Assembly: GCA_023379935.1 (NCBI GenBank)
Contig: JAMCPD010000003.1
Location: forward strand, 1-64,000
Length of the DNA: 64,000 nt
DNA from: Actinomycetota bacterium
GTDB lineage: Bacteria; Actinomycetota; Acidimicrobiia; Acidimicrobiales; JAMCPD01
Direction: 5' to 3'
The notes beneath the pieces are model-generated. The model was given only the letters and a program-made list of their open reading frames with translations. It searched no databases and had not been told where the DNA came from. Shown here piece after piece: positions 1 through 64,000 of the stretch (positions within the stretch are counted from its first letter, which is position 1; each line of letters begins with the position of its first letter). The position numbers and the translations under genes are program-made.

Positions 1-209
1 TGATATTAAAAGTAATAGGTATGGGATAGCCATATCTATTTTTGGATAGCATAAATCGATTACCTGGACAAATAGAAATTATTGCCTATCGAAAATGTCG
101 CATTATAAAAAAATCGCCGAAGATGGGAGACCAGTTCCAGCTTGTTCCTGAACAAACCACAACGGCCATAATATGTCATCACCCGCAAGCTAAGTACTTC
201 GTTGCCTGA

Positions 210-899
210 TCACAATGGGCGAACCATGCTTTGAACATGCATCCTTTCTAATTGACGGGTTCTAAATCCAGGCACCGGAGTGGGATCGCCCCATTTGGAA
301 AATCCTACAGTTTCAAAAAATTTAATCGCATTGTGGTTTTCTGCCAAAGTCCTCAAGTGACAACCAGGGGAACCGACCTCCACCAAGCGATTGATCCAAG
401 TGTCGATAAGCATCCTACCCACCCCCTTTCCGCGTGCCTCGGGTAACAGGTCGATATGTAAATGTGACGGCCATCTTGGATCTATCAACTCATTTTGAAG
501 CAATGTATGCATCGCTACGGCATCAACAACTATATCTCTTGCCGAGCGCCATAAAATCCTTGCCATTGACGGTCGGAGCGGTAATGCTCGCATAAACAGG
601 TGTTTGAAGGCAATATCAATATGGCTTGGAATTTTACGGGTATCGATACAACCGGTCAGATAACCGATAATCTTATTTGGTTGTCGGCTGTCTCCGGTTC
701 TATCATCTGAGATAGCCTCTACAACAAAAGCCGATTCGGGCTCAACATCGGTATAGTAAATAGTAAAAAGATCAGCAAAACTCTCTTTATCCGGCCACAA
801 CCAGTCAACGGGTTCGCCCATAAATCCGGTTTCATAACAGATATTTCTGACACTTTGGCGATCAGCAGATTGATACGGCCTTATAACAAAGTCACCCAT
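210..899 (-). CDS. GNAT-family N-acetyltransferase
   Basis: ORF 210..995; likely start is the internal ATG at 899 (MGDFVIRPYQSADRQSVRNICYETGF); motif EARGKGVGRMLIDTWINRL and C-terminal NHNAIKFFETVGF typical of GNAT. Confidence 0.8.
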   Translation of the reverse strand: MGDFVIRPYQSADRQSVRNICYETGFMGEPVDWLWPDKESFADLFTIYYTDVEPESAFVVEAISDDRTGDSRQPNKIIGYLTGCIDTRKIPSHIDIAFKHLFMRALPLRPSMARILWRSARDIVVDAVAMHTLLQNELIDPRWPSHLHIDLLPEARGKGVGRMLIDTWINRLVEVGSPGCHLRTLAENHNAIKFFETVGFSKWGDPTPVPGFRTRQLERMHVQSMVRPL

Positions 900-924
900 T
901 TTGGCAGATAAAAATGTAAAAGGC

Positions 925-2157
925 TTAACTTGTAGGTACGTGCTTAATGTAGTCGAACATAGGCAGATACATAGCAACGATAACAGTACCGACAACTACA
1001 CCCATGATAACTATCAACACAGGCTCCAATACTGATGTAAGCGAATTGACGGTGTTGTTGACCTCAGCGCTGTAGAAATCACTTACCTTTTGCAGCATAG
1101 CGTCTAACGCACCGGTTTGTTCACCAACCTCCACCATGTTCGTCACAAGCATTGGGATTATTGCCGGGTTTTCTCCAAGGACGGTAGCTAAAGCTCCTCC
1201 GCCTTTTACAAACTCTTTTGCCTGCTGGCACACACCCTCTACCAACTTATTATTGGAGGCTTGCCCCGCCATATCCAGGCTCTCCAATATGGAAACACCT
1301 GAGGATAAAAGTGAAGATAAGGTACCAGCAAAGCGCGTCAAAGCTACCTTGTGTAAAAGAGAACCAAAGATGGGAAACTTTAACTTTGTGGTATCCCACT
1401 TTAATCGACCGGATTCCGTGGATCTCCACCACCTAAATAGAAGTATTATCCCAACTACCACAATAATTATCACTAACAGCATGGGAGATAATATGGCATG
1501 AGAAATACCGACAACAATCCTGGTAGGCAAAGGCAACTTGGCCCCACCTAAAGAAGCAAACAACTTCTGGAAGATAGGAACTATAAATATAAGTAGAGCC
1601 AAAAAGATAAGGCCAATAATACACAACACGATAACCGGATAAGTCATTGCTGACTTTACCTTTGCACGCAAATCAGCCTGTTCCTCCATGGTGTTGGCCA
1701 CCTGAGACAAGACAGCATCCAAAGTACCGCTAACCTCTCCCGCTTCAACCATAGTGCAAAAAAGAGCGTTGAACACCTTGGGATACTTTCCCATAGCTGC
1801 AAAGAGGGTAGAACCTGCCTCCACGTCCAATCTCACCTTGGTTAGAACAATGGAAAGCTGTTTGTTCTCCACCTGATCAGCCAAGACAGCCAAGCTTCTC
1901 ACAATCGGCAACCCTGATTCTATCATAGTGGCAAGCTGGCGAGCCGCAACCGCCACTTCCTTCAATTTGACCCTTTCTGAGAAAAACGGAATTTTGATTT
2001 CAGTACTCATCCCCATGGTCTTAGACTGAATCGCAATAGGAACATACCCCATCTCACGTAGTTTAGTGGCCACTAACGGAATACTGTCACCCTCTACAAC
2101 CCCCTCAACAAGTTTTCCGCTTCTGTCCCTTACCTTATACTCAAATGTTAACGCCAT
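925..2157 (-). CDS. pilC: Type IV pilus inner-membrane platform protein PilC (GspF family)
   Basis: Two GspF repeats (ARQLATMIESGLPIVRSL; ALTRFAGTLSSLLSSGVSILESL), TM segments, downstream of pilT/pilB-like genes. Confidence 0.93.
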   Translation of the reverse strand: MALTFEYKVRDRSGKLVEGVVEGDSIPLVATKLREMGYVPIAIQSKTMGMSTEIKIPFFSERVKLKEVAVAARQLATMIESGLPIVRSLAVLADQVENKQLSIVLTKVRLDVEAGSTLFAAMGKYPKVFNALFCTMVEAGEVSGTLDAVLSQVANTMEEQADLRAKVKSAMTYPVIVLCIIGLIFLALLIFIVPIFQKLFASLGGAKLPLPTRIVVGISHAILSPMLLVIIIVVVGIILLFRWWRSTESGRLKWDTTKLKFPIFGSLLHKVALTRFAGTLSSLLSSGVSILESLDMAGQASNNKLVEGVCQQAKEFVKGGGALATVLGENPAIIPMLVTNMVEVGEQTGALDAMLQKVSDFYSAEVNNTVNSLTSVLEPVLIVIMGVVVGTVIVAMYLPMFDYIKHVPTS

Positions 2158-2166
2158 GACGCCTCC

Positions 2167-3918
2167 TTAAACACCGCCCAAATGATTACGCAGATCTTCT
2201 TCAGAATGGCACCGGTCAAAAGCTTCTCCTTCGGTGATAACCTTTTCATGCACCAACTTGGCCAATGCCTGGTCCATAGTCTGCATACCAAACTGGCCAC
2301 CTGTCTGCAAAAGTGAGTATATCTGATGTATTTTAGCACTTCTGATTAAGTTCTTGACGGCCGCCGTACAGACCATCACTTCACATACAACCGCCCTGCC
2401 GCGACCTTCGGCACGTTTCAGCAACTGTTGAGTTACCACACCTTCAAGAGCAGTCCCAAGCTGGGCACGTACCTGTGACTGTTGAGCCGTAGGGAACACA
2501 TCAATCACCCTGTCAATGGTCTGAGGAGCATCTTGAGTATGCAAAGTAGCAAAGACCAGGTGCCCCGTCTCTGCAGCGGTAAGAGCTACAGATATGGTCT
2601 CCAAGTCACGCATCTCACCAACTAAGATGACATCCGGGTCCTGCCTCAATACATGGCGCAAAGCTTCGGCAAAGCTCTTGGTATCCTGTCCCACCTCACG
2701 TTGATTGACGATAGAACGTTTATGGTGATGAAGAAACTCAATCGGATCTTCGACTGACATTATATGAAGAGGCTTGGTGCGGTTAATTATATCTATCAAA
2801 GCAGCCAAACTCGTAGACTTTCCTGAACCCGTAGGACCGGTAAACAACACCAATCCCCTGCGCAGGTCAGCAAAACTGCGGACAGCATCCGGCAAACCTA
2901 AGGTGTCAAACTCCGGTATCTCATGGGGTATCGGTCGAAGTGCTGACCCTATAGCACCTCTTTGAACAAATACATTAACCCTAAAACGTCCAACGCCGGC
3001 CACAGAGTGGGAGGTATCAAGTTCCATATCCTCTTCAAAGCGCTCTCTTAAACCCTGAGTTAATATCTCAAAGAGCAGCTCTCTTATCATATCATTATTG
3101 AGACGAGGCTTACCTTCCATCGGCCGAATAGCCCCATCAATACGAATACAGGGGGGCATTTGAGCAGTCAGATGAATATCTGAAGCACCCAACTCTACCG
3201 CCTCTCGAAGGATATCGTTTAAGTGGATATCTACTTTTACTACACCAACTGGTACCCCAGACTCGCCAGGTTCTTCTTCCATCTCCCATGCTTCAGTTTC
3301 AACCAAAGTATCCACTGAAGTTTCAGTAGAAGCCCACTCTTCTTCTTCTTCCAGATCAATCTCCCTTGCCTCCTTATATCCATTCGGGCTTTCGATTGTG
3401 CTATCTAAGCTGATATCTCCAGATTTTTCTTTGAAGCCCTGGCCCTGTTCGGATTCCCCCTGGCCCTGTTCGGATTCAACGGTTACAACTTCTTGGCTGA
3501 CAGCAGACGATATAGAAGATGGTGGAGGTGGAGGTGGTGCTTGGGGTGGCATTGGGGAAGCGACTCCGTAATAAGTTAGCTTTATAATCTTGTCTATTAC
3601 TGCAGGATCAGCCAGTACGGCCACAACTTGTTTACCTAATAATTTCGATAGCGTCTCCAAATCTTGCGATGTTGGCGGTTTTGCAAAAGCCATAGTAAGC
3701 TGCCCGTTTAATAACCAACAACCAATTCCTGAAAAGCGTTCCGCTATCTCTTGGGGGACTGCTCTTATCGCATTTGTATCCGGTCTATTGGAGTATAAAT
3801 CGACTGACGGAATTTCTCCGGCTGAGGCTTCTCCAGATGAAGCTTCTCCATCTACATTTCCACCGCCAGTTTTCACAAGCTCATTAGATTCTGACCACTG
3901 TTGAGATATGGCACTCAC
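2167..3918 (-). CDS. pilT: PilT-family ATPase with long N-terminal extension
   Basis: GPTGSGKSTSLAALID Walker A, EDPIEFLHHH, QDPDVILVGEMRD, AETGHLVFATLHT; ~230-aa N-terminal extension; GTG start. Confidence 0.9.
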   Translation of the reverse strand: MSAISQQWSESNELVKTGGGNVDGEASSGEASAGEIPSVDLYSNRPDTNAIRAVPQEIAERFSGIGCWLLNGQLTMAFAKPPTSQDLETLSKLLGKQVVAVLADPAVIDKIIKLTYYGVASPMPPQAPPPPPPSSISSAVSQEVVTVESEQGQGESEQGQGFKEKSGDISLDSTIESPNGYKEAREIDLEEEEEWASTETSVDTLVETEAWEMEEEPGESGVPVGVVKVDIHLNDILREAVELGASDIHLTAQMPPCIRIDGAIRPMEGKPRLNNDMIRELLFEILTQGLRERFEEDMELDTSHSVAGVGRFRVNVFVQRGAIGSALRPIPHEIPEFDTLGLPDAVRSFADLRRGLVLFTGPTGSGKSTSLAALIDIINRTKPLHIMSVEDPIEFLHHHKRSIVNQREVGQDTKSFAEALRHVLRQDPDVILVGEMRDLETISVALTAAETGHLVFATLHTQDAPQTIDRVIDVFPTAQQSQVRAQLGTALEGVVTQQLLKRAEGRGRAVVCEVMVCTAAVKNLIRSAKIHQIYSLLQTGGQFGMQTMDQALAKLVHEKVITEGEAFDRCHSEEDLRNHLGGV

Positions 3919-3955
3919 CTGTTACATATCCTTTCCATTTTTAAATACCTTCCAC

Positions 3956-6607
3956 CTAACCTGCTGCTCTAAATACTTCTTTCAAGGTGGTTTCCCCCTC
4001 TAATACTTTACGCAAGCCGTTGACCCTCAAAGATATCATTCCTTCATCAATCGCCTGCTTATAAAGTTCATGCGTTCCAACCTCATCTGCAACCATTTTT
4101 TCGATATTTTCACTAAAAACTAAGGCTTCCCCTACAGAAAAACGTCCCTTAAAGCCTGTATTGGAACAACTTTGGCATCCAACTGGTTGATAAAAGACAA
4201 CTTTGGTGGTATCGGACAAACCTGCCTCAATAAACCCCGGCGTGGAAAGCTCCTCCTTGGACGGTGTATAAGCCTGTTTGCATTTCGGACAAAGCTTACG
4301 GAGAAGGCGCTGAGATATTACCCCGTTTAAGGTAGAAGAAACCAAGTAGGGTTCCAGCCCCATTTCAATCAAGCGCGTAGGTACACTCACAGCATCATTT
4401 GTATGAAGGCTTGCCAATACCAAGTGCCCAGTAAGAGCTGCTTCAACAGCTATCTTAGCGGTTTCTACATCACGTACCTCACCAATTAATACTATATCCG
4501 GATCAGCACGCAGTATAGCACGCAGCGCAGTAGCGAATGTGAGACCGGCTTTAGTATGAAGTTGAACTTGATTAATACCTGTCAACTGATATTCCACCGG
4601 ATCTTCAATGGTAATAATATTCTTGTCTGTTTCATTGAGAACATTGAGTGTGGCATATAAAGTGGTGGTCTTTCCCGACCCGGTGGGTCCGGTAACTATG
4701 ACAATCCCATAAGGTTTACGCCAACAAGACTCATATTGAGCAAGTGTCTCAGGTAAAAACCCGAGGTCGGTAAGAGGAAGCAGTGCCTTGGATTTCTCCA
4801 ATATTCTCATAACAACTTTTTCGCCGAAGATGGTGGGAACAGTAGCAACCCTTAAATCAATCGATTTATCCCCGGTTGATAAAGATATACGCCCATCTTG
4901 GGGAATTCTGTGCTCTGAAATATTCATATCAGACATAACTTTAATTCTTGAGACTACCGCTCCGTAGATGGACTTAGGTGAATGCATCCTGTCATACAAA
5001 ACGCCATCTATCCTAAAGCGTATCCGCAAAGCATCAACGGACGGCTCTATGTGTATATCTGAAGCCCTCTCATTCAAAGCCTGTAATACCACCAAGTTCA
5101 CATAACGTGTTATCGGCGCATCCTCCTGCACCACATTAAGATCAACTATTTGGGTGGCATCTTCATCTTTTTTGCCTTCCTCTACTGCAATTTTACTAGC
5201 TTCTTCACTATGGCCGTATAACCTGTCTGTATACTCCAAAATCTGCAATTTACTCGCAACCACTATTTTAGGTTGATAGCCAAGTAGCGTCCTTAAATCA
5301 TCAATAGCGAAAACATCAGATGGGTTGGCAACAGCAACCATTAAAAGATCATCTTCCCACCCGATAGGCAATACGGAATGACGCCTGGCAAAAGCTTCCG
5401 GGATTAACTCTGTTGCACTATTATCAGCTATATACTCATCCAAATCAATAAAGTCGATGCCAACTTCTTGAGCCATAGCCCAAACAAGGTCTTTATCTGT
5501 AACTATGCCCCTTGTCACAAGGGTATGCCCCCACGAACTTGGTAGCAAAGTAGTATCGGAGATTACAGACTCAAGATCTTCTACGCTAACCTTTCCGGCT
5601 TTGAGCAGTATCCTGGGAAGAGAAGGAAGATCAGGTCTAGAAGCCAAGAATGCTTCCACGGGAGAGACTCCAATGCCATCCAAAGTGTCGGTTATACCGG
5701 TATCGTCTAGCAGTGTGTCACCTATTGATACACCATCCCCCAATATCTCGTTACTTAGCGTATCAAGAGCACCAGCAAGCCCAGTCTCTATCTCTCCAGT
5801 CTCTATCTCTGGGTTGGTTTCTTCAAGCTCCGCTACCTCTTCTGCCTCCATTGTTGAAGAAACATCCAAGTCAAACGGTTCAACTGCAGTCGGAATCTCT
5901 AAATCAGCATCGTCTAAAACACCCAAGGCGTTGCCATTACCAGATACCCCGTTGGTGTCGATATATTCTGATTGTTCCGGTTGATAATCGACGAACACCT
6001 CACTGTCTATACCATCTTGCTCAACATTTTGCTTGGATTCGTCAATACCGATATCAACCGGCAACACATCCAACTCATGTTCAAGAATATCCTGGGTTTC
6101 TATAGGAGAAGGAACCTCAGCCACCTTGGGAACCTCAGCCACCTTGGGAACCTCAGCCACCTTGGGAACCTTAGCAGACGGTGGAGGCGGGGCTTCGGCA
6201 ACCTTTGAAGCTTTAGCGGACGGTGGAGACGGGGCTTCGGCAACAGCTGTCTCAGCAGAGGGTGGAGATACTGGGGCTTTCCCATTGGCTTTCCCGTTGG
6301 AAGACTTATACCAGCGTTGCGCAAGTTCTGTTATTTGATCAGTCGAAGCAACTACTATCTGGAGTTTCTTGCCTAATCGAGATTTCAAGTCATCCAATAC
6401 CATTATGTCATCTGGATCTGATACTGCCACTATAGGATGACCGAATTTCTTACCGACAGGAACTACCTTATGTTTTAAGGCAAAAACTGAAGGAACCAAC
6501 TTAGCACATGACTCATCTAATGGGTACTTGTCCAAGTCGACAAAGTCCCAACCTTTCTCTTCAGCTATTTGCTTTACAGCCTGTATGTCTTTAGTCGTTG
6601 AAGGCAT
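3956..6607 (-). CDS. pilB: Type IV pilus assembly ATPase PilB (GspE family)
   Basis: GPTGSGKTTTLYATL, EDPVEYQLTGINQVQ, ADPDIVLIGEVRD, CxxC...CxxC zinc motif (CPKCKQ...CQSCSNTGFKGR). Confidence 0.95.
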   Translation of the reverse strand: MPSTTKDIQAVKQIAEEKGWDFVDLDKYPLDESCAKLVPSVFALKHKVVPVGKKFGHPIVAVSDPDDIMVLDDLKSRLGKKLQIVVASTDQITELAQRWYKSSNGKANGKAPVSPPSAETAVAEAPSPPSAKASKVAEAPPPPSAKVPKVAEVPKVAEVPKVAEVPSPIETQDILEHELDVLPVDIGIDESKQNVEQDGIDSEVFVDYQPEQSEYIDTNGVSGNGNALGVLDDADLEIPTAVEPFDLDVSSTMEAEEVAELEETNPEIETGEIETGLAGALDTLSNEILGDGVSIGDTLLDDTGITDTLDGIGVSPVEAFLASRPDLPSLPRILLKAGKVSVEDLESVISDTTLLPSSWGHTLVTRGIVTDKDLVWAMAQEVGIDFIDLDEYIADNSATELIPEAFARRHSVLPIGWEDDLLMVAVANPSDVFAIDDLRTLLGYQPKIVVASKLQILEYTDRLYGHSEEASKIAVEEGKKDEDATQIVDLNVVQEDAPITRYVNLVVLQALNERASDIHIEPSVDALRIRFRIDGVLYDRMHSPKSIYGAVVSRIKVMSDMNISEHRIPQDGRISLSTGDKSIDLRVATVPTIFGEKVVMRILEKSKALLPLTDLGFLPETLAQYESCWRKPYGIVIVTGPTGSGKTTTLYATLNVLNETDKNIITIEDPVEYQLTGINQVQLHTKAGLTFATALRAILRADPDIVLIGEVRDVETAKIAVEAALTGHLVLASLHTNDAVSVPTRLIEMGLEPYLVSSTLNGVISQRLLRKLCPKCKQAYTPSKEELSTPGFIEAGLSDTTKVVFYQPVGCQSCSNTGFKGRFSVGEALVFSENIEKMVADEVGTHELYKQAIDEGMISLRVNGLRKVLEGETTLKEVFRAAG
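6113..6166. repeat. 18-bp tandem repeat x3 in pilB linker (VAEVPK)
   Basis: AACCTCAGCCACCTTGGG x3. Confidence 0.95.
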
Positions 6608-7036
6608 ATATACGTCTCACAAATCCTTAATCTAGTGCCATCTTATGTAACCCTACTTATTCAATACTTACCTTAAATAAATCTTTCTCAGTCCTTTCAA
6701 ACAGTCAACTATTACCCTATGCGATCTTATCCTAATTATACCCTAATATAATTATAGTACCATTAAATATTAAATAAAACAGTTTATTACACATAATAAG
6801 CATAATAATGAAAGCCACTAAAAAAGCAATTGCTACTGTTTGCTATACTAAATATTATATATTATCGGTTTATTGAGCAGAAAAATGAAGGTCTAGGGTA
6901 ACGCCAAACCTAAACCTCTAATGCTTGTGGCATGGAAACTCAGTTGTCCTCTCACTATATCACACTCTAACGTTATTACATTTCTGCCATAATGTCAATA
7001 AATTAAACGGTTTCCTGGTAATAATTTGTCAATTCT

Positions 7037-7912
7037 TTGTTAGTTTTAACTTCAGCGATTAATTTTAAAACCTACAACAAATCAGAGCAGGATCAACCAC
7101 CAAAGGGTATCGTTTTAGAAGTGTTATCAATACATGAGTTGCTGGCAGTCTTATATAGCATTTTTGGACTTTTTATCGGTTCTTTTTTAAATGTAGTTAT
7201 CTATAGGGTGCCACTGGGAAAGTCACTAATAAGGCCGGGATCACACTGCCCTCAATGTGAGTCAAGTATAGCTCCTTTCGATAACATACCCGTGTTATCA
7301 TGGATTATTTTAAAGGGACATTGCCGCAATTGCCATGCCTCTATAGCAGTCACCTACCCCTTGGTAGAGCTTTTCACCGCCGGAATGTTTTACCTTATCG
7401 CTGTAGCGGTTACACCCCAACCCCTTGCCTTGCTCTACTGCATCTTAGTTGCATCTTTATTAGCATTAGCGGTAGTAGAAATAGAAACCAACTCTATTGA
7501 TGCAAGGTTACTATGGAGCAGTTTGTTGTTTGGTTGGGGGGGGCTGTTAGTTACAACTACTGTGGACCATAGCTGGCACAAAGCGCTGTTTTGGCTGGGC
7601 GGAGCGACATTTTATGCGTTGGCGTCGGTTGCGTGGAATGCAATAGCTTCTAAACTATCGAAACGCAATCGGGCACTTGAGCACGGTATATCAACCAACT
7701 ACATTCTGCTCATCACGCTGGGCGGAGCTTTCATTGGCTTGCTTGGACTCATCAGCTACGCAGCAGGTAGTTTAATCGCTGTTACAACCTTTATTGTTGT
7801 TGCTCGAATCAGGAAAGGAGGCCGGGGGGGGCCCATTATCGGTTTTCCCATCCTGTCTGGAACTATCACTGCAGTAGCAATGCTGGTGTTGTCTCCCTGG
7901 CCACTACACTAA
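7037..7912 (+). CDS. pilD: Prepilin peptidase (A24 family); true start may be internal
   Basis: FGLFIGSFLNVVIYRVPLGKSLIRPGSHCPQCES..DNIPVLSWIILKGHCRNC; multiple TM segments. Confidence 0.92.
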   Translation: MLVLTSAINFKTYNKSEQDQPPKGIVLEVLSIHELLAVLYSIFGLFIGSFLNVVIYRVPLGKSLIRPGSHCPQCESSIAPFDNIPVLSWIILKGHCRNCHASIAVTYPLVELFTAGMFYLIAVAVTPQPLALLYCILVASLLALAVVEIETNSIDARLLWSSLLFGWGGLLVTTTVDHSWHKALFWLGGATFYALASVAWNAIASKLSKRNRALEHGISTNYILLITLGGAFIGLLGLISYAAGSLIAVTTFIVVARIRKGGRGGPIIGFPILSGTITAVAMLVLSPWPLH

Positions 7913-8005
7913 ATTTTCAACCGCTTAAATTTTCAACCGGCTAGTGAACTGTCGGCAACCCGCAAGAGAGCGACTTTACTTAAGTAAGCAACCGCTTGGC
8001 AAGTG

Positions 8006-9124
8006 CTAACCTACTTGTGAACTAACTTCTATCAGTCCTTTGCGTTCAAGCAGCACCTTTAAATCATGAGGATTGCTGGCAGCAACTCGAGCAGCTTTTA
8101 GATCAATTAATCCTTGCTCAAAAAGGTTGGCAATAGACTGATCGAATGTCTGCATCCCATAGTACTCACCTTCAGCTACCATTTGAGCTATATCACTTGT
8201 TTGCAACGGGTCAAGTATACATCTTTGGATACGTCCGGTGTTGATCATTACTTCAACTGCCACTACGCGCCCTGTTCCATCCGCCCTTGGAATTAATCTT
8301 TGACAGACAATACCCCGCAAAGATCCTGCTAATGCAACCCTAATCTGTTGTTGTTGATATGGGGGGAAAAAATCTACTATACGGGTTATTGTTTCAGCAG
8401 CATCAATAGTATGTAGGGTGGAAAGTAACAGGTGTCCTGTTTCTGCCGCATTAATGGCAGTATAAACAGTCTCTGTATCACGCATCTCACCGACTAAAAT
8501 GACATCTGGATCCTGGCGCATGGCAGCACGAAGACCGCTAAGAAAGCTTTTGGTGTCAAAACCAACCTCCCTCTGATTTACAGCTGCCTTTTTATCACGA
8601 TGCAAATACTCCACAGGATCCTCAATGGTAATAATGTGACATTCTCTGGTGGTATTGATGTAATCAATCATTGCGGCTTGAGTGGTAGTTTTCCCGGTAC
8701 CCGTAGGCCCGGTTAAAAGCACCATACCTCTTTGCTCGTCCGCTAACCTACGCAATACATTAGGTAAACCAAGTTCTTCAAAATCGGGTATATCGGTTCG
8801 TACGTAACGCATAGCGATGGAAACTGACCCTCTTTGACGAAAAGCATTAACCCTAAACCGGCCAAGCCCCGCTACTCCATAGGCAAAGTCAGCTTCATGC
8901 TCTTCTTCAAATCGCTCCAGCAACTCGCCGGGCAGCATAGCTTCCATCATTGTTCTGGTATCATCAGGCCGTAAAGGTGCAAAGCCCTTCAAACGCCTTA
9001 AAGCACCGTTGACTCTAACCAACGGAGGAGAACCAACCTTTAAATGCAGGTCGGATCCGTTGATATGCGCCAAGGCATCTAATAAACGTAAAAGGTCCGA
9101 ACTCGAGCTGTCTGGTTTATCCAT
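8006..9124 (-). CDS. pilT: Twitching motility retraction ATPase PilT (second copy)
   Basis: GPTGTGKTTTQAAMID, EDPVEYLHRDKKAAVNQREVG, AETGHLLLSTLHT; standard PilT length. Confidence 0.93.
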   Translation of the reverse strand: MDKPDSSSSDLLRLLDALAHINGSDLHLKVGSPPLVRVNGALRRLKGFAPLRPDDTRTMMEAMLPGELLERFEEEHEADFAYGVAGLGRFRVNAFRQRGSVSIAMRYVRTDIPDFEELGLPNVLRRLADEQRGMVLLTGPTGTGKTTTQAAMIDYINTTRECHIITIEDPVEYLHRDKKAAVNQREVGFDTKSFLSGLRAAMRQDPDVILVGEMRDTETVYTAINAAETGHLLLSTLHTIDAAETITRIVDFFPPYQQQQIRVALAGSLRGIVCQRLIPRADGTGRVVAVEVMINTGRIQRCILDPLQTSDIAQMVAEGEYYGMQTFDQSIANLFEQGLIDLKAARVAASNPHDLKVLLERKGLIEVSSQVG

Positions 9125-9187
9125 GAAAAGTATATTATCAGAAATTAAATAATTATGTTAAAAAATAAACAATCAAATAGATATCGA

Positions 9188-12028
9188 TTACTCATACCAT
9201 CCTTCTACATCTATAACTACATCCGTCGATCCGGCCCCACCATTATAAATTTGAACTTTGCCATCTTGGCTTAGCGGAACCAGTACCGTTTCGGCTACCG
9301 TCTGTCCTTTTGTCCAATTGGAATTTGAAGCCAACGGTATCGGATATCCATCGGGGCATATGGTGATATAGCCCGAATCAGTGCCGTTGGTAACCGTAAC
9401 ATTCAATAAAACCGCTTTGGCGGATACCGGAATACCATTCTGGCCGGCCACGTCTACAATAAAAATACTCCATGGGCCAAGTGTATGTCCGCTGCAACTA
9501 TCATCAATACCAGAGACAGAGGTTGAACGAGTATCGCATATCCTGCTCGGAGACACCCCGGTAAACAGCAAAGCTGACGTTTGCAAACCGCCATCAGTAG
9601 TGGTTGAACCCGATGTGGTGCCAGAAACAGTTGGCGTGCTCCCCACATACCATCCAAGCACATCAACCACTAAATCAACAGAACCGGATGAACCATTATA
9701 AACAGATATTTCGCCTCCCGTTGATAACGCCACGCTCACGATATCAGAAACTGTTTGTCCCTCAGCCCAGTTCAACACAGAAGCTAACGGTTTGGGGGAA
9801 CCACCGGGCCATACTGTCAAAAAGCCGGACGATAAAGGATTAACTGCCACTATGTTTGCCACTACACCGACAGCATCAGTCGGGATACCCCCAACCCCGG
9901 CTACATCAATCCCAAGCGAACTATACGGTGTTAGCTCTTGATTAGAATAGGGGTAACCGGAGTTTAAACGCGTATCTGCAATACGTATAGGGGATGTAAC
10001 AACCTGTTGTTCCGCCAAGGCGGTGGTTCCATATCCGCTGACATCAACTACCACATTTACAGAACCATGAGAACCATTGTAAATGGAGACTTGTCCTCCT
10101 TCCCCCAAAGCTACATCCAATGTGTTTGCAACTGTTTGCCCCTCAGCCCAGTTCAACACAGAAGCCAATGGTTTGGGGGATCCGCTAGGCCATACTGTCA
10201 AAAAACCGGATGATAAAGGATTAACTACGGTAAGGGTTAAAATTGCAGAAACTGCTGTAGAGGGAACACCTGAAGTACTGCCATCGACAGGGAATGTCCC
10301 CGCTACCTTTACATCTAAACTTGTATTGGGCAATAAAGTCTGTCCGGAATAAGGTTGACCGGACTTGAAGCGGGTATCACATATCCTATAGGGGACAGAT
10401 AAAACTTCACTAATACCTGATACCGTCTCAGCGGGCGAAGGAATGACATAAGTAAATCCTCCGGTGAAACTCGCAATCCCCCCTACGGACACCACTGTAA
10501 TGGATACATTGATTTGACTGCCCGGACTGAGGTTTGAAGTTCCGGGGTTTGAAGTTCCGGGGTTTGAAGTTCCGGAAGTATTGCCGTAACCAAGGGATGT
10601 GAGCGGTGCCGGAGGAACAGTAACAGTAAGTGTACTTACGGAATCAACTACTGTAGATCCAAAAGCACCAAAAGTGCAACCTGAGGTTGTACCGCCAAAA
10701 CACACTTGCGTTCCCGGATAGAAATTGCTGCCCTGTATGGTAATTGTCGCACCTCCGGTACTGTAATCGGTTGTCGAAGACACTGAAGTGACTGTTGGCG
10801 GTCCGACATAGGTGAAAACGGAGCCGGTTGTAGGTGATGAGGTACCGCTTGGTGTGGTTACGCTAACCTGAACTTTTACGGGCGACAAAGAAGGCGGAAC
10901 GCTGACCAGTAGCTGATTGGAAGACACGACTTCTACGCTATTGGAATATTGGGAACCAAAATCAACAGTTGTCGCGTCGGCAACAAAGTCTGAACCGTTA
11001 ACAGTTACCTGCTCACCGGCTGACAATGGGCCAATGTCGGGCACTATGGATACTACAGTTGGAACCCCCGAAGGTGACGACAGAACACCGGCACCATCGA
11101 CAACAGCTTGATTCCATGTATATACTAAGGGTGGAATGTTGCCGGCTATAGCGGTAAAAATTGCGGTAAAATTGCCAGCGGGATCGCCCGGCATATTGGG
11201 TTGAGATGCCCCTGCTCCCATCACCAAAGTAACTGGCATAGAAGCGGTATAGGTCAATGGTGCATATGGTGTCGCGGTTATTTCATTCGTGTAAGCGGGG
11301 TAAACTGCCAGAATATTGTCTCTGTGTCCCCAACACCCTGATGCAGCTGGTGCGCTACAGTCAATATTGGCAGTATCTCCGCTACCTCCCCAACCATCGT
11401 TATACATCCACTCATAGTCTGCATCAAGAAAGTTCTCCATTCCACCAGCAGCGATAGACAGCCCACCTCCCCAAAACTCAGTTGTTGAGTTAGGAGCAGG
11501 GAACCAGGCAAAGTAGGTCCCTCCTCCAAAAGAGAAGTTGCTCGGTAGCGCTGGATCGCCCCAATAACCCGCAGGCTCTCCAGAAGGAGCGGCACCGGCT
11601 TGTGCAAGAGAATCAAGTGAAGCGACGAGACCGACAAAAGGTGGCAGTCCTCTCGTCACACGCTCAAGATTTAAAACTATAAACAGCTGTTCTTCTTGAG
11701 TAAGGTCGGCCCAGTTGTAAGGAAGATTGATTGGCCCAACTCCTTCTTGTGCCATTGCATTATCAATAGCTTGCAGCACTTGGGCTATACAAGAAGACGA
11801 GTAAAAAGCTGCTGAGTTTGTTTCGCTCCAACCGAGCGTGCAAGGACTGGATGATGACCAATAGTCGGGGTTGGGCGGCCATATGTTGGCAGCCGGCTTA
11901 TTGGGTGGGACTATGCCCAAATGAGGATACGGATAAGAGATAACAGTATTCGCACGAAAAGTCCCGGGTATAACAACAGACAAGATAAGCAATATGATGA
12001 ACGACAGCAGTTTACTGCAGGTAGACAT
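9188..12028 (-). CDS. Large secreted surface protein: signal peptide, CAP/SCP-like region, IPT/TIG-like repeats, three C-terminal ~125-aa repeats
   Basis: N-terminal signal; EEQLFIVLNLERVTRGLPPF...WGHRDNIL; VVSIVPDIGPLSAGEQVTVNGSDFV and similar IPT-like; three R-I-x-DTR...NWxxGQTV...VSIYNG..GSVxVVVDVxG repeats. Confidence 0.75.
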   Translation of the reverse strand: MSTCSKLLSFIILLILSVVIPGTFRANTVISYPYPHLGIVPPNKPAANIWPPNPDYWSSSSPCTLGWSETNSAAFYSSSCIAQVLQAIDNAMAQEGVGPINLPYNWADLTQEEQLFIVLNLERVTRGLPPFVGLVASLDSLAQAGAAPSGEPAGYWGDPALPSNFSFGGGTYFAWFPAPNSTTEFWGGGLSIAAGGMENFLDADYEWMYNDGWGGSGDTANIDCSAPAASGCWGHRDNILAVYPAYTNEITATPYAPLTYTASMPVTLVMGAGASQPNMPGDPAGNFTAIFTAIAGNIPPLVYTWNQAVVDGAGVLSSPSGVPTVVSIVPDIGPLSAGEQVTVNGSDFVADATTVDFGSQYSNSVEVVSSNQLLVSVPPSLSPVKVQVSVTTPSGTSSPTTGSVFTYVGPPTVTSVSSTTDYSTGGATITIQGSNFYPGTQVCFGGTTSGCTFGAFGSTVVDSVSTLTVTVPPAPLTSLGYGNTSGTSNPGTSNPGTSNLSPGSQINVSITVVSVGGIASFTGGFTYVIPSPAETVSGISEVLSVPYRICDTRFKSGQPYSGQTLLPNTSLDVKVAGTFPVDGSTSGVPSTAVSAILTLTVVNPLSSGFLTVWPSGSPKPLASVLNWAEGQTVANTLDVALGEGGQVSIYNGSHGSVNVVVDVSGYGTTALAEQQVVTSPIRIADTRLNSGYPYSNQELTPYSSLGIDVAGVGGIPTDAVGVVANIVAVNPLSSGFLTVWPGGSPKPLASVLNWAEGQTVSDIVSVALSTGGEISVYNGSSGSVDLVVDVLGWYVGSTPTVSGTTSGSTTTDGGLQTSALLFTGVSPSRICDTRSTSVSGIDDSCSGHTLGPWSIFIVDVAGQNGIPVSAKAVLLNVTVTNGTDSGYITICPDGYPIPLASNSNWTKGQTVAETVLVPLSQDGKVQIYNGGAGSTDVVIDVEGWYE
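10531..10575. repeat. 15-bp tandem repeat x3 in surface protein (GTSNP)
   Basis: GGTTTGAAGTTCCGG x3. Confidence 0.95.
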
Positions 12029-12217
12029 AACAGCTCACAAAGATAGAGTATATACCACTTAGATCATCCAAGAAAATAAATCAATAATCGTACAAGGACT
12101 CTTTCAAGAGCTATAACTATATACGTCTTAGCCATATCCTGGCACTTTTGGTATATGCAGTTGTATTTGAATTGAACGGAGATATCAAAAAGACCGGCAA
12201 CGGGCTTTCAGTGTCGC

Positions 12218-12850
12218 CTAAATGCCGTCCAGGTGGGATGAACTATCACCGACTTGGGAAGACTTTCCCTGTTCACGTTTTGACTTGAAACGCATATAAA
12301 GAAATCCGATTAGCAAAAGAACTACTATAACAGCTACGATATCTGTAACCTGTCCGAAAACATTGGCGATTGCATGCCAGTTGCTGCCAACTTCATAACC
12401 TCCAATCGCAAGTGCACCCGACCACAGAAAACTACCCAACAATGTATATACGCCAAATCGTATAGGCTCCATCTCAGCCATACCAGCAGGGAGTGATATA
12501 AAGGTACGTACTACAGGCAGTATGCGACTAAAAAACACAGTTGGTTCCCCGAAGCGGCGGAACCATCGTTCGGATCTGTCCAGGTCCTCTTTTTTCAAAA
12601 GTACCCAACTTCCAAACCGCTCGACCAATAAGCGCCCCCCTGTTCGCCCAATACCCCACGCTATGTAGCTGCCTAGAAGATTCCCGAAAGCCCCGAGTAG
12701 TATCACGGCTAGAAGATTCAGGTGGCCGGTCGCCGCCATCGCACCGGCAAAAGGCATAGTAACCTCAGATGGAATCGGTATCAAGCATGACTCAGCCGTC
12801 ATTATTAAAAATACCGCCAAGTAACCTGTTGTGGTAGCTAAATGTTGCAT
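12218..12850 (-). CDS. DedA family membrane protein
   Basis: ESCLIPIPSEVTMPFAGAMA, GSYIAWGIGRTGG, FFSRILPVVRTFISLPAGMAEM. Confidence 0.93.
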   Translation of the reverse strand: MQHLATTTGYLAVFLIMTAESCLIPIPSEVTMPFAGAMAATGHLNLLAVILLGAFGNLLGSYIAWGIGRTGGRLLVERFGSWVLLKKEDLDRSERWFRRFGEPTVFFSRILPVVRTFISLPAGMAEMEPIRFGVYTLLGSFLWSGALAIGGYEVGSNWHAIANVFGQVTDIVAVIVVLLLIGFLYMRFKSKREQGKSSQVGDSSSHLDGI

Positions 12851-12995
12851 ATCTGTATATGTTTAGCGCATTTTGAGGGTTGGTGGGTACGCAGATAAGA
12901 AAAATCTGAGAGGTTGGCAAGAATAGATTCGACTAAAGATACCTACTGTTCGCTAAAAACCTCACAAAAGGTGGATTAAACTGGAATGTTTGAAC

Positions 12996-13073
12996 TGGTC
13001 GGGCCGGCGGGATTTGAACCCGCGACCTCTTGACCCCCAGTCAAGCGCGCTGACCAAGCTACGCCACGGCCCG
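12996..13073 (-). tRNA. tRNA-Pro (anticodon GGG), CCA encoded
   Basis: Reverse complement CGGGCCGTGGCGTAGCTTGGTCAGCGCGCTTGACTGGGGGTCAAGAGGTCGCGGGTTCAAATCCCGCCGGCCCGACCA; anticodon stem CTTGA/TCAAG with loop CTGGGGG. Confidence 0.95.
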
Positions 13074-13111
13074 TAACTTCATACTTTACAACCACTATAC
13101 ATCTTAAACAG

Positions 13112-13309
13112 TTAAAGATGATGAACCAGCCAAGTAATTCCCTGATAAGCCCTCCAACCCAAATAGGAGCAAGTTCCTATAAGTAAAACCTTGAAGTGCC
13201 AAGGCGCCTTCCGTTTTGATGCAAGCAACTCACCACACGCGGGACATTCTCTATTTTCCTTTAGTTCTTCTTCCTCATAAAGCTTGTTACACTCTTTACA
13301 CCATGGCAT
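13112..13309 (-). CDS. Small zinc-ribbon protein with C-terminal TM-like segment
   Basis: CKECNKLYEEEELKENRECPACGELL plus hydrophobic tail. Confidence 0.7.
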   Translation of the reverse strand: MPWCKECNKLYEEEELKENRECPACGELLASKRKAPWHFKVLLIGTCSYLGWRAYQGITWLVHHL

Positions 13310-13539
13310 GATATAGGGATAAAGCTAACATAGATCGGCATTAAAGTTTAAAAGTTTAATTAAATTTTTTCTCCTAAATACGCTGGGAGTATAGCGAGAA
13401 AACCGGTTGAAACAACCGAAAACTGATCAGAAATACTTGACAAAGTACACCAACTTTACTAAAAAAGGTACTTTCGTATCGTATACCCAATACCAAGCTG
13501 ATGCCCAAGGATTTCCAAACGACCTCAAGGAGGTGAAAG

Positions 13540-14322
13540 GTGCGAAAACAACAACTACAAAAACAGGGTTTGCAAAGGCAGACACTACAGAAACAGAAAC
13601 TGTTAAAACAGCGGCAGAAAAAGGCTTATGTGTTGGCCGGCTTTACAGTTAGTGCAGCTATTTTGTTTGGCGGGCTCGTAAATGACGCCACTGCGCATAA
13701 CCCCATCCCTCATAACTTGCCTAACAACCACGATCAAATGTCGCCGGTTTCGTCAACAACTCCATTGGCACTATCTTGGCAGATAATCAGCCCCCACTCT
13801 CCCATATCCAAAGCGCTCGGGAAAGATCCCAATTACTCTTTTGGGTATCGGCTGGGAAAATACAACTCGGGAAAATACAACTCGGGAAAATATTCATGGC
13901 AAACGGAGTTGCTTCTACCGGTATACCAACCGCCCGCTCAACCAACCCCTACCCTCCCCTCCCCTCCTCCACCCGCTGTCACCTCAACAACCATCCCACC
14001 TTCGCCACCGCCACCTGCGACCCCTCCCCCTCCTCCACCCGCTATCGCACCGCAAGTTCCCGCCCACACTAACTCTGCAACTCCTACCCAAGGTATATTG
14101 CAACAGTTAGCTTTGTGCGAGTCGGGTGGAAACTACCAAGCCGATACCGGAAACGGCTACTACGGCGCATACCAGTTCACCATAGCAACTTGGCAAGCAC
14201 TCGGCTACCAGGGGATCCCAAGCCAGGCACCTGCGGCTCTACAAAATCAAGCCGCACAAAGGCTTCAAAGTGAGCAAGGTTGGACAGCTTGGCCTGCTTG
14301 TGCCGCTCAACTGGGTCTTTAA
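13540..14322 (+). CDS. Rpf-like/transglycosylase-domain secreted protein
   Basis: GTG start with AAGGAGGTG SD; signal/TM; Pro-rich linker; C-terminal LALCESGGNYQADTGNGYYGAYQFTIATWQALGY...QGWTAWPACAAQLGL. Confidence 0.9.
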   Translation: MRKQQLQKQGLQRQTLQKQKLLKQRQKKAYVLAGFTVSAAILFGGLVNDATAHNPIPHNLPNNHDQMSPVSSTTPLALSWQIISPHSPISKALGKDPNYSFGYRLGKYNSGKYNSGKYSWQTELLLPVYQPPAQPTPTLPSPPPPAVTSTTIPPSPPPPATPPPPPPAIAPQVPAHTNSATPTQGILQQLALCESGGNYQADTGNGYYGAYQFTIATWQALGYQGIPSQAPAALQNQAAQRLQSEQGWTAWPACAAQLGL

Positions 14323-14533
14323 CGGTAAAAACTGTTGCCTTTGAACAATAAACGACCCGGTAACGCTGTTCTGATAATATCTAAATAATCAGCTCAGCAA
14401 CCTGGTCTAACCGATTATCTGGGTGAAGTCAAGGTTCGAATGTGCCGGCGGTATGACAGTTTGGTAAACTTCACAATGAAACTTGTATGACTGCCCTTGA
14501 CGCGACAAACATAGATCATAAGAAAGGTTTAAT

Positions 14534-16339
14534 GTGTTTAACAAAATCCTTATAGCCAACAGAGGTGAAATAGCAGTAAGAACTATACGTACCTGCAAAG
14601 ATATGGGTATAGAAACGGTTGCTGTATATTCAGAACTGGATGTAAACGCTCAACACGTTCAACTGGCTGATGAAGCTTATGCACTTGGGGGGAAAACAGC
14701 CGCAACCAGTTATTTAAATACCCAATCCATACTTGAGATACTAAAGAAAAGCAAGGCTCAAGCTTTACATCCCGGTTATGGATTTTTTTCTGAAAATGCT
14801 TCGTTTGCTGCCGACATCGAAAAGGCGGGAGTTACATTTATAGGTCCGCCCCCAAAAGCAATCCAAATCATGGGAGACAAAGTGAGCTCGCGCCATGCTG
14901 CCCGCGAAGCCGGCGTACAAGGTGTACCCGGAACTGAAAAAACTATCAATACCGAACAGGAAATTGTTGAGTTTGGAAACCAGTTTGGATGGCCGGTTGC
15001 CATCAAAGCTGCATTCGGGGGCGGAGGTAAGGGAATGAGGATAGTAGCTGAACCGCAGGAGGCACAAGAAGCATTGGACTCGGCGCGACGGGAAGCGGAT
15101 GCTTACTTCGGCAATGCGGATGTGTATTTAGAACGCTACTTGACGGCTCCCAGACATATAGAGATCCAAGTTATTGCAGACACTCATGGCAACAAGTTTT
15201 GGCTGGGGGAAAGGGACTGTTCATGTCAACGGCGTCATCAAAAGCTCGTAGAAGAAAGTCCGGCCGGTAGACTTAGTGATGAAACCCGCCATGCTATGGG
15301 GGATGCTGCACTCAAAATAGTCCAGGCATGCGGCTATTACAATGCCGGGACTGTAGAGTTTCTTTACGATCAGGGACAGTTTTATTTTCTGGAAATGAAT
15401 ACCCGTCTACAAGTAGAACATCCCGTGACCGAACTTGTAACAGGCCTTGACTTAGTGGAGCTGCAAATCAGAATTGCGGCGGGGGAAAGATTGGATCTGG
15501 ACCAAAATGCAATACGTGGGAAAGGACATGCCATTGAATGTCGCATCAATGCCGAAGATCCGACAGACGGTCAGTTTCTGCCATCTCCGGGAACTATTAC
15601 AACATTGCGGTTGCCGTCAGGGCCGGGTGTTCGAGTCGACAGCGGTTATGAACAGGGAGATACGATAAGCCAGTTTTACGATAATTTACTGGCCAAAGTA
15701 GTTACTTGGGGCCCCGATCGTGAAACTGCCCGCAAACGTATGTTGAGGGCACTTTCGGAAATGCAAGTAAAAGGTGTCTTTACCAACATTCCAGCCCAAG
15801 TAGCCATACTGTCCCATGCTGACTTTATTCAATCAAACCACTGGACAACATGGGTAGAGCAAAAACTGGACCTCAGTTCAAAAAACATCAACACCCAACC
15901 TGTTGTGAAAACAGATAACACTGCTGAGCAACTCAGCACCCAAGAAGTAGTGGCTGAAGTGAACGGCCGTCGTTTTAACGTAAAGTTGTGGCTTGATGAG
16001 GCTCAATCCGCTTCAGAAACTGCCGGGAAAACATTGAGATCAATCACTGCCAAGGCAACGACATCTTCCGTTTCATCTAAGCGCACTCGACCAAGGCATA
16101 AGGAAAACCCAACACCACAAGGAATTCCCGGAGCAATCAGCATTCCCATGCAGGGAACCATAGTCAAAATAATGGTTGAAGCAGATGATGAGGTAGAAGC
16201 AGGACAAACCATCTGTGTATTAGAAGCAATGAAGATGGAAAATATGATAACAACTGACAGAGCGGGAAAGATCAGTGAGATAAGGGTGTCTGCCGGAGAC
16301 ACCGTAGGTCCTGGCGATATAGTTGCAATAGTAAATTGA
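14534..16339 (+). CDS. Biotin carboxylase-BCCP fusion (acetyl/propionyl-CoA carboxylase alpha subunit)
   Basis: FNKILIANRGEIAVRTIRTCKDMGIETVAVYSELD; EMNTRLQVEHPVTE; C-terminal VLEAMKMENMI biotinylation motif. Confidence 0.95.
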   Translation: MFNKILIANRGEIAVRTIRTCKDMGIETVAVYSELDVNAQHVQLADEAYALGGKTAATSYLNTQSILEILKKSKAQALHPGYGFFSENASFAADIEKAGVTFIGPPPKAIQIMGDKVSSRHAAREAGVQGVPGTEKTINTEQEIVEFGNQFGWPVAIKAAFGGGGKGMRIVAEPQEAQEALDSARREADAYFGNADVYLERYLTAPRHIEIQVIADTHGNKFWLGERDCSCQRRHQKLVEESPAGRLSDETRHAMGDAALKIVQACGYYNAGTVEFLYDQGQFYFLEMNTRLQVEHPVTELVTGLDLVELQIRIAAGERLDLDQNAIRGKGHAIECRINAEDPTDGQFLPSPGTITTLRLPSGPGVRVDSGYEQGDTISQFYDNLLAKVVTWGPDRETARKRMLRALSEMQVKGVFTNIPAQVAILSHADFIQSNHWTTWVEQKLDLSSKNINTQPVVKTDNTAEQLSTQEVVAEVNGRRFNVKLWLDEAQSASETAGKTLRSITAKATTSSVSSKRTRPRHKENPTPQGIPGAISIPMQGTIVKIMVEADDEVEAGQTICVLEAMKMENMITTDRAGKISEIRVSAGDTVGPGDIVAIVN

Positions 16340-17565
16340 GCATACCAACCAAGTTATCCAACAAAACATCAAAAACTTTTAAACTCAAAGCCGATATTGA
16401 CAATACAGTTCAACAGAATAAAAACCATTTAATAACCATCAGTCACAAGATTCATGCCCACCCCGAACTTGGCTTTGAGGAGAAGCTGGCTGCTAAGTTG
16501 GTTTCAGAATATCTGGCTGAAACAGGTTTTACCGTCAAAAAACCGGCATATGGGCTTGAAACAGCCATAGAGGCAACCTTTGGGTCTGGGGACATGGTTG
16601 TAGCCATATGCGCTGAATACGATTGCCTGCCTGAGATAGGCCATGCTTGTGGTCATAATATAATAGCTGCCACAGCATTAGGAGCTGCAACGGCTTTGGC
16701 GCAGGTGGCCAAAGAGCTTGGTATAACAGTCAAAGTACTGGGAACTCCGGGAGAAGAAGGAGGTGGGGGTAAGATAATAATGTTACAACGCGGGGCTTTT
16801 GAAGATGTCTCCGTTGCCATGATGGTACATCCATGGCCTGTTGATACCTTACAACTAAACTGTTTGGCGGTTGAACATTTCGAAGTACACTACATGGGAC
16901 GTCAAGCCCATGCATCGGCATTTCCCTGGCAAGGGATAAACGCAGCCGACGCCTTCGTCGTAGCTCAAGTAGCTTTGGGACTGTTACGTCAACATTTAGA
17001 GCCTGGACACCAAATCCATGGAGTGGTACTAAAAGGCGGGGAAGCTGCCAACGTAATCCCCGAACATGCTTTTGGACGGTTTATGATAAGAACACCCGAT
17101 ATCAAAGAGTTGGAGGACCTAAGACAAAAAGTACGCAACTGCTTCAAAGCGGGAGCGCTGGCAACAAAGTGTAAACTGAAAATAAAATCTTTAGGGCCTA
17201 TATACTCTCAATTTGTTGCCGACTCTGAGATACTGGAGATTTACAAGCTCAACTCTCAAAAGCTGGGAAGGTCGTTTACGAATGCGGACAGTTTGAATAG
17301 CCCGGACAATACCCAAAAATGTGTAACCTCCCCAACTATCTCTACCGATATGGCAAACGTATCACTTGTTGTTCCGGCGATCCATCCTATGATTGGAATC
17401 AACTCTTTGCCTTCGCGCAACCATGAACCCGGGTTTGCCGCCGCAGCTGTCAGTCCCCATGCTGACAGAGCAGTTATTGATGGTGCTACAGCATTGGCTT
17501 GGACGGCAGTAGACCTTGCAACCACACCAAAAATCCGGAAGAGATTAACACGGCATGTTGGCTGA
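16336..17565 (+). CDS. M20 family metal-dependent amidohydrolase
   Basis: HAHPELGFEEKLAAKLV, GHACGHNIIAA, GTPGEEGGGGKI. Confidence 0.9.
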   Translation: MSIPTKLSNKTSKTFKLKADIDNTVQQNKNHLITISHKIHAHPELGFEEKLAAKLVSEYLAETGFTVKKPAYGLETAIEATFGSGDMVVAICAEYDCLPEIGHACGHNIIAATALGAATALAQVAKELGITVKVLGTPGEEGGGGKIIMLQRGAFEDVSVAMMVHPWPVDTLQLNCLAVEHFEVHYMGRQAHASAFPWQGINAADAFVVAQVALGLLRQHLEPGHQIHGVVLKGGEAANVIPEHAFGRFMIRTPDIKELEDLRQKVRNCFKAGALATKCKLKIKSLGPIYSQFVADSEILEIYKLNSQKLGRSFTNADSLNSPDNTQKCVTSPTISTDMANVSLVVPAIHPMIGINSLPSRNHEPGFAAAAVSPHADRAVIDGATALAWTAVDLATTPKIRKRLTRHVG

Positions 17566-17602
17566 CGTCTAAAAATATACCTATGTCGGCTAAAACAGCA
17601 TC

Positions 17603-18223
17603 TTACAGTCCGGCTTTGGCGGAAGCGGTGTTGATAGAGGTAAACCAGTGAGGCGCCGGTGATCCGGGGGGATAGCCAGGGCTGGTAAGTGCAGCACAAG
17701 AAGTTTGTCCTTTAGCCGCGCTAAAGTATTGACCGGAGTCCGGGAGCACGCCACCGTTGCTTTGAAGCCATTGGCTGGATTGGGATTCTACATCTAAAAT
17801 ATACCAACATGATCCATTTTGACCATAAATGGCAAAATTAATAGAGTACCCTTTTGAACCGTGAGCCTCTGATACCGTATTAGACGAGTCGGATGAATCA
17901 ACAGAACTTCCGGCACCAAAAAAACGAAGAGAGGGCTCTCTGGTGTTCAAAATGCATGATATGCTTGATGGGCATACAGTAGCTGTAGCAGGTGGCGGGA
18001 GATAATTTTGCTTACTTACATAATATCCCTTTGCAGTAACCATGGCGGTAACTAAGTTTTCTTGGGCAGCACGATCCTGTGCCGAACCCCTTACACCCAA
18101 AAATGTTGGTATTGCTATAGCTATGAGTACAGCCATAATTAACAAAACAACCATCAGCTCAATAAGCGTAAAGCCACTCTCACTTGATGAAAGCCACCAA
18201 ACATTTCTTAGAGAAACTAACAT
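17603..18223 (-). CDS. Type IV pilin-like protein
   Basis: GFTLIELMVVLLIMAVLIAIAIPTFLGVRGSAQDRA prepilin motif; SD AGGAGG before ATG at 18223. Confidence 0.9.
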   Translation of the reverse strand: MLVSLRNVWWLSSSESGFTLIELMVVLLIMAVLIAIAIPTFLGVRGSAQDRAAQENLVTAMVTAKGYYVSKQNYLPPPATATVCPSSISCILNTREPSLRFFGAGSSVDSSDSSNTVSEAHGSKGYSINFAIYGQNGSCWYILDVESQSSQWLQSNGGVLPDSGQYFSAAKGQTSCAALTSPGYPPGSPAPHWFTSINTASAKAGL

Positions 18224-18469
18224 ATATGTCCTCCTTTTTGTATTCAATAATTCAATGAACAGATAATTTTAGCAATTAGTATATAATAAACAACGAGATG
18301 CGCCAAGCTTGAAGGATTTATCATAAAACTAAATCCAGGCACGCAAAAATCCGCAATCTTCCAAAGTCCCCCATTTATATCGGTTCTTTGTCTCTTCAAC
18401 TTTAGAAAAGTTTTAAATAAAATCAAAATTATAGAACTATGTTCACAAGACGAACTGATTAGCGTCCGG

Positions 18470-18937
18470 TCAAGCCGCAATCAAAGCCTCATTTGAAAAC
18501 TGGTCAACTATTTTACGTTGTAAATAGTAATCATGAGCGGCCCCATTGAAAAGCAACTTACGCCGGTCAAGCAAATCAGCAGGTACCAAAGGCGCGTTTT
18601 CTAAAAATCCCCATAGGCGGGAAGCAAATTCAATGTCACCGACAACTGGAGCGCGCTTCAGCAAAGCTGCCCGTTTGCATGCAACCGCCGCGACACCGAC
18701 TATCACATCATGAACATCTTCGCCTTTATCCAGTATCCAGCGATCTTCGAAAGTCTTCGCCAACAACAACGCATATCCTTGGTCCGGGCCCGGTGCTCCG
18801 ACTCCAAGTTCGCTAAGGCTGTCACTGCCCGTAAAGTCAGCCGGCCTTTTTGTGATTATATAACTTGGAGGTGGGATAGGAAAAAAGGAGCTCACCCCGG
18901 TTCGTACTGTTTTTGATGCTTTGCTTGGCTGGCTCAT
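18470..18937 (-). CDS. Hypothetical protein (155 aa)
   Basis: Intact ORF directly downstream of cimA on the same strand; no family recognised. Confidence 0.55.
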   Translation of the reverse strand: MSQPSKASKTVRTGVSSFFPIPPPSYIITKRPADFTGSDSLSELGVGAPGPDQGYALLLAKTFEDRWILDKGEDVHDVIVGVAAVACKRAALLKRAPVVGDIEFASRLWGFLENAPLVPADLLDRRKLLFNGAAHDYYLQRKIVDQFSNEALIAA

Positions 18938-18977
18938 CTGTATATTAACCGTTCAACTCCTCGCTTTTTTGTTACCT

Positions 18978-20705
18978 TCACCGTCTATCCGCGGTTGATG
19001 TCCACCCGGCGCCTGTTGTAGTTTCATCCGTATTTTGACGTTCATTTATATGTCTAAGTAGTCCTAAAACTATAGAATCGACTAAGGCCTCCCAGGAAGC
19101 CTGTATTATATTCGGTGAAACCCCTATGGTGGACCAAGTCCGGCTCCCGTCAGTCGTATCTATGAGTACTCTTGTAACAGCGGCAGTTCCGGCATGCGTA
19201 TCTAAAACCCGTACCCTATAGTCCACAAGGCGCAAATCACTTAAATGCTCGAATTGGGAACTGATAGCTTTTCGAAGAGCAGTGTCTAATGCATTGACCG
19301 GCCCATTGCCTTCGGCGGTTGCCACTATGCATTCTTTTATCCCGCCTACATATACCTTTACTGTCGCTTTAGTAGTCAACTTTGAACCGTACAGCCAAGA
19401 GGGGGAGGTTAGATCTTGATCCTTGGCTGAATCGCTTTGTCCTTTATCCGACTTCTCCTGATCCGTAGTCGACCAGTCTGTAGTCGACCAGTCTGTAGTG
19501 ACTTTAAAAGATTCCAGACGAAAAAAATCCTGCTCCCACCCGGTGGACCTTCGCATCAGCAACTCCAAAGAACCATCAGCTGCCTCAAAATGATAACCCT
19601 CATGTTCTAAGTGCTTCAAGGTATCCAATACCTTTTGGGCAACTTGAGTATCCAAATCCAACCCGAGTTCTTGCGCCTTAAGCGATATGGTGGACCGTCC
19701 TGCTAACTCACTAACCACAAAACGGTCTGCATTACCGACAGTGGCAGGCGATACATGTTCATAAGCTTCTTTCAACCTTACGGTACCGCTGGTGTGCAAG
19801 CCGCCTTTGTGAGCAAAAGCAGCAGAACCTACATAGGGTTGCTGAGATTTAATTCCTATATTTGCTATCTCGGCTATATAGTGAGCAGCTTGAGTCAATC
19901 GAACAAGGTGATCGTCGCCTATGGTCTCCATGTTCAGCTTTAACGATAGATTCGGTATAACAGCACATAAATCCGCATTACCGGTGCGTTCGCCATATCC
20001 GTTTATGCATCCTTGCACATGGGTAACACCCGACATTACCGCCACTATGGTATTGGCTACAGCACAGCCCGTATCGTTATGACAATGTACGCCAATTTGA
20101 GTCCCACCATGACGTTGAACCACTTGGGCGACGATTCTTGAAACATCATGAGGCAAACAACCGCCGTTTGTATCACACAACACTAAGGCTTTGGCCCCGG
20201 CTTCTTCCGCCGCTTTCAGTACATTTAAGCTAAACTCAGGGTTAGCTTTAAAACCGTCAAAGAAGTGTTCCGCATCAAAAAGAACCGTCCGATTATTATC
20301 ACGCAAAAAAGCAACGGAGTCTCTAACCATCGCTATCGCCTCGTCCAATGTTGTACGCAAGGCTTGCGTTACATGCAGATCCCATGCTTTTCCCACTATG
20401 CAGACAACTTCTGTACCGGAGGCAATAAGCTTTAGGAGGTTTTGATCATCTGCGGGGTTGATTCCCGCCTTACGCGTGGAACCGAATGCCACCAGTTTTG
20501 CGGTGGTAAGATTCAGTTCTTTTTTCGCCCGGGCAAAAAACTCATCATCTTTCGGGTTTGCGCCAGGCCACCCGCCTTCAATATAAGTAACGCCCAACCA
20601 ATCAAGCTGCTCAGCCACTCTGAGTTTATCATTGACACCAAGTGACAACCCTTCTTGTTGTGTGCCATCACGAAGGGTTGTATCCAAAACCTCTATCTTA
20701 TCCAC
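18978..20705 (-). CDS. cimA: (R)-citramalate synthase (isopropylmalate synthase family)
   Basis: VLDTTLRDGTQQEGLSLGVNDKLRVAEQLD, HCHNDTGCAVANT, C-terminal regulatory domain. Confidence 0.9.
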   Translation of the reverse strand: MDKIEVLDTTLRDGTQQEGLSLGVNDKLRVAEQLDWLGVTYIEGGWPGANPKDDEFFARAKKELNLTTAKLVAFGSTRKAGINPADDQNLLKLIASGTEVVCIVGKAWDLHVTQALRTTLDEAIAMVRDSVAFLRDNNRTVLFDAEHFFDGFKANPEFSLNVLKAAEEAGAKALVLCDTNGGCLPHDVSRIVAQVVQRHGGTQIGVHCHNDTGCAVANTIVAVMSGVTHVQGCINGYGERTGNADLCAVIPNLSLKLNMETIGDDHLVRLTQAAHYIAEIANIGIKSQQPYVGSAAFAHKGGLHTSGTVRLKEAYEHVSPATVGNADRFVVSELAGRSTISLKAQELGLDLDTQVAQKVLDTLKHLEHEGYHFEAADGSLELLMRRSTGWEQDFFRLESFKVTTDWSTTDWSTTDQEKSDKGQSDSAKDQDLTSPSWLYGSKLTTKATVKVYVGGIKECIVATAEGNGPVNALDTALRKAISSQFEHLSDLRLVDYRVRVLDTHAGTAAVTRVLIDTTDGSRTWSTIGVSPNIIQASWEALVDSIVLGLLRHINERQNTDETTTGAGWTSTADRR

Positions 20706-21642
20706 TTACATACTCTAACCAGTTCTTGTAACGGTCCACCTTACCATGGACCAAATCCAAGTACATCTGTTGTATCTGCTTTGTAATTTTGCCGGGTTTA
20801 CCGGAACCAATGGTGCGATCATCCACAGAATTAATCGGCACGATTTCAGCTGCAGTGCCGCTTAAAAAAGCTTCATCAGCAGTGTATAAATCACTCCTCA
20901 ATAAATTGGCCGTTTCAACCTGCATTCCAATATCGGTTACCATCTCCATTATGGTGTTCTGGGTTATGCCCTCTAATGCTCCGGCGGAAGAAGGGGGGGT
21001 TATGATGTGATCTTTTCTCACCACAAAGATGTTTTCTCCGGTGCATTCGCTCACATAGCCTTGGGGAGAAAGCATAATCGCTTCATCGTAACCGGCTCGA
21101 AGTGCCTCAACCTTCGCCATTGAGGAGTTTATATACATACCGGTTCCTTTGGCCGCAGGAGGCATTGAGTTGGGATCATGTCGTTGCCATGAACTTATCT
21201 TCATCCTTATACCTTTTTCCAGCGCATCATCACCCAAATAAGTTCCCCATGGCCAAACCGCTATAGCAACCCGTACACGAGAATGAAGTGGATTGAGTCC
21301 CATCTCACCATAGCCTAAGTACACAATCGGGCGTATATAGCAAGAATCCAGATTATCCGCCCAAACCGCATTGTTGGCCCACAAGGTCTCTTTGGTTGCC
21401 TTTACCAGGCCTTCCAAAGAAAAGGGCACATTTATCGCAAAGATCTTTGCCGAATCCAAAAGTCGTGCCATATGATCAGACAGCCGAAACACCGCAGGCC
21501 CCAAAGGGGTGGCATATGCGCGAATTCCTTCAAATACTCCACACCCGTAATGGAGGCTGTGAGTTAAAACGTGAATTTGCGCCTGATCCCAATCAACCAG
21601 TTCGCCATCCATCCAAATTTTCTCAGTGGGGGTTATAGGCAT
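20698..21642 (-). CDS. ilvE: Branched-chain amino acid aminotransferase
   Basis: WMDGELVDWDQAQIHVLTHSLHYGCGVFEGIRAY; ECTGENIFVV. Confidence 0.93.
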   Translation of the reverse strand: MPITPTEKIWMDGELVDWDQAQIHVLTHSLHYGCGVFEGIRAYATPLGPAVFRLSDHMARLLDSAKIFAINVPFSLEGLVKATKETLWANNAVWADNLDSCYIRPIVYLGYGEMGLNPLHSRVRVAIAVWPWGTYLGDDALEKGIRMKISSWQRHDPNSMPPAAKGTGMYINSSMAKVEALRAGYDEAIMLSPQGYVSECTGENIFVVRKDHIITPPSSAGALEGITQNTIMEMVTDIGMQVETANLLRSDLYTADEAFLSGTAAEIVPINSVDDRTIGSGKPGKITKQIQQMYLDLVHGKVDRYKNWLEYVSG

Positions 21643-21746
21643 ACTTCCTGTACCTCATCTCTACAAGTTTACCTGATGCATCTAATCTGTGTGCACCATC
21701 CCTGCGCATATCTAAGTTTGTGTGCATTTCAGTGTTTCCGGCTCAT

Positions 21747-22787
21747 TCACTGACTTACCATTTTAGCCAACCCATCCCCTACTTGTTGAGTGGATAGCTC
21801 TCCGGTATCAAGCCAACTGCCCGACATATTATAAGCATAGCTTAATACGCTAGTGGCTATTTTGTCAGCTGCTTCTGATTCTCCAAGATAGTCCAACATT
21901 ATTCCCGCCGACCTAATGGCAGCCAATGGATTGGCTCTCCCGGTGCCGGCTATGTCCCAGGCGGCACCATGCACAGGTTCAAACATTGAAGGGTACTTTC
22001 TGGTTGGGTTCAAATTGGCGGAAGCGGCAAAACCTACTCCGCCTGTAACAGCGCCTGCCAGGTCCGTTATGATATCTCCAAAAAGATTGTCGGTTACTAT
22101 CACGTCATATCGCAAAGCATCTTCTACCAGATATATGCAGGTGGCATCCACATGGTTGTAGTCTGACGCAACATCGGCAAACTCCTCGCCGACCTGTTCA
22201 AAAGTTCTTTTCCACAAGTCTCCCGCAAAATTTAGAACATTTATTTTATGCACAAGCGTCAAATGCTTCGCAGGTCTCTTACGGCTAAGTTCATAGGCAA
22301 AGCGCACGCAACGTTCCACACCAAAGCGGGTATTTAACGAACCTTGAGTTGCAACCTCATCTGCGGTTCCCTTTCTCAGCACACCGCCTTCGCCCACATA
22401 AGCACCCTCTGTATTCTCCCTCACAACCACAAAATCGCACTTGGGAAAGATGGAGTTAGACACACCGGTAAAAGGGCGAAGGTTGATATAAAGATCCAAT
22501 TCAAAGCGTAACCGTAATAAAAGCCCCCTTTCAAGCAACCCCGGCGGTACGTCATTAGATCCGACTGGAGGCCCTACCGCGCCAAGCAGTATCGCATCCG
22601 CGCCCTTTAATTCGGAAAGGGTTGAATCAGACAACACCTCACCAGTGCGCAAATAGTGGCTTGCCCCCAAATCATACTCTGTAACGTCAAGCTTGACTCC
22701 TGTGGCATCAACCACCTTCAAAGCCTCGGACATGACCTCAGGTCCTATCCCATCTCCTTTTATTAAAGCTATGTTATACTTGCTCAA
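21747..22787 (-). CDS. leuB: 3-isopropylmalate dehydrogenase
   Basis: IALIKGDGIGPEV; VTDNLFGDIITDLAG; EPVHGAAWDIAGTGRANPLA. Confidence 0.92.
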   Translation of the reverse strand: MSKYNIALIKGDGIGPEVMSEALKVVDATGVKLDVTEYDLGASHYLRTGEVLSDSTLSELKGADAILLGAVGPPVGSNDVPPGLLERGLLLRLRFELDLYINLRPFTGVSNSIFPKCDFVVVRENTEGAYVGEGGVLRKGTADEVATQGSLNTRFGVERCVRFAYELSRKRPAKHLTLVHKINVLNFAGDLWKRTFEQVGEEFADVASDYNHVDATCIYLVEDALRYDVIVTDNLFGDIITDLAGAVTGGVGFAASANLNPTRKYPSMFEPVHGAAWDIAGTGRANPLAAIRSAGIMLDYLGESEAADKIATSVLSYAYNMSGSWLDTGELSTQQVGDGLAKMVSQ

Positions 22788-22903
22788 AACACCTCGTTTT
22801 ACCTATTGAATTGGGAATAAACTACAAAACACCTTAATCTCCCAAACTACCTATTCCTAATAGTACACAAACTCACAAAAAAAGTGTAGTCTTATTTAAA
22901 GAG

Positions 22904-23404
22904 ATGGATAGTATAGAAAACCCCCAAACTCATTTGACAAAAGAGGCATACGACCGGCTTGTCGCGGAACTTACCGAGCTGACTACTACAAGAAGAATTG
23001 AGATTGCAAAGGTTATAGAGGCTGCGCGTCAGTTGGGCGATCTTTCAGAAAACGGTGACTATCATGCCGCAAAAGATACACAAGGTAAAATGGAAGCCCG
23101 TATACGCCATATAGAAACTATACTTGCCACAGCGACAATCGTTGACAGACAACAAAGCACCTATGACACCGTTACACCGGGTACGGTAGTATGGCTGCGA
23201 TATGACGGCGATGATGAAGCTGAGCCCTTCTTTGTCGGCTCCATAGAAGAACGTCAAAACAGCATGCCGGTTGCATCAACCGGTTCTCCTTTAGGTAAAA
23301 CTTTATTGGGACACAAACCTGGTGATATAATAGAGTATGAAGCTCCCGGCGGTAAACTGCGGGTCGAAATAGTAAAGATAGGCGACAGTGCAAACGACAG
23401 TTAA
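22904..23404 (+). CDS. greA: Transcription elongation factor GreA
   Basis: LTKEAYDRLVAELTEL...IEAARQLGDLSENGDYHAAKDTQGKMEARI. Confidence 0.92.
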   Translation: MDSIENPQTHLTKEAYDRLVAELTELTTTRRIEIAKVIEAARQLGDLSENGDYHAAKDTQGKMEARIRHIETILATATIVDRQQSTYDTVTPGTVVWLRYDGDDEAEPFFVGSIEERQNSMPVASTGSPLGKTLLGHKPGDIIEYEAPGGKLRVEIVKIGDSANDS

Positions 23405-23425
23405 AAAAATGACAGCGATGCTTAG

Positions 23426-24847
23426 ATGAAAAAAACACTTTTGGATAAAATATGGGATACTCACCTTCTAAGCGATGACCTTATCTACATAGACCTTCAT
23501 TTAACTCACGAAGTTACCTCTCCGCAAGCTTTTGAGGCACTCAAGGTGACGGGGCGTAAAGTTCGCAGACCAGACTTGACCATCGCAACAGCCGATCATG
23601 ATGTCCCGACTTGTAATACTGATCAACCGGTTGCTGATCCGATAGCAGCGCGCCAACTGGAGGTGCTCACCGCCAACTGCGCTTATTTTGGCATCACCTA
23701 CTACCCTATGGGCAGTAAAAACCAGGGTATCGTACATGTAATAGGTCCGGAACTTGGGCTTAGCCAACCAGGAATGACCATAGTATGCGGAGACAGTCAC
23801 ACAGCTACACACGGAGCTTTTGGAGCATTGGCGTTTGGTATCGGAACCAGTGAGGTTGAACACGTATTGGCCACGCAGACTCTTGTTCAAAAAAAGCCTC
23901 TCTCAATGGCCATAACAATCAATGGAACCCCGCCCGCTAACACAAGCGCCAAAGACATCATAATAGCCATAATAGCCAAAATAGGCACCGCCGGCGGTGC
24001 TGGACATGTAATTGAATACAGAGGTGATACCGTTCAAAACCTTTCAATGGAAGCCCGTATGACCATATGCAATATGAGCATAGAAGCGGGAGCCAGGGCC
24101 GGTATGATCGCCCCGGATGAAACCACTTTCGCCTATATTGAGGGACGAAAGTTTGCTCAGTCGGCTTCTCGCTTTCGCCAAGCCGTGGATTACTGGAAAA
24201 GCCTACCGTCAGATAATGACGCAACCTTTGACACCGAAACGGAGATAGATGTAAGCAACCTAAAACCCTACGTAACTTGGGGAACCAACCCCTCCCAAGC
24301 AGTAACAATTGATGGATCAGTGCCTGATCCAGGTAACTTTACATCAAAAAAAGACCAAGAATCTGCCATAAAAGCTTTGGACTATATGGGGCTGAAACCG
24401 GGCACTCCGATAAAAGATATACCGGTGGATGTGGTGTTTATAGGCTCTTGCACCAATGCAAGAATTGAGGATTTGCGCAGTGCCGCAACGGTAGTCAACG
24501 GACATAAAGTGGCAAAAAATGTGACTGCTCTTTTGGTGCCGGGATCAGCAAGGGTCAAACAACAAGCGGAGGATGAGGGTTTGGACAAGATATTTATCGC
24601 AGCAGGTTTTGAGTGGAGAGAGCCTGGATGTTCAATGTGCTTAGCTATGAACCCCGATAAGCTCCTCCCACAACAGCGCTCTTGCTCCACATCAAATCGT
24701 AACTTTGAGGGGCGCCAAGGACCGGGTGGACGCACCCATTTAGCGTCGCCTGCTATAGCGGCTGCCACTGCAATATTGGGACATTTTGGGCAACCGGAGG
24801 ACTTGGGTGTGGAGATTATTCGGGAAGCCGGAGGCAACCAAACATGA
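23426..24847 (+). CDS. leuC: 3-isopropylmalate dehydratase large subunit
   Basis: [55 protein letters not shown]. Confidence 0.95.
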
Positions 24848-25482
24848 AACCGGTTCGAAAAATAGTATCCAAAGCCGTTCCTTTGGAACGTTCAAATGTG
24901 GATACTGACCAGATTATTCCGGCAGTTTGGCTGAAAAGGGTAGAGCGTACCGGTTATGCTGACGGCTTGTTTGAAGCATGGCGAAAGGACCCTGATTTTG
25001 TTCTCAACCAGAGCCAATACGTCGGTGGCACTATATTGATCGCTGGAAGCAACTTCGGAATAGGCTCTTCTCGGGAACATGCCGTGTGGGCGCTGCAAGA
25101 CTACGGTTTTGAAGCAGTGGTATCATCACGATTTGGTGATATCTTTTTTAATAACTGCATATCGTGTGGTTTGGTTCCAGTCGTTGTGGATTCTGAAGTC
25201 GTAGATGAACTTTTCAAACTGACCAAAGACAACCCTCAGGCAGAGGTAACCATAGATGTTGAAAATAAGCTTATCTCTGTTGTCGATGTTTCTCCTGACT
25301 CCCCGTCTTTTACAGGTGCAAACAAGATCACAAAACCCATATCAGCGCCTATCCATCTGGATGACTTTAGCATACAAAAACTGGTCAACGGCTGGGATAA
25401 CATAGACTTGACACTTCAACACGAAAAGGAAATAACCGCTTATGAGCAAAATAGGCCCTCATGGATGGTGACAGTAAGTTAG
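24844..25482 (+). CDS. leuD: 3-isopropylmalate dehydratase small subunit
   Basis: [47 protein letters not shown]. Confidence 0.95.
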
Positions 25483-25516
25483 CCGGATAATCATTTAATC
25501 CGGTGTTGGCAATCTA

Positions 25517-25558
25517 GCCAATCAGGGCCAGCCAATCAGGGCCAGCCAATCAGGGTCC
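25517..25558. repeat. 14-bp tandem repeat x3 at leuD/leuA convergent junction
   Basis: GCCAATCAGGGCCA x2 + GCCAATCAGGGT(CC). Confidence 0.9.
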
Positions 25559-27157
25559 GATATCTCTATGTGGCTGAGTGAAGTGTTGATTGTGTCCTTG
25601 TTGTTTGGCCCTTATCAAACGGTTGACGGCATTGAGGTAAGCTCTCGCAGATGCCTCCACAACATCTGTTGAAACCCCCCTGCCGGATACCTTGTATCCG
25701 TCATCTTCCAGTTGAATAACCACATCACCCAACGCGTCTATCCCGCCGGTTACAGCGGATACTTTGAAATCAGCAAGTTTGGCTTGAATGCCCACAGCTT
25801 GTCGTATTGCAGTGCAAACTGCGTCTATCATCCCGTCTCCGGTCGCATCAGCCTCCACCTTTTGAGCATCAGAGGACTCTCCGTGTTGGGGGCTGTAACG
25901 ACTTAAGGTAACCTTGGCATAAGGATCTCCGACAGTACCGCCTCTCACCTCCAACGAATCCAAGACATAGTTTGTCTCGAGGCAAGTACCCAGTTCCTCT
26001 ACAACGATAGCCTCCAAATCAGCCTCTGTTATCTCTACTTTCCGATCTGCCAACTCCTTGAAACGGGTAAAGGCGGAGTTGAGAGCGTCTCCTGATATGG
26101 AAAAACCCAACTTTGTCAAGGTATCGGCAAAAGCATGACGTCCCGAATGCTTACCCAATACAATCTGACTTCCCACCTGCCCTACGGTTGCTGCTTCAAT
26201 GATTTCATAAGTACTTCTGTCTTCTAACACTCCGTGTTGATGAATACCTGCCTCATGAGCAAAAGCGTTGCGCCCTATCACAGCTTTGTTGTACTGCACC
26301 GGATAACCTGTCAACTTAGATACCAGCCTGGAAGTGCGCGCCAACTCCGAAGTGTTCACACCGACTTCTATGTTTGGAAACTGGTCCGGTCTGGTCTTTA
26401 TCGTCATGACAACCTCTTCCAACGCGGCATTCCCGGCCCTCTCTCCTATCCCGTTTATACATACCTCAACTTGAGCGGCACCTTCAAGTACTCCGGCCAA
26501 TGTATTAGACGTCGCCAAACCAAGGTCATTATGACAGTGCGTAGATATTACATACTCCCCCGGCACACTACTTCTTATATCATGGATTAACCTGCCAAAT
26601 TCCTGTGGAACGCCGTATCCTACAGTATCGGGAATATTCAATGTCGTAGCACCATATTCCACGGCGGTACAAAGTACTTCAATCATAAAATCCCACGGTG
26701 TTCTGGTGGCATCCTGAGGTGAAAACTCCACATCGTCAACATGCTCCTTGGCCCGGGAAACCCCCTGACGCACCTCAGCTATCACCTGCTCGGGAGTCAT
26801 CTTGAGCATATGCTCCATGTGAATCGGACTGGTTGAAATGAACACATGTATTCTGGCTTTTGGTGCATCTCGTAAAGCTTCCCAGCAGCGATCTACATCT
26901 AAAAGTTGCGTCCGGGATAGTCCCGCTATTGCGGGGCCCTGCACAGTTCTGGCAATAGCCTGCACGGCTTCAAAGTCACCTTGAGACGATACGGGAAATC
27001 CGGCTTCTATGTAATCAACACCAAGCCGGGAAAGTTGCTCTGCTATTTCAAGTTTTTCACCGGGATCCAAGGAAATACCGGGAGCCTGTTCCCCGTCTCG
27101 CAAGGTTGTGTCAAAGATGATAAGGCGGGTTGGTGACGTGTTCCCTGACGTTTTCAT
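25550..27157 (-). CDS. leuA: 2-isopropylmalate synthase
   Basis: [53 protein letters not shown]-type GKHSGRHAF. Confidence 0.94.
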
Positions 27158-28179
27158 CCGCCGGATACCTCTTCCAACGATGGTTTCCCGCCGGAAACGA
27201 ACGGCATCATAGAGCGGAGCTGTTTACCGACCTTTTCAATAGAATGATTCTTTGCCTGCTCCCTCAATTTATTGAAGTTAGGACGGCCGTTGGCATTTTC
27301 CTGGATCCATTCTTTGGCAAAACTTCCGTCCTTTATCTCTCCAAGTATCCTGCGCATCTCCTGCTTTACCGAATCATTGATTACGCGAGGACCTCGCGTC
27401 ATATCTCCATATTCCGCGGTATCAGAGATCGAAAAGCGCATACCGCTTATCCCCTGTTCATACATCAGATCCACTATCAACTTCAACTCGTGCAAACACT
27501 CAAAGTACGCCGACTCGGGCTGATAACCGGCCTCCACCAAAGTTTCATATCCGGCCATGGCAAGTGCCGTCAGTCCTCCACATAACACCACCTGTTCGCC
27601 AAAAAGATCGGTTTCAGTTTCTTCGGCAAAAGTTGTTTCAAGCACACCGGCTCTTGTGGCACCAAGTGCATAAGCATAAGCAAGTCCGAGCTCATGCGCC
27701 TTTTGAGTAGCATCTTGGGCTACCGCCAGTAGGGAGGGCACGCCACCGCCTTCCAAATAAGTACGCCGCACCAGATGTCCGGGGCCCTTTGGAGCCACCA
27801 TCACTACGTCTATGTCCTTTGGCGGGTTGATCTGAGCAAAATGAATGTTGAACCCATGTGCGAAAAACAAAGCTTTACCTGATGTCATGTGCGGTGCTAT
27901 CTGGGATTCATATATAGCCTTCTGTTCAGTATCAGGAGCCAACATCATAACTAAGTCGGCTTCACGGGCTGCTTGATCAATAGTGGCAACCTTGAGACCT
28001 TCGTCTTTGGCTTTAGGTATTGAAGATGAACCGTCTCGAAGTCCGACACGCACATCTATTCCGGAATCTCTCAAATTCAATGCATGTGCATGACCTTGTG
28101 ACCCATACCCCACTACTGCTACCTTGCGATCAGCTATCACCGATAAGTTTGCGTCTTTTTCATAATAAAGTTTTGTCAT
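27154..28179 (-). CDS. ilvC: Ketol-acid reductoisomerase
   Basis: [34 protein letters not shown]; probable ATG at 28179 (MTKLYYEKD) rather than the upstream TTG at 28188. Confidence 0.95.
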
Positions 28180-28222
28180 AAAAGACAAGTATAGTATGTT
28201 TTGGACACAACCACTTCCAATT

Positions 28223-29464
28223 TTAGCGTCTGTATGGCTTGGAGCTTAATGCCTGTACCACATAGTCAATGCAGGAACACACCTGTTTTATATCATCCGG
28301 CTCTATAGCGGGAAACATAGCTATTCTAAGTTGGTTACGCCCAAGTTTTCTGTAGGGCTCGGTGTCTAATATACCGTTCTTTCTAAGTACTTTGGCAACT
28401 TGAGCGGCATCTATTGAGGGATCAAAATCTATAGTTGCAACTACGTGGCTGCGTTCCTCAGGCTTTACAACAAAGGGTGTGGCATAGGGACTTTGATCAG
28501 CCCACCCATAAAGGATCGAAGCCGACTTGTCACACCGGGAAACAGCCCAGGAAAGCCCGCCTTGCTCATTCATCCAACTGACCTGATCGGCCATTAAAAA
28601 TAAGGTAGCCAACGCAGGGGTATTGTATGTCTGCTCTTGGCGTGAATTGTCAAGTGCTAATTTCAAGTCCAAGGATGGAGGAATCCAGCGGGCGGTTGAA
28701 AAATCGCCGCTCGCAATACGTTCCACCCTTTCAAGCGCCAAAGGTGAAAGTATAGCTACCCACAATCCCCCATCAGAACCAAAGCACTTTTGCGGTGAGA
28801 AATAATAGACATCAAACTGTGTCGGGTCAATACGCAAACCGCCGGCCGCTGAAGTGGCATCCACCGCTATTATGGACTGGCGGATGTTTTCCGGACGCTC
28901 AATCGGCATCGCCACACCGGTAGAGGTCTCATTTTGAGTAAGCGCATAAAAATCTACCTCCGTATCAACCACCGGGTTAGGATAAGTGCCCGGGTCAGAC
29001 CGTATGATTTGAGGAGTTTCCAGCCAAGTAAAGACTTTTGCGGCTAAAGAAACGGAGTTTGCGAATTTGGAAGAAAACTCACCAAAGCTCAGATGCTGAC
29101 TACGTCGTTCAATGAGCGAAGTAACAGCTATATCCCAAAAAAAGGTTGCTCCGCCGTTTCCAAGCACTACCTCATAATCATCAGGCAACGCAAACAGCTC
29201 GCGTAGTCCAAAACGCAAGTTAGCCACCACAGAACGGACGCCATCTTTCCTGTGGCTGGTACCCATATATGTTGATGCAACTTGAGCCAAAGACTCCACA
29301 GCTTGGGGGCGTACTTTGGAAGGCCCCGAGGCGAAACGTCCGTCAGACGGCAACAAGTCGGGTGGAATGACAATCTCCGGCATTTTGGATATTTGTAGAG
29401 GGGCAATATTATCGCTACGTGTCATATCATCGCTCATGCGATTCAAGTCTAGTGGTATGGGCAT
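28223..29464 (-). CDS. serC: Phosphoserine aminotransferase (actinobacterial type)
   Basis: [17 protein letters not shown]...[46 protein letters not shown]. Confidence 0.9.
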
Positions 29465-29621
29465 ATATAATGCTACTCGAAGAAAAATTCAAGTTGTTTC
29501 TCGGATTGGCATTGATATGGCGCACACAATAGAACAATATACGGGTTTCCCCCTCCAAAATAGTCTAATCTTTGTATATGAATGACCTATTTTCACAAAA
29601 CAATAAAATAAGGATGCGCTA

Positions 29622-30902
29622 TTGAGGTTCAAATATCTGCTATCCACCAAACTTTGGATAATCTTTGCGGTATTGGTTTTGATTGCAACAGGCATGCTTT
29701 ACTCTTTGGAGTGGGGCAGTTGGATACTGAATAAACCGTCGTATGGTTGGACCACCCCCGGAGATCTATGGGGAATTGTACATTCTGTCAAAGACGTAAC
29801 GTCAGGTTATTTTGGACATATCTACAGAGATGGAAACGGGATTGTAACCTTTCCCGCGATACTATTGATATTGGCTCCGGCTGTCTTGTTGAATACCAGA
29901 CTCGGTGGCAGTTTTACCACCAGGCTTCTTGTGCATCCCCTCCCTCACTTAAACCCCCGTCCCGATGCATGGCTAATCATCGGTCCTTATGAGATGCTAA
30001 TTGGCAGCCTGCCTCTTTTTGCGCTTGATGCGCTCGCCAAAAGATTGGGTATTTCTACTGCCAGACGGGTTGTCTTGACATTTTTAGAAATGGCGGCATT
30101 GTGGCCGCTATTGGTAATATGGGGCCATCCCGAAGATGCTCTTGCGGTCGGCATCGGTCTTTATGGGCTTATGGCAGCTTACGACAAACGCCATGTCAAA
30201 GCGGGATGGTTGTTTGGCATAGCTATTTCGATACAGCCCTTGGTTGGTTTAATCTTTCCGATTATATTCGGGTTGACGGAAAAAAGACACTGGCTGTCAC
30301 TTGGCATACGGGGCGTATTGCCGTCGTTTGCCTTGTTGGTTGTTCCGATTATATCAAGTCCTAGATCAACACTGACATCTATTTTGCAACAACCAAGTTA
30401 CCCGCTAGCTGATCATCCCACCCCTTGGGTTTATTTATCACCAAAAATAACATTCAATACGGGCTACTCCAGAGCGGTACCCACCCAGTTGCATATTACA
30501 GGTCACCTGCCTTTAGTTGTGTCAGCAGGCCCGACGCGCATATTTGCCATAATTGCCGCTTTTACTATCGGATACTGGATACTTCGCCACCACCCTGGTC
30601 TAATATTGGTACTGTGGCTGGCCGGGCTTAGCTTCGCTGCAAGATGTTTTTTTGAGTCCGTCATGGTTCCTTACTATTTCTGGCCTGCAATTGCCATTTC
30701 GCTTCTCATAGCATCTAAGGGTAGCTGGGCAAAGTTTATCTCAGTTGTTTTATTTGCCGGGGCATTAACCGTATTCAGTTACTGGCGCATGACACCTTGG
30801 ATATACTGGTCATCCATGATGCTTTTATTAATTGCTACCCTCGGTTTTGCCATCCCAACTTCTGATAATAAAGTAGAGGCCATAGTGAAGTTGGAGTCTT
30901 AG
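29622..30902 (+). CDS. Polytopic membrane protein, GT-C/GT87-like
   Basis: About 10 hydrophobic segments; WGHPEDALAVGIGLYGLMAAYDKRHVKAGWLFGIAISIQPLVGLIFPI resembles GT-C membrane glycosyltransferases; paralogous to next gene. Confidence 0.6.
   Translation: MRFKYLLSTKLWIIFAVLVLIATGMLYSLEWGSWILNKPSYGWTTPGDLWGIVHSVKDVTSGYFGHIYRDGNGIVTFPAILLILAPAVLLNTRLGGSFTTRLLVHPLPHLNPRPDAWLIIGPYEMLIGSLPLFALDALAKRLGISTARRVVLTFLEMAALWPLLVIWGHPEDALAVGIGLYGLMAAYDKRHVKAGWLFGIAISIQPLVGLIFPIIFGLTEKRHWLSLGIRGVLPSFALLVVPIISSPRSTLTSILQQPSYPLADHPTPWVYLSPKITFNTGYSRAVPTQLHITGHLPLVVSAGPTRIFAIIAAFTIGYWILRHHPGLILVLWLAGLSFAARCFFESVMVPYYFWPAIAISLLIASKGSWAKFISVVLFAGALTVFSYWRMTPWIYWSSMMLLLIATLGFAIPTSDNKVEAIVKLES
29966..30374 (+). 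repeat. 409-bp exact direct repeat, copy 1 (copy 2 = 31346..31754)
   Basis: Line-by-line comparison identical at offset 1380. Confidence 0.97.
30494..30664 (+). repeat. 171-bp exact direct repeat, copy 1 (copy 2 = 31955..32125)
   Basis: Identical at offset 1461. Confidence 0.95.
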
Positions 30903-30905
30903 CCG

Positions 30906-32381
30906 GTGAAGTTGATAAGGATAAAGCCCACAAAAGTGAAATTCAGTCGACAATGGGTTGTATGGTGGGTTGTCTTGGCGGTATTGATTTTAGCCGTATC
31001 CGGCATGCTTTATTCTCTGGAGTGGACCAGGCTACTTGGGGAGGTTGCAAAACCATTAATAAAATGCTCTTCGGGAAATTACTGCTACATCAAAAACCAT
31101 ACGCTCCATAAAGCTCCCAAATGGGCAGTTCATAAATCATTTACTTGGTGGATCACACCAGGTGACCTTTGGGGCACTTTACGAGCCACGCAATATGTTG
31201 TCTGGGGATACTTTGGTGGTGTTTATACAACCGGCGCCCCTTTGGTGGTTTTCCCCGGAATACTGTTGATATTGGCTCCTGCTGTCTGGCTTAGCCAAAC
31301 TCTGGGCTTAAATTTTTCCTACCCTTTTGCCATACCTAATCCAACTGCATGGCTAATCATCGGTCCTTATGAGATGCTAATTGGCAGCCTGCCTCTTTTT
31401 GCGCTTGATGCGCTCGCCAAAAGATTGGGTATTTCTACTGCCAGACGGGTTGTCTTGACATTTTTAGAAATGGCGGCATTGTGGCCGCTATTGGTAATAT
31501 GGGGCCATCCCGAAGATGCTCTTGCGGTCGGCATCGGTCTTTATGGGCTTATGGCAGCTTACGACAAACGCCATGTCAAAGCGGGATGGTTGTTTGGCAT
31601 AGCTATTTCGATACAGCCCTTGGTTGGTTTAATCTTTCCGATTATATTCGGGTTGACGGAAAAAAGACACTGGCTGTCACTTGGCATACGGGGCGTATTG
31701 CCGTCGTTTGCCTTGTTGGTTGTTCCGATTATATCAAGTCCTAGATCAACACTGCGAGCTATTTTACAACAACCAAACTATCCCACAATCGATCATCCCA
31801 CCCCTTGGGTTTATTTATCACCAAAAATAAGTCTGGTTACGCCCAGTCACATAAAGCCCAGTCACATAAAGCCCAGTCACATAAAGCATATTTCGGACAT
31901 TCACCATGCCGAAAAAACCGCCTTGATATCACACACTGCCTCTGTAATACATCGTATTACAGGTCACCTGCCTTTAGTTGTGTCAGCAGGCCCGACGCGC
32001 ATATTTGCCATAATTGCCGCTTTTACTATCGGATACTGGATACTTCGCCACCACCCTGGTCTAATATTGGTACTGTGGCTGGCCGGGCTTAGCTTCGCTG
32101 CAAGATGTTTTTTTGAGTCCGTCATAGACCCTTACTATTTCTGGCCCGCAATTGGCTTGGGAATCCTGGTAGCAGCCCAAAGTAGCCGGATTAGATTTGC
32201 TTTAGCTGCCTTGTTCGCAGCTGCACTGGCTGTATTCAGCTATTGGCATTTTAATCCATGGGTTTACTGGTTGTTGATGATGGTTTTGCTATCCGGTGTT
32301 CTTGCCACCGGCATCCCCAGCGTTAACAGTGCTGACGTTGGGATAAGTGGATTAATGGAAATAAAAGAAACTGAGAACTGA
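30906..32381 (+). CDS. Polytopic membrane protein, GT-C/GT87-like (tandem paralogue)
   Basis: Shares long identical DNA tracts with 29622..30902; GTG start preceded by GGAG. Confidence 0.6.
   Translation: MKLIRIKPTKVKFSRQWVVWWVVLAVLILAVSGMLYSLEWTRLLGEVAKPLIKCSSGNYCYIKNHTLHKAPKWAVHKSFTWWITPGDLWGTLRATQYVVWGYFGGVYTTGAPLVVFPGILLILAPAVWLSQTLGLNFSYPFAIPNPTAWLIIGPYEMLIGSLPLFALDALAKRLGISTARRVVLTFLEMAALWPLLVIWGHPEDALAVGIGLYGLMAAYDKRHVKAGWLFGIAISIQPLVGLIFPIIFGLTEKRHWLSLGIRGVLPSFALLVVPIISSPRSTLRAILQQPNYPTIDHPTPWVYLSPKISLVTPSHIKPSHIKPSHIKHISDIHHAEKTALISHTASVIHRITGHLPLVVSAGPTRIFAIIAAFTIGYWILRHHPGLILVLWLAGLSFAARCFFESVIDPYYFWPAIGLGILVAAQSSRIRFALAALFAAALAVFSYWHFNPWVYWLLMMVLLSGVLATGIPSVNSADVGISGLMEIKETEN
31346..31754 (+). 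repeat. 409-bp exact direct repeat, copy 2
   Basis: Identical to 29966..30374. Confidence 0.97.
31841..31885. repeat. 15-bp tandem repeat x3 in second GT-C-like gene
   Basis: GCCCAGTCACATAAA x3 (PSHIK/HIKPS). Confidence 0.95.
31955..32125 (+). repeat. 171-bp exact direct repeat, copy 2
   Basis: Identical to 30494..30664. Confidence 0.95.
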
Positions 32382-32392
32382 GCTTAACCTAT

Positions 32393-32432
32393 AAAGGGAC
32401 TCTGAAAAACTTTCGCTTCCCAAAGTCCCTTT
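32393..32432. terminator. Bidirectional-type hairpin between convergent GT-C and pilin genes
   Basis: AAAGGGACT ... AGTCCCTTT inverted repeat between genes ending at 32381 (+) and 32508 (-). Confidence 0.55.
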
Positions 32433-32507
32433 GTTAGATTATAGGATTTGATATATTTCTATAATAAAGGCCTGTCTATAATAAAGACCTGTCAAGCCAC
32501 CTATAGT

Positions 32508-33143
32508 CTATATACCTACCGCAGTACCTGCTGCAGTGAAACTGTTCTTCCATCCAGAAGCAGGTGCTGTACCAATAGCCGCGGTGCAGCTTGTCTGCTT
32601 AGCTGCAGCACCATAAAACGTGCCAGTAGCACCAGAGTTAACAGTAGAAGCATTGGACTCTACATCCAGTATATACCAACATGCACCTGATGCGGAATAT
32701 GCAGCTAGCTCTACAGACTGGGCTGCCGTCGTGCCGGTAGTGACGGAAAGCTCATTTGGGCCACTAATAGCACTACCAGGGTAATACGACAATGTAGGCT
32801 CTTTTGCACCCATTACACATGCGAGAGCAGTCGGATTTAGTAATCCGGCGCAAGATTGCGCAGTGCCGTCAACAGCCCCCGTACCAGAGTAGTTGGTACC
32901 TGGGTTATAACTCTGCGATATTTCATAAACAAGCTTTGCTGTAGTCAAACCGTTGGTTAGATCTGATTGCGCGGCACGGTTCTGTGCTGAACCCCTTACA
33001 CCTAAGAATGTAGGTATTGCTATAGCTATAAGAATAGCCATAATCAACAATACCACCATTAATTCAATAAGGGTAAAGCCCTCTTCTACTTCGGCACCCA
33101 TACACCCTGTACAGTGCTTACGTTTTAAACTCAATAACTTCAT
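32508..33143 (-). CDS. Type IV pilin-like protein
   Basis: EEGFTLIELMVVLLIMAILIAIAIPTFLGVRGSAQNRA; AGGAG SD before ATG at 33143. Confidence 0.9.
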   Translation of the reverse strand: MKLLSLKRKHCTGCMGAEVEEGFTLIELMVVLLIMAILIAIAIPTFLGVRGSAQNRAAQSDLTNGLTTAKLVYEISQSYNPGTNYSGTGAVDGTAQSCAGLLNPTALACVMGAKEPTLSYYPGSAISGPNELSVTTGTTAAQSVELAAYSASGACWYILDVESNASTVNSGATGTFYGAAAKQTSCTAAIGTAPASGWKNSFTAAGTAVGI

Positions 33144-33688
33144 AATTATTGCTCCTTTTTTGTCTATTGTTCAATTATAAAACTCCCACTTTTCTCCCTT
33201 TGACCGGAAGTAGCATGAAAGCTTCAACTACATTACTAAAAGTTGTTATCGGTATACAAACCAACAAACTTAAGTAAAAAAAATTTGGGTTCTAATGCTG
33301 AAGTTCAACTTCTCAAACAGAGCTAGTGAACTTGCGATTAATATTTTAAAGTACACCAACTTCAAAAGGAAATAGTTTAAAAAGTTATTCCCAGCCCATA
33401 TTAGACAAACGTTATCAGATCCATGCTTCTAGTCCGGGCTTTCTGAGTCTGGCTGGGTACTCTTGGTAACAGCCACTGAGACAGGCGGAAGTTTGCCCTC
33501 TATGTTAATAATTGCTCATGCGGGAGCTTTCCTGATAGCGAGAAATATGAAGTATATTATGGAATCCAGATGAACTATACTCAATCGAAATGAAATAGAT
33601 TGTACTTTGAAGTCGAATTTCAAAAAACCTTTAAAAACTGTATAAATGCTATAGTTCTTGAGATCCGGGGATTAGAATAGCAAGAAGA

Positions 33689-34915
33689 ATGGAAGATAGT
33701 ATACCTACCAATGTTATATCCGCCAAAGTGGCGGCAATAGCTCCCTCGGCTACTTTGGCTGTAGATGCCAAGGCTAAGGCATTGAAAGTCGCCGGTGAAA
33801 ATGTAATAGGATTCGGAGCGGGGGAACCGGACTTTCCCACTCCCGAACATATAGTACAAGCGGCTATTAAAGCTTGTTCAAATCCCCGTAATCATCATTA
33901 TACACCGACATCAGGACTTTTAGAACTGAAAGAAGCGGTTGTCGCTAAAACTGCCAGGGATTCCGGCCTTCAAATCAAACCCGCTAATGTGCTTGTCAGC
34001 GCCGGAGCAAAACATGCTGTCTACAGCGCTTGTATGACCCTCTTGGATCCCGGAGACGAAGTAATACTGCCGGGGCCATACTGGGGAACATACGCCGAGA
34101 TAATATCGCTTGCGGGTGGCATACCAAAGATAGTCCACACCGATGAGTCAAGCAGTTTCAAGGCAACCGTGGAACAACTTGAAAAAGCGCTTAGCCCTCA
34201 CACAAAGATGTTGATCTTCGTATCTCCTTCCAACCCTACAGGAACTGTTTATGACCAAAAAGAGATGACGGAAATAGGCAAGTGGGTTGCAGAAACCGGT
34301 ATATGGATATTAACAGACGAGATATATGAACACCTGGTATACGAAACAACCTCCTTAGCCCCCTGCTTATCCATGCCGGTCTGTGCACCTGAAACGACTG
34401 ATCGTTGTGTAGTTATAAACGGAGTATCCAAGACTTACGCCATGACGGGATGGCGGGTTGGATGGTTAATTGGACCGGAGAATGTAATAAAAGCCGCAGA
34501 CAACCTTCAGTCCAACTCCACCTCCAACATAGCAAATGTCTCACAGATGGCTGCCGTAGCGGCTCTTGAAGGAGACATGTCATCTGTAGAATCTATGCGT
34601 GACACCTATAACAGAAGGCGCAAACTGATTATTTCACTTTTAAAAGATATCCCCGGTATCACCTGTATGGAACCCAAAGGAGCTTTTTATGTATTCCCCT
34701 CCCTTAAAGCCCTCCTTGGACATACCTATAACGGCGTTACTCCAACAACCACACTGGAACTTGCCGAAACCATATTAGACCAAGCAAAAGTTGCTTTTGT
34801 GCCGGGTGAGGCATTTGATGCTCCGGGTTATGCAAGATTCTCTTATGCGGTGTCTGATAGTGATATTGAAGAGGGAATTGGCAGAATGAAACGGTTAGTG
34901 GAAGAATCTATATAG
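33689..34915 (+). CDS. Class I aminotransferase (aspartate aminotransferase type)
   Basis: GAGEPDFPTPEHIVQAA; NPTGTVYDQKEM; INGVSKTYAMTGWRVGW. Confidence 0.93.
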   Translation: MEDSIPTNVISAKVAAIAPSATLAVDAKAKALKVAGENVIGFGAGEPDFPTPEHIVQAAIKACSNPRNHHYTPTSGLLELKEAVVAKTARDSGLQIKPANVLVSAGAKHAVYSACMTLLDPGDEVILPGPYWGTYAEIISLAGGIPKIVHTDESSSFKATVEQLEKALSPHTKMLIFVSPSNPTGTVYDQKEMTEIGKWVAETGIWILTDEIYEHLVYETTSLAPCLSMPVCAPETTDRCVVINGVSKTYAMTGWRVGWLIGPENVIKAADNLQSNSTSNIANVSQMAAVAALEGDMSSVESMRDTYNRRRKLIISLLKDIPGITCMEPKGAFYVFPSLKALLGHTYNGVTPTTTLELAETILDQAKVAFVPGEAFDAPGYARFSYAVSDSDIEEGIGRMKRLVEESI

Positions 34916-34916
34916 T

Positions 34917-36506
34917 ATGGTGCATACCTCAGCAAAAACTTCAAAAATACTGGTCACGGAAAAACTCTCTGCGTCCGGAATAGAACTCATGCAAAAGGGC
35001 GGACACGAAGTAGACATACGGCTTTCCATGTCAAACGAGCAATTAATGGAAGCGGTTAAGAAAATAAACGCTCTCGTTATCCGTTCATCCACCAAAGTCA
35101 CCAAGGAAGTGATTGATTGTGCCGATGCGTTGGTTGTCATAGGAAGGGCCGGCGTTGGGCTGGACAATGTGGACATCAAAGCCGCTACAGCCAAGGGGAT
35201 CATGGTGGTCAACGCCCCGGAAAGCAATATACTGTCTGCTGCGGAACACGCTATGGCATTAATGCTCGCCTTGGCTCGCAATATTCCTCAGGCCCACTCC
35301 TCCTTACTTCAAGGAGAATGGGAGCGTTCCAAATGGGAAGGGGTAGAGTTGTTCGAAAAAACTTTGGGGATAGTGGGGCTGGGGAAGGTGGGAACGCTTG
35401 TTGGGAAAAGAGCCATGTCTTTTGGAATGAAGATCGTAGCATATGACCCTTACATAACCGCGGCCAAATCTTCAAAACTCGGAATTGAACTGATGGACTT
35501 GGGCGATCTGATGGCACTGTCAGACTTTGTAACCATACACCTGCCAAAAACTCCTGAAACCATTAATATAATAAACGCCGACTTATTGGCAGCTTCGAAG
35601 CGGGGCATCCGTATAATAAACACCGCAAGGGGCGGACTTATCGATGAGGTTGCCCTTTGCGACTGTTTGCGTTCAGGCCAAGTTGGAGGAGCGGGGTTGG
35701 ATGTGTTTGAGACGGAACCGTGTGTTGACTCTCCCTTATTCAAGTTCCCTAACGTAATAGTTACTCCACACCTAGGCGCCAGTACGAAAGAGGCTCAAGA
35801 TAAAGCCGGTATTGACATAGCCAAACAGATACTTCTTGCACTAAAAGGAGACTTCGTCCCCTTTGCCGTCAATGTGGCGGCCACAGGTCTTGAGGAGCCC
35901 CTGAAACCATTTTTACCCTTAGCCGAACAGATCGGAAGGCTGTTCGGGAGCCTTTATGAAGGAGTCCCGGACAAGCTTGAGATTGAGTATGCCGGAGAAC
36001 TTAAAAATTTTGATACAAAGATACTTACCCTAGCTGTCTTGAAAGGCTTATTCGCTATAAGCACTCAAGAGCCTGTATCTTATGTAAATGCACCGCAACT
36101 GGCTAAAGAACTTGGGGTTGAGATTAAGGAGGCCACCACGGATACGGCCAGAGACTATGTCAACCTAATAACACTTCGCGCACCCAACCACTGTTTGGCC
36201 GGTACCCTTACAGGACTGCAGTCAGAACCCCGCATCGTGATGCTTGATGACCATAGGATAGAGGTTCCACCCGCACAAAACATGTTGGTTGTTCGCAACG
36301 ATGACAGCCCCGGCATGATAGGTTTAGTCGGAACCGTTTTGGGCAATGCGGGTATAAGCATATCCTCTATGGCTGTCGGACCATCATCATCCGGTAAAAC
36401 AGCTTTAATGGTTCTATCCACCAATAAACCCGTCTCAGCCAAAATCTTGTCTCAGTTGGAATCCGCAAAAGGGATACTGCAAGTACACTCCCTGAGACTC
36501 AGCTGA
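34917..36506 (+). CDS. serA: D-3-phosphoglycerate dehydrogenase with C-terminal ACT domain
   Basis: VIGRAGVGLDNVDIKAATAKGIMVVNAPESN; GIVGLGKVGTLVGKRA; NTARGGLIDE; C-terminal ACT-like region. Confidence 0.95.
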   Translation: MVHTSAKTSKILVTEKLSASGIELMQKGGHEVDIRLSMSNEQLMEAVKKINALVIRSSTKVTKEVIDCADALVVIGRAGVGLDNVDIKAATAKGIMVVNAPESNILSAAEHAMALMLALARNIPQAHSSLLQGEWERSKWEGVELFEKTLGIVGLGKVGTLVGKRAMSFGMKIVAYDPYITAAKSSKLGIELMDLGDLMALSDFVTIHLPKTPETINIINADLLAASKRGIRIINTARGGLIDEVALCDCLRSGQVGGAGLDVFETEPCVDSPLFKFPNVIVTPHLGASTKEAQDKAGIDIAKQILLALKGDFVPFAVNVAATGLEEPLKPFLPLAEQIGRLFGSLYEGVPDKLEIEYAGELKNFDTKILTLAVLKGLFAISTQEPVSYVNAPQLAKELGVEIKEATTDTARDYVNLITLRAPNHCLAGTLTGLQSEPRIVMLDDHRIEVPPAQNMLVVRNDDSPGMIGLVGTVLGNAGISISSMAVGPSSSGKTALMVLSTNKPVSAKILSQLESAKGILQVHSLRLS

Positions 36507-36514
36507 GCCTCAAG

Positions 36515-37171
36515 ATGGGAAACTCCCTAAAGTCACTCAACACTCGTCTATATCTGGATATCAATCATTTTGCCGTCCATACTGCCTTTGCCCATACAGT
36601 TATGGCATTTTACGCTCACTTGGCCGGCTTGGGACTATTAGCCATACTGCTTTTAGCGGCGTGGTGGAGAGCGCGCTCGGCTGAATACGCCCCAAGAGCG
36701 GTAGCTAGCGTGCTATGGGCGGCAGGTGGTACTGTCATAGCGTGGGGAATAGCCCACTATGGGCTAAAACCCCTCTTTGGCGAGGTGCGCCCATACAATA
36801 CACTGCACGGTGTTGAGGTTTTGGTGGCGCGTACGAACGGGTATAGCTTCCCAAGTGGGCATGCCACTATTGCTGGCGCGGTGATAATGGGGCTATGGTT
36901 GACAAAAGATAAGCCGCTCGCATGGATCGCTACCGTTGCCTCGGGTCTTCTTGGGTTTGACCGCATTTACGTAGGTGCCCACTACCCTTTTGATGTAATA
37001 GCAGGGATGATTTTTGGTTGCTTGGTGCTGTTGGCATTGTTTTTGCCCCTTGTCAAGTTGCTTACATGGTTCGACAACTTCCTGATTAAGCACACCCCCT
37101 TTAGTCCTATGGTTCTTGCGAAAACGAACTGGAGGCCATATCCAGACTATTTTGATAAACAAGCATCTTGA
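36515..37171 (+). CDS. PAP2-family phosphatase
   Basis: YGLKPLFGEVRPYN; SFPSGHATIAGAV; GFDRIYVGAHYPFDVIAG. Confidence 0.9.
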   Translation: MGNSLKSLNTRLYLDINHFAVHTAFAHTVMAFYAHLAGLGLLAILLLAAWWRARSAEYAPRAVASVLWAAGGTVIAWGIAHYGLKPLFGEVRPYNTLHGVEVLVARTNGYSFPSGHATIAGAVIMGLWLTKDKPLAWIATVASGLLGFDRIYVGAHYPFDVIAGMIFGCLVLLALFLPLVKLLTWFDNFLIKHTPFSPMVLAKTNWRPYPDYFDKQAS

Positions 37172-38232
37172 AAAGGTGAACCATCCATCTCGTTTTCTAT
37201 CCTACCCCGTCCGTCCTGCTTTGCCTTATACAGCGCCTTGTCGGCTCTTGCTAAAATTGTAGCTGCCGTATCGCCTTTCCTCCATGATGCCACACCCGCC
37301 GAACACCCTTGTGTAGCACTTGTCTGAAGACGGGTTAGTACTTTATCGGCATCACTCAACATACAGTCAGGCAGCACCAGGACAAACTCATCACCACCAT
37401 AGCGCGCCATCAGATCAACAGTTCTCAAGGCGGCTTTCCATCGTTCGGCAATGTCGACAAGAAGTTCATCTCCGGCTGCGTGCCCTTTTGTATCATTTAC
37501 AAATTTGAAATGATCCAGATCAACAATAGCCACGCTCAATGGAGATTTTTGACGTTCAGCTCTGGCAATCTCTCTGGACAAAATCATTTCAAGCCATTGA
37601 CGATTGGGCAATCCGGTCAGAGCATCCGTAACAGCCATTTTTTTGAGTTTGCTATTAAGGTAACTGACTACTATTACGCATTCCAGTAAAGTTCCGGCTA
37701 TTAAAATAGCTGAGGGCAACATAGTTGTCCTGGCCGTAAGCGCCAAAACAACTATGTAGTTGAAAAGTACAAAGCCCAGATACCCCAACACCTGCTTCAA
37801 GCTAAAAAAGTATGCGATATAAAGCACTACCCAGATATACATAAAAGCTACCGCCAGGGAATCAGAGCTGCCTTTGTCCAAAAATATCCCCCCACTGATA
37901 CTTACAATGCTTAAGATCAAGAGTAAATGGATAATCCACGTGGAAAGCTTGCGAGCCGAGAGGGCCACAAAAACTGCTGTCGCCAAACCTACCGCAGCAC
38001 CTACGGTATCGCCCGCCCTGTTGAGATATGTCGTTGAAGAAGAGAGCGTATACAAAAGACCTATCAACGAGCCGGCGGCCCAGATAGCCGCCATCATCCG
38101 TATTTTCTGCAGTTTCTGTTCCTCATAATACGAAGAGACTATATGCCCTACAGTCGCAGAGGGCGGAACAACCTTTTGTATGTTGCCTCCCTGTTGTATG
38201 TCGCCTTTTTTAGTGTTAATTGCAGTATCCAT
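37147..38232 (-). CDS. Membrane-anchored diguanylate cyclase (GGDEF)
   Basis: Six hydrophobic segments; RTVDLMARYGGDEFVLVLPD (RxxD I-site five residues before GGDEF). Confidence 0.92.
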   Translation of the reverse strand: MDTAINTKKGDIQQGGNIQKVVPPSATVGHIVSSYYEEQKLQKIRMMAAIWAAGSLIGLLYTLSSSTTYLNRAGDTVGAAVGLATAVFVALSARKLSTWIIHLLLILSIVSISGGIFLDKGSSDSLAVAFMYIWVVLYIAYFFSLKQVLGYLGFVLFNYIVVLALTARTTMLPSAILIAGTLLECVIVVSYLNSKLKKMAVTDALTGLPNRQWLEMILSREIARAERQKSPLSVAIVDLDHFKFVNDTKGHAAGDELLVDIAERWKAALRTVDLMARYGGDEFVLVLPDCMLSDADKVLTRLQTSATQGCSAGVASWRKGDTAATILARADKALYKAKQDGRGRIENEMDGSPFQDACLSK

Positions 38233-38399
38233 AGTTTAAAAATTCGGCTTAATGCAGTTCTCACTTGATACTCTAAGTGATAAATATTATAGAAATCGCG
38301 CGCTATGCGTGAATTCCTGATGACATGCCAAAAGTAGTATAAGCCTTTTATAACTTATATTTGTTAAATATATAACGAATTATAATCTATACAGAGCGA

Positions 38400-38897
38400 C
38401 TACAGCCTGGGCAAAGCAATACGACCGGATCTCGCCAGTTCTATGATGTCATAAGAACGCATCAGCACTTCGAAGTCGTCTAACTTTGATGGAGAACCTG
38501 CCAACATTACGGTCAACATTGAGGTGCCCACATCTACTATTTGTCCTTCGAAAACCCCTACAAGTTGTATTACTTGCGCTCGAAGGTCCGAATCCGCCTT
38601 GATTGTTGCCAGCAACAACTCTCTTTCGCGAGCCAGCGAAGGGTGCAACTCGGATATCTCTACAACATTGATCAACTTGTCAAGCTGCTTTACCATCTGA
38701 TCTAACGGGGCCCTCTCCACATCAACTACCAACGTTATCCGGCTAAACCGTTCATCCTGGGTAGGGGCAACAGCTAAAGAGAAGATGTTGAATCCGCGGC
38801 GTGCAAACAAACCGGCAACTCGGGCAAGTACACCTGCTTTATTTTCAACCAAAACTGACAATATATGATGTTGGCGGGAAAAGGATGATTCGTTCAT
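38400..38897 (-). CDS. ilvN: Acetolactate synthase small (regulatory) subunit
   Basis: HHILSVLVENKAGVLARVAGLFARRGFNIFSLAVAPT; ATGA overlap with ilvB. Confidence 0.95.
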   Translation of the reverse strand: MNESSFSRQHHILSVLVENKAGVLARVAGLFARRGFNIFSLAVAPTQDERFSRITLVVDVERAPLDQMVKQLDKLINVVEISELHPSLARERELLLATIKADSDLRAQVIQLVGVFEGQIVDVGTSMLTVMLAGSPSKLDDFEVLMRSYDIIELARSGRIALPRL

Positions 38898-40660
38898 GAC
38901 TGTTTTCCTTGAAGCTCCAGCAAGGGGGACACAACTATGTCGTCATTTGAAGCACCGGAAGGAACCATCGGGTATACCTTCTCTGTCGTATCGGTACGAA
39001 AGTCAATTACAACCGAACGGTCATCTATGCTGTTGGCCTTTTCAATTGCAGGAAGGACTTCTTCGGAATGTTCGACCTTCAACCCGATACATCCCATGGA
39101 TTCAGCCCAACCCACATAATCGGGCAGATCAGGCGATAAATAAACCTCGGAGTAACGCTGATCGTAGAACATCTCCTGCCATTGGCGAACCATGCCAAGA
39201 TAAGCATTATTCAGTATCGCCACCTTGATAGGTATCTTTTCAGCCGTTGCCGTAACCAGCTCTTGAGCAGTCATCTGAAAACAACCGTCGCCATCAATCG
39301 CCCAAACCATAGCTGCGGGACGTCCGACCTTGGCTCCAATAGCCGCAGGTATAGCAAAGCCCATCGTGCCAAGTCCGCCGGAGTTTGCCCAACAGTAGGG
39401 ATGGGAGAAGCGCCAGTACTGTGAAGTCCACATCTGATGTTGCCCAACCCCACTCACTACAATAGTGTCGTCGGGGGTGGCATCCCTCAAGGTTTCGATA
39501 ACAAACTGCGGTTTTATAATACCGTTGGAGTAGGTTTTGTCGTAAACAAGGGGATAGGTTTTTTGCCATTCACGTATCTGGTCTATCCAGGGAGTAAGTT
39601 CTAACGACCTGTCAAGATCTTTACCAATGAGCGCTTTGTTTATCTGCTCAATAGCCAACTTACAGTCTGCTGCCACAGCCACATCAGCATGTCTCACCTT
39701 GTCAAACTCAGCTGGATCTATGTCAACATGTATTACCTTCGCATATGGAGCAAACGCAGTCGCTTTGGATATAACTCTGTCATCAAAACGGGCTCCGAGC
39801 GTCAACAAAAGATCAGCCTTTTGCATTGCGGCAACTGCAGTGTAGTTGCCGTGCATGCCAGGCATGCCTAAACACAAGGGATGACTATCGGGAATACATC
39901 CTCTTGCCATCAAAGTAGTCACTACAGGAATACCCGTCAACTCTACAAGATCAGCTAAGGCCTTCGCGGCCCGTGCTCGCAAAATACCCCCGCCCGCATA
40001 AATGACGGGACGTTTAGAAGCTAAAATCAGTTCAACCGCCTGATTTATAGCTGTGGGATCGGCAACAGTCGGAAATTTGTAACCGGGAAGGTCGAGTTCA
40101 TCCACAGACGGCCAGTACCATCTCATAACAGAGTTTGAAATGTCCTTTGGCAGGTCCACCAATACAGGGCCGGGTCTGCCTGTGGTGGCAACATGAAATG
40201 CCTCAGCTATTATACGAGGTATGTCTTGGGCATCGGTAACCAACCAGTTGTGTTTCGTTACTCCCATAGTTATACCGGTCGTATCACATTCTTGGAAAGC
40301 ATCTGTTCCTATGAAAGCGCTTGCCACTTGCCCGGTTATAACAACAATAGGTATTGAATCCATATAAGCATCAGCCAATGGGGTGACAATATTGGTGGCG
40401 GCCGGACCGCTGGTAACCATAGCAACACCAGGACGCCCCGTTACGTGAGCATATCCCTCGGCTGCATGCCCTGCACCCTGTTCATGGCGAACAAGAATAT
40501 GGCGGATCGGAGAAGCCAATATCGGATCGTATACCGGAAGTATCGCACCTCCGGGCAAACCGAAGATGACTTCGACACCTTCCATCTCCAGACTTTTTAT
40601 TAAAGCCTGAGCACCTGTAATCTCCTGCTTCGCTTCCACAATCTCCCGTTTCGCTTCCAT
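38894..40660 (-). CDS. ilvB: Acetolactate synthase large subunit
   Basis: GVEVIFGLPGGAILPVYDPI; HEQGAGHAAEGYA; GDGCFQMTAQELVTA...NN. Confidence 0.95.
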   Translation of the reverse strand: MEAKREIVEAKQEITGAQALIKSLEMEGVEVIFGLPGGAILPVYDPILASPIRHILVRHEQGAGHAAEGYAHVTGRPGVAMVTSGPAATNIVTPLADAYMDSIPIVVITGQVASAFIGTDAFQECDTTGITMGVTKHNWLVTDAQDIPRIIAEAFHVATTGRPGPVLVDLPKDISNSVMRWYWPSVDELDLPGYKFPTVADPTAINQAVELILASKRPVIYAGGGILRARAAKALADLVELTGIPVVTTLMARGCIPDSHPLCLGMPGMHGNYTAVAAMQKADLLLTLGARFDDRVISKATAFAPYAKVIHVDIDPAEFDKVRHADVAVAADCKLAIEQINKALIGKDLDRSLELTPWIDQIREWQKTYPLVYDKTYSNGIIKPQFVIETLRDATPDDTIVVSGVGQHQMWTSQYWRFSHPYCWANSGGLGTMGFAIPAAIGAKVGRPAAMVWAIDGDGCFQMTAQELVTATAEKIPIKVAILNNAYLGMVRQWQEMFYDQRYSEVYLSPDLPDYVGWAESMGCIGLKVEHSEEVLPAIEKANSIDDRSVVIDFRTDTTEKVYPMVPSGASNDDIVVSPLLELQGKQS

Positions 40661-40759
40661 ATTCTTATCTCTCCTTTCTATTTATCATTCTTTTTATTTC
40701 TTTTCCAAGTAAATCATACTCTTCCTATACCAAGCGACCGCAGCCGACTCCCAAATAAC

Positions 40760-40783
40760 AAAAAACCTCCCGACTGGGAGGTT
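40760..40783 (-). terminator. Intrinsic terminator/attenuator upstream of ilvB
   Basis: Minus-strand AACCTCCCAGTCGGGAGGTTTTTT: 8-bp stem, 4-nt loop, T-run; ~100 bp before ilvB start. Confidence 0.8.
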
Positions 40784-40818
40784 CCAAGCATACGCGCCGA
40801 CTAACAGCCAAGCGTACG

Positions 40819-40872
40819 CTAGCCCGTTAGTACTACAGTTTGAATTGATATTTTAATAAAGTTATTTGTCAC
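40819..40872 (-). CDS. Candidate BCAA attenuation leader peptide (V/M)TNNFIKISIQTVVLTG
   Basis: 17-codon ORF with GTG start at 40872; codons Ile, Ile, Ile, Val, Val, Leu; followed by inverted repeats and the terminator at 40760..40783. Confidence 0.5.
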   Translation of the reverse strand: MTNNFIKISIQTVVLTG

Positions 40873-41010
40873 TACAGTTCTATTATTACATAAGATTTGG
40901 CATTTTGCAACACCTATTAGCAAAAAATTTTAGGTTTATCGACAAAACATCAGAAAAAGCAGATATCAACACCATGCTTCCACCTTGTCAGTTCGTAACT
41001 TTCAAAAACA

Positions 41011-43143
41011 CTAACCTAAAAATACTGAAAAGGTATTTCTGCCTTTGCGCTTGGAAGAATACATGGCAGTGTCCGCTTGTTTGAGCAGTTCGGTATAGAT
41101 GGTGCCGTTTTTGGGCGCAGTTGTAATACCTATGCTGGCGGAAATATGTACACTGTTATCCTTGATATCAAACGGTGTGGCCAGTACGGTCAAAACTCTG
41201 CCGGCCAGCTTTTCCAATACCTGATCAGCCTCAACAGTATCGATGCCCGCAACCAGCATTACAAACTCATCACCGCCAAGGCGTGAAATTGTATCTTGGG
41301 TACGCACAACACTTTTAAGCCTTTCGGATGTCTCCATTAGCACCATGTCACCACAGTCGTGTCCTAAAACATCGTTAATTTCTTTAAAGTTGTCCAAATC
41401 AATAAACAACAGCCCGCAAGATTCACCTGTGCGATGAATTCGGCCGAGTTCCTGGTTGGCTCTATCTTCAAAAAGCATGCGGTTCGGTAATCCCGTAAGG
41501 GAATCATGCAATGCCATGTAGCTTACTTTCTCAAGTAATTTCGTGTTTGAAATTGCCGTGGCCGCGTGATCAGACAGGCCGCTAAGCTGTTGGAAAAGTT
41601 CTTTATGTGAAACTGTAGCGTCTTTCGCTCTTGAAGCTGAACCGAAGCATGTTAAAATAACCCCTAAAAACTGCTCAAAGTAAAGCAAGGGCGTAGCTAT
41701 GACATCATGATAACGCTCTAATCCCAACCTCTGTCTCAAAAAATCATCTTGTTCAAGATACAAGGGGATATTGGTATGTAAAATTGAGTCAATATGATGG
41801 CCGGAAATATTCACACCTGTAATACTATTTTCGCCTTCTTTAGTATTTTCACCCACCGGCTCAGCTTTGAAAGCAACCGCCTCTGAATTAGCCACCTCTT
41901 TCAGCAGTTGATGATCCTCCTCCCAAAGCAATACCGAAACATAATCACACCCAACCACGATAGGAACGGTTTGCAAAAGCGTAACAGCAACCTCATATAC
42001 CGTCTTGCTTCGAGCAACGACACTCCCAAAATCAAGCAGTGTTTTGGTTATGGTATCAGAACGCCTTACCTCATCTAAAGCTGTTATGGTTGCAAGTGCG
42101 CTGGCTGCATAGTTGGCATATATGCTCAACATATGCTTGTCATGAGGGAAAAATTTTAATCCTTGCGGATGTATAGCAGCTAGGCGACCATACCACTTAT
42201 ATTGCGAGGACACATCAACTATTAAACGCGAACCATCCATATCGTCAGGGTTGTCGCTGTTCAAAATCTCATTGGCAATAGAGAGCGCTTCGTCTGCTTC
42301 GAGCCCATGCGATTGAATCTTTGGTTCCGTATAGGAATCAAGTTTGACAACCAAAAGATATTTGGGAGCACTGACAGCTCGCCCGGCATGCCAAGCAACA
42401 CGGGCAAGCACCGAGTCAATATCTTCCACCTCCAACAAATCAGATGCTGTCGTATAAATTTCCTCAAGCCGTTGAGTCATCCCAGCCAGCTGTTGTTCTG
42501 CGTCAGAGGTTTGTGCTGCGTCATCAACGGTCGCTTCAGTACTGTCCCCCCACTGTAGATGGTATAAACAACGCTTTGCACCTTTTGCTTGGCACTCGGA
42601 TTCGTCTATGGTTGCCGGAGCCATTGAGAACAGAGTGGGAGCCATTGACAACAGTCCCTTGGTGTACTCACATAACTGGGGATGGCGGGGAAAACCTCCT
42701 CTGGTCGTAGAACTTACAGTAGCATAGTTGTCAGCAACTTCAAGCGGTTCCATAACCGCAGCAGTTGAAAACTTGCCTGACGCCACACCAATATTTCTAT
42801 AAATCTCACTGGGTGAGCCCAATGACCTGAGCAAAGCCACCGTTTCAGTACCGGACAGCTCTTTTACCATCTGTCTACCAAGGTTGAACCCCACCCGCAA
42901 ATCACCTGTTACCTCAACAGCAGCTTCAAATAAAGCGGCAATCTCGGAATAGGTACTCCAAGAAGCATCATCTTCCAACTCCGATAATGAACGGGTCTTC
43001 GGCAGTCCTTCCAGCAATCTTGCCAGAGCAGCTTGCCCGAAAACATCTCGAATATAACGTATACAAACACCCGCTATACCGACCAAATACTGTTCATCTG
43101 CTTGCCCTGTTTGTTTTATTTGCCCAGTATCGTTATCCGCCAT
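41011..43143 (-). CDS. Multi-domain GGDEF protein: N-terminal V4R-like sensor region, GAF-like regions, GGDEF
   Basis: ECQAKGAKRCLYHLQWG (V4R/XylR-N-like Cys motif); RTQDTISRLGGDEFVMLVAG with I-site. Confidence 0.85.
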   Translation of the reverse strand: MADNDTGQIKQTGQADEQYLVGIAGVCIRYIRDVFGQAALARLLEGLPKTRSLSELEDDASWSTYSEIAALFEAAVEVTGDLRVGFNLGRQMVKELSGTETVALLRSLGSPSEIYRNIGVASGKFSTAAVMEPLEVADNYATVSSTTRGGFPRHPQLCEYTKGLLSMAPTLFSMAPATIDESECQAKGAKRCLYHLQWGDSTEATVDDAAQTSDAEQQLAGMTQRLEEIYTTASDLLEVEDIDSVLARVAWHAGRAVSAPKYLLVVKLDSYTEPKIQSHGLEADEALSIANEILNSDNPDDMDGSRLIVDVSSQYKWYGRLAAIHPQGLKFFPHDKHMLSIYANYAASALATITALDEVRRSDTITKTLLDFGSVVARSKTVYEVAVTLLQTVPIVVGCDYVSVLLWEEDHQLLKEVANSEAVAFKAEPVGENTKEGENSITGVNISGHHIDSILHTNIPLYLEQDDFLRQRLGLERYHDVIATPLLYFEQFLGVILTCFGSASRAKDATVSHKELFQQLSGLSDHAATAISNTKLLEKVSYMALHDSLTGLPNRMLFEDRANQELGRIHRTGESCGLLFIDLDNFKEINDVLGHDCGDMVLMETSERLKSVVRTQDTISRLGGDEFVMLVAGIDTVEADQVLEKLAGRVLTVLATPFDIKDNSVHISASIGITTAPKNGTIYTELLKQADTAMYSSKRKGRNTFSVFLG

Positions 43144-43170
43144 TCCTACCCGCCTGTCTTGATTATCCGT

Positions 43171-43211
43171 CTTGTCTTGTTCCTAAAATCCCTTGTCTTG
43201 TTCCTAAAATC
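43171..43211. repeat. 21-bp period direct repeat x2, intergenic
   Basis: CTTGTCTTGTTCCTAAAATC c CTTGTCTTGTTCCTAAAATC. Confidence 0.95.
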
Positions 43212-43254
43212 TCAGTCACATACTCATCTGCCAACTTATCGGTTGTTCTGATTA

Positions 43255-46200
43255 TCATCCGCCATTATGCTTTCTGGTTGATACCGCCGGTTTGGCGGTG
43301 GACGAGGTGGCGGTGGTGAGGGTCATCAGATTATTGGTATTCCACAAATCATGATGCTCTCGTGGCCATGGGCCACTTGGTGCGCCGCCTGGCGTGGGGG
43401 TATTCCAAACGAACAAGTAGCCTTCCCTCGTACCAGCTGCCAGTACCTGATTATCCAAGTTTCCAAACGGCCCAAAAGAGGGACTGTTCACCATCCAGCC
43501 GCCTGTAAACTTCGGAAAACCCGGTGCTTCTTCCCCTTTGATATTGAATGCACGCAAATCATAAGTAGCGCTGCCTTCCACCACATAAGGACCCTTGTTC
43601 CTCCCGCCTACATCGGCTACAATCGGCTGGTCGATAAACTGCATATCGCCCATTATCTGAGGAAATCCCGGCTGGAACTTACCTGTTGTTGCAGACCAAG
43701 CCGCCACTTGGGCCTCATGGGGATTCTGCTGTGCAACCAAACCCACATCCGCCATCTTACCTAAACTGAGTGCCGGGGCTACAAGAGTGATACCCTTGTT
43801 CCCTCCAAGGGGAGCAAAAGCAGGCATACCAAGAGCTGGCATGGTGATATTGAACAAGCCGGTAGAGTTGGAATCGGCGCCATGATGACGAAAAGCCATC
43901 ACATTCGGCAATCCGCCTGTAGTGCCCAGAAAAGAGGTGCCGTTCGGGTTCAATACGTATGCCGGTCCTGCTGCACTCATAACACCTACTTGTAATGTAT
44001 GATGAGCGGATAAAGCAGCCAAAACAGGGCTTCCACCCACACCATCACCTACATCAGGCAGCAAACCGGGATCCAGATCAGCTATTGAAACAGGCCAACC
44101 GGGCAAAAAAGCTCCCGGATTTGGATAACCGGGTGGAAAGGCAGTAGAAGTACCTAAATGCAAGGATCCGGTTGGATATATCGCATATACCATGGCATTA
44201 GCTGCACCCGAAAGAGCACCAAACAACTTTAACACATTGCCCGTAGAACCCAGGTAAGCGTTTGGCTGACCGCTGTACTCCTCATTGGAACCAACTATTA
44301 CATCCGGCGGACCCGAACCGCCGTTCAGGTTGCCAATAGCGGGTGTGTCCATCAACTTAGTACCTTGAGTTACGTTGGAGTTTGACGCAAATGTGACAGC
44401 ATTTGTAGTCGGATCGACCGAAGATACTTTAGACGGATCTACGACCAGTACCGGCCAACCGGGAACCGGCTGTCCGTTCGGCTCCCAGGCATAGACATGA
44501 CGATCCATTGCACTGGCTACTATATCAAGCTCACCATTTCCCTGAAGATCTGCTAATGCGACAGCTGCAAATATCCCCGGTAAAAGCCGATTGTTGGGGT
44601 TCAAGGCCGCGGGGGAAGAAAATTCCGGATTGGTGTGAACAGGAAACCCGGGTAACATCTGTCCATGCTGGTTCCAAGCATAGACATATCCGGCCAGGTC
44701 TGATGCAATCACGTCGAGATTATGTCCGGATGATTTGGCTAAATCCCCCACAGCAACCCCACCGATTATTTCCCCCCTTGGAACAGACGTTACGGCATGA
44801 GTAGCAAATGCAGGTTCCAACGCATGATATGGAAGTGGATTGGTGTAAACCGGCCAACCGGGGAGCTCTTTGCCATCCGGCTCCATAGCATAAATGGTCC
44901 CACCTGCTGTCGGAACTATCAATACATTTTGCCCGTTGTTACCTATGGGAGCCAGGGTAGGCGGCGCATCCAATGAAGAGGTAAAGCGCTTGGGAAAACC
45001 TGTGAGTAATGATGAATCTGCATGTAAGAACTCTGCCCGCCTCGACACACCTATCATCCCTTGAGAGTCCTGCACCACTACTTTGAGAGAAAAGGTAAAA
45101 CGATTGGGATCGGTAGTTCCTCCGGGTCCGACCGGTCCACCGGAAAAGTTATACCCCTTTGGAAACAGTCCTTTTATCTTCGACATGGAAATCCGCCCAA
45201 GCACCCCTGTTCTTACTCCCTGCCCGTGCCCCACTTCAACCAAGTGCCATGTGCTCGGATCAGGACCGACACCCGCATCCACCTGATAACGCCAGGATTT
45301 TGCTCTTGTAGTGCCAACAATACCATTTACAACTAAAGTTTCACCAGGTGAAAACGTTTCAAACCAAGAAGGAGAGTTGATCTGGGCTTGTGGCGGTATT
45401 TTCCCTTGAGCAATCCAGCTCACCAGTCGGGCTGCGTTAATGCGCCCGTATCCCGTATAAATGTCAAAACCGGGCTTGGTGTGATAGCGTGTTGTCGGCA
45501 TGGGAGCTCCAGTAACCGTATAGTTGTCAGCAGGTCCATACTTACCCGCGGATGTTTGGAAGTTGATGTCATTAGCGGACATCGTAACAAGCTGACGAAT
45601 CTCGTTTACCGACAGCGCTACCGGTTTGCCGGCAACAGTCTTGATCCCGGGATAAGGTTTGAGGTTGCCCTTGGACATGGCCTGTAAAGCTGCGGACTCA
45701 GCCAGACCCACTATCCCGGAACTGATACCGGTCGCCTCCGAAGAACAAGAAGCGGACTCCACACTAACCGCTATGTTTGCGCCATAGTTGGTGCAACCAT
45801 TCAAATAGAGATAACTTGGAGGGCTCATGGGTGGTTTACCGATATAAGGGGGGATACCCCCCGGCCAAGTTACGCTATTGACTACGATAGTATGTGCCAA
45901 CAGTGCGGGCAAGTTATGATGCTGAGCCTCTTCATCGGCTGCAGAAGCCATTATGGGTACACCATGAGCTTCTGCATAACTTACGGCCTGGCGTGAAGCG
46001 TTGGTAATATCATAAGTCCCAAGTGCTTCTTGGATTACATTAGCTCCACTGTCAACAGCAAATAACACTCCTTCAGCAAAAAGATTGGCGGAAGTAATAA
46101 AGCTGTCTCCTACCCTTACCGGCAAAACCATGCAGTTCGGGCATGCACCCAGGTAACTGCTGAGTAAATTGGAACTATTATGCGGAATGGTATTCGCTGC

Positions 46201-47199
46201 TCCGCTTGAATCCATAGCTTCACCGGTTCCATGATCATAGTGAACGACATCGTAGGGATTGTTATTATTATTTATAAAGTTCCATCCTGATATAGCCTCA
46301 GTGAAACCGGGCGGACCTTGATGTGCATAATAGTAGGGAGAACCGGCAGTACCAAAGGTATTTATCAGGTCCATTGGCGATATCATGTTTACCCCGGCGG
46401 TTGTTTCACAAAAATAAGGCTTTGACACTCTGGGATCGTTCACATACTGTGCTGCATTGATCACACCGGAGTTGTTCAGGTCGTAAGGATTAGAGTCTAA
46501 AAACTTTACGCCTTGTGCTTCAAGTTGAGGCTTTGTGAGCCCTTGTGCATCTTCGGGTAACGGTAAAGCCGCGGTGTTTATATAAAGTTTTTCAACTATT
46601 CCCGGCTTACACCACTCAATACCCGAGTCGGTTATTCCTATCAAGGTTGTCGGCCAACCGGTGGTGGTTTGCCAAGCTAAATCGACAGAGTTGCCTCTAA
46701 CCCCACATAACTCTTGAGGGTTTTTATATAAAAGAGGATTGTTGGATCTGGCGGAGGTCAGCTTCAAGTATTTATGCCCGCTCGTCGTGTTCCAGTTAAC
46801 AGGTCTCTCCGGTGGAGTGGTTATGGGAGTATGAGCATAACTCAGGTAGTTTTCCGGATTTGCACCAATAGGAGGCGGCGGCCAAGGAATGGAGCCAGTA
46901 AGGGTTTCGGCACCTGCTTGACCGGTATTGGGATCATTGGGAGTAGGCAGAGGAGGACAACTTGAAGGTCTGTAGGGTGTATATGAACTTTTCCAAACAG
47001 GTGCTTTTGGTAATGAGGGATAGAAAACTCCCATCCCTACCTTTTGAGTTACGTTGGCGCACCCTGATATCACAACAGCAAGTATCATCAACCCTAAAAG
47101 TAGCAGATGTTTGTTCACACCGGGATAAGGGGGGCCGCTGTGGTTGGTTTTAAAGGTGGGGTTGGTTTTGATGGGGTTACCGATTTCTCTCGTGTGCAT
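43255..47199 (-). CDS. Giant subtilisin-like (S8) lipoprotein with C-terminal beta-propeller-type repeats
   Basis: Lipobox-like VISGC; IGITDSGIEW (Asp), HDHGTGEAM (His), CSSEATGISSGIVGLAE (Ser); repeated PGWPV/PGFP modules. Confidence 0.8.
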   Translation of the reverse strand: MHTREIGNPIKTNPTFKTNHSGPPYPGVNKHLLLLGLMILAVVISGCANVTQKVGMGVFYPSLPKAPVWKSSYTPYRPSSCPPLPTPNDPNTGQAGAETLTGSIPWPPPPIGANPENYLSYAHTPITTPPERPVNWNTTSGHKYLKLTSARSNNPLLYKNPQELCGVRGNSVDLAWQTTTGWPTTLIGITDSGIEWCKPGIVEKLYINTAALPLPEDAQGLTKPQLEAQGVKFLDSNPYDLNNSGVINAAQYVNDPRVSKPYFCETTAGVNMISPMDLINTFGTAGSPYYYAHQGPPGFTEAISGWNFINNNNNPYDVVHYDHGTGEAMDSSGAANTIPHNSSNLLSSYLGACPNCMVLPVRVGDSFITSANLFAEGVLFAVDSGANVIQEALGTYDITNASRQAVSYAEAHGVPIMASAADEEAQHHNLPALLAHTIVVNSVTWPGGIPPYIGKPPMSPPSYLYLNGCTNYGANIAVSVESASCSSEATGISSGIVGLAESAALQAMSKGNLKPYPGIKTVAGKPVALSVNEIRQLVTMSANDINFQTSAGKYGPADNYTVTGAPMPTTRYHTKPGFDIYTGYGRINAARLVSWIAQGKIPPQAQINSPSWFETFSPGETLVVNGIVGTTRAKSWRYQVDAGVGPDPSTWHLVEVGHGQGVRTGVLGRISMSKIKGLFPKGYNFSGGPVGPGGTTDPNRFTFSLKVVVQDSQGMIGVSRRAEFLHADSSLLTGFPKRFTSSLDAPPTLAPIGNNGQNVLIVPTAGGTIYAMEPDGKELPGWPVYTNPLPYHALEPAFATHAVTSVPRGEIIGGVAVGDLAKSSGHNLDVIASDLAGYVYAWNQHGQMLPGFPVHTNPEFSSPAALNPNNRLLPGIFAAVALADLQGNGELDIVASAMDRHVYAWEPNGQPVPGWPVLVVDPSKVSSVDPTTNAVTFASNSNVTQGTKLMDTPAIGNLNGGSGPPDVIVGSNEEYSGQPNAYLGSTGNVLKLFGALSGAANAMVYAIYPTGSLHLGTSTAFPPGYPNPGAFLPGWPVSIADLDPGLLPDVGDGVGGSPVLAALSAHHTLQVGVMSAAGPAYVLNPNGTSFLGTTGGLPNVMAFRHHGADSNSTGLFNITMPALGMPAFAPLGGNKGITLVAPALSLGKMADVGLVAQQNPHEAQVAAWSATTGKFQPGFPQIMGDMQFIDQPIVADVGGRNKGPYVVEGSATYDLRAFNIKGEEAPGFPKFTGGWMVNSPSFGPFGNLDNQVLAAGTREGYLFVWNTPTPGGAPSGPWPREHHDLWNTNNLMTLTTATSSTAKPAVSTRKHNGG

Positions 47200-47290
47200 T
47201 GCTTATCCTCTCACGTTTCTGTTTGCACTTTTTTAAATAGTTTGTCTTTAAACAGTTATAGTCTAAATCCTCCATCAAAAATTAATCAAA

Positions 47291-48430
47291 TCAACAAAAG
47301 TTATCGTTTAACCCATCCGCCAAGATAAGCGACAGTTTATCATACTCAAACAGATTGACCGCACGCTGTCTGGCTGCGGCACCCATAGAAATACGCAACT
47401 TAGGGTTGTCGAGTAACTTGATCAAAGCTCGCCCGAGTTCATCTATATCTGAAGGATTATCGAGCACTATACCGGTTTTTCCGTCTTCAACCGCTTCTTT
47501 CGACCCACCGGAATCTCCCGCTATTTGCGGTACTGCACAGGCTGAAGCCTCCAAAAATACTATACCAAAACCTTCCTGTTCCAACCCCCACCATCTGTTT
47601 GTACACGCCATAACGAATATATCCGCGCCGGTATAGAGTGCGGACAAATCAGCATCATCAACCTGGCCCAAAAAATGAACCGGTGCTTTCAACCTGGTTG
47701 CCAACTCAACAAGTCCAGTCCGAGATCTGCCTGTCCCGGCTATCACTACAATAAAATCATCCCTGCCCGAACTGTTCAGTCGGGCGGCAGCTTGAATTAA
47801 AAACGCCATTCCTTTCCTCGGCACCAACCTGGACAAACCGAGAATAACCTTTTTACCATTCTGCGCTAACTCGCGAAAGCGGCTTGACTCTTTGGGTTTG
47901 AAGCGATTTGTATCCACGCCGGGCGGTACGACAATCACGGGAACGTTTGTTGTGCCGATTAAACGTCTAGCAGTTCCCGCAACGTATTCACCCGCCGCTA
48001 TCACAAGTGAAGCATTTCGCAACACAAACTCAACCATAGAACGTAAACCGGCCAAACGGGCAGGCAAGACAGCCTCTGCACCATGCAGAACAACAGCATA
48101 AGGGATTTTTAAAAATGGGCCCGACAATCCTAAGGGTAACACCGGATCTAAAACAACCATCTCGGCATTGAATTTGCCTGCCTCTGATTGAATTTTATGA
48201 AGCAACGAAATACTCGGCAATAACATACTGGCGCTCGTTCGCTGTATCGACATAGCAGAACTTTTGTCAAAGATCTCCGCCCCCGGATATCGGGTTGTCA
48301 ACACCTGAAAGGAGGATGTATCAAGCCTGCGCCACAGCTCCCAAAGATACGTCTGAATACCGCCTGATTTAGGAGGGAAATCGTTGGTAACAAGGAGATG
48401 GCGCAAAACGGGATAGTGGGGATGCGTCAC
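47291..48430 (-). CDS. GT4-family glycosyltransferase
   Basis: [63 protein letters not shown]. Confidence 0.92.
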
Positions 48431-50490
48431 CTGAAATGCCGTATACCTTTTGTTTCTTCAGCTGTCTTTAATGCACCTTTCAGCTGTTGAATTTCATCCC
48501 GCAATACGGCCGCATGCTCAAATCGTAAATTTGAAGCTGCTTCACGCATCTCTTCTTCCAACTCTCGTATAAGCGATGTCAATGATGTCTTATTCGAAGT
48601 TGTATCAAAATTTTCTTCGTGAACAGCGCGAGAAGTGCTACCGCTGCCAGAAATACGGTTAAAGGCGGTATGCTTTTCTGAAATAACAGCCACATTGTGA
48701 ACCTTGTCTAAAATATCCGCCACCGCCTTTTGAATAGTCTTCGGATTTATGCCATGTTCAATATTGTATTTCTGCTGCAAAGCACGCCTACGCTGTGTTT
48801 CAGCTATAGCTTTTCGCATGGCGGCAGTCAAATGATCACCATACATTACAACTTCTCCGTCAACATTACGCGCCGCTCTACCCATTGTCTGCATCAAGGA
48901 GGTTTCACTGCGCAGAAAACCTTCTTTATCGGCATCTAAAATGGCGACTAAAGAAACCTCCGGTAAATCCAACCCTTCACGCAGCAGATTAATGCCTACC
49001 AAAACATCAAATACGCCAAGTCTTAAATCTCTGAGTATTTCTATACGTTCTAAGGTGTTGATATTGGAGTGTAAATACCTGGCTTTAATCCCAAGCTCTA
49101 TTAGATAATCGGAAAGATCCTCAGCCATCTTTTTGGTCAGGGTAACTACCAAAACCCTGCCGCAAGATTCAACAACTCCCCTTATACGCTCCACTAAGTC
49201 ATCTATCTGGTTGACAGTAGGTTGCACGACTATCTTAGGATCAATCAGACCCGTGGGGCGTACTATCTGTTCGACTACCTGCGAAGAGTGTTCTATCTCC
49301 CACGGTGCCGGAGTTGCGGACATAAATATACACTGTTTTATACGCTCTAAAAACTCATCAAACTTGAGTGGTCTGTTGTCTAAAGCGGAGGGCAGTCTAA
49401 ATCCATGTTCAACGAGTGTAAGTTTGCGTGAACGATCCCCATTATACTGGCCGCGCAGTTGGGGAATTGTAACATGACTCTCATCTACAATCACAAGAAA
49501 CTCCTCGGGAAAGTAGTCCAGCAGCGTCCAAGGCGGCTCACCGGCACCTCGTCCATCAATATGGCGGCTGTAGTTTTCAATGCCGCTGCACACACCAATC
49601 TCACCTAACATCTCCAAATCATGTCTGGTACGCATACCTAAGCGCTGTGCCTCAAGGAGCTTGCCTTGACTCGTAAGCTCACTCAAGCGTTCTTTCATCT
49701 CGGCTTTGATAGAAGCAATGGCTGTTTTCATACGATCTTTTGGAGCCACATAATGAGTTGCGGGAAAAATTACAAGTTCGTCTATCTCTTGTATAACTTG
49801 GCCAAGCATGGGATCAAACCAGCTCAAGCGTTCTATCTCATCGCCAAACAGTTCAATGCGAACAGGGACTTGCTCATAGGCCGGATGTACATCTATCGTG
49901 TCTCCCTTTACCATGAATTTCCCACGAGTTACGCTGACATCATTGCGTTCATAACCCAGTTCAACCAGTTTGGCAAGAATATCCCGCTGATCCAGAAAAT
50001 CGCCGCGCCGTAAGATCAAAATCATGTTCCGGTACTCTTGGGGTGCCCCCAAACCGTATATGCAGGAAACAGAGGCAACAACTACAACATCAGAACGCAT
50101 CAGTAAAGCTGAAGTTGTGGCATGACGAAGACGATCAACCTCATCATTTATCGAGGAGTCCTTTTCTATGTAGGTGTCCGTAACAGGCATATAGGCTTCC
50201 GGTTGATAGTAATCATAGTAAGAAACAAAGTACTCCACTCTGTTATCGGGGAAGAGTTCCCTGAACTCACTTGCCAGCTGTGCAGCAAGCGACTTATTTG
50301 GTGCTATGACAAGTGTTGGACGATTAACGGCCTCAATTGTCCATGCAATGGTGGCACTTTTCCCGCTGCCTGTTATACCGAGCAGAGTCTGAAATCTCTC
50401 CCCACGCGTTACGCCGGCGGCTAAGGCCTTTATAGCCTTCGGCTGATCACCTGCGGGTTTAAAATCAGAAACTACATGAAAATCAGGCAC
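48427..50490 (-). CDS. uvrB: Excinuclease ABC subunit B
   Basis: [58 protein letters not shown]; UvrBC C-terminal motif. Confidence 0.97.
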
Positions 50491-50499
50491 TTTTCGTAC

Positions 50500-51219
50500 T
50501 CATACAGTCCAATTGCGCTTAGAGACAAGCAGTCCGCTGATCCATTCCCATGCCATATCTACTTGCTTTTTCAAGTCTTGCAAAGTTCCGGAGTTGTCTA
50601 TAATGAAATCGGCTATCTGAGCGCGGGTTTCCCTGGAAGCTTGAGAACGCATCCGAAGGGCTACATCAGATGGATTCATCCCCCTTTTTTCTATTAACCT
50701 CTTTGAACATACCTCTTCGGGTGCATCAACTACAATAGTGCCTAAAAGTCCTCCCTCTTTTCCTTCGAAAAACCTGCCTGTACCGATATCTTTCGATTCC
50801 GCCAAAAGCGGTATATCCAACAACACTATCCTCTCTTTATCAAGGGCTTCGCCTAGGTGAGCATCTTTGGCGGTCGACTCCTCGGCAGCCAATTTACTCA
50901 AACGCTGGAGGATTTCTTTGCCGATTTGCGGATGAGTAATAGAGTTCAAATCAGCCAGAGCATCGGAATCGGAAAAAACCACCTCAGCTAATGCTTCCCT
51001 GTCCAAGCTGCCATCTTTTGTCAGTATAGTCGTACCAAACCGTTTTACAATTTTTTTATAAGCAGGCTTTCCGACAAGTACGACCTCTTTGGCTATTTGA
51101 TCTGCATCCAACAAGAACGCTCCCTTGTCAACCAGCATTGTCCCAACTGTAGATTTTCCCGAGCCTATGCCGCCCGTAAGTCCAATGGTTAACATCCCAA
51201 AACTGCCATAACTAATCAA
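50500..51219 (-). CDS. coaE: Dephospho-CoA kinase
   Basis: IGLTGGIGSGKSTVGTML; VLLDIPLLAE; VDAPEEVCSKRLIEKRG. Confidence 0.9.
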   Translation of the reverse strand: MISYGSFGMLTIGLTGGIGSGKSTVGTMLVDKGAFLLDADQIAKEVVLVGKPAYKKIVKRFGTTILTKDGSLDREALAEVVFSDSDALADLNSITHPQIGKEILQRLSKLAAEESTAKDAHLGEALDKERIVLLDIPLLAESKDIGTGRFFEGKEGGLLGTIVVDAPEEVCSKRLIEKRGMNPSDVALRMRSQASRETRAQIADFIIDNSGTLQDLKKQVDMAWEWISGLLVSKRNWTV

Positions 51220-51222
51220 CCA

Positions 51223-51933
51223 TTACTTAATGGAGACCACTCTATAGTGGATCAAGGTAGTAAGAGCTTTAATCCCGTCTTTCCACGTGATCTTCTTCCC
51301 CTCTTTTACTTCTCTGCCTGCATAAGAGATAGGTACTTGGTAAATACGGTAACCTAATCGCAGTATCTTGGCGGTTACTTCGGGTTCAAATTCAAAGCGA
51401 TTTGCTTTAATGGTAAACCGTTCTAAAATTTCACGATCAAACAGCTTATATCCAACCTCCATATCAGACAAGGTTGAGGAGTACAAAATATTGGTCAACA
51501 TCGTAAGAAAACGGTTACCTATCCAATGTGAGGGAAGCATATTTTTGCGTTCACCACCAAAACGGCTGCCATAAACTACTTGTGCCTTACCTTTGAGGAT
51601 CGGATTCAACAAGCGATGCCAATCATCGGGATCATATTCAAGATCAGCATCTTGAATAAGGATCAAGTCCCCTCGCGCTTGGACCAAGGCAGAGCGTACA
51701 GCGGCTCCTTTGCCTTGATTTTTATCATGTACAATAACTTCGAGAGTGGAATCACGCAACGCAGTTAAAATATCTGTAGTTCCATCTGTCGATCCGTCAT
51801 CTACTACGATGATCTCCTTACTTATCGGCAGTTCAACAGCTCGAGCACAGCGTATTATCTCAGCGATAGTATTACGTTCATTGTACACGGGGATGATAAC
51901 CGACAACATTTTAAACTGTTTCATATACTCCAT
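51223..51933 (-). CDS. GT2-family glycosyltransferase (dolichyl-phosphate mannose synthase-like)
   Basis: LSVIIPVYNERNTIAEIIRCA; IVVDDGSTDGTTDIL; IQDADLEYDPDDW. Confidence 0.93.
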   Translation of the reverse strand: MEYMKQFKMLSVIIPVYNERNTIAEIIRCARAVELPISKEIIVVDDGSTDGTTDILTALRDSTLEVIVHDKNQGKGAAVRSALVQARGDLILIQDADLEYDPDDWHRLLNPILKGKAQVVYGSRFGGERKNMLPSHWIGNRFLTMLTNILYSSTLSDMEVGYKLFDREILERFTIKANRFEFEPEVTAKILRLGYRIYQVPISYAGREVKEGKKITWKDGIKALTTLIHYRVVSIK

Positions 51934-51970
51934 GAACGACTATTATACAGCTCTCAAGTACCACAAGATT

Positions 51971-52933
51971 TTAAATATCATGCTGGAAGCCTGAGCGAGG
52001 TAAAACTTTACCATCCAGCAAAAGTTGACCGGCTGCATTGGTACACACCCCTATCTCCAAAGGCATACTTAGACCTGTCTTCCGAAAAACACTCCTCACC
52101 AGTTCTAAATCAGAAGCACAAAAAACCAACTCGTAATCTTCCCCGCCAAAAAGCGCATCTTCCGCCGAAACTCCGTCCGCCACCGGTAGACTGCTAAGCT
52201 CAATGCCGACGCCGGAAGAGTCGATGATATGCCCCAAGTCTTGGGAGAAACCGTCCGAAACATCAATCATGGCTGTGGCGCCTGCCATAGCGGCTGCTTT
52301 GCCTTCAAGCAGTTTGGGTGTTGGTCTAAGATATGCTTTTGTAAAAACATCCAAGAGAGGATAATCATCCTGTTTGGCGCGGAGTTTCAATAGTCTCAAA
52401 CCACAAGCAGCTCGACCAAAGCATCCTGTGGCAAAAACGGTATCACCAACCTTGGCGCCGGAACGGAGTACCGGAGCACTGCCAGTCGAAACCCCTAAAA
52501 CAGTAACAGTTACCATAACTTGGGTTGCAACGGAGATGTCTCCTCCCACAACAAAACAACCGAATTCACGGGCGGCAGATATCGCACTCTCGTGCAGAGA
52601 AACAAAATCAGTGCCTTTTGGTGCAGCAACAGAAATTAAGCTCCTGAACGGACTGCCACCCATAGCTGCTATATCACTAACAGCGGTTGCCACCGCTTTG
52701 TAACCAAGTTCCTCTAGAGTAGCAAAAGCTAAATCCATATGTACGCCGGCGGTTGTCATATCGGTTGTTGCCAATAGAGTGGAGTCGCCAAGCTTTATAA
52801 CCGCAGCGTCATCCCCCACCCACACTTCGTTTTCTGCGGGGGTACCAACCATTTTTTTTATCTGTTCTATAAGAGCGAATTCGCCTAACGCGCTAATAAG
52901 AAGTAGATTAGTAAAAAGTATGACTGCAAACAC
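51971..52933 (-). CDS. thiL: Thiamine-monophosphate kinase
   Basis: [14 protein letters not shown]...[36 protein letters not shown]; only GTG at 52933 is available upstream of the conserved GEF. Confidence 0.88.
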
Positions 52934-54719
52934 AAATAATCAAAAACTTATCAAGTGGGTAGAGGAGTTTGCCAAGTTGACCACCCCAAAAAATATTTAT
53001 TGGTGTGACGGTTCGGACAAAGAGTATGATCAGCTTACTCAGCAAATGGTTAAATCTGGTATGCTCGTTCCCCTTTCTTCACAACTGCGACCCAACAGCT
53101 ACTGGGCACATTCCGATCCGCAAGATGTAGCAAGAGTAGAAGAACGTACATTTATATGCTCAATTGAACAACGGGATGCAGGCCCTACCAACAACTGGTG
53201 TGACCCCGGCGAAATGCGCAATGAATTAACCGGCTTGTTCAACGGGTCAATGAAGGGCAGGACCATGTATGTGGTTCCTTTCTCAATGGGCCCTCTCGGC
53301 TCTCCAATTGCTCATATAGGGGTTCAACTAACCGATTCTCCCTACGTGGCAGCCAATATGAAAATTATGACCAGAATGGGGCAGCCTGTTTTGGATATAC
53401 TGGGTCAAAGCGGTTATTTCGTGCCTTGTTTACACTCTGTCGGAGCACCCTTGGATGACGCTTTAGAAGACACCAGCTGGCCTTGCAATCCCACCAACAA
53501 GTATATAGTCCACTTTCCCGAAACAAGAGAGATCTGGTCTTACGGTTCCGGGTATGGTGGCAACGCATTGTTGGGCAAAAAATGTTTTGCTCTGCGTATA
53601 GCATCTGTAATGGCTCATGACGACGGTTGGTTGGCGGAACACATGTTGATCCTAAAACTAACCTCCCCTCAAGGTAGTGTCCGTTACATTACGGGTGCAT
53701 TCCCATCCGCTTGCGGAAAAACCAATCTGTCAATGCTAACACCAACCATCAAGGGCTGGAAGATTGAAACTGTAGGTGAAGATATTTGCTGGATGAAGTT
53801 TGACAACGAAGGATACTTGAGAGCCATTAACCCTGAAGCCGGTTATTTTGGGGTAGCACCCGGCACAAATGGAAAGACGAATCTTAACGCAATGCGTACC
53901 CTGTGGGGTAACTGCATATTTACCAACACAGCTTTGACTGATGAGCGGGATGTATGGTGGGAAGGGATGAGTGATGATCCACCATCACACCTAATTGACT
54001 GGAAAAACAACGATTGGACACCCGCAGCATCCACCCCAGCTGCTCATCCAAATGCACGTTTTACCGCACCGGCTTGCCAAAACCCGGTAATTGCACCCGA
54101 ATGGGAAGATCCAAAGGGCGTACCAATTTCCGCGATACTGTTTGGCGGAAGACGATCAACAACAGTTCCTCTGGTATACCAGGCATTCAACTGGACACAT
54201 GGGGTATTTTTGGGATCAACCATGGGATCAGAAACCACGGCTGCAGCCGCCGGACAGGTCGGACAGTTAAGGCGGGACCCCTTCGCCATGCTGCCATTTT
54301 GCGGTTATAACATGGCTGACTACTTTAATCACTGGCTATCCATAGGTGAGCGAGGGCACGCCGAAAAGCTGCCGAAAATATTCAGTGTTAACTGGTTCCG
54401 TAAGAATCAAGAGGGTAAATGGCTATGGCCGGGATACGGTGAAAATTCACGGGTATTGAAATGGGTGTTTGAACGCTGCGACAATACAGCTGAAGCTGTA
54501 GAGACACCTATAGGTTTGATTCCGAACGCTCAATCACTGGGCATATCGGAAATTGGAATCCAAGAAGAGGATGCCAAAGAGTTACTAAAGGTTGATGCTA
54601 AGGAGTGGGATACGGAAATAGAACTTATCAGTCGCCACTACGAACGATTTGGTGATCTGCTTCCCTATCAACTTGACAATGAACTGGCAGAACTTAAAAA
54701 ACGGATTGATTCAATTTAG
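52920..54719 (+). CDS. pckG: Phosphoenolpyruvate carboxykinase (GTP)
   Basis: [43 protein letters not shown]; start at ATG 52920 rather than ORF start 52779. Confidence 0.93.
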
Positions 54720-54802
54720 CGCAGATTGATCAGAAAAGTTAACAATGCGGATTAATGCGGATTGGACGACATAGGAAAACCGTTGGCCTTGATCATATGG
54801 AG

Positions 54803-55975
54803 CTAAGAGGCTCCCAAGGGATCAAACCGGAATGTAAAAAGTACCAGCACTACAGCCGCAATACCCACAGCTAACAGCACAAGCAGATCGCCACTGGTAT
54901 CGGCAAGTGAAGCTCCGTTTGTCATAACTTCGCGCAGCCCCTGGCTCAGATAACGCAGAGGCATAAACAAGGCAAACTTCTGCATCCACTCCGGCGCTTG
55001 AGAAAGAGGAAAAAAGATACCGGTTAGGAACATCTGGGGCAAAGCTATGGTGTTGCCTATCATCATTGCAGCTTGCTCCCCCTTGGCGATCCCGGCAACT
55101 AAAAAGCCAAGCGCCAAGAAACAAAGTGATCCCACAACCAACAACAGTACCACCACAGCGGGTAAGGGGCCTATCCCGACTCCATAGAGTAACCTGGCGG
55201 TTGTCAACAGTACTGCCACCTGAATAGCTACAAGTACCAACTGTGCTGTTACATGCCCTATTACAAAAACCCACATCGGTACGGCGGTAGCCTTGATCCT
55301 CCTCAGTGTTCCCTGCTCTCTGTCTCTGACTAAACGCATACTCGCACCCAACATGGAGCTTGTCAACACTGCATACGCAATGATACCCGGGGTTAAAAAT
55401 TTGGTATAATGTGTCATAGCAAGCACACCTCCAACTGTTGCGCCGGAGGACTTGATGATATCAAGTTTCGGAATTACCGCAGGCCCCATATGTAGTAAGG
55501 TTTGGTTTACTCCAAGCTCTATTGCCTCCGCTACGGAGGTATAGTAGCCGTTTTCCGAAGCATTGTGAAAGTTCTCAACTACCTCTATCTGCAAGGGATG
55601 TGCATTGGGATTTAGAACAACCAAAGCAAAAGAGCTATTGCCGAGTGCAACATCATGGTTAGCCTGAGCAGCCGACATATACATGGGAGTAAAAAAACGA
55701 GGCGGTAAAAATTTTGCCATTAAAGTTGTCAGATCTTTTGGTCCCGAAAGTGCGACTTTTTGAACTCCTGACTTTAATATTCCACCGAATACCAGCATAA
55801 CAAAGAGTGGAAATAGCAAGCTAAACAACAATACCTGCCTGTTCCTAAGCAACATAAGCAGATTCATACGTATCAAATCCCTGCATGCAGATGGCCAAAC
55901 CAGCCTTCTTCGATGCACAGAGGCGCTTAAACTAACTTCACCCGGAGTTTGATCTGTTGTATCGGGCAATTTCAC
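54803..55975 (-). CDS. ABC-2 type transporter permease
   Basis: RNRQVLLFSLLFPLFVMLVFG; six TM segments; C-terminal MFLTGIFFPLSQAPEWMQKFALFMPLRY. Confidence 0.9.
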   Translation of the reverse strand: MKLPDTTDQTPGEVSLSASVHRRRLVWPSACRDLIRMNLLMLLRNRQVLLFSLLFPLFVMLVFGGILKSGVQKVALSGPKDLTTLMAKFLPPRFFTPMYMSAAQANHDVALGNSSFALVVLNPNAHPLQIEVVENFHNASENGYYTSVAEAIELGVNQTLLHMGPAVIPKLDIIKSSGATVGGVLAMTHYTKFLTPGIIAYAVLTSSMLGASMRLVRDREQGTLRRIKATAVPMWVFVIGHVTAQLVLVAIQVAVLLTTARLLYGVGIGPLPAVVVLLLVVGSLCFLALGFLVAGIAKGEQAAMMIGNTIALPQMFLTGIFFPLSQAPEWMQKFALFMPLRYLSQGLREVMTNGASLADTSGDLLVLLAVGIAAVVLVLFTFRFDPLGAS

Positions 55976-56970
55976 CGTCGGTTACCGCTGTTGTTCTCGT
56001 CGTCGTCTCCTATATGGTGTCCGGTTTGGACTAAGAACACATCCTCCAAGCTCGGACCATTGACGGAAAGCTCCTTCAATCCCTGACTACCCAGTCTGAG
56101 AGTAAGCTCCCCAACAACCTCACCGGGGTTTGAACACCTCAAATACCATCTACCTCCCGAAAAAGTGGCTGCAGTAACTCCCGGTAAATCCTTTAAAGCA
56201 GCCTCCTCTGGCGCTGTGAGTGACACTGTAACCTCACTGCCAAGTTCATTTATCAACTCAATTGGAGATCCCTGTGCCACCACTCTGCCTTGATCCACAA
56301 TAACCACCCGGTCCGCCAACACCTCCGCCTCTTCTATGTAGTGGGTAGTAAGCAGTATACTGCGTCCTTGCTTGTGTAAAAGACGTATTAATTCCCATGT
56401 GTCACGGCGGCTATGGGGATCAAGCCCAGTGGTAGGTTCATCCAGAATAATCAGCCTAGGATCGTTGCAAAGTGCAAGCGCAATAGAAAAGCGACGTTTT
56501 TGTCCTCCTGAAAGTTGATCCGTCCGCCTTTTTGCCAACTCGCCCAATCCCACCCAATCAAGTAACAAACCCGGATCAGTCTGGCAACCATAGAGGCTTG
56601 CAAACAGTTGTATGCACTCTGCGCAGGTAAGTTCAGAATAAGTTGCCCCCTCTTGTAACTGTACGCCAATAAGCCGCCGGGCCTTCTTATGGGGTAGCCC
56701 GAAAAGTTCCACTGTTCCCGCATCAGATTTTTTGAGTCCTTCTATAATCTCCAAAGTAGTAGTTTTCCCGGCACCGTTAGGACCTAAAAGTGCCAAGAGT
56801 TCCCCTTGTTTTACAACCAAGTCAATACCGTCAACAGCTTTGTTGGCACCATAAAACTTCACAAGTCCCTTTACGCTTACAGCGGGAACCTCCCCGGCTA
56901 AAGCTTGAATTGAACCATCTTGTTCAGGCAATAGATGTAGTCCTGTCGAAGCAGTATTGGCGGTACTCAT
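55972..56970 (-). CDS. ABC transporter ATP-binding protein
   Basis: LGPNGAGKTTTLEII; LSGGQKRRFSIALAL; LIILDEPTTGLD. Confidence 0.95.
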   Translation of the reverse strand: MSTANTASTGLHLLPEQDGSIQALAGEVPAVSVKGLVKFYGANKAVDGIDLVVKQGELLALLGPNGAGKTTTLEIIEGLKKSDAGTVELFGLPHKKARRLIGVQLQEGATYSELTCAECIQLFASLYGCQTDPGLLLDWVGLGELAKRRTDQLSGGQKRRFSIALALCNDPRLIILDEPTTGLDPHSRRDTWELIRLLHKQGRSILLTTHYIEEAEVLADRVVIVDQGRVVAQGSPIELINELGSEVTVSLTAPEEAALKDLPGVTAATFSGGRWYLRCSNPGEVVGELTLRLGSQGLKELSVNGPSLEDVFLVQTGHHIGDDDENNSGNRR

Positions 56971-57150
56971 ATATTAACAAGTATGCACCATAAAAGAGAG
57001 GATATTCCAATGCCACACATAAAAACCGCACTAAAGCCGACAGTTTCTAAGAAAATGGTAAGAGAATAACGCAACTGTTGCTTTGCCTCGCAGAATCACA
57101 TATGATTTTTGGCATCGGCATGAAAAATTCTGGAGTAGGTAGAGGAGGAC

Positions 57151-58731
57151 ATGATGAGAACGTCACTTAAGTCGCTGGTTATCATAGCTGTTGGAGCACT
57201 GATTTTAACAAGTTGTGGCTCATCACATATTCAATCCACCGGAAAAACCACTACTACACAGACTGGTTTGGCAACATCTATTCATAAAATTCGCCATATT
57301 GTTGTTATCTTTCAAGAGAACCGCTCTTTTGACAGCTATTTTGGAACTTATCCGGGCGCAGATGGCATACCAATGAACAATGGAATCCCGAGCGTCTGTA
57401 TTCCCGACCCTGTACGAAGCGCATGTATACGCCCGTATCCTGATCATGCCAATATCAATGTAGACGGACCGCACGATGCCATAGCAAGCCAAATGGATAC
57501 CAACAACGGTAAAATGAACGGATTCATATTTAGCGACCAAAAACTCTCTAACATTGAGTGCAATAACAACGATCCGCTTGCACCGGGTTGCGGGGAAGCT
57601 GCTCGCGCGGACGAAATAGTAGGGTATCACACCCAAAGTGATATACCTAACTACTGGGCATACGCTCAACATTTTGTACTCCAAGATCATATGTTTGAGC
57701 CAATACACTCTTGGAGTTTCCCGTCCCATCTTTACCTGGTGTCTGCTTGGTCAGCCAGTTGCGCCAAAAAAAACAGTCCGTCTTCTTGCTCATCGGCTCT
57801 TGACTTCCCGCCTCTGGCGAACAGATCCGATCCTACTCCATATGCCTGGACAGATATAACATGGTTGCTAAACCGCTATCATGTAAGCTGGTCATGGTAT
57901 CTGGACAACGGATATCAACCGCTAAGGGGTTCAGGTGTTGCCTGGCCGGCGTCACAACATTCCGGCTCCCAACATCTCGGCGCAGTGCAAACAGAGGGCT
58001 ATCCCGGGGTAAGGGCCACCATCAACAAACACGGAGTACCGTTAATATGGAATGTTATACCCGGTTTCACAGATGTACATCAAGATCACCAACTCGGCAA
58101 CGTGAGCCAACTGACCAACTTCTTCATCGCAGCAAAAAATGGCTCCCTTCCATCCATATCCTGGGTTTTGCCAAACGGATATGACAGTGAACACCCCCCA
58201 TCACCCGTCAGTGTAGGACAGTCCTATGTAACTAATATAGTAAATGCTGTAATGAAGAGTCCCGACTGGAACTCTACGGCCATCTTTATTACTTGGGATG
58301 ATTGGGGCGGATTTTATGACAATGTCGTCCCGCCGCAAGTTGACACCTTGGGCTATGGCATAAGAGTGCCGGGACTGGTCATAAGTGCTTATGCAAAACC
58401 CGGTTACATAGATCACCAGACTTTGAGTTTTGACGCATACTTAAAGTTCATTGAAGATGATTTTATGGGCGGAGCACGGTTAAACCCAAAGACGGACGGG
58501 CGAGCTGACCCGCGTCCTGATGTGAGAGAAAATGCCCCGATACTTGGCAACCTGGTCAACGATTTTAACTTTAACCAAAAACCGCTGCCGCCTTTGATAC
58601 TCCCCGTCAACCCCACAACGACTTTAAGTGCCCAGCCCACATTACCTCCGCCAATTGACGTGGTTCCTCTTTCAAAAGCACAGTTGGCCACAGCACAACT
58701 TCCTTATAAACTGTCTTATATAAAACCTTAA
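57151..58731 (+). CDS. Phosphoesterase/acid phosphatase-phospholipase C family lipoprotein
   Basis: LTSCGSSH lipobox-like; IRHIVVIFQENRSFDSYFGTYPGADGIP; FITWDDWGGFYDNVVPP. Confidence 0.9.
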   Translation: MMRTSLKSLVIIAVGALILTSCGSSHIQSTGKTTTTQTGLATSIHKIRHIVVIFQENRSFDSYFGTYPGADGIPMNNGIPSVCIPDPVRSACIRPYPDHANINVDGPHDAIASQMDTNNGKMNGFIFSDQKLSNIECNNNDPLAPGCGEAARADEIVGYHTQSDIPNYWAYAQHFVLQDHMFEPIHSWSFPSHLYLVSAWSASCAKKNSPSSCSSALDFPPLANRSDPTPYAWTDITWLLNRYHVSWSWYLDNGYQPLRGSGVAWPASQHSGSQHLGAVQTEGYPGVRATINKHGVPLIWNVIPGFTDVHQDHQLGNVSQLTNFFIAAKNGSLPSISWVLPNGYDSEHPPSPVSVGQSYVTNIVNAVMKSPDWNSTAIFITWDDWGGFYDNVVPPQVDTLGYGIRVPGLVISAYAKPGYIDHQTLSFDAYLKFIEDDFMGGARLNPKTDGRADPRPDVRENAPILGNLVNDFNFNQKPLPPLILPVNPTTTLSAQPTLPPPIDVVPLSKAQLATAQLPYKLSYIKP

Positions 58732-58812
58732 AAGTCGAATATAGCAGCGAAGTATGTCCAAGATGGAAAACTCATCTGGAACCTTACAGCGCAATGTGTA
58801 ATAATTAGTGGA

Positions 58813-59940
58813 ATGAAAACAGTAATATCCGACATGTTAGGAGTTGAGTTTCCGATATTGGCATTCAGCCACCAACGCGATGTAGTAGCAGCAGTAACAA
58901 ATGCAGGTGGGATGGGAGTTTTGGGGGCGGTATCCCTCACCCCCGAAGAGCTTGAAACCGAGCTTACCTGGATAGATGAACACACAAAAGGTAAACCCTA
59001 CGGCGTAGATGTAATAGTGCCGGCCAAGTATGTCGGAGACAGCGCAGGCGGGTTGTCAAAAACCGACTTGGACGCATTTATTCCTGAAGAGCATCGTGAG
59101 TTTATCGACCATCTAATGGAAAAGTACAATGTTCCCCCGCTGCCTAAAGACTATCCAAAACGTACAGGTTTGCTTTCCTGGTCACATAAGGGCACCACTG
59201 AGCTACTCGACATAGCCTTTTCCCACCCCATATCTCTTATTGCCAACGCCCTAGGCCCGCCCCCAGAAGATATGATAAAACAAGCCCATGAGAAAAATAT
59301 ACCGGTTGCCGCACTAGCCGGGAAAATAGAGCATGCATTGAAAAACGTGTCTCGTGGAGTTGATATCATAGTTGCACAAGGTTATGAAGCCGGCGGACAC
59401 ACAGGAGACATTGCCACAATGGTGCTTGTTCCGGAGGTTGTTGATGCCATAGCTCCTATCCCGGTGTTGGCTGCGGGTGGCATCGGAAGAGGACGTCAAA
59501 TGGCAGCCGCCATGGCACTCGGTGCTCAGGGGGTCTGGACTGGGTCGGTATGGCTCACCACCGAAGAGGCCGAAACGGAACCGGTGGTCAAGCAAAAGAT
59601 GCTAAGGGCCACATCTTCAGATACCGTAAAGTCTAGAGCAATGACCGGGAAGCCAGCACGACAACTGAGGTCAGCTTGGACAGATGAGTGGGAGGAACCG
59701 CAAGCTCCGTCACCCTTACCCATGCCGCTTCAATCCATGTTGATAGTTGAAGCATTGCAGCGTATACATAGGAGCGTCAAGGACGAAACGTCCGGACCGG
59801 GTCAGCTTGCCAACTACTTTGTAGGCCAAATTGTCGGTTCACTGAACAAAGTTACCCCGGCGCGACAGGTTGTCTTAGATATGGTGGAGGAGTTTGTGGA
59901 GGTTATAACCGGTTTTGACAAGTTGCTTCAGGACAACTGA
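58813..59940 (+). CDS. Nitronate monooxygenase-like flavoprotein
   Basis: MLGVEFPILAFSHQRDVVAAVTNAGGMGVLGA; AQGYEAGGHTGDIATMVLVPEVVDA; PVLAAGGIGRGRQMAAAMALGAQGVWTGSVWL. Confidence 0.88.
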   Translation: MKTVISDMLGVEFPILAFSHQRDVVAAVTNAGGMGVLGAVSLTPEELETELTWIDEHTKGKPYGVDVIVPAKYVGDSAGGLSKTDLDAFIPEEHREFIDHLMEKYNVPPLPKDYPKRTGLLSWSHKGTTELLDIAFSHPISLIANALGPPPEDMIKQAHEKNIPVAALAGKIEHALKNVSRGVDIIVAQGYEAGGHTGDIATMVLVPEVVDAIAPIPVLAAGGIGRGRQMAAAMALGAQGVWTGSVWLTTEEAETEPVVKQKMLRATSSDTVKSRAMTGKPARQLRSAWTDEWEEPQAPSPLPMPLQSMLIVEALQRIHRSVKDETSGPGQLANYFVGQIVGSLNKVTPARQVVLDMVEEFVEVITGFDKLLQDN

Positions 59941-59976
59941 TCGGTAGAACAATCGATCGATGAAGAGGAGCTTACC

Positions 59977-61602
59977 GTGGTAAAAGGGCATGGCGGCATC
60001 TTGGTCGTAAAAGCACTTAAGCCTTTTGGAATAAATGAGATATTCACACTTTCGGGTGGTCATATCTTTCCAATTTACGATGCTTGCGTAAAAGAGGGTA
60101 TAAAGATAGTGGACTTTCGTCACGAATCATCGGCAACATTCGCTGCTGAAGGTATGGCTAAGCTGACACGCAAGCCGGCTGTAGCAGTACTGACAGCCGG
60201 CCCGGGAGTAACAAACGGAATAAGCGCTATAACCACAGCCTGGTTTAACGGTTCCCCGCTTGTTGTTCTAGGAGGTAGAGCACCTCAAAATCGTTGGGGG
60301 AGCGGTTCTTTGCAAGAACTTAACCATATACCGATAGTCGACTCAATCACAAAGTTGTCTCTCACATCAACAACAACCGCTTCAATCCCGGATACCATAA
60401 CCAATGCTATATCGGTTGCACTAACTCCCCATCGCGGTCCTGTTTTTGTGGATATACCGCTTGATGTTCTTTTCGACGAAGCCGAGGCTGAGATACCGTT
60501 GCAGTCGTCATCTGTGATTGCACCTCAACCAGATGAAGCTGATCTGAAAAAGGTGGCTGTTTTGTTGGCAAAAGCTTCAAAACCAGCCATTATCGCCGGT
60601 TCGGATATATGGTGGGGGAAAGCATGGGAAGCCTTGCAAAATCTGGTGGAACTCCTGCGTATCCCTACCTTTACAAACGGTCAAGCCAGAGGTTGCCTAA
60701 CTTCAGACCATGAACTTTATTTTTCACGTACAAGATACAAACTAAAGGAGTCCGACATAGTGGTGGTAGTCGGTACACCACTTGATTTCAGACTTTCTTT
60801 CGGGCAGTTTGGAGATGGAGAGGTGATACACATTATGGACAGCCCACCGGCAAACCATCCTCTTGGTGTAAGGCTGAACACCAGCTTAATTGGAGATTTG
60901 AAACACATCCTAACTGAGTTGAGCAACCATCTGCCTGAACAGGTAAAAGATCACGAAACATGGATTGATGAGTTGCGAAGCGAAGAAGATGCTATCAGGC
61001 AAGACGAACATGCCCAAATGACTGCCGCTTTCTCAGCAAAACCCATTCACCCAATTGCTCTGTATGGAGAGTTGAATAAATACCTGGATAAGGATGCAGT
61101 TGTAATAGGCGACGGCGGAGACTTTGTTTCTTGGGCGGGAAAGTTGATTAACTCATATCAACCCGGCTGTTGGATGGATCCCGGCCCTTATGGATGTTTA
61201 GGTACCGGATTGGGCTATGCAACGGCAGCGAGGATAGCACACCCCGATCGCCAAGTAGTACTTTTGGCTGGAGACGGCGCCTTCGGTTTTTCCGCCATAG
61301 AGTTAGATACCCTGGTACGCCACAAGATTGCTGTTGTCATTATAGTGGGTAACAACGGGATATGGGGACTGGAAAAACACCCTATGAAAATGCTCTATGG
61401 ATATGACGTAGCCGCTGACCTACAACCTGAATGCCATTACGACAAGCTTGGGATAGCGTTGGGAGGAGGCGGCGAAACCATATCATCATTAAAAGAGTTC
61501 GGCCCTGCAATAAAACGTGCCTTTAGCGCCAAAGTGCCTTACGTGTTGAATATCTTGCTTGACCCCCAAGTTGCATACCCACGTACGTCCAGTCTGGCTT
61601 GA
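59977..61602 (+). CDS. ThDP-dependent enzyme, acetolactate synthase/2-hydroxyacyl-CoA lyase-like
   Basis: GTG start with GAGGAG SD; FTLSGGHIFPIYDACVKEGIKIVDFRHESSATFAAEGMAKLT; GDGAFGFSAIELDTLVRHKIAVVIIVGNN. Confidence 0.88.
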   Translation: MVKGHGGILVVKALKPFGINEIFTLSGGHIFPIYDACVKEGIKIVDFRHESSATFAAEGMAKLTRKPAVAVLTAGPGVTNGISAITTAWFNGSPLVVLGGRAPQNRWGSGSLQELNHIPIVDSITKLSLTSTTTASIPDTITNAISVALTPHRGPVFVDIPLDVLFDEAEAEIPLQSSSVIAPQPDEADLKKVAVLLAKASKPAIIAGSDIWWGKAWEALQNLVELLRIPTFTNGQARGCLTSDHELYFSRTRYKLKESDIVVVVGTPLDFRLSFGQFGDGEVIHIMDSPPANHPLGVRLNTSLIGDLKHILTELSNHLPEQVKDHETWIDELRSEEDAIRQDEHAQMTAAFSAKPIHPIALYGELNKYLDKDAVVIGDGGDFVSWAGKLINSYQPGCWMDPGPYGCLGTGLGYATAARIAHPDRQVVLLAGDGAFGFSAIELDTLVRHKIAVVIIVGNNGIWGLEKHPMKMLYGYDVAADLQPECHYDKLGIALGGGGETISSLKEFGPAIKRAFSAKVPYVLNILLDPQVAYPRTSSLA

Positions 61603-61991
61603 ACTCCGCTCGTTGTGAGCAAAAGTATGCCCACACGACTTGGCGACACAGTTTGAGGCTGACCATATACGAGATCCGTTCCTTGATCAATATGATCTAA
61701 GTGTTATCTTTCGAATCTGTAACGGTCGTCGGGTAATACATTAATCGTACAATGTGAGAAGATATTTTCTAAAACAGCTGCTGGCCCCGTCTCCAACCTC
61801 ATATCTCTCAGGCCGGCTGCTCGTGTCAGCCGGTAGTATGATACAACTGGCCAACTGGTATTACCACCTTGTCAACGCCGACTTTTTAAACTTCATCCCA
61901 GCCGGTGATACTTGAACATCTGTTCTTATGCCGAATGGTAAAAAATATGTAACTCAAGAAGACGCGGATAACGTAGTATAATAACTTAGTA

Positions 61992-62398
<407 letters not shown>

Positions 62399-62443
62399 TT
62401 GTACTTCAAACGTGAATCCAAGCCACATGAGCATACCGACCGA

Positions 62444-63265
62444 CTACACATCCTTGTGTGTCACTACAAAAAGGCCGGCGGAAAGAAAAACCACCGCATA
62501 GCCAAAAAGAACAAGAGCACCGTCCCATTGGGGCAAGAAGGAGAAAATTGTCGAGTGCGTTGAATTGCCGAAAAGGTTTCCCGCTCCTATGAAACTCATA
62601 AACGCATGGTAAGGTAACCATTTCCCCGCCGGAGCGGTTCGCGGTATCGCGGATATAATATTCTCTATTATGAACCACCAAGCGAGCACTAAAACCGTTG
62701 CCCCAAGCTGATTTGTTATCAAAGATCCAAGTCCAACCCCTATTACTCCAAGCAGCCCCGCCGCTAAAATCAGGATAAGAACCTCCAACCCAACTCTCGA
62801 ACTAAATATCGCCTTTATCCAAGTGTTCCATGTACTGTAGGATTTCTTGCCCATTGAAAACCAGATCATCAAACTTCCCAAAACACCAATCAGCATAACA
62901 ACTGCTCCTAGAAGAAAGGAGGTAACTGCCTTTGTTATGAGCAACTGCCAACGTTTCGGAACAAGCAATAAGCTCATCGACACCGTATTGTGTCTGTATT
63001 CACCCGCCATCACTGTTATCCCGAACAGCACTAAGAATACCATCCAGAATGTGTCGCTGATCAAAAAGGTCTGAACAAGTTTTGGCGTAACCGCGACAAC
63101 AGAACCGTTGACAGAAGTACCCAATGCAATCATAAAGGCAATTCCCAATGCAAGTAGAAAAGCTACTAACCACATCATAACCAAAAATGCTCCAAGCAAC
63201 ACAAAAAATGACCGGGTGCTTTTGAACTTCACAAACTCAGATCTCATTAATCTTTGAAACTTCAT
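62444..63265 (-). CDS. ABC transporter permease (ABC-2 family)
   Basis: Six TM segments; LMRSEFVKFKSTRSFFVLLGAFLVMM; overlaps start of ATPase gene. Confidence 0.85.
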   Translation of the reverse strand: MKFQRLMRSEFVKFKSTRSFFVLLGAFLVMMWLVAFLLALGIAFMIALGTSVNGSVVAVTPKLVQTFLISDTFWMVFLVLFGITVMAGEYRHNTVSMSLLLVPKRWQLLITKAVTSFLLGAVVMLIGVLGSLMIWFSMGKKSYSTWNTWIKAIFSSRVGLEVLILILAAGLLGVIGVGLGSLITNQLGATVLVLAWWFIIENIISAIPRTAPAGKWLPYHAFMSFIGAGNLFGNSTHSTIFSFLPQWDGALVLFGYAVVFLSAGLFVVTHKDV

Positions 63266-64000
63266 TGTGAAAACCTCTTGGTTGGCAGTGACGATGTCAA
63301 GTCTAAAAACACGTCTTCAAGACTTGAGCGCTGTTCAACAAGCTCACTCAGAACAATCCCGTTATCAGCTGCCAACTGCCCAACCTTCAAAGCATTGATC
63401 CCCTCGTCCTTTCCTGTAACAAGTACAGTTTGTTGTGCCAAAACCTCTATATTGACACCAAAAGGCTCCAACACCTTTACCAGCTTGTCTATCTGGGGAG
63501 AAGTAACCCTGAGCGATGTAGTAGTTCTGGACAACAACTCCCCTACAGGCGCTTGGGCGACAAGACGACCCTGAGAAATAACGACTACATCATCTACCAA
63601 CTGAGCTATTTCAGCCAAGACATGACTTGAAATAAAGACGGTATTACCACCTGACACATAGGAGCGTAAAAACTGGCGCAACCAGTGAATACCTTGCGGA
63701 TCAAGCCCATTGGCCGGTTCATCGAGTATCAAGATCGGAGGGTTTCCCATCAAAGCGGCGGCTAAACTTAATCGTTGGCGCATACCAAAGGAAAAGGTTT
63801 TAACCCGAGACTTGGCCACGTCGTAGAGCCCAACCAAATTGAGTACTTCATCTATCCGTGTATACGAAAAGCCCATACAAGCGGCCGAAATCTTGAGAGA
63901 ATCTCTAGCCTTTCGTGCAGGATGAAACGGGGGGTTTTCAATAACAGCACCCACTACAGCCAAGGGGGTGTCCAGTTGTTTATATTCCTGTCCATAAACC
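63262..64000 (-). CDS. ABC transporter ATP-binding protein (5' end beyond window)
   Basis: FSFGMRQRLSLAAALMGNPPILILDEPANGLDPQGIHWLR; frame remains open to window end. Confidence 0.92.
   Translation of the reverse strand, partial: VYGQEYKQLDTPLAVVGAVIENPPFHPARKARDSLKISAACMGFSYTRIDEVLNLVGLYDVAKSRVKTFSFGMRQRLSLAAALMGNPPILILDEPANGLDPQGIHWLRQFLRSYVSGGNTVFISSHVLAEIAQLVDDVVVISQGRLVAQAPVGELLSRTTTSLRVTSPQIDKLVKVLEPFGVNIEVLAQQTVLVTGKDEGINALKVGQLAADNGIVLSELVEQRSSLEDVFLDLTSSLPTKRFSQ

Follow-up and report, generated by a model that had tools for sequence, protein, structure and literature searches.

The window, that is, the whole stretch of 64,000 nucleotides analyzed here, carries on its minus strand the genes of both acetolactate synthase subunits, ilvB and ilvN. 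Upstream of ilvB lie a putative promoter, a short leader open reading frame (ORF) and two adjoining hairpins termed P1 and T, the latter an intrinsic terminator (Table 1). The nearest public IlvB sequences are mostly those of Acidimicrobiia, a class of Actinomycetota. The leader ORF begins with GTG at 40872 and ends with TAG at 40821-40819, and the distance from the terminator T and its TTGTTATT to the ilvB start (40660) is approximately 100 nt. As an earlier note on this DNA had stated, the ORF comprises 17 codons, 6 of which specify Ile, Val or Leu, and no Shine-Dalgarno (SD) sequence precedes its GTG. The strong terminator ACCTCCC-AGTC-GGGAGGT-T6 described there was likewise recovered.

Table 1. 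Features of the ilvBN leader region, other genes of the window and related loci
Feature	Position	Strand	Remarks
-35 element TTGCAA	40905..40910	-	TTGCCA-like boxes at the equivalent place in relatives
-10 element AATAAT, TG upstream	40882..40887	-	17 nt from the -35 element; 9 nt to the GTG
Leader ORF, probably near-leaderless, 17 codons, VTNNFIKISIQTVVLTG, stop TAG	40819..40872	-	Homologous leaders end LVVxT-TAG
Pair of GTA (Val) codons, presumably the control codons	40831..40836	-	Second starts 12 nt before the stop
Hairpin P1, 15 bp in the window, starts at the stop codon	40787..40820	-	Covaries and is conserved among relatives
Intrinsic terminator T, GGAACCTCCC-AGTC-GGGAGGTTTT, then TTGTTATT	40762..40785	-	1-2 nt past P1
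ilvB, acetolactate synthase large subunit	38894..40660	-	TIGR00118 above cut-off
ilvN, acetolactate synthase small subunit	38400..38897	-	TIGR00119 and NF008864 above cut-offs
tRNA gene	12999-13073	-	
RNase P RNA class A gene	61996-62397	+	
Paralogous loci of the module (leuA, leuB, cimA)	Acidimicrobiia L209-L222, L247-L286		

With regard to the promoter, the arrangement TTGCAA-16 nt-TAATAA had been proposed. TTGCAA and a -10 box are indeed present, but the box is better read one base later, as AATAAT, with a 17-nt spacer. If transcription begins 6-8 nt past this box, the 5' UTR would measure about 1-3 nt. The promoter search in relatives was blind to the leader start, although the region searched was set relative to the leader stop. 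An ATG or GTG in the leader frame was located 5-10 nt past the -10 box in all 76 leaders with a strong promoter (76/76), while the two other frames gave 0. The commonest spacing between the -10 box and the start in relatives, 9 nt (36 of 94 leaders), is that of the window itself. Furthermore, SD-like sequences accompany 6 of the 76 leader starts as against 35 of 43 ilvB starts. The spacing in relatives and the rarity of SD sequences support 5' UTRs of approximately 0-4 nt among them, and with these the near-leaderless start that had been postulated for the window. The findings suggest that leaders of the near-leaderless type are conserved and no oddity.

After removal of duplicates, 103 upstream regions were obtained, 98 of which were given a leader ORF by rule and 94 of which were analyzed. 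It can be observed that most leaders of relatives present LVVxT or a similar ending, TAG, a hairpin 5' arm near CGCACGC and then T. A nucleotide profile of 78 relatives, with the window excluded, found its sole significant match within the 64 kb at the leader site (E = 1.1e-6). When T was masked in the same profile the window match was not significant (E = 0.92), so T carries most of the profile match for the window taken alone. The window leader is atypical in that an additional Gly codon stands ahead of the stop, and its covariance-model score of 50 bits, compared with up to 85 in relatives, is lower than that of many of them. This covariance model, R1, was trained on 79 leaders including that of the window, and most of the genomes of the order that were tested lie outside the training set. 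The order was sampled by 298 genomes, mostly metagenome assemblies, and 271 of them gave a match, including 219 of 227 good genomes and 165 of 171 genera. Several weak hits were set aside: no convincing leader or target gene was present at L223, L224, L274 and L276, and L279 overlaps a tRNA-like sequence. The leader arrangement is not a product of chance. The Ile/Val/Leu codons and the terminator, whose loss in close relatives the earlier note had named as decisive against its reading, are mostly kept in the leaders analyzed.

In the window, folding of the leader surpassed 200 of 200 dinucleotide shuffles (z = -3.3). In the alignment of homologous leaders that had been recommended, the block GTA GTA CTA ACG is conserved and P1 and T both covary, with pair changes on both sides. 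All five covariation measures lay above each of 500 shuffles and above all slid controls, a result that is strong but should not be read as a formal probability, the shuffles taking no account of relatedness. At ilvB, the upper stem of T, CCTCCC/GGGAGG, is nearly invariant across many families (alignment A1). Two other elements of the earlier reading fared differently. The inverted repeat CTAAC/GTTAG is present in the window and absent from the relatives in A1, which speaks against a functional role. GCGTACGC and GCGTATGC, noted earlier as able to pair, do so within the 15-bp hairpin P1, which adjoins the terminator and is not a mutually exclusive arm; P1 and T have no arm in common. A strict scan across the 64 kb returned two intrinsic-terminator-like hairpins, T and one other, so the genome seems to hold few of this type. 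T is not a generic terminator of these genomes either, as the exact stem occurs once each in five of eight whole genomes and in four of those five is situated at the ilvB leader. It should be noted that the 3' arm of T is a perfect SD sequence. The possibility that this GGGAGGT arm, which matches the anti-SD, serves a second ORF was considered and discarded, no conserved start codon being visible after it by eye.

Such conserved stem sequences, including the nearly invariant upper stem of T, might also be expected if the leader were a riboswitch or bound a protein instead of encoding a peptide, and in Firmicutes ilvB is preceded by ppGpp riboswitches (cited in PMC10272879). At the leader, however, no family of Rfam 15 scored above its gathering threshold or at a relaxed threshold; Phe_leader, with a cut-off of 55 bits, reached 17. 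No match to an ilvB-II motif appeared among these families. No conservation of the P1 loop was detected among relatives in A1, and the conservation that exists follows the reading frame and the codons. An explanation of this type is accordingly regarded as highly improbable.

The codons themselves display a marked bias. GTA makes up 63% of the 215 Val codons in the leaders and 3% of those in the accompanying ilvB genes, an enrichment of about twenty-fold. In 89 of 94 leaders the stop is preceded by an in-frame GTA at a distance, counted from its first base, of 12 nt (53 leaders) or 9 nt (36 leaders). Of the leader described earlier, the final GTA GTA CTA ACG is conserved, whereas the three Ile codons further upstream in the window lie outside the conserved block. 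GUA has also been named as a control codon in M. tuberculosis (PMC13236596) and C. glutamicum (PMC11857589), and in M. tuberculosis the change of LVVI to AAAA abolished induction (PMC13236596). The leader ORF is rich in codons for the amino acids of the downstream pathway, and an intrinsic terminator sits between it and the structural gene, both of which characterize ribosome-mediated attenuators.

Many relatives possess 2-5 copies of the leader element, some of the additional copies again preceding ilvB. Gene assignments at the paralogous loci were made by motifs and three family searches. The copies before leuA have Leu-run leaders (..LLLLT, 14 loci), and those before cimA have Ile-run leaders (IIII, 4 of 4). 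The copies before leuB, at 29 loci, have Val/Ile leaders, with 3 Leu as against 37 Ile and 38 Val among the final six residues; that these leaders carry Val/Ile rather than Leu codons was unexpected. The promoter, the start spacing and P1 are common to the copies, while T varies by gene, its stem being CCTCCC or CCCCTCGC in ilvB leaders, CCGTCCAC at leuB, CCTCCTG at leuA and GCCGCCC at cimA. In the genome of the window no such element was seen at leuB, leuA-ilvC or cimA, and the covariance model matches ilvBN only. The window does contain a branched-chain amino acid (BCAA) gene cluster at 18978-28188, with leuB-ilvE-cimA (-), leuCD (+) and ilvC-leuA (-), none of which has an attenuator.

Because the same architecture precedes leuA, cimA and leuB with matching codons, ribosome-mediated attenuation is strongly argued for, and sensing that depends on translation would be hard to replace by another explanation of the pathway-matched codons. 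One alternative is constitutive attenuation, in which T would merely fix the expression level and the leader ORF would not be a sensor. In its favor, T is predicted to form in all folding states, and altered codons in the ilvB leader of S. coelicolor gave no effect (cited in PMC1262725). Codons that track the downstream pathway over four genes and a roughly twenty-fold enrichment of GTA are nevertheless difficult to account for without translation, and constitutive attenuation is considered quite improbable. It is highly probable that the leader element acts as a switch sensing valine, leucine and isoleucine. The proposal that a leader peptide and attenuator control ilvBN is supported by about 94 leaders of relatives and by the codon-matched paralogous leaders, and ilvBN is most probably subject to ribosome-mediated transcription attenuation. 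All of the evidence gathered here derives from sequence and thermodynamic folding.

The proposed process can be described as follows. Transcription would start within a few nucleotides of the GTG, and a ribosome would begin the 17-codon leader without the aid of an SD sequence. Where valyl-tRNA (and leucyl- or isoleucyl-tRNA) is ample, the ribosome would reach the TAG and cover the 5' arm of P1, and T would terminate transcription; we infer this direction of the response to amino acid supply. With GTA in the A site, a ribosome extends approximately to the stop codon, while one at the stop extends approximately 12 nt beyond it. For comparison, a 26-nt footprint centered on the codon was used in the study of M. 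tuberculosis (PMC13236596). In 86 of 94 leaders the first base of the P1 5' arm lies at +0 to +2 of the stop; the arm mostly ends at +9 to +15. P1 is the likely switch, as its 5' arm spans the stretch that would be free when the ribosome stalls at GTA and covered when it stands at the stop. In ribosome-masked folding of the 94 leaders, pairing in the P1 region was 0.58 with the ribosome at GTA and 0.14 with the ribosome at the stop, so that RNA structure is predicted to depend on ribosome position. T, in contrast, was predicted to form in every masked state (0.95-0.99), with the ribosome at GTA or at the stop. The terminator and antiterminator had been expected to be alternative folds, and this masked folding did not bear out the expectation. 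Since T stays formed in both ribosome states, thermodynamics alone fails to explain the switch.

In the classical form of attenuation, as in trp, leader RNA or the 3' region of P1 would pair with the 5' arm of T upon ribosome stalling and thereby exclude the terminator. Published models of this kind exist for M. tuberculosis (PMC13236596) and for C. glutamicum, where three hairpins are described and the antiterminator and terminator share a boundary trinucleotide (PMC11857589). In unmasked RNA ending before the 3' arm of T, pairing between the leader and the 5' arm of T did average 0.34. With the ribosome at GTA, however, upstream pairing of this arm fell to an average of 0.03, the leader stretch concerned would sit beneath the ribosome, and P1 is predicted to free the 5' arm of T slightly rather than to occupy it. 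Moreover, T stems of unrelated sequence occur in the ilvB, leuB and cimA leaders, with no corresponding change in the leader or in P1. The same absence of overlap is seen in four actinomycete ilvB leaders (L143, L149, L153 and L154), in which the hairpin ends just before T and shares no bases with it. No base-paired antiterminator was found when the 94 leaders were folded free, with the ribosome at GTA or with the ribosome at the stop. For this reason the element is assigned to ribosome-mediated attenuation in general and not to its classical form, which is judged unlikely here.

P1 might instead act purely as a pause hairpin that synchronizes polymerase and ribosome, like hairpin 1:2 of trp, with regulation exerted elsewhere, for example through contact between ribosome and polymerase. 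Its position is in keeping with such a role, directly downstream of the stop, where the first ribosome would melt it, and always just upstream of T. Pausing by itself yields no antitermination, however, and no further conserved element was found between the leader and T; a role restricted to pausing is therefore also given a low probability. In relatives, the gap between P1 and T is 0-6 nt, with a median of 3, and no bases are shared. It is because P1 and T share no bases that a steric block of T by P1 is favored: with the P1 helix abutting T within 0-6 nt, the lowest pairs of T would be unable to close at the polymerase's RNA exit channel. Less favored alternatives are a pausing role of P1 and an unseen kinetic competition. 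As a tentative generalization, which we hold with less than even confidence, Acidimicrobiia, and perhaps actinobacteria generally, may possess attenuators without a base-paired antiterminator, in which a hairpin gated by the ribosome abuts the terminator (0-6 nt) and obstructs it sterically; the same module would recur at ilvB, leuA, leuB and cimA, its control codons and terminators swapped.

The present results extend leader-peptide attenuation of BCAA synthesis to a deep and mostly uncultured actinobacterial class. Hundreds of natural variants, with four genes, differing codons and terminators and one common hairpin, are thereby made available for testing actinobacterial ilv attenuation, which has long been unclear. 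A comparable element is reportedly that of Canestrari et al. in 2020, the leaderless polycysteine leaders of mycobacteria, in which a short ORF of cognate codons is said to attenuate a biosynthetic operon. Those leaders resemble the window element in being leaderless short ORFs of cognate codons. They differ in sensing cysteine and are cited as translational attenuation, without a terminator (PMC13236596).

Leader peptides and terminators at ilvB are known from Corynebacterium, Mycobacterium and Streptomyces (PMC1262725, PMC10272879, PMC11857589, PMC13236596). The leaders of Seliverstov et al. 2005 (PMC1262725) in these three genera are similar in that short ORFs containing runs of Ile/Val/Leu, together with terminators, precede ilvB; Acidimicrobiia are absent from the ilvB cases listed there, and leuA is assigned a LEU pseudoknot rather than a Leu-run leader with P1 and T. 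The ilvB1 attenuator of M. tuberculosis (PMC13236596) agrees with the window element in its intrinsic terminator before ilvB and its footprint-toggled hairpin. It has LVVI with GUA and is backed by reporter evidence, but is modelled with mutually exclusive hairpins in a leader sequence of 166 nt. The ilvB-II motif and ilvBNC attenuator of Corynebacterium (PMC10272879, PMC11857589) also combine a BCAA leader ORF, in which GUA and Leu control codons are conserved, with two to three hairpins and a terminator; compared by description, they differ in the boundary bases shared by antiterminator and terminator and in an ORF that covers most of P1.

A close resemblance exists with IlvL of Streptomyces lividans, a leaderless BCAA-rich ORF upstream of ilvBHC with the peptide MRTRILVLGKRVG, a GTA Val codon and hairpins and a U-rich terminator downstream, before ilvB (PMC8079986). 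The identical peptide was found at locus L149. In L143, L149, L153 and L154 the leader ORF includes a stretch with GCGCG that pairs with another, GCGCGC-like, located just before the terminator. In Streptomyces the 5' arm of the hairpin lies within the leader ORF past the control codons, whereas the stop codon marks its beginning in Acidimicrobiia. A near-leaderless ilv leader is thus not new in itself, being known in Streptomyces (PMC8079986). In the open-access literature nothing was found on BCAA leaders of this kind in Acidimicrobiia; the class-wide element, not found described for this group, belongs to the already known ribosome-mediated attenuation.
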